Shown piece by piece: positions 1-33,232 of a stretch of 33,232 nt of DNA (its first letter is position 1; every line of letters starts with the position of its first letter). Location of the stretch: contig CAJBVG010000289.1 in NCBI GenBank assembly GCA_903958995.1, positions 1-33,232 of the forward strand, given 5' to 3'. The stretch comes from an uncultured bacterium. GTDB lineage: Bacteria > Bacteroidota > Bacteroidia > Sphingobacteriales > Sphingobacteriaceae. The translations under genes were made by a program, and so were the position numbers. Below the pieces are notes generated by a model. The model was given only the letters and a program-made list of their open reading frames with translations, had not been told where the DNA came from and searched no databases.

Positions 1-681
1 AACAGATTGAATAATCGTAAATGGCGTATTTAAAACTAAAGAAGCATTTTGTGGGTTCCCCCACCTAGAAGCGCTGATGGTTTGAATGGGTTTGGTTTGT
101 GTTCCACCTCGAGCAGCAATAACTAACAATCCTAAATATAAAATTACTGTAATTGTTTTTAATGCAACATATGGCTTGTTTTCAATTACTCTTATTTTTA
201 ATGTCCTTTTGTATAATACATAAAGCATATATGTTAGTATTCCCGAAATGATTAACAACCACCAGTAATCTTTAATGTAACTCGGTAACATTTGCCAAAT
301 ATCATTCTCACCGCTAAACAATTCGAAACCTGTTCTCTTTTTTTGAAATCTGAAATATTCAATATCAATAATATTAAATAAAATTCCCGCAAAATTACTT
401 GTCAAAAAAACAAACATTAACACCTTGTCATATATTCTATTTGGACTAAAATACAAACTTGGTATTACGAGCAGAATGTATAATAAATTGATGTATACGA
501 TAGCGGATAGATCGAATAAAATGCCAGACAAGAATGCTACAAATAAGTCGCTTAAGCTAGAATTGGAAAAACTATCGTAGTTGTAGATCAAAAATATAAG
601 TCTACAAATGAAGTAAATCGCTAATAATAAGAGCAATCTGCGTGTTAACACACGAATATGTAAGAATTTATAGGATAACAT
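1..681 (-). CDS. LTA synthase / sulfatase-superfamily membrane protein, N-terminal part (runs off the window start)
   Basis: Not in the ORF track because it is truncated. Hand translation of the minus strand from ATG at 681 gives an open frame MLSYKFLHIRVLTRRLLLLLAIYFICRLIFLIYNYDSF...FELFSGENDIWQMLPSYIKDYWWLLIISG...RGGTQTKPIQTISASRWGNPQNASLVLNTPFTIIQSV, with multiple TM helices and the typical start of LTA-synthase-like proteins. Confidence 0.75.
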   Translation of the reverse strand, partial: MLSYKFLHIRVLTRRLLLLLAIYFICRLIFLIYNYDSFSNSSLSDLFVAFLSGILFDLSAIVYINLLYILLVIPSLYFSPNRIYDKVLMFVFLTSNFAGILFNIIDIEYFRFQKKRTGFELFSGENDIWQMLPSYIKDYWWLLIISGILTYMLYVLYKRTLKIRVIENKPYVALKTITVILYLGLLVIAARGGTQTKPIQTISASRWGNPQNASLVLNTPFTIIQSV

Positions 682-755
682 GAATACTTAAAACCTTTGA
701 AAGCACAATATTATTTGATTTTTATTGAATATTAACTGAATATAAAAAAATATTC

Positions 756-763
756 TATTTTTG
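756..763 (+). promoter_or_regulatory. Bacteroidota-type -7 promoter element (TATTTTTG, matches TAnnTTTG) for metK
   Basis: TATTTTTG lies ~10 nt before the 5' end of the riboswitch-like element at 773. No clear TTG -33 box at 17-19 nt spacing (only CTG at 736-738). Confidence 0.45.
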
Positions 764-772
764 TCGCTCATT

Positions 773-833
773 ATGTGGATTGATTTGCTCGATTGCAACC
801 ACTCTAAAAAAAAGGCTAAAGCAGGAATACTGC
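773..833 (+). ncRNA. Candidate SAM-II-like riboswitch upstream of metK
   Basis: GTGG(775-778)-ATTGATTTGCTCGATTGCAA-CCAC(799-802)-TCTAAAAAAAAGGCTAAAGCAGG resembles the SAM-II core (P1 / UGAUUU...UUGCAA loop / P1' / A-rich linker / GCUAAA). Loop TTTGCT can pair with AGCAGG (pseudoknot, two G-U). Position immediately upstream of metK. Confidence 0.65.
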
Positions 834-881
834 AATCTATCCTTTCAACCCGCATCATATTGTAAACATTAAGAAATAATT

Positions 882-2135
882 ATGTCATATTTATTCACTT
901 CGGAGTCCGTTTCAGAGGGACATCCAGACAAAGTAGCCGATCAGATTTCTGACGCTTTAATTGATAACTTTTTAGCATTTGATGCTTCTTCAAAAGTAGC
1001 TTGCGAAACCTTAGTAACCACAGGTCAAGTAGTTTTAGCTGGTGAAGTAAAGTCAAGCGCTTATTTAGATGTACAAGAAATTGCACGTGGTGTAATCCGC
1101 AAAATCGGTTACACTAAATCAGAATACATGTTTGAAGCCAATTCTTGTGGTATTTTATCTGCAATTCATGAGCAATCAGCAGATATTAACCAAGGTGTTG
1201 AGCGTAAAAAGAAAGAAGATCAAGGTGCTGGTGACCAAGGTATGATGTTTGGTTATGCAACGAACGAAACTGCTGATTACATGCCATTAGCATTACATTT
1301 GGCTCATTCATTACTTATTGAACTTGCTGCTATTCGTCGTGAAAACAAAGAAATTAAGTATTTACGCCCTGATGCAAAATCGCAAGTAACATTAGAATAC
1401 GACGATAATAATCGTCCAGTTCGTATCGACTCAATCGTTATTTCTACTCAACATGATGATTTCGATTCGGAAAAGAAAATGTTAGACAAAATCAAAGCTG
1501 ACATTATTAAAGTGCTTATCCCTAGAGTAATGAAGAAATACCCTAAGTATAAATCATTATTCAACGACAAAATCAACTATCACATTAACCCAACTGGTAA
1601 ATTCGTTATCGGTGGACCACATGGTGATACAGGTTTAACAGGTCGTAAGATTATTGTTGACACTTACGGTGGTAAAGGTGCTCACGGTGGTGGAGCATTC
1701 TCAGGTAAAGATCCTTCAAAAGTAGACCGTTCTGCAGCATACGCGACTCGTCATATTGCAAAGAACATGGTTGCGGCTGGTTTATGCGAAGAAGTGCTAG
1801 TACAAGTATCCTATGCAATTGGAGTTGCTAAACCAATGGGTATTTATGTTAATACTTATGGAACAGCAAAAGTAAAAATGACAGACGGTGAGATTGCTAA
1901 GAAAATTGAAAAGATTTTCGATATGCGTCCATATGCTATTGAGCAACGTCTAAAATTACGTAATCCTATCTATTCGGAAACAGCTGCTTATGGCCATATG
2001 GGTCGTAAAAACGAAGTGGTTACTAAAACGTTTAAATCTCCAGGGGGAAAAGACATTAAAGTGAAGGTGGAGTTATTTACTTGGGAGAAATTGGACTATG
2101 TAGAGAAAGTGAAGAAAGATTTCAAATTGAAATAA
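882..2135 (+). CDS. metK: S-adenosylmethionine synthetase (methionine adenosyltransferase)
   Basis: [78 protein letters not shown] motifs. Confidence 0.98.
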
Positions 2136-2152
2136 TATCAATTAATAGATAT

Positions 2153-2187
2153 AAAAAAGCCCCGGAGGATACCTTCGGGGCTTTTTT
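2153..2187. terminator. Bidirectional intrinsic terminator downstream of metK
   Basis: AAAAAA-GCCCCGGAGG-ATA-CCTTCGGGGC-TTTTTT: GC-rich stem with A6/T6 flanks, 18 nt after the metK stop. Confidence 0.9.
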
Positions 2188-2229
2188 GTTGCATATATGC
2201 ATGTTTTTTAAAAAAGTTGCATATATGCA
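2188..2229. repeat. Direct repeat GTTGCATATATGCA x2 around the TTTTTTAAAAAA palindrome
   Basis: GTTGCATATATGCA at 2188-2201 and 2216-2229. Each contains the palindrome TGCATATATGCA. T6A6 at 2204-2215. Confidence 0.85.
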
Positions 2230-2233
2230 GGTA

Positions 2234-2265
2234 ATTGGTGGCACGACTTAAGTCATGCCACCAAT
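2234..2265. repeat. 32-bp near-perfect palindrome
   Basis: ATTGGTGGCA-C-GACTTAAGTC-A-TGCCACCAAT: 15 of 16 half-site positions pair. Lies 15 nt past the S9 peptidase stop (2281). Confidence 0.9.
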
Positions 2266-2280
2266 CTTTAAACAATGCTT

Positions 2281-4320
2281 TTATTTCAATGTCTCATCCA
2301 ACCATCTATAAAACTCTCTCTGCCACAAAATGCTATTCTGCGGCTTAGTCACCCAATGCCCTTCATCAGAGAAATATAAAAATCTGCTTTTGATCCCTTG
2401 CAATTGTGCTGCCGAAAAAGCTTGTAAGCCTTCACCTAGTGGCACTCTAAAATCTTTTTCATTGTGTATTACTAAAATTGGTGTATTCCAATTTTGTACA
2501 AATTTATGTGGCGAAAATGCTTCGTACGATTTTGGTTTTGGGTTTTTCCAATATGCTCCTTCTAAATCATGATTCGCAAAAAACACTTCTTCTGTTGCAC
2601 CATACATACTCTCCAAATTAAATACACCACAATGAGCAATGAAAGATTTAAAGCGGTTATTATGATGACCAGCTAACCAGTACACAGAGTAACCTCCGTA
2701 GCTTGCTCCAACAGCAGCTCTAAGAGTAGTATCAATGTATGGCTCCTTACTTACATCGTCAATCGCCGAAAGCAAGTCATTCATCGCTTGACCTCCCCAA
2801 TCTCCGCTAATCTCATCATTCCACTCTTGCCCAAATGATGGCAAACCTCTTCTGTTCGGAGCAATAACTACATATCCTTTTGATGCCATTAATTGATAGT
2901 TCCATCGGTAAGAAAAATTTTGACTTACTGTACTTTGTGGTCCACCTTGACAAACAAGTAAGCTTGGATATTTTTTATCCTTATCGAAATTCGGTGGGTA
3001 AATTACCCAAACTAACATTTCCTTATCATCTGTTGTGGTAACCATTCTTTTTTCCACTCTTCCCAATTTTAAACTTTCTAAAATTGCATCGTTAGTATGT
3101 GATAGTAAATAAGCATTACCTTTCAACGTTTCTATTCTGTAAATCTCTGTTGGTGCACTCATGTTTACTCGAGTGGCAATAATATTTGACACTTTACCAT
3201 CAAATGATAATTCTATTCCTCCTAAATCACTTAAGCCATTCGTGATTTTACGAATTGCATCTTTCTTAGCTGTTAATGAATATGAAAATAATTGATGAAT
3301 TGCATCTACGCAACTTGTAAAATAAATGGTTTTCGAATCCTTTGTCCAAACAATGTTATCTGCACTTTGATCTAAATTAGCTGTTGCTTCAACAAGTAAC
3401 TTGCTAGTTAAATCCATTATCATCAATCTGTTTTTATCGGCTTCGAATCCTGCACGTTTCATGCTTAACCATGCAATGTACTTGCCGTCTGGAGAAAATT
3501 TTGGGTCTACATCATAACCAACATTTGGAGCAGAGATGTTAATCGTTTTACCTGTTTCAATATTATATAAATATATTTCTGTGTTAGTGCTTACTGCATA
3601 AGCAGTACCACTTTCTTTTTTGCATGTGTATGCAATCGATTTGCCATCAGGGCTCCAACTCATTTGTTCTTCACCACCGAAAGGTTGTGTAGGTGCATCG
3701 AATTTTTCTCCTGGCATAACGTCAACTACAGCACCAAGCTTACCATCTTCGTACGAACTATACATTACATGGCTAAATGCTCCATCTTCCCATTGAGTCC
3801 AGTGACGCATCATTAATCCATCATATTCTAATGCATTTGCTTTAGGTAAATCTGGATATCTTTTTTTAACTGTGTATTCTAAATCTATTTCTTGTGAAAA
3901 ATAAATATGCTTTTGTGTTGGTGAGTAATTAAAATTATAAACCCCACCATCGATGTTACTTATCTGTTTTTTATCTGTTCCATCTGAATTCATCTCCCAC
4001 AATTGCGACTCGCCGGATTCGGCACTTAAATATCCAATTTTTTTACCATCGGGTCTCCAACGTGCATTCGATTCTGATGTTGGTGTTGCTGTTAATTGCT
4101 TAGGTGTGCCTCCAGCTGATGGCACTAACCATAAATCAGTACTCCCTTTGTTTTCATCTACCTTATAGGTGGTTATTTGATAAACTACTGACTTGCCATC
4201 AGGAGAAACTTTAGGTTCGGCAACACGACCAAATTTCCATAACGTTTCTGGTTGCATTGTATTTTGAGCAAATGAACTGCCTCCAATTAACAATGCCGAA
4301 ATAAATAATAATCTTTTCAT
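2281..4320 (-). CDS. S9-family (prolyl oligopeptidase / DPP-like) peptidase with TolB/WD40-like propeller repeats, secreted
   Basis: Signal peptide MKRLLFISALLIGGSSFAQ (start ATG at 4320, not the longer ORF start at 4374). SPDGKxIAY propeller repeats; GASYGGYSVYW nucleophile elbow; HNEKDFRVP; DEGHW. Confidence 0.93.
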   Translation of the reverse strand: MKRLLFISALLIGGSSFAQNTMQPETLWKFGRVAEPKVSPDGKSVVYQITTYKVDENKGSTDLWLVPSAGGTPKQLTATPTSESNARWRPDGKKIGYLSAESGESQLWEMNSDGTDKKQISNIDGGVYNFNYSPTQKHIYFSQEIDLEYTVKKRYPDLPKANALEYDGLMMRHWTQWEDGAFSHVMYSSYEDGKLGAVVDVMPGEKFDAPTQPFGGEEQMSWSPDGKSIAYTCKKESGTAYAVSTNTEIYLYNIETGKTINISAPNVGYDVDPKFSPDGKYIAWLSMKRAGFEADKNRLMIMDLTSKLLVEATANLDQSADNIVWTKDSKTIYFTSCVDAIHQLFSYSLTAKKDAIRKITNGLSDLGGIELSFDGKVSNIIATRVNMSAPTEIYRIETLKGNAYLLSHTNDAILESLKLGRVEKRMVTTTDDKEMLVWVIYPPNFDKDKKYPSLLVCQGGPQSTVSQNFSYRWNYQLMASKGYVVIAPNRRGLPSFGQEWNDEISGDWGGQAMNDLLSAIDDVSKEPYIDTTLRAAVGASYGGYSVYWLAGHHNNRFKSFIAHCGVFNLESMYGATEEVFFANHDLEGAYWKNPKPKSYEAFSPHKFVQNWNTPILVIHNEKDFRVPLGEGLQAFSAAQLQGIKSRFLYFSDEGHWVTKPQNSILWQREFYRWLDETLK

Positions 4321-4336
4321 GAGTATATCGTGGTAT

Positions 4337-4459
4337 TTAATTACATCCTTTATAGGCCATATAACCAACAACAAGCCAAGCTATTCCTTTTATAAGAAAA
4401 AAAAGAAAGCCCAGGAGTCCTAGTTTCTTTAGCCATTGCGTTTTTTGTTCTTGTTTCAT
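4337..4459 (-). CDS. Small 40-aa single-TM membrane protein (not in supplied ORF list)
   Basis: MKQEQKTQWLKKLGLLGFLFFLIKGIAWLVVGYMAYKGCN*. Its ATG overlaps the stop of the upstream DUF5686 gene as TAATG, and it ends 16 nt before the S9 peptidase start. Confidence 0.6.
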   Translation of the reverse strand: MKQEQKTQWLKKLGLLGFLFFLIKGIAWLVVGYMAYKGCN

Positions 4460-6939
4460 TAAAATGAAATGGAGAGATTTAATTTAAAAGCTAAGTTATC
4501 CTTTTCTACAGAATTTTTATAGGCCCCATACCTATAATAAACACCAAGACCTAATCCAGTATTATAAATATTTGATTTTAATACCAGTAAATCACTAAAT
4601 AGTAATCCACTTTCAACATATCCTTTTTCCATAGTCTTAAACACTACTCCTGTGTGTTGGGTAGTATTCGATAAGCTTCCTATTCCATAAGCTGTAGAAA
4701 TGCCTATGCCAGGTTTAACATATTTGCTTTGATAAAGTAATTTACCGAAATCATGTAGCACAAACAAACTCGCTTGTTGTGTTGATAGAAATTCATTCAT
4801 ACGCATGGTTTCAAAATAACCTTGACTCGCCAAACTGAAACTTCCATTATAGTTTGATCTACCTGTGTATGCGAATGGATATGGCACACTTCCTTTAATG
4901 TATCCAGCAGATAATTGTACATGCGTGATTCCAATATTACGAATGGTAAACGCTTTCTTAATACTTAAATCAAACTTCCAATAATCGCCTTTCCAATTAT
5001 CATCTATACTTTTTGCATAAGCCATGTTAAACCACACCACTGGATATTTAGTGCCTAGAGAAATTCGTTGTTTAGATTGTCGCATAAAGGTTTCTCGGTA
5101 TGCCCATCGTGTACTCATACCAATCTCACGTGTTTCAAAAATGTTAAACATTTTAGCATCTTGTGTAAATTGATAGGCATTAGTTACGCTTCTTTTATAT
5201 TGCGATGCATATACATAATGTAATAAATATTTTTGTGAGCGAATACTCAATTGACTCTCTATACCTTCTTGCCAATCCATGTTGTTCATTAGTATGTTTC
5301 GATAAGTATCGAATTTCGTTTTCTTGTCTCCTCTAAAAAATGTTCCTCCAGATTCAACTACATCTTTAGATATACTTGCTTTCCATTCTATATCTTGTTT
5401 TAAAAATATTGGAACAGTAAGACTGCTTCCATACTTAAATTGATGATCTTTTGTACCCCAAGCAAAATAGGCCTCTGTGTTAAAATATTTGCTGAATTTT
5501 TCTGATGTCCCAATGCCTAGACCTAAACGGATTCCTTCATAATCATTATATGAACTAATTATTCTCTTTAAATCAAATTGTATATATCCATAAGGAATAT
5601 ATCCTTTTGTGAACACATCAAATAACTTCGCTTTCTCATCAAATTTTTCTGCTTTGCCTATACTATCAACTATATAATACGTTTGTTTTTCTAATCGATC
5701 TAAGGTATCTACTCGATATTTATTTAATAGCGAATCGGAATTATTTTTAATTGATTTTCTATCGTAATCTATAACTACTCCATCAAACTTTTTCTTTGTC
5801 TGATCAACTCCTATTTCTATATCTTTAATATATGTTCTGCCTATTCCAATCATCTTCCTGTTTTCAATTTGAACTAGAGAAACTAAATCCAAGTCAGTAT
5901 TGAGTTGTGTGGGAAACCATGCGCCACTTATTTTCTCATATTGTTGCTGAACTTTGATTTTGAAATATGAACTTTTTTCGGGTTCTGCAATAACATTTTG
6001 CACTGCATATCCATCTTTATTAATATAGAGTAGACCTTTTAATCCATCGAAATTTCTTCCTTTGCCAGGCTTAAATGAAATCACAAAAACAGAATCCTCG
6101 TTTTGCAATAAAGTATCTTCAAGCGCGAAAAAATATTTTTCGGTGCTGCCTTTGCTTATTGGACTCAAATAATTTTTATCTAGCACCTTCATGTAATCTT
6201 TATAAAAAGAAAACGATTGAAATTGAGAGGCGATTAAAACAAACATTGGATTTTTTAATCCTGATATTTTAACGGCTTTTATTTGTTCCTTGTTTTTTTC
6301 TGGAAATAAAAAATCGCGCTGTGTTACAGTCTCTGTAATAAATAAATGTTGTTTTTCGAATAATGAATCTGTAGATTTTTTCTCCTTGGCAATTCTATTT
6401 AAAATTGAATCTTTTTGGTATTGATAATTTTTACTCGTACTATCTAGTTTAGAAATTTTGTATTTTATTGCTCTAGGGAAAATCGCAGTGTCTTCTTTCC
6501 CTGTAAAAACAAACTTATTATAAGAGGTGTATTTAAAGGATGGTAATTTTTCGGGATTGTTTTCGTTTTTATGTTCAATAACCTTTTTGATAATTTTGTT
6601 AGCTGGGTTTTCTCCTGCAATAATTTGAACTTCTCTTATATTGTTTTCTTTTATGCTTAATGTGATTTCATTTTCTATTGATTTTTTTAACCTTACCTCT
6701 TTGGCTAAATACCCTACGTATTGAAAACGTACCAATATTTCTTCATTTATTGATTTAAGTATAAATCTTCCATCAATATCTGTTTGTGTGCCTTTGTCCT
6801 CGCCAACAATAGTAACAGCAACAAAAGGCAATTCTTTTTTGGTTTGTTTATCGAGCACCTTACCTTTAAATTGATAAGTTTGAGCATTAGTGCTTGTGAA
6901 GTGAAGGAAGAAGAATAGAAAAACGTAAAGTTTTCTCAT
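4459..6939 (-). CDS. DUF5686 / carboxypeptidase-like regulatory-domain outer-membrane protein
   Basis: Signal peptide; FKGKVLDKQTKKELPFVAVTIVGEDKGTQTDIDGRFIL (CarboxypepD_reg-like), REVQIIAGENPANKIIKKVIEHKNENNP, C-terminal barrel-like region. Confidence 0.88.
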   Translation of the reverse strand: MRKLYVFLFFFLHFTSTNAQTYQFKGKVLDKQTKKELPFVAVTIVGEDKGTQTDIDGRFILKSINEEILVRFQYVGYLAKEVRLKKSIENEITLSIKENNIREVQIIAGENPANKIIKKVIEHKNENNPEKLPSFKYTSYNKFVFTGKEDTAIFPRAIKYKISKLDSTSKNYQYQKDSILNRIAKEKKSTDSLFEKQHLFITETVTQRDFLFPEKNKEQIKAVKISGLKNPMFVLIASQFQSFSFYKDYMKVLDKNYLSPISKGSTEKYFFALEDTLLQNEDSVFVISFKPGKGRNFDGLKGLLYINKDGYAVQNVIAEPEKSSYFKIKVQQQYEKISGAWFPTQLNTDLDLVSLVQIENRKMIGIGRTYIKDIEIGVDQTKKKFDGVVIDYDRKSIKNNSDSLLNKYRVDTLDRLEKQTYYIVDSIGKAEKFDEKAKLFDVFTKGYIPYGYIQFDLKRIISSYNDYEGIRLGLGIGTSEKFSKYFNTEAYFAWGTKDHQFKYGSSLTVPIFLKQDIEWKASISKDVVESGGTFFRGDKKTKFDTYRNILMNNMDWQEGIESQLSIRSQKYLLHYVYASQYKRSVTNAYQFTQDAKMFNIFETREIGMSTRWAYRETFMRQSKQRISLGTKYPVVWFNMAYAKSIDDNWKGDYWKFDLSIKKAFTIRNIGITHVQLSAGYIKGSVPYPFAYTGRSNYNGSFSLASQGYFETMRMNEFLSTQQASLFVLHDFGKLLYQSKYVKPGIGISTAYGIGSLSNTTQHTGVVFKTMEKGYVESGLLFSDLLVLKSNIYNTGLGLGVYYRYGAYKNSVEKDNLAFKLNLSISF

Positions 6940-7009
6940 AGAGAATTTTAGAATATTTCACATAATTACTTTAAATTACTAATATAATAAACATAGTAAC
7001 AGCTTTTTT

Positions 7010-7558
7010 ATGAACGAAAATCACAATCCTTGGACTACCGTTTCATCTAAGGAAATCTACGATAACCCTTGGATAAATCTAACCGAACATAATGTCATTA
7101 ATCCTAATGGTGGAAAAGGTATTTATGGAAAAGTGCATTTTAAGAATCTTGCAATTGGTATTATTCCTTTGTTTGAAAATGGAGATACGCTACTTGTTGG
7201 GCAATATCGTTACCCTCTAAATGCCTATTCATGGGAATTACCCGAAGGTGGTGGAAAGCTGGATGTGGATCCTATTGATTCTGCCCAAAGAGAATTGTTA
7301 GAAGAAACTGGACTAACAGCAAAACATTGGACCAAATTACTAGAAATGCATTTATCGAACTCCGTTAGCGACGAATTGAGTATCATCTACATTGCCGAAG
7401 GTCTTACGGAAGGAGAATCGGAACCTGAAGAAACAGAACAGTTGCAAATAAAGAGATTACCCGTTTCAGAAGCAATAGATATGGTTATGCGTGGTGAAAT
7501 AACAGATTCGATGACTGTAGCAGGATTGTTAAAGTTCAAAGTTTTGAGGGGAAATTAA
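7010..7558 (+). CDS. NUDIX hydrolase (ADP-ribose pyrophosphatase-like)
   Basis: Nudix box variant GGGKLDVDPIDSAQRELLEETGL preceded by YSWELPEG. Confidence 0.93.
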   Translation: MNENHNPWTTVSSKEIYDNPWINLTEHNVINPNGGKGIYGKVHFKNLAIGIIPLFENGDTLLVGQYRYPLNAYSWELPEGGGKLDVDPIDSAQRELLEETGLTAKHWTKLLEMHLSNSVSDELSIIYIAEGLTEGESEPEETEQLQIKRLPVSEAIDMVMRGEITDSMTVAGLLKFKVLRGN

Positions 7559-7576
7559 TTCTTCCTAGTTTTAAAC

Positions 7577-9247
7577 ATGAAACAAATATTCACCATTCTA
7601 GGATTATTGATTTGTTTATCGAATAGTTCTTTCGCTCAATTAGGTACAGGCTTACCTGAAAAATTTTCGCGGAAGGATTCTCTTCGCGGAACACTTAGCC
7701 CTGAAAGAGCTAATTATGATGTGACTTTCTATAATCTAGATATCAAAATTGATATCGAGAATAAATATATTTCTGGCTCTAACCTTATTCAATTTAAAGT
7801 ATTAAATAGTTTACCTGTTTTACAATTCGACTTGTTCGATAATTTAAAAATTAATAGTGTAGAGTGGGATGGAAAGAAATTAGAATTTAAAAGAGAATAT
7901 AATGCAGTGTTTGTTTCTTTTCCAACAGCATTAACCGCTGGAACATCGTCATCAATTAAAATTTATTATGAAGGAAACCCAATCATAGCTAAACGTGCAC
8001 CTTGGGATGGAGGCTTTGTTTTCAAAACAGACAAAAACGGCAAACCCTTTGTAGCTGTAGCTTGTCAAGGTACAGGTGCAAGTTTATGGTGGCCTACTAA
8101 AGATCATCAAAGTGATGAATCCGATAGTATGGCAATCAATATTACTAGCTCTTCTAATTTAGAAGAAGTTTCAAACGGCAGACTTCGTGCAAAAAAAGAA
8201 ATTGGAAATGGATACACTCGTTTCGAGTGGTTCGTATCTAGCCCAATAAACAATTATGATGTCAGTGTAAATATTGCTGATTATGCACATTGGACCGATC
8301 AATATAAAAGTAAAGTTGATGGCGAAAATTTATCTCTAGATTATTATGTTTTAAAAGACGATTTAGAAAAAGCGCAAAAACAATTTGAACAAGTGAAACC
8401 AATGATGGATGCTTTTGAAAAACGTTTTGGTAAATATCCTTTCTATGTAGATGGATATAAACTTGTACAAACTCCTTACTTGGGTATGGAACACCAAAGT
8501 TGTGTGGCTTATGGTAATCAATATAAAAATGGCTATTTAGGTTTCGATTTGTCGGGTTCTGGTGAAGGAAAAAAATTCGATTACATCATCATCCACGAAT
8601 CAGCTCACGAATGGTGGGGAAATTCAATCACCTCATATGATATTGCCGACATGTGGATACACGAAGGGTTTGGTCAATACTCCGAAACTGTTTACCTAGA
8701 AGAAATGTACGGGAAAGAAAGTGCTGTGAAATATTTGAATGGTCTGAAAAATGGTGTAGGTAATAAAGCTGCTATTATCGGTCCATATGGAGTAAACAAA
8801 GAAGGAAGTGGAGACATGTATCCTAAGGGAGCATTATTCCTTAATACACTTCGTAATTATATCGATAATGATTTAGTATGGTGGGATATTGTTGCCTCTC
8901 TTCAAAAAACATATCGCCATAAAAATATTTCTACAGAAGATGTGATGAATCTTATGAATGCTAAAAGCGGTAAAAATTTAAAACCTTATTTTGATGTCTA
9001 TTTAAGACAAGGTTCTTTGCCAATTTTTACTATTGAACTTCTAGAACAAAACAAAAGTGTTTTGGTAAAATATAGTTGGAATAATGTTGTTGATGGATTT
9101 GTATTACCAATCAATATTAAATTAAAAGGCTCTGAAGAAATTATCACTCTTAGTCCTGATAAAAAAGAAGTGTTAATACCAGGAGTAAATAAAGATCAAA
9201 TAGAAGTAGATAAAAGCAAAGCCTACTTTAAACTAGAATTGAAGTAA
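7577..9247 (+). CDS. M1-family (gluzincin) metallopeptidase, secreted
   Basis: Signal peptide; HESAHEWWGNS (HExxH) with downstream WIHEGFGQYSE providing the third zinc ligand. Confidence 0.93.
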   Translation: MKQIFTILGLLICLSNSSFAQLGTGLPEKFSRKDSLRGTLSPERANYDVTFYNLDIKIDIENKYISGSNLIQFKVLNSLPVLQFDLFDNLKINSVEWDGKKLEFKREYNAVFVSFPTALTAGTSSSIKIYYEGNPIIAKRAPWDGGFVFKTDKNGKPFVAVACQGTGASLWWPTKDHQSDESDSMAINITSSSNLEEVSNGRLRAKKEIGNGYTRFEWFVSSPINNYDVSVNIADYAHWTDQYKSKVDGENLSLDYYVLKDDLEKAQKQFEQVKPMMDAFEKRFGKYPFYVDGYKLVQTPYLGMEHQSCVAYGNQYKNGYLGFDLSGSGEGKKFDYIIIHESAHEWWGNSITSYDIADMWIHEGFGQYSETVYLEEMYGKESAVKYLNGLKNGVGNKAAIIGPYGVNKEGSGDMYPKGALFLNTLRNYIDNDLVWWDIVASLQKTYRHKNISTEDVMNLMNAKSGKNLKPYFDVYLRQGSLPIFTIELLEQNKSVLVKYSWNNVVDGFVLPINIKLKGSEEIITLSPDKKEVLIPGVNKDQIEVDKSKAYFKLELK

Positions 9248-9279
9248 ATGCGTAAATGTGCAGATTAAATTTGCACATT
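9244..9279. terminator. Hairpin between convergent genes (M1 peptidase / xseB), with a short degenerate 8-nt repeat
   Basis: AATGTGCA(9255-9262)...TGCACATT(9272-9279) perfect 8-bp stem. Left side reads GTAAATGC|GTAAATGT|GC starting at the M1 stop codon. Confidence 0.55.
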
Positions 9280-9280
9280 G

Positions 9281-9493
9281 TTACTCAGGGATGCTTTTTC
9301 GTTCCATCTGTTTGATGATTTTGTTCACTTCAACTTCTGTTGAGCGAAGCTTTGCTTGACAAAATGTGATCAGCTCTGATGCGCGTTTTACTTTTTCTGC
9401 AAGCACATCAACAGACACCGTTTCATCTTCGATTTCTGAAGCAATTATTCTTAATTCTTCAAACGCCTGCTCATAGGTCATATTTTTTTCCAT
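9281..9493 (-). CDS. xseB: Exodeoxyribonuclease VII small subunit
   Basis: MTYEQAFEELRIIASEIEDETVSVDVLAEKVKRASELITFCQAKLRSTEVEVNKII; follows and overlaps xseA. Confidence 0.95.
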   Translation of the reverse strand: MEKNMTYEQAFEELRIIASEIEDETVSVDVLAEKVKRASELITFCQAKLRSTEVEVNKIIKQMERKSIPE

Positions 9494-10844
9494 CGGTTTC
9501 TTTTTTATCGGTTACAGTAGCATCTATTTCAGATTGATACATGTTTATTTTCAATTTGCTTCCTTCTTGTATTTGCTCTGCATTCATGAGTACTTTATCA
9601 TCCATACTTATTATGGCAAAGCCTTTCTTTAAAATATTCGCCGGACTCATTAGCTTCATTACTTTTACATAATGATTAATTACACTGGATTTGTTTGTGA
9701 TATATTTTTGAGATTGATTGAATAAATTTTGTTGAATAAAATCAAGTGTTTGCAATTTTCGTTGGACCACTAAATTAGGTTTGTTTGTAATGGTAGCCGC
9801 AGATACTCGCAACAGTTCTTGCTGTTCGTTTAAGAGGTACTGAACATTTCCAATTACACTACCTTTAATTTCGTTGATTTCAGAAATAGCCTTGCTTAGT
9901 AATTGTTGGCTTTTAATTAAAATGTTGTTTTGAAATAGTAATACTTGCTCTTCGAATTTTCTATTATGTGAGATAATTAACTCTGCACATTTTGTTGGTG
10001 TTTTCGTTGGGCTATGTGCCATCATATCTACTATACTCACATCTTTATGGTGACCAATTCCTGTTATGATGGGTATGGGAAACCTTGCAACTGCTCTTGA
10101 TAAATTATAGGTATCGAATACCAAGAAATCTGTTTTTGCACCACCACCACGAATCATTACCACGCAATCGTATTTCTTTCCAGAAGTATAAATTGAAATT
10201 AAAGTATTAATCAATTCCTTCTCTGCATCTTTCCCTTGAACTGATGAAAAATAATTATCGATTTCAAATTTATATTGATGTTGATTGTTTTGCATCGTAT
10301 GTGCAAAATCTGTATACCCCTCAGAATTTGGCGATGCTACTAATGCGATTTTTTGAATTACATTGGGTAAATTTAGTTGTTTGTTTTTAGTAATAAACTC
10401 ATCGTCTACTAAAAAAATACAATCTTCATTATCACGAACTAAACGCAATAAAGTATCGCGTCTTTGTTTTTCAATATTCCCTAATGTAAATGACGGATCA
10501 ATTTCTATAAGAGTAAGTGACAAACCATATAAGGAATGGTATTCTACTTTTACTTTTATTAATACTTGAATTCCCGATTGAAATGCTTGTCCGGTTTGAT
10601 TTTGAAATTGCTCAATACTAGCAGAACCTTCCGACCACGATTTAGCTTTAAACTTTGCTACTTCAACTTCTGAATTAGCACTCTTTTCTACTAAGTCGAA
10701 ATAATGCCGATCTGTATCTTGATAGAATTTGTGTCCAGAAACCTCCGCAACAATCCAATAATATTCCGTTGCAAAAGCTTGCTTAAATACTTGCTCAATT
10801 CTACGAGATAAATCAGATAGTTTTATGTAGGCGATCTCTTCCAC
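9471..10844 (-). CDS. xseA: Exodeoxyribonuclease VII large subunit
   Basis: N-terminal OB-fold (WIVAEVSGHKFY...HYFDLVEK), VVMIRGGGAKTDFLVFDTYNLSRAVARFPIPIITGIGHHKDVSIVDMMAH. Confidence 0.97.
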   Translation of the reverse strand: MEEIAYIKLSDLSRRIEQVFKQAFATEYYWIVAEVSGHKFYQDTDRHYFDLVEKSANSEVEVAKFKAKSWSEGSASIEQFQNQTGQAFQSGIQVLIKVKVEYHSLYGLSLTLIEIDPSFTLGNIEKQRRDTLLRLVRDNEDCIFLVDDEFITKNKQLNLPNVIQKIALVASPNSEGYTDFAHTMQNNQHQYKFEIDNYFSSVQGKDAEKELINTLISIYTSGKKYDCVVMIRGGGAKTDFLVFDTYNLSRAVARFPIPIITGIGHHKDVSIVDMMAHSPTKTPTKCAELIISHNRKFEEQVLLFQNNILIKSQQLLSKAISEINEIKGSVIGNVQYLLNEQQELLRVSAATITNKPNLVVQRKLQTLDFIQQNLFNQSQKYITNKSSVINHYVKVMKLMSPANILKKGFAIISMDDKVLMNAEQIQEGSKLKINMYQSEIDATVTDKKETDGKKYDL

Positions 10845-10856
10845 AAGACTAAGGTA

Positions 10857-11474
10857 CTATTTCATCCTTTGTTTTATTTCCTCCGGAAGTAAATAATTTT
10901 TCTTTTTAAATGCAATATATTCCGCGGATGCTTTAGAATGATTAATTACATAATTTGTAAAAGCATATAATTCTTCACCAAGTCCACGATTAATTACACT
11001 TTCATCCGTAGCCTTCTCTAAATTCATATGGTATTGAGGTGAACATTCGTACATCAAGCCACAACCCAAAATAGATAAGTTGCTTTGGCTTTCGAAATAC
11101 ACCACATGAGCTAACTCGTGAGCAATTAACCCAACCTGTTGCTTTAAGCTTAGCTCGTTATATGATACTGCTCCATACTTTGTTGCATCCGAATTAATAT
11201 AGATAACGTAAGACCTCTGAAATAACAATGCCGATTTAAGTTCGGGCATTGTAGACATTGTAGTAGAAATCTCTTTGTATTCGAAATTGATTTTAGTGTT
11301 TTTTAATTCAGGATAAAAAGATAATGCGATAATGGCAGGAGCTTCAATTTCTTTAAGAATCTTCTTGTTATACCCAAAAGTAGCTATCATTTCACGATAA
11401 GATGTGGTATTAGGATTTGCAAAAGAACTTTTTGCAATTACCATAACTATAACAAATACTAATACCCTGCGCAT
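10857..11474 (-). CDS. Secreted putative zinc-dependent peptidase (HELAH motif), function unknown
   Basis: Signal peptide MRRVLVFVIVMVIAKSSFA beginning at ATG 11474 (longer ORF start at 11603 is unlikely). LIAHELAHVVYFES. Confidence 0.7.
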   Translation of the reverse strand: MRRVLVFVIVMVIAKSSFANPNTTSYREMIATFGYNKKILKEIEAPAIIALSFYPELKNTKINFEYKEISTTMSTMPELKSALLFQRSYVIYINSDATKYGAVSYNELSLKQQVGLIAHELAHVVYFESQSNLSILGCGLMYECSPQYHMNLEKATDESVINRGLGEELYAFTNYVINHSKASAEYIAFKKKNYLLPEEIKQRMK

Positions 11475-11541
11475 TCTTAAAAGTACTAATTTGCCCTTGA
11501 TTTTCAAACCATTATGCGTATATTTCGTAAAATAGATTATC

Positions 11542-11940
11542 ATGAAAAAGCTAATTCTCGGTGTACTCTTTATTTTCTTTGGTTGTATTGCGCAACAAAG
11601 CATTGCACAAACTTCAACTGTTGATGATAATACTGTTTATACTAGAGTAGATAAAATGCCAGAATTCCCGGGTGGACAAGTAGCATTAGTAAAATTTCTA
11701 AGTAAGAATATTAAGTATCCGGAAAAATTTAAAAAAGAAAAAATTAATGGACGTGTCTTCGTTTCATTTGTAATCGACAAAACGGGGAAAGTCATAAAAG
11801 CAAAAATTGAAAAAAGTTTAAATGAACTTTGCGATGCCGAAGCATTGAGAGTAATCAATAAAATGCCAGATTGGATTCCTGGAGAAAAAAATGGGGAGAA
11901 GGTTGCTGTTCAGTTTGGCTTACCTGTGAACTTTGAATAA
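11542..11940 (+). CDS. Periplasmic TonB C-terminal-domain protein (energy transducer TonB-like)
   Basis: Signal peptide/lipobox-like start; MPEFPGGQVALVKFLSKNIKYPEKFKKEKINGRVFVSFVIDKTGKVIKAKI...ALRVINKMPDWIPGEKNGEKVAVQFGLPVNF. Confidence 0.9.
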   Translation: MKKLILGVLFIFFGCIAQQSIAQTSTVDDNTVYTRVDKMPEFPGGQVALVKFLSKNIKYPEKFKKEKINGRVFVSFVIDKTGKVIKAKIEKSLNELCDAEALRVINKMPDWIPGEKNGEKVAVQFGLPVNFE

Positions 11941-11946
11941 AGAAAC

Positions 11947-12000
11947 AAGTATTGAGATATGAGATATGAGAAATCTCTCAAATCTCATATCTCAATTCTT
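11947..12000. repeat. Inverted-repeat array, 7-nt unit (GAGATAT family); likely bidirectional terminator
   Basis: Arm 11947-11971 AAGTATTGAGATATGAGATATGAGA vs arm 11976-12000 TCTCAAATCTCATATCTCAATTCTT (23/25 complementary), loop AATC. Sits between convergent tonB-like and sdhB stops. Confidence 0.92.
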
Positions 12001-12004
12001 ACAA

Positions 12005-12766
12005 CTAGTTATTAGATGCTACGCTCGCTACTAAGAAGTCGCGGTTCATGCGTGCAATATTCGATAATGAAATTCCCTTAGGACATTCTGCTTCACAAGC
12101 ACCAGTGTTTGTACAATTACCAAATCCTTCAGCATCCATTTGCGCTACCATGTTTTGAACACGCATGTAACGCTCAGGTTGTCCTTGAGGTAATAAAGCT
12201 AATTGAGAAACTTTTGCAGAAACGAATAACATTGCTGATGCATTTTTACAAGCAGCAACACATGCTCCACAACCAATACATGCAGCAGCGTCAAATGCTA
12301 AGTCTGCTTCTTCTTTACCAATTGGCAACGAGTTTGCATCTTGAGCATTTCCTGTATTCACAGAAACGAAACCACCTGCAGCAATAACACGATCAAATGC
12401 TGAACGATCAACAGTTAAATCCTTAATTACAGGGAAAGCTTGCGCTCTCCATGGTTCGATAACAATAGTGTCGCCATCTTTAAATGAACGCATGTGTAAT
12501 TGACATGTAGTAATTTTTTCTTTCGGACCATGAGGACGGCCATTAATATATAAACTACACATTCCACAAATACCTTCTCTACAATCGTGATCGAATGCAA
12601 TAGGGTCTTCGTTTTTATTAATTAATTGCTCATTTAATATGTCAATCATTTCTAAGAACGACATATCTGGTGAAATATCTTTTACTTGGTAAGTAACTAA
12701 TTTACCATCTGTATTTGCATTTTTTTGTCTCCACACTTTTAGTGTTAGATTCATATTTCCACTCAT
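12005..12766 (-). CDS. sdhB: Succinate dehydrogenase / fumarate reductase iron-sulfur subunit
   Basis: [69 protein letters not shown]. Confidence 0.97.
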
Positions 12767-12790
12767 AGTATTAGTGTTTATTTTTTGTTT

Positions 12791-12857
12791 GTTATTATGT
12801 TATTGAGTTATGAAGTTATTAGGTTTATTAACCCAATAACGAAATAACCTAATGACC
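12791..12857. repeat. Inverted-repeat array, 8-nt unit (GTTATTRG family), empty form, between sdhA and sdhB
   Basis: GTTATTAT|GTTATTGA|GTTATGAA|GTTATTAG|GTT-TATT-AAC|CCAATAAC|GAAATAAC|CTAATGAC, ending exactly at the sdhA stop codon (12857-12859). Confidence 0.92.
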
Positions 12858-14839
12858 TATTTATAGCTACGTTGAGCAATTTTAATATTCTCGTATTTCA
12901 ACTCTTCTTTGTGAAGTGATGGTTCTGCATCTAATCCTTTAAACTCCCAATTAGAAACATACGCGAATTTTTCATCATCACGCATTGCTTCACCTTCTTC
13001 AGTTTGGAATTCTTCGCGGAAGTGACCACCACAAGATTCGTTTCTATCCAACGCATCTTTACACATTAATTCACCCAGCTCAATAAAATCCGCAACTCGT
13101 CCTGCTTTTTCTAATTCAGGATTAAATTCATCGGCAGTACCTGTAACACGTACATCCGACCAAAACTCTTTACGTATTTGTTGTATTTCTGTAATCGCTT
13201 CTTTTAATCCTTCAGCGTTACGAGCCATACCACATTTATCCCACATAATTTTTCCTAAGCGCTTGTGGAAATGATCCACCGACTTCGTTCCTTTTATGTT
13301 GAATAAATTTTCGATTTGTGATTTTACTTTATTTTCTGCTTCTACAAATGCTTCATGATTTGTATCAATTGCTTTTGTTGCAATTTCTTTTGATAAATAA
13401 CTTCCGATAGTATAAGGAATAACGAAGTATCCATCGGCTAATCCTTGCATCAATGCAGATGCACCTAAACGATTCGCACCATGGTCAGAGAAGTTTGCTT
13501 CTCCTAATGCGTACAAACCTGGTACAGTTGTCATCAAATTATAATCAACCCATAAACCACCCATAGTATAATGCACTGCTGGGTAAATTCTCATTGGTTG
13601 CTCGTATGGATTTTCACCAGTAATTTGCTGATACATATCGAACAAGTTTCCGTATTTCTCTTTCACAACTTCTTTACCCATGCGGATTATTTCTTCTTCA
13701 GTTGGACTGTGCATATTGCGTTTGCTTGCTTCAACATTACCATAACGTTTAATGTTATAAGCAAAATCTAAATATACCGCCATCTTAGAAGTACCTACTC
13801 CGTAACCAGCATCACATCTTTCTTTTGCAGCTCTCGATGCAACGTCACGTGGTACTAAGTTTCCGAAAGCTGGATATCTTCTTTCTAAATAATAATCTCT
13901 TTCTTCTTCTGGAATTTCAACAGGGTTACGAGTATCACCTTGCTTTTTAGGAACCCAAATTCTACCATCATTACGTAAGGACTCAGACATCAATGTAAGT
14001 TTTGATTGATGATCTCCTGAAACCGGAATACATGTTGGGTGAATTTGTGTAAAGCATGGGTTACCAAAAAATGCTCCTTGCTTGTAAGCTTTCCAAGCTG
14101 CAGTAACATTTGATCCCATCGCATTTGTAGATAAATAGAATACGTTTCCGTAACCACCTGTACATAATAGTACGGCATGTCCGAAGTGACGCTCTAATTT
14201 ACCAGTAACTAAATCTCTTGCAATAATACCTCTACATACACCATCAATTTTTACGACGTCTAACATTTCATGGCGAGTGTACATTTTAACTGAACCCATA
14301 CCAACCTGACGTTGTAATGATGAATATGCTCCTAGTAATAATTGTTGTCCGGTTTGACCAGCTGCGTAAAATGTACGTTGAACTTGAGTACCACCAAATG
14401 AACGGTTAGATAATAAGCCTCCGTATTCACGAGCAAATGGAACACCTTGAGCAACACATTGGTCGATGATGCTTGAACTCACTTCTGCTAAACGATATAC
14501 GTTCGCTTCACGAGCACGATAGTCACCACCTTTAATCGTATCATAAAATAAACGGTAAACAGAGTCACCATCATTTTGATAATTTTTTGCTGCATTAATA
14601 CCACCCTGTGCTGCAATTGAATGCGCGCGACGAGCAGAATCTTGAAAACAAAAAACTTTTACTTTGTAACCAAGCTCAGCTAATGCTGAAGCAGCTGATG
14701 CTCCGGCAAGACCTGATCCTACTACGATTACTTCTAAATTTCTTTTGTTAGAAGGATTTACCAATGGAACTGTAGAACGATATTTCGTCCACTTTTGCTC
14801 CAATGTTCCTTCTGGTATTTTAGCATCTAATACTGACAT
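12857..14839 (-). CDS. sdhA: Succinate dehydrogenase / fumarate reductase flavoprotein subunit
   Basis: [148 protein letters not shown]. Confidence 0.98.
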
Positions 14840-14868
14840 ATCTTAGATTTTATTTTTCTGTAAATAAC

Positions 14869-15537
14869 TTATTTTATCCAACCGAAATGCATTGCAATTG
14901 GCATTGCTGCAAATAATAGTGGAATGATTATCGAATAAACATATCCAAAAGTTTTAATTGCCGGTGTGTACTTCTTGTGATTCCAACCCATTGATTGAAA
15001 TGCTGAAGATACTCCATGCATTAAGTGATATGATAATGATAAACATCCTAAAACGTATACCACAACAACCATTGGATTAACGAACACTTCTTTCATCTCA
15101 TTGAAAAGAGTTTCTTTTCCACTAGTGATCTCGTCTGTGAATCTACTCACTACCCAAAAATGACGTAGGTGAATGATTAAGAAAATTAACAATAGTGTTC
15201 CTAATAATCCCATTGAACGTGAATACCATTTGCTGTTTGCTGATGCATTGCTTACGGCATAACCAACTGGACGAGCTTTGCGATTGTCTGCCCATAACAT
15301 TAACCCATCTAAAATGTGAGCTAATAATCCTAGCATTAAACCAACCTCAGCGGTACGTATTATCCAATTCGTGCCCATAAATTCAGCTGCACTCTCAAAA
15401 AGATGCCCTCCATCATTTACAAATATCAAGGCATTGATACCCGCATGTACGATTAAAAAGGTAACTAATAAAAGACCTGTGATTCCCATAAGGTACTTTT
15501 TACCAAGGGAAGATTTGAACAGTTTACTATTACTCAT
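14869..15537 (-). CDS. sdhC: Succinate dehydrogenase cytochrome b subunit (five-TM fused b558 type)
   Basis: MSNSKLFKSSLGKKYLMGITGLLLVTFLIVHAGINALIF...LMHGVSSAFQSMGWNHKKYTP; operon order C-A-B. Start assigned at 15537 rather than 15573. Confidence 0.95.
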   Translation of the reverse strand: MSNSKLFKSSLGKKYLMGITGLLLVTFLIVHAGINALIFVNDGGHLFESAAEFMGTNWIIRTAEVGLMLGLLAHILDGLMLWADNRKARPVGYAVSNASANSKWYSRSMGLLGTLLLIFLIIHLRHFWVVSRFTDEITSGKETLFNEMKEVFVNPMVVVVYVLGCLSLSYHLMHGVSSAFQSMGWNHKKYTPAIKTFGYVYSIIIPLLFAAMPIAMHFGWIK

Positions 15538-15570
15538 AATGTGTTTTTTATCTGATTTTACTGTTAAAAG

Positions 15571-15578
15571 CAAATGTA
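15571..15578 (-). promoter_or_regulatory. Candidate Bacteroidota -7 element (TACATTTG) for the sdhCAB operon
   Basis: Minus-strand TACATTTG matches TAnnTTTG, ~34 nt upstream of the proposed sdhC start. No clear -33 box. Confidence 0.35.
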
Positions 15579-15684
15579 TCTAATATGTAACATTAGTAGG
15601 GGAAATATAAAAATTTAGACTGATTCTAATTTGAGCTTTTAAGCCTTGTATCATACCACTTTACAGGTTGAAACAAATACAGAA

Positions 15685-17556
15685 TTACTTCCTTAATAGA
15701 ATCCTCTCTTGATATTGGTTTCCGTTCTGGTCTTTTGCCCATAAAAAGTATGCCCCAGCTTCTAAATAAGCTAGATCAACAACAGCAGCTAGACCCAAAT
15801 TGTTTTTTTGAAATACTTTTTGGCCGAGTGTGTTATACAATATCAATTCGTTTAAATCGATATACGTAGGTAAACCCAAAGTATGTTCTACTGGATTTTG
15901 AATCATTAATCGTCTTGTTTGATTAATACCAACCGGTATCAAAAAAGGATAACAATCTGAAGTATCAACACATCCATCGACACTCGTTAATACAACGGCA
16001 TAACTACCGTTATACTTTGCAACAAACAGACCTGCTGTTTCGCCAGGTAAAATTTGCCATACAGAATCACATCTATACCATTGAAAAGTTGCATTAAATG
16101 CTTGAGATTCTAAACCAGTACTAGTGTATTTTACTTCAGTAACAATGGTGTCGTTAATAAAAATATCATAACGTGCACATGGACCAATAAAACTTGTACA
16201 ACCTTTTTCTGCTCGAACAAACAAACTAAAACTCGATTGAACAGGCACTCTAATGCTTGCACCAGAATCTACTAGTGTTCCTCCACACGAATCTAAATGC
16301 CAATACCAATTCAAAGCATCGTTTAGTTGTCCGCCTGTAATAGTTATCGTAACTGAATCTCCTCTACATACATACGAATTTGGTTTTAAGAATTCTGGTT
16401 TTGTAGGGGCTATACAATATGAGTTTAAAAGTTTTACATGTTTAGGTGAGCCTTTTGTAATATTCGGCACTTGTGTAGTAAGTGTAAATGCTCCGACTAA
16501 ATAAATGTTTTTATCTCGTTCGGCAATATCGTAAACGCTCCCGTTTAATCCTGCGTAGCTCGACTGGTCTAATGTGCCATTCAAATTAAGTCGCACTAAT
16601 CGTTGAACTAATACTCCATTAACATTGGTAAAATCTCCAGCTACTATTATCTTCCCATCACGTTGTTGGTGTATTGCCCTAACTGTCCCTAAAATATAGG
16701 CTTTAAAAGCGGTGTCTAGTTTTCCATCCTTACTTAATTTTGCAATTCCAGTTTTGGTTACTCCGTCAATATTGGTAAACCCTCCTGTAATAATAATATC
16801 ATCATTACTTAAAATATAAACTTTTTGTATGCTGCTTGAAATGGAATTATTTTTGAATGTTGTGTCCAATGATCCATCTAAATTCACTCTTACAATTTTG
16901 CTTCTAGGTACACCATTGTAATTTAAAAACGAACCGACTAAAATTAATTTGTTGCTACTCTGTTGTGCAAAATCAAATGGACTACTATTCGGACCAGTGC
17001 CCTTTTTAAAAGTAGTATCAATATTACCGACTGAGTCTAAACGAGCGAATCCGTTTACATTGACATTGTTGTATTTTGAGAAAAATCCTGCTATTAATAT
17101 TTTCCCATCGCGTTGTAAATATGCAGCTGTTATTTCATTGTTTGCACCTACTCCTTTTGCAAAAGCAGTGTCAAGTATACCATTCACATTTACCCTCGCA
17201 ATGTTCCCCCTTAGTACACCATTATAAGAAGAAAATAAGCCTCCAATAATAAGGTCGTCATTAGAATACATTGTGGTAGCGCGAACTGGACCAGATGCTC
17301 CAAAACCCGATTGAAAACTACTATCCATCAATCCGCTTTTTTGTAAGCGAACTATTCGATTCGCTAAGCCTCCATTAAATACATTGAACTCACCAGTTAA
17401 TATAATCTTACCCGATTTTTGAACGTCGATCTGACGAACAGTACTATTCGGAATACCTAAGGTAAATGTGGTATCTACCTTTTGTAATTGAGCGCTAGCA
17501 TTCGTAAAAAAAATACAAAACGATAGAATCAATGAGAGAAGTAAGGGTGTTCTCAT
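15685..17556 (-). CDS. Secreted delta-60-repeat propeller protein with T9SS type A sorting domain
   Basis: Repeats of GxxVRxIxxQxDGKIIxxGxFTxxNGVxxxxxxRLNxxGxLDxxF (delta-60 type); C-terminal LILYNTLGQKVFQKNNLG...LEAGAYFLWAKDQNGNQYQERILLRK. Confidence 0.9.
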   Translation of the reverse strand: MRTPLLLSLILSFCIFFTNASAQLQKVDTTFTLGIPNSTVRQIDVQKSGKIILTGEFNVFNGGLANRIVRLQKSGLMDSSFQSGFGASGPVRATTMYSNDDLIIGGLFSSYNGVLRGNIARVNVNGILDTAFAKGVGANNEITAAYLQRDGKILIAGFFSKYNNVNVNGFARLDSVGNIDTTFKKGTGPNSSPFDFAQQSSNKLILVGSFLNYNGVPRSKIVRVNLDGSLDTTFKNNSISSSIQKVYILSNDDIIITGGFTNIDGVTKTGIAKLSKDGKLDTAFKAYILGTVRAIHQQRDGKIIVAGDFTNVNGVLVQRLVRLNLNGTLDQSSYAGLNGSVYDIAERDKNIYLVGAFTLTTQVPNITKGSPKHVKLLNSYCIAPTKPEFLKPNSYVCRGDSVTITITGGQLNDALNWYWHLDSCGGTLVDSGASIRVPVQSSFSLFVRAEKGCTSFIGPCARYDIFINDTIVTEVKYTSTGLESQAFNATFQWYRCDSVWQILPGETAGLFVAKYNGSYAVVLTSVDGCVDTSDCYPFLIPVGINQTRRLMIQNPVEHTLGLPTYIDLNELILYNTLGQKVFQKNNLGLAAVVDLAYLEAGAYFLWAKDQNGNQYQERILLRK

Positions 17557-17594
17557 ACTTTTTTAAATGTAGGATTAAAACTACAAATAAAATT

Positions 17595-17687
17595 TAGAAA
17601 TATAGAAGGGTAGAACTGTAGAAAGGTAGAACTATAGAACTGTGGAAGAGTCTTATTCTATAGTTCTATACTTCTATTATTCTATAA
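17595..17687. repeat. Inverted-repeat array, 8-nt unit (TAGAACTG family), copy 1
   Basis: TAGAAATA|TAGAAGGG|TAGAACTG|TAGAAAGG|TAGAACTA|TAGAACTG|TGGAAGAG - TCTTA - TTCTATAG|TTCTATAC|TTCTATTA|TTCTATAA; overlaps the stop codon at 17677-17679. Confidence 0.93.
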
Positions 17688-19275
17688 TGAGTTTTTGTAG
17701 AACTTTGTTTTTACCAACTGTTACATAAACCATATATTCTCCAGCAACTTCGAAATTTTTCTCTTCAATTCTGTATCGATTTTCACCAATTTCAGCATCA
17801 GTAATTATTCGCTCACAAATTAATTTTCCAGTAAGATCATAAACAGAAATTATTACATTTTCTTTTTGAATTAAATTGAAAATCAAATGCACTTTTCCTT
17901 CAGAAGGATTAGGATAAATCTGTAACTGTAATTTATTTATACTCTGTACATTTAAGATATTAGTAGTGGCATTGTTTTTTACTAATAAAACTTTGTACAA
18001 TACTGAACTCGCTGTACTTTGTGTTCCGTCATTTATCCAGAATACATTTTTTGCAGTGCTATTAATTCCTCCATACACATATCCTAATAAAACTGAATCG
18101 CCAGTTAAGCTATTTAATTTTATAATTCCATTTGTATAAGTTGGAATATTTTGATTGATTAAAAATTCTGCTCCTGCCCCTAAATAACCTGGCATCTCAG
18201 TAGACATTTTATACTCTGACAATCCACCAAATTCATCGCGAGTAACTCGTGCTATCGTTTTTACAAATGGTACATTATTGTCTTGAACTAAAATTCCTGC
18301 ACTGTCATAATACTGTGCAATACCTCCAAAAAATAAATTGTGCATTTTATTATTTAATGAATCATATAGTGGTATAGTTGCGCAGTGATAATGATTGTAA
18401 TACTGTGAGAAATTTGGATTCACTGTATATCCCGAACTATCAATACTTACACTATTTAGATATGGAATATCCGCTTGTACTTGGAATACTCCAGAAAATG
18501 CAATAACGCCTTCTTTTCTATCTTTTGTGATTTGAGAAATAACATTATAATCTCTACGATGCAATTGCTCTGCATCTACAATTTTTAGTTTGTTAACAAT
18601 AGAAATGCTTGTGCCATTATCAACGATTTGAAATTTCAAATAACCATTAGCATAAGTCTGCACAAAAGTTCCATGCATCATCGGATTGTATCGTCCATCG
18701 AATCTTTGTCCACCTACTAAATAATACGTGTCATAAATTTTCTTTAAATGCGCTCCAGTAATCGCTAATTGCTCATCGTGTATTTGTCTGAAGTATGGAG
18801 TTAATGATGTGTTGTTGATGATAGCTGAAATAACTCCTGGCAAGTTTACTGCTGTTAAATATGGGAAAGTAATATGATCAACCGAATCTGTACTATATCC
18901 ATATCCACCAACTAAATACAACATTTCACCTACTTGATTGTACTGCATATTCGTAGTACTTAATTGTTCTGCAATTGAAGTTGGTAAACTTGATACCGCT
19001 TTAGTCCACACTTGATTAGTTTGCGGATCAATTAATATAAGCTGATTGTTGTGCCCAGCTAAATCAAATGTCGCATTCGGTTGTCTTCGATGCAATCCAT
19101 CTAGTCTACCCCCAATAATTAGATATTTACCTTGGTATTCGGCATGCGCAAATGCTTGCACACCGCCTAGATTTGGGATGTTTTGTGCTTCTAATTTAAT
19201 AGTGTGGTTAAAATCTTGTGCAAGACTAACTTGCATTAGACCTAAGCTAATCCACAACAAAAGGACTTTCTTCAT
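17677..19275 (-). CDS. Secreted kelch/propeller-like protein with T9SS type A sorting domain
   Basis: Signal peptide MKKVLLLWISLGLMQVSLAQ from ATG 19275; YLIIGGRLDGLHR, YLVGGYGYS, YLVGGQRFDGRYN kelch-like blades; C-terminal LQLQIYPNPSEGKVHL...YMVYVTVGKNKVLQKLIIE. Confidence 0.85.
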   Translation of the reverse strand: MKKVLLLWISLGLMQVSLAQDFNHTIKLEAQNIPNLGGVQAFAHAEYQGKYLIIGGRLDGLHRRQPNATFDLAGHNNQLILIDPQTNQVWTKAVSSLPTSIAEQLSTTNMQYNQVGEMLYLVGGYGYSTDSVDHITFPYLTAVNLPGVISAIINNTSLTPYFRQIHDEQLAITGAHLKKIYDTYYLVGGQRFDGRYNPMMHGTFVQTYANGYLKFQIVDNGTSISIVNKLKIVDAEQLHRRDYNVISQITKDRKEGVIAFSGVFQVQADIPYLNSVSIDSSGYTVNPNFSQYYNHYHCATIPLYDSLNNKMHNLFFGGIAQYYDSAGILVQDNNVPFVKTIARVTRDEFGGLSEYKMSTEMPGYLGAGAEFLINQNIPTYTNGIIKLNSLTGDSVLLGYVYGGINSTAKNVFWINDGTQSTASSVLYKVLLVKNNATTNILNVQSINKLQLQIYPNPSEGKVHLIFNLIQKENVIISVYDLTGKLICERIITDAEIGENRYRIEEKNFEVAGEYMVYVTVGKNKVLQKLIIE

Positions 19276-19344
19276 TGTATTTAAATTAATTTGAGTAAAA
19301 ATACAATGTAGCCTTTGGAGATAATGTGACATAAGTCACTTTGG

Positions 19345-19460
19345 TAGAAGGGTAGAGCTGTGGAAAGGTAGAATTGTAGAAGTATAGAAGTATAGAACTG
19401 TGGAAAAGTCTAATCTATATTTCCACAGTTCTATAGTTCTACAGTTCTATTTTTCTATTA
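19345..19460. repeat. Inverted-repeat array, 8-nt unit (TAGAACTG family), copy 2
   Basis: TAGAAGGG|TAGAGCTG|TGGAAAGG|TAGAATTG|TAGAAGTA|TAGAAGTA|TAGAACTG|TGGAAAAG - TCTAATCTATAT - TTCCACAG|TTCTATAG|TTCTACAG|TTCTATTT|TTCTATTA; overlaps the stop codon at 19447-19449. Confidence 0.94.
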
Positions 19461-21819
19461 GAAGTCTACTGGTTAAAGTTCTATTGCTTCCTTTAACATT
19501 GATTAAATACAATCCGTTCGGAAGGTCATTTAATAGTAAGCTAACAATATTATTGTTCACGCTTATTTTGTTTGAAGAAACACTGATTACTTTTTTACCC
19601 ATCGCATCAGTAATTGTGATGTTCTCAATATTAAAATTAGGTGGGATTTGAATATTTATTTTACCAGTAGTCGGATTTGGATATAACACAATCGCATTAG
19701 TATTCGTAGAATGAATTCCTGAATTTCCACCTAAACCTTTATGACCATATAATCCAGTTCCAGTTCCAACTAACAACTCGTCAAAGAACAACACATTAAT
19801 TTGTGTTCCTGTTGGATAAGTAAATCCAAGGTTCCATGATGTTCCTGATAGTGCATAATTATACACTTCGTTATCTACAGCAACATAAACAGTGTCATGT
19901 CCTAAGGTTATAGCATAACCTTGTTTTCCTGTACTCATCGGAAACCCTGATGTTGTAAATGGTGTCCACTTATTCGTTGTATTTGTAGGCTTGTAATAAG
20001 CAATTGGGTGATTAACTCCTGCATCGGTACCGCAAGCAAATACAGTATCTCCCGCAGCATTGGTATGTAAATCACGTATGCTTGCTACTATTAATGAACC
20101 TGTACTGGTATTCCCTGCATTCATGTCTTGAGTAGCTGTCCACGTTGCTCCAGATTTCACCACACGATAAACACTTCTTCCGGTTGGTGCACTTAAATCG
20201 TAATCAACTCCAACATAAGCAACAGTATCTGTTCCTTCTTTTGTAAACACAATATCATACACATCAACATCATGGTTTGGCGTAGAAGCAACATTCAATT
20301 TTATTTGTGTCCAAGTACTCCCTGAATTTTCAGAGAAGAAAAGTCCACCTTTATCTGATCCTTGTAATTGATAACCTGCAAAAATTATTGATGAATCATA
20401 TGGGCAAGTTTCTATAGCCTCACATACAATTGCGCCTGTCCAATTATAGGGCGCGTTCTCTGGTGAAAATACTTGTGTCCAACTCGTTCCTCCATTAAAG
20501 GTTCTATACACTCTTGAGTTACCTACATAAACAATGTTAGTATCACCTGCCATATCACTAGAATAATAGGGTGATCCATCACCATTAGGAAACATTGCAG
20601 GTGTCCAGTTGGGTGAAGTTGTATAAGTAGATACTTTACGTATTCCTGCTTTCGATGCTAGCCATGCTGTTGTCTTATCACTCGTCATGTCGAAGTCCAT
20701 TACTTGAACAGCTTCTACTCCATTATCTATTTCAAAAATGGTATATCCTTCGTTAATCGATGCGCCTATCCCTTGGTCGGTAGTCATGTATACAATATTA
20801 GAATCATTCGGATCTGAATATACTGCGCCATCATTGGGGTGAGTTTCAAAACCTGTTTGTCCGAACGTAATCCACGAACCTGCTACCCCTTTATTGTTAC
20901 TTGCAATTTTTGCAAAGTAAACATGGTAGTTAGAAGAAGTCCCACTGAATCCAATCACTTCACCTGCCACTCCACTAATTCCTGTATTTACGTTGGTGTA
21001 ATTGGTGTCGTTATCTGAGTATTCAAACTGTTTCGTTATTGGACCCATACTCGTGTTCGATCCTGCAATAAACAAACGTCCATCTGGAGCGATGTTCATC
21101 GTGGTATAATTATTCATTGCTGAAATTGCAGCAGGTGAAATATCTGTAAATGTAGTTGTGCTTGAAAACGAATCGTAAGCCGATTTAGATTTATATAATT
21201 TCATTGAAGCACCAGTTCCTGAATAAAATACATATAGTGCATTATTTGTTGGATCTACTGCAAACGTTGGGTTTCCAGGAGTAGGTGGCATCGCTATAGG
21301 CGAACCAACTCCTGCTGTGAAATTTCCACTTGCATCTAATGTTCCAAAATTTAATTGTGCAGCATTAGCGTAAAACATTACATTACCCGAAATAAATGAA
21401 ACATAATTTCCTCCGGTTGCAACACTCGTTGCAGCAGTTGCTGTTGCTGTAGTTTTGTAAAGAGTATTTTGTGCCGTAAAATAAATTGTTCCTGATGTTT
21501 GGTGTACTTGGAAATTACGTATTCCGCCGCCAAAATTTTTGGTTGCATCTGCAGACTTTAGTTTATGGAATGTCGGACTAAATGTTGGAGTAGTTGCCGG
21601 TGTAGCAACATCAGCATAAAACATAGAGTTCGCACTCTCTGTAGAAATTATGATTCGAGATGAATCAGGTTTATACGGGTATCCAGAAATATAATTAATT
21701 CGACCTCCGTAAACATTTTCAACTTCGGGTTTGCCTAGTTGAGCCCATGAATAATTCGCTGAGAAAAGCAGGATTATCATAAGCCATTTTCTTGTAGTAA
21801 AATGAGCTTTCATAATCAA
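19447..21819 (-). CDS. Secreted sortilin/BNR-type propeller protein with T9SS type A sorting domain
   Basis: VYRTFNGGTSWTQVFSPE, LFFSENSGSTWTQIKL (BNR/Asp-box), C-terminal IVLYPNPTTGKINIQIPPNFNIENITITDAMGKKVIS...LPNGLYLINVKGSNRTLTSRLLIEK. Confidence 0.9.
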   Translation of the reverse strand: MIMKAHFTTRKWLMIILLFSANYSWAQLGKPEVENVYGGRINYISGYPYKPDSSRIIISTESANSMFYADVATPATTPTFSPTFHKLKSADATKNFGGGIRNFQVHQTSGTIYFTAQNTLYKTTATATAATSVATGGNYVSFISGNVMFYANAAQLNFGTLDASGNFTAGVGSPIAMPPTPGNPTFAVDPTNNALYVFYSGTGASMKLYKSKSAYDSFSSTTTFTDISPAAISAMNNYTTMNIAPDGRLFIAGSNTSMGPITKQFEYSDNDTNYTNVNTGISGVAGEVIGFSGTSSNYHVYFAKIASNNKGVAGSWITFGQTGFETHPNDGAVYSDPNDSNIVYMTTDQGIGASINEGYTIFEIDNGVEAVQVMDFDMTSDKTTAWLASKAGIRKVSTYTTSPNWTPAMFPNGDGSPYYSSDMAGDTNIVYVGNSRVYRTFNGGTSWTQVFSPENAPYNWTGAIVCEAIETCPYDSSIIFAGYQLQGSDKGGLFFSENSGSTWTQIKLNVASTPNHDVDVYDIVFTKEGTDTVAYVGVDYDLSAPTGRSVYRVVKSGATWTATQDMNAGNTSTGSLIVASIRDLHTNAAGDTVFACGTDAGVNHPIAYYKPTNTTNKWTPFTTSGFPMSTGKQGYAITLGHDTVYVAVDNEVYNYALSGTSWNLGFTYPTGTQINVLFFDELLVGTGTGLYGHKGLGGNSGIHSTNTNAIVLYPNPTTGKINIQIPPNFNIENITITDAMGKKVISVSSNKISVNNNIVSLLLNDLPNGLYLINVKGSNRTLTSRLLIEK

Positions 21820-21862
21820 TGGTATTTAATAGTAATTGGTTAGTTATATTAAAGTTACAACT

Positions 21863-22288
21863 TTATTGACTACTAGCAAATTTTCTTATGATACGATACT
21901 GCTCTATATAGTTGGCTATTGAATCTTGCCCATCAGCCCAGTAAACGGCCTTTGTGGTGCTGTCTTTTCTACTTAATATGGAATAGGTAAGGTTTCCTGT
22001 CCTCTTGTAGGGTTTGTTAAGTATGCCTGATGAATATACTTTTTGAAATAATTGTGCAACAGAATCGGTAGTACTCATTCGATAAAACTTCTGATTGTAT
22101 GCCTTACCCGCCGTATGATAGATAACATAAATCTCTGCATTCTTTTGAATCAAGAACCCCGTTGTTGTCCCTGCAAAACCCCCACTCGCTTTTACTTCAA
22201 TAGCATCATAAGGAACAGATTGCTCCACTCTTTTTTGTCGAGTTGAACAAGCTGTAAAAAGTAAAAAGATGATGAAGTAACGTTTCAT
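21863..22288 (-). CDS. Small putative lipoprotein, unknown function
   Basis: MKRYFIIFLLFTACSTRQKR with lipobox-like FTAC; no recognised domain. Confidence 0.6.
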   Translation of the reverse strand: MKRYFIIFLLFTACSTRQKRVEQSVPYDAIEVKASGGFAGTTTGFLIQKNAEIYVIYHTAGKAYNQKFYRMSTTDSVAQLFQKVYSSGILNKPYKRTGNLTYSILSRKDSTTKAVYWADGQDSIANYIEQYRIIRKFASSQ

Positions 22289-22312
22289 AATCCTAATGTA
22301 CAAAATATTTAT

Positions 22313-23155
22313 TTACTGAAAACATTCAATAATACCTTCATCGCAGCTTGCCCAAACCATGTAAGGGTGCGAATCTTGATGATGAATACTTCCATCTTTT
22401 TCAATACAAATTGCCCCAGCAAATCCATCAATTTCTTTTAATTCAAAAAAACTTTTTTCAAATGCTTTCTCCATACTAAAACCATCGCTTATTCGGGTAA
22501 CAATTTTTGTAGCGAGCGCTACACTTACTATATCTTCGCCAACACCTGTACAAGAAACTCCTGCAAAGTTATTTGCAAAATTTCCTGCAGCTGTTGCAGA
22601 ATCTGAAATTCTTCCTACTAGCTCAAAGCCTTTGCCACCGGTCGATGTAGCCGCTGCAATTTTCCCTTCTCCATCTAATGCAACACAACCAACTGTTCCT
22701 AATCCCAACGATTTTACTTTCTCTTCGTATTCTTTTCTTCGTTGTGGTAATTCAGGATTGTATAATGGAATATTTTTTTCGGCAGCATATTTATTCGCTC
22801 CTTCTGCTCCTAAAACTCGATCGTCTTCTTGCATTAATAATTCAGCAAGGCGAATTGGATTTTGAATATTTTGCACATTAATAACACCCGAAAACTTTTT
22901 AGAATTTCCATCATGAATAGATGAACTCATTCTAATTTTTCCATCGCTTTGGATTTGCGATCCTAAACCTGCATTAAATAGTAGATTGTTTTCTAAAAGA
23001 GAAACAGCATAGACCACTGTTTCTACTGCTGTATGCGTTTTTAAATATTCATAGCTGTCTCCAGCAATTTCTTTTAAAGCATTTTGCTTTGCATGCTTTA
23101 TTTCCAAGCTTGTGCTAGATTCTGAAAAGAAACCTCCGTGAATAATTAATTTCAT
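22313..23155 (-). CDS. Isoaspartyl peptidase / plant-type L-asparaginase (Ntn hydrolase)
   Basis: MKLIIHGG; GTVGCVALDGEGKIAAATSTGG (catalytic Thr of TVG); SATAAGNFANNFAGVSCTGVGEDIV. Confidence 0.92.
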   Translation of the reverse strand: MKLIIHGGFFSESSTSLEIKHAKQNALKEIAGDSYEYLKTHTAVETVVYAVSLLENNLLFNAGLGSQIQSDGKIRMSSSIHDGNSKKFSGVINVQNIQNPIRLAELLMQEDDRVLGAEGANKYAAEKNIPLYNPELPQRRKEYEEKVKSLGLGTVGCVALDGEGKIAAATSTGGKGFELVGRISDSATAAGNFANNFAGVSCTGVGEDIVSVALATKIVTRISDGFSMEKAFEKSFFELKEIDGFAGAICIEKDGSIHHQDSHPYMVWASCDEGIIECFQ

Positions 23156-24054
23156 CGGTCTATTTTTGCGTATCTATCTACGTCTTTTTTGTGATTTTTA
23201 TTGATAATCATTTTAGACGTTTCCAAGTCATATAAATCATGCATTGCCATTACGTGAACGACTACATGGTCAATAGATATAGGGGTTCCAATAGATACAT
23301 CGGTAATGTTTGTGTCTCTGATTGACTTTCCATCAACCAACATCACTAAGCCTGAACCAATCGCTTCCATCTCATGACCATCTTTAATTAACAAACCTGT
23401 ATCTTCTCCTAAGCCTACGCCTAATATCATCGGGTTGCTAACTACTGCCTGAAATAATCGTCCAATTCTTCCGCGATGAACAAAGTGAGTGTCAATAATT
23501 ACATCATTGATTAATCCTAATCCACCAGTAATTTTTACTTCTCCTTTTAATAAAGCCTCAGAGCTAGAACCTTGGTAAATCATATTGTTCGAGCATGCTG
23601 CAGCACCTGCAGATGTTCCAGAAATAACAAAGTTTGTTTCTTGGTATTTTTTGATCAGTAACTTGTGAAATTCAGTTCCTCCTAATATGGATGTTAATCG
23701 TAATTGATCTCCACCAGTAAACATAACTACATCGGCTTCTCTTAATCGAGTTACGAAATGTTCATCATTCGCTTCATCGCGAACTGTGATGTTCATTACA
23801 CCAACATTATTTGAGCCTAAGTATGAAAATGCTTTTACATATTCTTCACCAACGGCTTCTGGTATTTGTGATGCTGTAGTGATTACTTCAACTCTCGACA
23901 ATTCTTGATTTGCCGATTCCAGAATAATACGTTTAAGAATTCCCTTTTCAAAAAAATTTAAATTGCTCTCAATTTCTTCTTTATAGTTCTTCTCGGTAAA
24001 ACTACCAGTATCAACTGCCCCCCCAATAATGATTAACTTTCCTATTGGTTTCAT
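23152..24054 (-). CDS. cphB: Cyanophycinase
   Basis: GKLIIIGGAVDTGSF; VVMFTGGDQLRL; VISGTSAGAAACSNNMIYQG (nucleophile Ser); IIDTHFVHRGRIGRLFQAV; overlaps the isoaspartyl peptidase start by 4 nt. Confidence 0.93.
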   Translation of the reverse strand: MKPIGKLIIIGGAVDTGSFTEKNYKEEIESNLNFFEKGILKRIILESANQELSRVEVITTASQIPEAVGEEYVKAFSYLGSNNVGVMNITVRDEANDEHFVTRLREADVVMFTGGDQLRLTSILGGTEFHKLLIKKYQETNFVISGTSAGAAACSNNMIYQGSSSEALLKGEVKITGGLGLINDVIIDTHFVHRGRIGRLFQAVVSNPMILGVGLGEDTGLLIKDGHEMEAIGSGLVMLVDGKSIRDTNITDVSIGTPISIDHVVVHVMAMHDLYDLETSKMIINKNHKKDVDRYAKIDR

Positions 24055-24184
24055 ATAATATTAATGTTAGTAGAATATTAAATCTAAAACAATAATAGTA
24101 ATATATTTTATAAAATATGCATCGTTGTAATTGGTTTTCAAAATATTATTTTATTAAATTACCAATCTATATAAACTTACGCAT

Positions 24185-26800
24185 ATGAAAATACTGAGTA
24201 TACAAGCGTTGAGAGGCCCAAACATTTGGAGTGTACGTCGCAAAAAATTAATACAAATGCGTCTCGACCTTGAAGATATGGAGCAAAAACCAAGTAATTT
24301 GGTGGATGGCTTCCCTGAACGTTTAGAAGCATTGTTCCCAACAATGTATGAGCATCGTTGCTCTGAAGGTGTTGCTGGTGGCTTTTTTATGCGTGTTCGT
24401 CGCGGTACATGGATGGGACATGTTATTGAACACATTGCTTTAGAAATTCAAACACTCGCTGGAATGGAAACAGGGTTCGGTAGAACTCGTGAAACAAAAA
24501 CTCCCGGTATATACAATGTTGTTTTTAGCTATACTGAAGAAAGTGTAGGCTTATTTGCTGGTGAAGCTGCGGTTCGTATTGCCGAAGCCTTAATCTCTGG
24601 TGATGAGTATGATCTTTCTGCCGACATTAAACGAATGCGAGAAATTCGCGAAGAAGTGCGTTTAGGTCCTAGTACCTCTTCTTTAGTAGACGAAGCTGTT
24701 TCTCGTGATATTCCGTGGATTCGCTTAGGCACTAATTCTCTTATTCAATTAGGGTATGGTGTAAACCAAGCTCGTTTCCAAGCAACCATTACCGATAAAA
24801 CATCAAACATCGCAGTTGATATTGCTTGTAATAAGGAACTCACTAAAAAAATGTTATACAATGCAGCAATCCCTGTTGCAAAAGGCGATATCGTTATTGA
24901 TGAAGAAGATCTTAAACGTTGCATCGATCGTATCGGCTTCCCAATTGTTTTAAAACCTCTAGACGGTAATCATGGTAAAGGTGCTTCCATCAATGTAAAA
25001 AACATGGAAGATGCACTTGCTGGTTTAGAGTTTGCAAAAAAATATTCTAGAAAAGTAATTGTTGAGCGTTTTATTACAGGATATGATTTCCGTGTTTTAG
25101 TAATCGACAATAAAGTGGTTGCTGCTGCACAACGTGTACCCGCAAATGTTAAAGGTGACGGAAAATATAATGTTCAAGAATTAATTGACAAGGAAAATTT
25201 AGACCCTCGTCGTGGTTACGGACATGAAAACGTTTTAACAGAAATTACTGTTGATCGAGATACGACCGACCTACTGGATAAAATGGGATATACTTTAGAT
25301 ACCATTCCTAAAAAAGGGGAGATTGTTTATCTAAAATCAACCGCTAATCTTTCTACTGGTGGAACTTCTATTGATGTAACCGACATGATGCATCCAGAAA
25401 ATATTTTCTTATCTGAGCGCATCTCTCGTGTAATTGGATTAGATGTTTGTGGTATTGATATCATGGCAGAAAATTTAACTCAACCTTTAAAAGAAAATGG
25501 TGGAGTAATTTTAGAAGTAAATGCTGCTCCTGGATTTCGTATGCACTTAGCTCCTGCAGAAGGATTGCCGAGAAACGTTGCTGCTCCAGTAATCGACATG
25601 CTTTACCCTTTAGGTAAACCTTCTCGTATTCCTATTATCGCTGTAACTGGAACAAATGGTAAAACTACAACGACTCGTTTAATTGCACACATCGTGAAAA
25701 ATATGGGTTACCGTGTGGGCTTTACTACTTCAGATGGTATCTACGTTCAAAATCATATGCTCGAAAAGGGCGATACCACTGGACCATACAGTGCTGAATT
25801 TATTTTAAAAGATCCTACTGTTGATTTTGCTATTCTTGAAACTGCTCGTGGTGGTATTCTTCGTTCGGGTTTAGGATTTAGTCGTTGCGATATTGGTGTC
25901 ATTACTAATATTCAAGAAGATCATTTAGGATTAAACGATATCGATACGCTAGAAGATGTTGCACGTGTAAAATCTACTGTTGTAAAAAGTGTTAAGAAAG
26001 ATGGATGGGCAGTATTAAATGCAGAAGATGAATATTGTGTAAAAGTTGCTGGGGAACTCGATTGTAAAATTGCCTATTTCAGTTTAGATGAAAATAATCC
26101 TGTGATTAAGAAACATTGCAAAGCCGGTGGAATTGCAGCGATCTATGAAAACGGATTTGTAACCATTAAAAAAGGTGATTGGAAAATCCGTGTTGAAAAA
26201 GTTACAACCATACCTTTAACACTTGGCGGTAAAGCACAATTCATGATTGCCAATGTGTTGGCTGCAACTCTTGCTGGATATTTATATGGCTTCAAAACAG
26301 AAGACATGCGTTTATCTCTTGAAACATTTATTCCATCTGCTGCGCAAACGCCAGGTCGTATGAACATATTTAATTTCAAAGAATTTAAAGTGATGATCGA
26401 CTTTGCCCATAACCCTTCAGGATACATGGCTGTAGAGAGTTTCTTAAATCAAATTGAAAGCCCTTATAAAGTTGGAATTATCGCTGGTGTTGGCGATAGA
26501 AGAGATCAAGATATTACCGATTGCGGTGCAATCGCTGCTCGTATGTTCGATCATATTATTATTCGTCAGGAAAAACATTTACGCGGAAGAACAGAAGAAG
26601 AAATTATCAACTTAATTTTAAAAGGAATTAATTCTGTAGATAAAAAAATATCGTACGAAATTATACCGAAAGAAGTAGAAGCCATTAAACATGCTATTTC
26701 AACAGCACAACCGGGTACATTCATCACAGCATTAAGTGATGTAATTACCAATGCTATTGATATTGTTCAAAGTTATTTGGATAAAGAAGCGGGCCTTTAA
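24185..26800 (+). CDS. cphA: Cyanophycin synthetase
   Basis: MKILSIQALRGPNIWSVRRKKLIQM; ATP-grasp VLKPLDGNHGKGASINVKN; Mur-ligase P-loop VTGTNGKTTTTRLIAHI; 871 aa. Confidence 0.97.
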   Translation: MKILSIQALRGPNIWSVRRKKLIQMRLDLEDMEQKPSNLVDGFPERLEALFPTMYEHRCSEGVAGGFFMRVRRGTWMGHVIEHIALEIQTLAGMETGFGRTRETKTPGIYNVVFSYTEESVGLFAGEAAVRIAEALISGDEYDLSADIKRMREIREEVRLGPSTSSLVDEAVSRDIPWIRLGTNSLIQLGYGVNQARFQATITDKTSNIAVDIACNKELTKKMLYNAAIPVAKGDIVIDEEDLKRCIDRIGFPIVLKPLDGNHGKGASINVKNMEDALAGLEFAKKYSRKVIVERFITGYDFRVLVIDNKVVAAAQRVPANVKGDGKYNVQELIDKENLDPRRGYGHENVLTEITVDRDTTDLLDKMGYTLDTIPKKGEIVYLKSTANLSTGGTSIDVTDMMHPENIFLSERISRVIGLDVCGIDIMAENLTQPLKENGGVILEVNAAPGFRMHLAPAEGLPRNVAAPVIDMLYPLGKPSRIPIIAVTGTNGKTTTTRLIAHIVKNMGYRVGFTTSDGIYVQNHMLEKGDTTGPYSAEFILKDPTVDFAILETARGGILRSGLGFSRCDIGVITNIQEDHLGLNDIDTLEDVARVKSTVVKSVKKDGWAVLNAEDEYCVKVAGELDCKIAYFSLDENNPVIKKHCKAGGIAAIYENGFVTIKKGDWKIRVEKVTTIPLTLGGKAQFMIANVLAATLAGYLYGFKTEDMRLSLETFIPSAAQTPGRMNIFNFKEFKVMIDFAHNPSGYMAVESFLNQIESPYKVGIIAGVGDRRDQDITDCGAIAARMFDHIIIRQEKHLRGRTEEEIINLILKGINSVDKKISYEIIPKEVEAIKHAISTAQPGTFITALSDVITNAIDIVQSYLDKEAGL

Positions 26801-26801
26801 T

Positions 26802-26866
26802 CGAATTGTCGAAATGACGAATTAGCGAATTGTCGAAACCCCTGTGTTTTGCAATTCGCTTTTTTT
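26802..26866 (+). terminator. 8-nt repeat array (CGAATTGT family) merging into an intrinsic terminator after cphA
   Basis: CGAATTGT|CGAAATGA|CGAATTAG|CGAATTGT|CGAAACCC then GTTTTGCAATTCGC-TTTTTTT: stem GCGAATTGTCGAAAC/GTTTTGCAATTCGC followed by T7. Starts 2 nt after the cphA stop. Confidence 0.85.
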
Positions 26867-26924
26867 GTTTCAATAAACTCTAAAATACTTTTTTCTATTA
26901 TCTATTTTCTAATTACATTTAAAC

Positions 26925-27671
26925 ATGAGAAAATCAGTTATCATCAGCGGTGCAGGCTCTGGAATTGGAAGAGCTATTGCCATTCGTTTAAGTGAATTAA
27001 ATTTCGATTGTTATTTGCTTGGTCGTAATGCTGTGCATTTACAAAAAACATTAATTGCTTTAAAAGATGGTGATCATTATATTTTGAGTGCTGATATAAA
27101 AAATAAAGAAAGCTTAGCCTCTACGCTTTCAACGCTACGCAGGCCAGTTGATGCATTAATTGCAAATGCAGGAATTGGTGGCGAAAATACTTGGGGGGAT
27201 AGCGATCGTTGGAATGATATTGTAGAAACAAATTTAACGGGTACTTACAATTTCATTAATACTTTTTTGCCTCACTTAAAAGCTTCTACTTCGCCATACA
27301 AACACATCGTAATGACTTCCTCTATTCTTGCTCGTTTAGGTGTAGCAAACTACACTGCGTATTGCGCGTCTAAAGCTGGCTTGCTAGGACTTATGCGCTC
27401 AATGTCTATTCAATTTGCCGATGATAAAATTTTAGTTAACGCTATTTGTCCTGGTTGGGTAAATACTCAAATGTCGCAAGATGGTATGCAAGGAATTGCA
27501 AATGGAATTGGTGTAAGTGTTCAAGAATTTTATGATATCGCTATGCAATCTGTTCCATTACGTAAAATGTCGGAACCTTCTGAAATTGCTGACCTTGTAG
27601 CTTATTTGCTGCATCAACAAAGTGTAACCGGACAAACGTTTGATATTAATAATGGCGCTTTGATGAGCTAA
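26925..27671 (+). CDS. SDR-family oxidoreductase (FabG-like)
   Basis: SGAGSGIGRAIAIRLSE; IANAGIGG; YTAYCASKAGLLGLMRSMSIQ; CPGWVNTQM. Confidence 0.94.
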   Translation: MRKSVIISGAGSGIGRAIAIRLSELNFDCYLLGRNAVHLQKTLIALKDGDHYILSADIKNKESLASTLSTLRRPVDALIANAGIGGENTWGDSDRWNDIVETNLTGTYNFINTFLPHLKASTSPYKHIVMTSSILARLGVANYTAYCASKAGLLGLMRSMSIQFADDKILVNAICPGWVNTQMSQDGMQGIANGIGVSVQEFYDIAMQSVPLRKMSEPSEIADLVAYLLHQQSVTGQTFDINNGALMS

Positions 27672-27762
27672 GTATATTGTATTATGTACAAAGTATTATG
27701 TACAAAGTATTATGTATTAAATAAAAAATACTTAATACTTTGTACATAATACTTAATACATT
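27672..27762. repeat. Inverted-repeat array, 7-nt unit (GTATTAT/GTACAAA family)
   Basis: GTATATT|GTATTAT|GTACAAA|GTATTAT|GTACAAA|GTATTAT|GTATTAA|ATAAAAA|ATACTTA|ATACTTT|GTACATA|ATACTTA|ATACATT: 13 consecutive 7-mers in register, starting the nucleotide after the SDR stop codon. Confidence 0.94.
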
Positions 27763-27765
27763 TTT

Positions 27766-27812
27766 ACCAGTCACCAGCTACTATCCCGATAGCTATCGGG
27801 AACCAGTCACCA
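27766..27812. repeat. 11-nt direct repeat (ACCAGTCACCA) flanking an 18-bp perfect palindrome
   Basis: ACCAGTCACCA at 27766-27776 and 27802-27812; TCCCGATAGCTATCGGGA palindrome at 27784-27801; overlaps the stop codon of the FAD oxidoreductase (27793-27795). Confidence 0.9.
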
Positions 27813-28935
27813 AAAGAGCTACTTCCTCCCCAATCTTCGATCCAATAGCAACGCCCATTCCATTACATCGTACGGCACAATAAACGTTTGGACTAAGTTC
27901 CTTTATGATGGGTGATAATGTTTCTCCAAATGCCATGATACCACTCCACTCCATATCGAATTCCCAGTGGGTATTTTTTAAAATAATTTCATTTAGAATT
28001 CTTGTAATTTCATTTTTTATTTCTGCTGTTATTCCAAATGTAGTGGTGGTTTCTTTTTCAAAATTTAAATTTCTACCTCCACCAATTAGTACACGGTCAT
28101 CGACATTTCTGAAATAAAAATATCCTTCATCATAATGGAAGGTTCCTTTGAGTGATAAATTTTTTATTGGTTTTGTTATGAATACTTGTCCACGCCCGGG
28201 AGTAATTTCTAACTCTGGCAATAACTCTTTTGCAAAAGCATTTGTACATATAATTACCTTTTGGGTATTGATGTTAAAATGTTCTGTAACTATTTTAATG
28301 TTGGACAACACTTCCTTCTCTTTCTCATACCCTTTCACTTCGTGACCAAACAGAATTTCAATTCCACTATCTCTGCATTTATTGATTAATGCTTGCATCA
28401 TTTTTCCGGAATGAATTTGTGCTTCATACGGATTGAAAATTAAATGCTTCACATTACTTAAGCCTAGTTCGGAAATTTTTTCATCAGCCAAATGAAAAAC
28501 TTGTTTACCAATCGTGTCTTTTAATAATGAGTTAAAATAATTTAACTGCCCTACACATTCTTCCCAAAGCAATTCATCTTTCTCCGTAAAAACTTCATAT
28601 CCTCCCCAGTTATTAAAATCAATAACATCATCACCTAAAGCTTGGCGTAATTTTTTTAATCCCTCCCAACGTTTTTTCACGAGGTGTAACAATTCCGTTT
28701 CCGAGCTTTTCTGTAATTGAACAATAAGTTCAGAAAGACTTCCAAAACAAGCAAAACCAGCGTTTTTGGTGCTTGCCCCATCGGGTAAAAACGATCGCTC
28801 TAGCACTAAAACATTAGCACTAGGTTTCTTGTTCTTTATTTCAAGGGCGGCAAACAAACCAACAATACCTGCACCAATGATAACATAGTCGGCATCCTTA
28901 AAAAATGACGTTCTTTCCCAATACGATTGGTTCAT
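27793..28935 (-). CDS. FAD-dependent oxidoreductase (DAO/DadA-like)
   Basis: YVIIGAGIVGLFAALEIKNKKPSANVLVLERSFLPDGASTKNAGFACFGS; TPGRGQVFITKPI; DDRVLIGGGRNL; WSGIMAFGETLSPII. Confidence 0.93.
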   Translation of the reverse strand: MNQSYWERTSFFKDADYVIIGAGIVGLFAALEIKNKKPSANVLVLERSFLPDGASTKNAGFACFGSLSELIVQLQKSSETELLHLVKKRWEGLKKLRQALGDDVIDFNNWGGYEVFTEKDELLWEECVGQLNYFNSLLKDTIGKQVFHLADEKISELGLSNVKHLIFNPYEAQIHSGKMMQALINKCRDSGIEILFGHEVKGYEKEKEVLSNIKIVTEHFNINTQKVIICTNAFAKELLPELEITPGRGQVFITKPIKNLSLKGTFHYDEGYFYFRNVDDRVLIGGGRNLNFEKETTTTFGITAEIKNEITRILNEIILKNTHWEFDMEWSGIMAFGETLSPIIKELSPNVYCAVRCNGMGVAIGSKIGEEVALLVTGSR

Positions 28936-29034
28936 GTGATACTATTTTGGTAAATTTGACGTAATTAGTACGAAATGTCAGTGTTTTGAAAGTGGCATTC
29001 GCTTTGATTAAAGGTATTTAAAAAATTAGAAATT

Positions 29035-29715
29035 ATGGGATTCATGTATATTATTATGATCGGGTTTTTACTTCTTAGCTTTATTATTAGCTGGAGATTT
29101 AAATCGAAGTTCAATGAGTATTCACAACAGATGTTGATGAATGGTTTGTCGGGCAAAGAGATTGCCGAAAAAATGTTAACTGATCATGGCATTACTGATG
29201 TAAAAGTTATTTCAGTAGAAGGTTCTTTATCGGACCATTATAACCCAGCAGATAAAACAGTTAATCTTAGTCCTGATGTTTATCATGGTAGATCAGTTGC
29301 TTCTGCTGCTGTTGCTGCACACGAGTGCGGTCACGCAGTACAACACGCTACAGCATACTCTTGGTTAAACTTCCGTTCTGCTATGGTTCCTGCATTATCT
29401 GTAAGTTCAAAATATATGCAGTGGATTTTATTAGGTGGTATCTTATTACTTAATACATTTCCTGCATTATTGTTAATCGGTATTTTATTGTTTGCATTAA
29501 CTACTGTGTTTAGTTTTGTAACACTTCCTGTAGAATTTGATGCAAGTAACCGTGCGATTGCTTGGTTAGAAACCAATAACATTACACAACGTAATGAAAC
29601 CGAAACTGCAAAAAGCGCATTGAAATGGGCAGCTAGTACTTATGTCATTGCAGCCTTGAGTTCATTAGCTACATTGGTATACTACATTATGATCTTTATG
29701 GGTCGCCGTGACTAA
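29035..29715 (+). CDS. Zinc metallopeptidase, membrane neutral protease family (YugP-like)
   Basis: VNLSPDVYHGRSVASAAVAAHECGHAVQHATAYSWLNFRSAMVP; FVTLPVEFDASNRAIAWLE. Confidence 0.93.
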   Translation: MGFMYIIMIGFLLLSFIISWRFKSKFNEYSQQMLMNGLSGKEIAEKMLTDHGITDVKVISVEGSLSDHYNPADKTVNLSPDVYHGRSVASAAVAAHECGHAVQHATAYSWLNFRSAMVPALSVSSKYMQWILLGGILLLNTFPALLLIGILLFALTTVFSFVTLPVEFDASNRAIAWLETNNITQRNETETAKSALKWAASTYVIAALSSLATLVYYIMIFMGRRD

Positions 29716-29721
29716 CCTTGG

Positions 29722-29753
29722 GTTAATAGGTTAATATGTTATTGGGTTATTTT
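29722..29753. repeat. Left arm of the S23-gene-containing inverted-repeat element (GTTATTRG family, 8-nt unit)
   Basis: GTTAATAG|GTTAATAT|GTTATTGG|GTTATTTT, four units in register, 6 nt past the upstream stop codon. Confidence 0.88.
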
Positions 29754-29785
29754 AAGTGTGAGTTTATTGATTAAGTGTGGGTGAT

Positions 29786-30157
29786 ATGAATAGCTTTGAA
29801 GAATTAGAATGTTGGAAAAAAAGTGCTGAACTTAGAAAAGATATTTCTGCTTTGGTAAAGTCTTTTCCAACATTTGAAAAATATGCTTTATCTAGTCAAA
29901 TGATTAGGTGTTCGAGATCTGTCACGAACAATATTGCGGAGGGTTTTGGACGTTTTCATTTTCAAGAAAATGCTCAATTTTGCAGACAATCTAGAGGTTC
30001 TTTGTTTGAATTAATAGACCACTTATCAATAGCTCTTGAAGAAGAATATATTGATGAGGAGAAACACCTTGAACTTAAATCTAGTTGCTTGAATTGTATT
30101 AAAATACTGAACGGTTATATAAAATATTTGTTAGACGCAAAACACAATAACAAATAA
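29786..30157 (+). CDS. Four-helix-bundle protein, S23 / 23S rRNA intervening-sequence-type family
   Basis: FEELECWKKSAELRKDI...YALSSQMIRCSRSVTNNIAEGFGRFHFQENAQFCRQSRGSLFELIDHLSIALEEEYI...LNCIKILNGYIKYLLDAK; ATG 29786 preferred over GTG 29777. Confidence 0.93.
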   Translation: MNSFEELECWKKSAELRKDISALVKSFPTFEKYALSSQMIRCSRSVTNNIAEGFGRFHFQENAQFCRQSRGSLFELIDHLSIALEEEYIDEEKHLELKSSCLNCIKILNGYIKYLLDAKHNNK

Positions 30158-30177
30158 CTCAATAACCTAATAACCTA
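30144..30177. repeat. Right arm of the S23-gene-containing inverted-repeat element
   Basis: ACAATAAC|AAATAAC|TCAATAAC|CTAATAAC|CTA: reverse complement of the left-arm family. Encodes the last residues of the S23 ORF (stop 30155-30157) and contains the apaG stop codon (30175-30177). Confidence 0.88.
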
Positions 30178-30561
30178 ATTTAACTTGAACGAGCAAAGCA
30201 ATTGAAAATCCGGTATCTGCACTTCAAACAATTGTTCATCAACAATTCGTTTGAAAGTATAAGTTCCCCACATTTTTCCCATTTCTGTTTTTAGATTACA
30301 CCCAGATACATACGCGTGTATTTCGCCTGGTTCTAAAATGGGTTGCACGCCAATTACTCCTTCGCCTTCAACTTCTCTATGAGTACCATTAGAGTCGAAA
30401 ATAAACCAATGTCTAGATAATAATTGAACCGTATAATCAGATTGATTTTCGATTTTGATTTTATAAGCAAACATAAAATGAGAATTCGCCGGATTAGAAT
30501 ACTCCGGTTGGTAAGTCGTTTCGACTGTTATCTTAACACCTTCTGTAATTTTAGTTGCCAT
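30175..30561 (-). CDS. apaG: Co2+/Mg2+ efflux protein ApaG
   Basis: MATKITEGVKITVETTYQPEYSNPANSHFMFAYKIKIENQSDYTVQLLSRHWFIFDSNGTHREVEGEGVIGVQPILEPGEIHAYVSGCNLKTEMGKMWGTY. Confidence 0.97.
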   Translation of the reverse strand: MATKITEGVKITVETTYQPEYSNPANSHFMFAYKIKIENQSDYTVQLLSRHWFIFDSNGTHREVEGEGVIGVQPILEPGEIHAYVSGCNLKTEMGKMWGTYTFKRIVDEQLFEVQIPDFQLLCSFKLN

Positions 30562-30608
30562 AATATATTATGGGATAAATATAAAAGTTTGCTGTTTATT
30601 TCAAACTA

Positions 30609-31598
30609 TTAAATTGATAATATTAGATTAAGTTTTGAAATTTCTTCGAATAAATCTAATATCTCTTCTGTTGTTCCTGCCTGCACCAACTTCATTCTAT
30701 ATTCTTTGAAATTTTCAATTCCCTTAAAATAGTTTGCATAATGTCTACGCATTTCAAATATGCCTGTTTTAGTACCTTTCCACTCAATTGATTTCTCGAA
30801 ATGAGTTCTGCAGCTTTCTACTCGCTCTTCCATAGTTGGTGGTGCTAATTTTTCACCTGTTGCATAGAAATGCTTTATCTCTCTAAATATCCAAGGATAA
30901 CCAATTGCCGCTCTTCCTACCATAATGCCATCCACTTCGTACTCTTTCATCCAAAGCATCGCTTTCTCTGGGGAGTCAATATCTCCATTACCAAAAATTG
31001 GAATGCTCATGCGTGGATTCTTTTTCACTTCACGAATTAAAGTCCAATCGGCATGCCCCTTATACATCTGTGAACGTGTTCTACCGTGTATGGTTAATGC
31101 TTTAATGCCTACATCTTGTAATCGCTCTGCTACCTCTACTACATTTTTAGTATTATCATCCCAACCCAACCTTGTTTTTACGGTAACTGGCAAATGGGTT
31201 GCCTTAACAACCGCCTCAGTCATCTTCACCATTTTATCAATATCCTGAAGCAAACTAGCTCCAGCACCCCTACAAGCAACATTCTTTACGGGGCAACCAT
31301 AGTTAATATCGATTAAATCTGGATTAGCCTGAGTAGCGATTTCTGTCGCCTCGCGCATCGATTCAATATTGCTTCCAAAAATTTGGATGCCAATTGGTCG
31401 CTCATATTCGAAAATATCAAGCTTTGCCTTGCTCTTCGCAGCATCTCTAATTAAGCCCTCTGAGGAGATAAATTCGGTATACATCATGTCCACGCCATTT
31501 TGCTTACACACGAAACGGAAAGGTGGATCACTCACATCTTCCATTGGCGCTAACAATAATGGGAACTCTCCCAATTCAATATTTCCTATCTTTACCAT
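30609..31598 (-). CDS. dusB: tRNA-dihydrouridine synthase (DusB-like)
   Basis: LLAPMEDVSDPPFRFVCKQNGVDMMYTEF; DINYGCPVKNVACRGAGASLLQD; PVTVKTRLGWDD; GNGDIDSPEKA; VDGIMVGRAAIGYPWIF. Start at ATG 31598. Confidence 0.95.
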   Translation of the reverse strand: MVKIGNIELGEFPLLLAPMEDVSDPPFRFVCKQNGVDMMYTEFISSEGLIRDAAKSKAKLDIFEYERPIGIQIFGSNIESMREATEIATQANPDLIDINYGCPVKNVACRGAGASLLQDIDKMVKMTEAVVKATHLPVTVKTRLGWDDNTKNVVEVAERLQDVGIKALTIHGRTRSQMYKGHADWTLIREVKKNPRMSIPIFGNGDIDSPEKAMLWMKEYEVDGIMVGRAAIGYPWIFREIKHFYATGEKLAPPTMEERVESCRTHFEKSIEWKGTKTGIFEMRRHYANYFKGIENFKEYRMKLVQAGTTEEILDLFEEISKLNLILSI

Positions 31599-31650
31599 AA
31601 TATATAAATGCAAAAATAAATAAAATATTCATTCTTAATCGATTATTAAA

Positions 31651-32556
31651 ATGCAGCCGAGAAGTTTCATGCAAAATGTGCTCAGACTCCTACTTTTATT
31701 TGTCGCGTTTAATTTAATAGGCTCTGTGGTTACCCTTGTATTATTACGTAGCCTATTTAATATTGATGGGGTGGATGTGATTAATCAACTTCAAAGTGCA
31801 GATGTTAGCGCATCTACTATTAATGCACTAAAATTCATGCAATTCATTCAAGTGTTTTTTTCTTTTATTATTCCCGCTCATTTATTCGCACGCTCACAAT
31901 CCGATAATCAAGTAGTTGATTATTTAAGTTTACATACCACACACTGGAAACATTTTCTAATTGGAGCTTTATTGATATTTGCAATTTCTCCATTAGTTAC
32001 TTTTTCATCTGCAATAAACGAACAAATTACATTCCCGAGTTACTTTTCAAACATCGAACACTATTTTAAAAATCAACAAATTCAATCTCAAAAATTCGCT
32101 ACCTTGTTTTTAAAAGATAATACGGGTAAAGATTTACTTATCAATTTATTTGTTGTCGGAGTTTTGGCCGCCTTTTCTGAAGAATTATTTTTTAGAGGTG
32201 TCCTGCAAAAATTATTAATAAACCATTTTAATAATGTGCACCTTGCCATTCTAGCTTGTGCTATTTTATTTAGTTCATTACACCAAGAGTTCTATGCTTT
32301 AATTCCTAGAATTTTATTGGGCTTATTATTAGGATATGCCTACGTATACTCCAAATCCTTATGGGTGCCTATACTTATTCATTTTATAAACAATGCTTCT
32401 GCTGTACTTCTTGATTCTTTCTTTAAACAAGGCATTACATCTTTCAATCCAAATTCAAATGATTATTTTGGCATAGCAGGTGTTTTAATTTCATTTGTCG
32501 CAACAATTGCTTTATTTTGGTATTGGCAAAAAAACAAAGCACCTAGTATACTTTAG
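31651..32556 (+). CDS. CPBP family intramembrane metalloprotease
   Basis: AFSEELFFRGVLQKLL (EExxxR), LFSSLHQEFYALIPRILLGLLLGYAYVYSKSLWVPILIHFINNASAVL. Confidence 0.94.
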   Translation: MQPRSFMQNVLRLLLLFVAFNLIGSVVTLVLLRSLFNIDGVDVINQLQSADVSASTINALKFMQFIQVFFSFIIPAHLFARSQSDNQVVDYLSLHTTHWKHFLIGALLIFAISPLVTFSSAINEQITFPSYFSNIEHYFKNQQIQSQKFATLFLKDNTGKDLLINLFVVGVLAAFSEELFFRGVLQKLLINHFNNVHLAILACAILFSSLHQEFYALIPRILLGLLLGYAYVYSKSLWVPILIHFINNASAVLLDSFFKQGITSFNPNSNDYFGIAGVLISFVATIALFWYWQKNKAPSIL

Positions 32557-32558
32557 TT

Positions 32559-32765
32559 ATGGAGAAAGATTGGATTAAAATTTACAGCTCAGCCAACTCC
32601 TATAATGCATCATTAGTTTCTACTATTTTGCAAGATCACGATATTGAAGTGGTAGAGTTAAATAAACGCGATTCCAGTTATATGAATTTTGGAGAAGTGG
32701 AATTATATATACACCCTAAAAATTTTGATACTGCAATCGAAATTATTATTAAAAACGAATTATGA
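32559..32765 (+). CDS. DUF2007 (putative signal-transducing) domain protein
   Basis: KIYSSANSYNASLVSTILQDHDIEVVELNKRDSSYMNFGEVELYIHPKNFDTAIEII. Confidence 0.88.
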   Translation: MEKDWIKIYSSANSYNASLVSTILQDHDIEVVELNKRDSSYMNFGEVELYIHPKNFDTAIEIIIKNEL

Positions 32766-33232
32766 ACAATTTCCTAACTAGAACAATCACTGCCGTATTT
32801 TTTTCAATTACTTGCGTAGCTTGTATTTTTTTCGGTGGATACATTCACTTATTATTTTTTATTTTTTCAATACTAGCCTTTAATGAATATTTAAAAATTA
32901 ATGGCCCTAAAAAAAGAAAAGCATTAAATCGTTTATATGTTTTATTTGCTTTAATAATGTCGGCAACATTTGCACTAGCACAACTAGGTGCAATTGACGA
33001 GAAATACATTTGGATCAATGTGTTTTCAATGGCCTCTGTTTTTCTAATTGAATTGTATCAAAAAGAACAACTTCCTTTTGATCAAATTGGCAAGCTCATT
33101 CTTGGTTATGCCTACGTTATTATTCCTTTTGCCATGTTTACGGGTTTAGGGTATATCGTATCTGGAGATTATAATTATGAAATACCATTGGGTTTTTTGT
33201 TTTTAGTATGGGCTAATGATAGTGGTGCTTAT
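32762..33232 (+). CDS. cdsA: Phosphatidate cytidylyltransferase, N-terminal part (runs off the window end)
   Basis: MNNFLTRTITAVFFSITCVACIFFGGYIHLLFFIFSILAFNEYLKI...LGYAYVIIPFAMF...LFLVWANDSGAY; ATGA overlap with the DUF2007 stop. Confidence 0.88.
   Translation, partial: MNNFLTRTITAVFFSITCVACIFFGGYIHLLFFIFSILAFNEYLKINGPKKRKALNRLYVLFALIMSATFALAQLGAIDEKYIWINVFSMASVFLIELYQKEQLPFDQIGKLILGYAYVIIPFAMFTGLGYIVSGDYNYEIPLGFLFLVWANDSGAY

What the first reader, a model, noticed from the sequence alone, without database searches (positions are those of the whole stretch)
29722..30177. Free-standing S23-type four-helix-bundle gene enclosed by inverted arrays of 8-nt repeats: candidate IVS-like mobile element outside rRNA
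Seen: GTTAATAG|GTTAATAT|GTTATTGG|GTTATTTT on the left; ACAATAAC|AAATAAC|TCAATAAC|CTAATAAC on the right (reverse complement of the same unit); an S23-family ORF fills the loop, and its C-terminus (HNNK*) is encoded in the right arm. Known: 23S rRNA intervening sequences in some bacteria are stem-loops carrying an S23-family ORF. Inference: this is the same architecture placed between two protein-coding genes (Zn-peptidase and apaG), with arms built of tandem 8-mers. It may be a mobile or RNA-processing element whose protein binds the repeated arms.
Basis: partly seen in the sequence, partly recalled or inferred. Interest (0 to 1): 0.86.

Follow-up and report, generated by a model that had tools for sequence, protein, structure and literature searches.

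The report
S23 genes framed by mirrored seven-mers
Genes of the little-understood S23 (four-helix-bundle) family, known from inserts in 23S rRNA, mostly sit in compact ~470-bp elements whose two ends are mirror-image rows of short 7-8-letter repeats. The elements are wedged between neighbouring genes, often inside operons, in several bacterial phyla, and may be the source of the unexplained short-repeat rows scattered through these genomes.

Summary
Observation confirmed. The arms (29718-29754 / 30141-30178) are inverted 8-mer arrays around an intact S23 ORF (29786-30157). They fill the gap between the stop codons of a Zn-peptidase gene and apaG. This is one case of a general architecture. Of 160 S23 genes in the class, 85% have matching inverted flanks, against 8% of mispaired flanks and 4% of apaG control genes. 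Arms have a 7-nt (sometimes 8-nt) period anchored on 'AG'. Units differ between elements, yet the two arms of an element match each other. Left arms begin a median 4 nt after the upstream stop codon; right arms end 12 nt before the next start codon. Elements sit mostly between co-directional operon genes (fad, suf, sdh, arg, groES/groEL). Empty sites exist, one in a congener. ORF-less arrays are common in S23-rich genomes, rare in S23-free ones, and in this genome share units with its own S23 elements. The architecture recurs in cyanobacteria (18/20), Gemmatirosa and Azospirillum. Mismatches show no G.U excess, so the symmetry is not evidently kept at the RNA level. Best reading: an IVS-like element class outside rRNA, whose S23 protein probably acts on the arrays. 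Mobility is inferred; the biochemistry is untested.

The parts
29718..29754 (+). Left arm: tandem 8-mers (GTTAATNN/GTTATTNN), starting a few nt after the Zn-peptidase stop codon
29786..30157 (+). S23 / four-helix-bundle protein gene (PF05635, TIGR02436), 123 aa; a GTG start at 29777 is possible
   Evidence: AlphaFold model pLDDT 96.6, nearest folds 2gsc, 2rld, then DGR Avd 4dwl
30141..30178 (+). Right arm: reverse-complement array (AATAACCN units); encodes the S23 C-terminus and overlaps the apaG stop codon
29035..29715 (+). Upstream gene: putative neutral zinc metallopeptidase (PF04298)
30175..30561 (-). Downstream convergent gene: apaG
12785..12864 (.). ORF-less inverted 8-mer array (GTTATTNN, same unit family as the focal element) filling an intergenic gap
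17588..17691 (.). ORF-less inverted 8-mer array (TAGAANNN) between two co-directional genes
19359..19462 (.). ORF-less inverted 8-mer array (TAGAANNN) between two co-directional genes
11944..12003 (.). ORF-less inverted 7-mer array (GAGATAT)
27678..27767 (.). ORF-less inverted 7-mer array (GTATTATGTACAAA)
26800..26838 (.). Solo 8-mer array (TCGAANNN), unit shared with the G000 S23 element on contig C153 (L006), starting right after a stop codon

Best explanation
The locus is a member of a widespread class of small (~470 bp) S23-encoding elements. Each consists of an S23 gene between two convergent arrays of 'AG'-anchored 7- or 8-nt repeats, set in the gap between two genes. Shown: the anatomy, its recurrence in several phyla, arm matching within elements despite divergent units, presence/absence polymorphism, purifying selection in three ortholog pairs, and enrichment of ORF-less arrays in S23-rich genomes. 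Inferred: these are IVS-like selfish (mobile or copy-spreading) elements. The S23 oligomer (crystallised with five chains, fold of DGR Avd) recognises the spaced AG repeats and brings the two arrays together. Propagation or arm homogenisation happens at the DNA level through host enzymes and leaves ORF-less derivatives in trans. Insertion between cistrons is tolerated because it breaks no gene.
For: Inverted flanks >=24 in 85% of 160 class elements vs 8% mispaired and 4% of 25 apaG controls. Lag-7 identity 0.61 vs 0.32 shuffled, z 41. Common heptad A-G-W-W-N-T-N, 2.41 bits vs 1.81 maximum in permuted controls. At the same operon junction own arms usually score 31-45 and swapped arms 18-21. Arms abut the upstream stop (median 4 nt) and downstream ATG (median 12 nt); 198 of 237 in +S+ order. 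Empty sites: Zn-peptidase|apaG, HADH|thiolase, groES|groEL in G091 vs G125. Intergenic arrays 34 in 389 kb of S23-rich vs 4 in 379 kb of S23-free genomes. Own-genome ORF-less arrays match own S23 arms: 22 of 65 vs mean 1.9, max 8. dN/dS about 0.06-0.11 in three ortholog pairs. Other phyla. No G.U excess. Avd relation.
Against: No nuclease, recombinase or RT domain is found in S23, and no target-site duplication was identified. S23 proteins cluster by operon junction (24 changes vs 54 expected), so many elements persist vertically rather than hop. Median S23 net charge is only +1 and the focal protein is -1, no sign of a strongly basic nucleic-acid binder. Unit sharing between S23 and ORF-less arrays is strong in G000 but modest in the other genomes. 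The S23-free vs S23-rich comparison is not corrected for phylogeny. About 15% of elements show no clear arms.
Confidence: 0.6

Rival explanations
1. RNA-level device: the arms pair in the polycistronic mRNA, are cut by RNase III or loop out the S23 cistron, and so keep the upstream stop near the downstream start (translational coupling) or regulate the downstream gene.
For: Arms run from upstream stop to downstream start in operons and S23 is co-directional. The focal RNA folds with the closing stem, z -4.8. C-depleted left arms avoid self-pairing. Known rRNA IVSs are RNase III-cut stems (PMC4990558). Coupling or transcript stability was suggested for cyanobacterial 7-bp hairpins (PMC2670836).
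Against: Arm mismatches are not enriched in G.U over A.C (174 vs 217), as RNA-level selection on the sense strand would predict. The focal element lies between convergent genes, and one cyanobacterial copy is antisense to its operon (L403).
Confidence: 0.25
2. The arrays are a separate host feature (slippage-prone or regulatory repeats) and S23 genes merely settle in their loops.
For: ORF-less arrays outnumber S23 elements in G000. A solo array occupies groES|groEL in G091 without S23, and L316 has an ORF-less palindrome in the fad operon. PMC4692102 discusses polymerase slippage as an origin of heptamer repeats.
Against: Arrays are near shuffled background in S23-free genomes. In G000 ORF-less arrays share units with its own S23 elements. 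The AG-rich, convergent arms recur around S23 genes across phyla.
Confidence: 0.14
3. Chance: AT-rich intergenic sequence makes apparent repeats.
For: The region is AT-rich and the focal arms are only about 26-37 nt.
Against: Shuffle, mispairing, reversed-flank and apaG controls all reject it, and the pattern occurs with G-rich units in Azospirillum and Gemmatirosa.
Confidence: 0.01

Closest known systems
23S rRNA intervening sequences (IVS) with S23 ORF, e.g. Coxiella burnetii (PMC4990558)
   Same: S23-family ORF inside a ~430-470 nt element closed by terminal inverted repeats; presumed selfish
   Different: Located between protein-coding genes rather than in rRNA; arms are tandem 7-8-mers that vary from element to element; RNase III excision not shown
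Cyanobacterial STRR heptamer repeats and Xanthomonas/Nostoc GGGANTN repeats (PMC2670836, PMC4692102)
   Same: Intergenic 7-bp tandem repeats, often as convergent inverted pairs or hairpins, some between operon genes; function unknown
   Different: No S23 gene is mentioned in PMC4692102 (term search); here the same kind of array frames S23 genes and tracks their presence
DGR accessory protein Avd (PHROG 3206; 4dwl, 8ube)
   Same: Same four-helix-bundle fold; 28 of 31 S23 proteins hit the Avd family
   Different: No reverse transcriptase or template repeat was noticed next to the elements; 8% identity
REP palindromes with RAYT transposase (from general knowledge)
   Same: A coding element plus many non-coding palindromic derivatives in the same genome
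   Different: No HUH nuclease; arms are arrays with element-specific units instead of a conserved palindrome
MITEs
   Same: Short ORF-less inverted-repeat elements in intergenic regions
   Different: No transposase partner, conserved terminal repeat or target duplication was found

Membership tests
S23 / 23S rRNA-intervening sequence protein (PF05635, TIGR02436) | Profile match above curated cut-off | tested here: met
   110.9 bits vs 33.8; 103.3 vs 24
S23 / 23S rRNA-intervening sequence protein (PF05635, TIGR02436) | Four-helix bundle fold of 2gsc/2rld | tested here: met
   AlphaFold pLDDT 96.6; TM 0.84-0.89 to 2gsc, 0.74-0.79 to 2rld
23S rRNA IVS | Lies within the 23S rRNA gene | tested here: not met
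   Lies between Zn-peptidase and apaG genes; only Rfam hit in the window is a SAM-II riboswitch
23S rRNA IVS | Stem of terminal inverted repeats enclosing an S23 ORF | tested here: met
23S rRNA IVS | Excised by RNase III | not testable with these tools
   No transcript data
DGR Avd | Part of a cassette with reverse transcriptase and template/variable repeats | not tested
   No dedicated RT search was made; none was noticed among the neighbours examined
STRR-type heptamer repeats | Tandem 7-bp units, intergenic, able to form hairpins | tested here: inconclusive
   Class-wide period 7 in 121 of 147 arms, but the focal element has period 8 and identity with named STRR sequences was not tested
MITE / transposon | Conserved terminal repeats shared by the copies | tested here: not met
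   Arm sequences differ between elements
MITE / transposon | Target-site duplication | not tested
   Duplications were not systematically searched for; none was noticed at groES|groEL
Mobile element | Presence/absence polymorphism at orthologous sites | tested here: met
   groES|groEL: S23 in G125, 68-bp gap in congener G091; fad junction
Anti-phage defence | Match to PADLOC models | tested here: not met
   0 of 31

The most novel reading that the evidence does not exclude
S23 proteins are the trans-acting partners of bacterial heptamer arrays. A previously unrecognised class of selfish element, carried between operon genes in several phyla, recognises periodic AG spacing rather than a fixed sequence and homogenises its two arms. 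It would be the source of the long-unexplained cyanobacterial STRR and Xanthomonas heptamer repeats, with rRNA IVSs as a special case.
Probability: 0.35. Interest if true: 0.93.

Novelty: new variant of a known kind. Interest (0 to 1): 0.84.

Why it matters
S23 genes have structures but no known function, and heptamer arrays in cyanobacteria and xanthomonads are described in the literature as unexplained. Linking the two gives both a testable role. It defines an element class that sits inside core operons (fad, suf, sdh, arg, groES/groEL, CRISPR-Cas) and would need to be considered when operon transcription is modelled. An element whose arms keep matching while their sequence drifts raises a clear mechanistic question about arm homogenisation.

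Tried and rejected
The TGCATNNATGCA motif upstream of several G000 S23 genes turned out to be a genome-wide promoter-like motif. The diverse alignment A1 could not drive a scan, so the narrower A2 was used, which biases the 80 named loci towards the fad-operon subfamily. A thiolase query not taken from the loci was void; a real one followed. Phage records held no S23 match to the query. Period 7 vs 8 does not follow the S23 tree (15 changes vs 16 expected). RNA-level maintenance was tested by G.U vs A.C mismatch counts and not supported. Ten literature searches in the open-access library found no paper linking S23 genes with such arrays; most subscription journals are not in that library. An early alignment used the wrong orientation and was replaced.

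Full report
OBSERVATION. The window lies in a 2.32-Mb, 356-contig genome assembly (G000, contig C289). They form an inverted repeat of 26 nt at 88% complementarity, 9.4 SD above shuffles, around an ORF matching PF05635 and TIGR02436. The arms start a few nt after the Zn-peptidase stop codon and overlap the apaG stop codon, so the element fills the gap between the two genes.

GENERALITY. G000 has eight PF05635 loci, and most show mirrored short-period arrays with different units. The family is in 122 of 149 genomes of the class, up to 23 copies each. I aligned each upstream flank with its reverse-complemented downstream flank for 237 elements. In the class sample 85% score >=24, against 8% for mispaired flanks, 21% for reversed flanks and 18% in direct orientation; at >=36 it is 50% against 0.5% mispaired. 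Of 25 apaG genes used as controls in an earlier run, 4% reach 24. Sampling favours high-scoring HMM hits, and the named set favours one subfamily.

ANATOMY. Arms of about 31 nt have a strong 7-nt period (identity at lag 7 of 0.61 vs 0.32 shuffled; best period 7 in 121 and 8 in 17 of 147). Left arms are C-poor (G>C in 157, G<C in 9). Across elements the heptad shares an AG anchor, A-G-W-W-N-T-N. Neighbours are co-directional with S23 on both sides in 198 of 237. Arms begin a median 4 nt after the upstream stop and end a median 12 nt before the downstream ATG; elements span a median 474 bp. The same junctions recur: 3-hydroxyacyl-CoA dehydrogenase|thiolase (46), thiolase|acyl-CoA dehydrogenase (20), sufB|sufC (10), sdhA|sdhB (6), argC|argD (5), odhB|lpd, split metH, nrdB|nrdA. 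Gene names are my reading of the translated neighbours. G125 has S23 between genes read as groES and groEL. The S23 tree follows the junction (24 changes vs 54 shuffled), so many elements are old residents.

ARMS MATCH WITHIN ELEMENTS. At the same junction, own arms usually score 31-45 and arms swapped between elements 18-21; cross-element similarity fades below about 60% protein identity. In the congener G001 the orthologous focal element has longer arms, and both carry an insert of about 30 nt that both focal arms lack. The two arms therefore change in concert.

EMPTY SITES AND ORF-LESS FORMS. Relatives have Zn-peptidase|apaG gaps of 51-320 bp without S23, typically with a terminator. At HADH|thiolase, gaps are 4-77 bp in empty genomes, including G000 itself, and 445-690 bp (one 1255) in S23-filled ones; ORF-less inverted arrays (L316, L308) and unrelated ORFs also occur there. 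G091 lacks the groES|groEL element of its congener G125, with flanks 84-93% identical; its 68-bp gap holds a solo AG-heptad array. The window itself carries several ORF-less inverted arrays. Intergenic arrays number 34 in 389 kb of S23-rich genomes, 4 in 379 kb of S23-free genomes and 49 in 230 kb of G000; a few of these belong to S23 elements. In G000, 22 of 65 ORF-less arrays match the units of four of its own S23 elements, against a mean of 1.9 (max 8) for four foreign arms. In the other S23-rich genomes the effect is smaller (5 vs 1.2 arrays; mean similarity higher than in all 100 draws). Shared ancestry is not corrected for.

OTHER PHYLA. On plasmids, 18 of 20 cyanobacterial S23 genes have arms >=28 (mispaired 10%), as do Gemmatirosa (61) and Azospirillum (47). 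Three lie inside CRISPR-Cas operons. The units resemble heptamer repeats described as functionally unexplained in Nostoc and Xanthomonas (PMC4692102) and the cyanobacterial STRR hairpins (PMC2670836). One of the two solved S23 relatives, 2gsc, comes from Xanthomonas campestris, the species of the former paper; its gene flanks could not be read here.

PROTEIN. The focal protein models as a four-helix bundle nearest 2gsc and 2rld, each deposited with five chains, then DGR Avd; 28 of 31 S23 proteins hit the Avd PHROG. Three ortholog pairs give dN/dS about 0.06-0.11. Net charge is near neutral.

MECHANISM. The focal transcript folds with the arms paired (z -4.8). But arm mismatches are not biased to G.U over A.C (174 vs 217), so symmetry seems kept at the DNA level. 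I therefore favour an IVS-like selfish element whose S23 protein acts on the arrays, with host enzymes doing the copying. The anatomy and co-occurrence are shown; binding, mobility and the copying step are inferred. An RNA-level role in operons remains open.

Noticed in passing
window 769-829: SAM-II riboswitch upstream of the ORF at 882-2135
   Followed up: no
window 2212-2280 and other G000 contigs: Dispersed palindrome TTGGTGGCAYGACTTAAGTSRTGCCACCAATTACCTGCAT, often next to a TGCATNNATGCA motif
   Followed up: partly
L404, L412, L419: S23 elements inside CRISPR-Cas operons of cyanobacterial plasmids (cas6|cas4 twice, cas10|cmr3)
   Followed up: partly
L326 and L310, HADH|thiolase gap: Other ORFs (ORF6N-like and HNH-like by eye) occupy the same fad-operon junction without arms
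   Followed up: no
L040 / G001:C205: Orthologous S23 gene in the congener appears frameshifted near its C-terminus
   Followed up: partly
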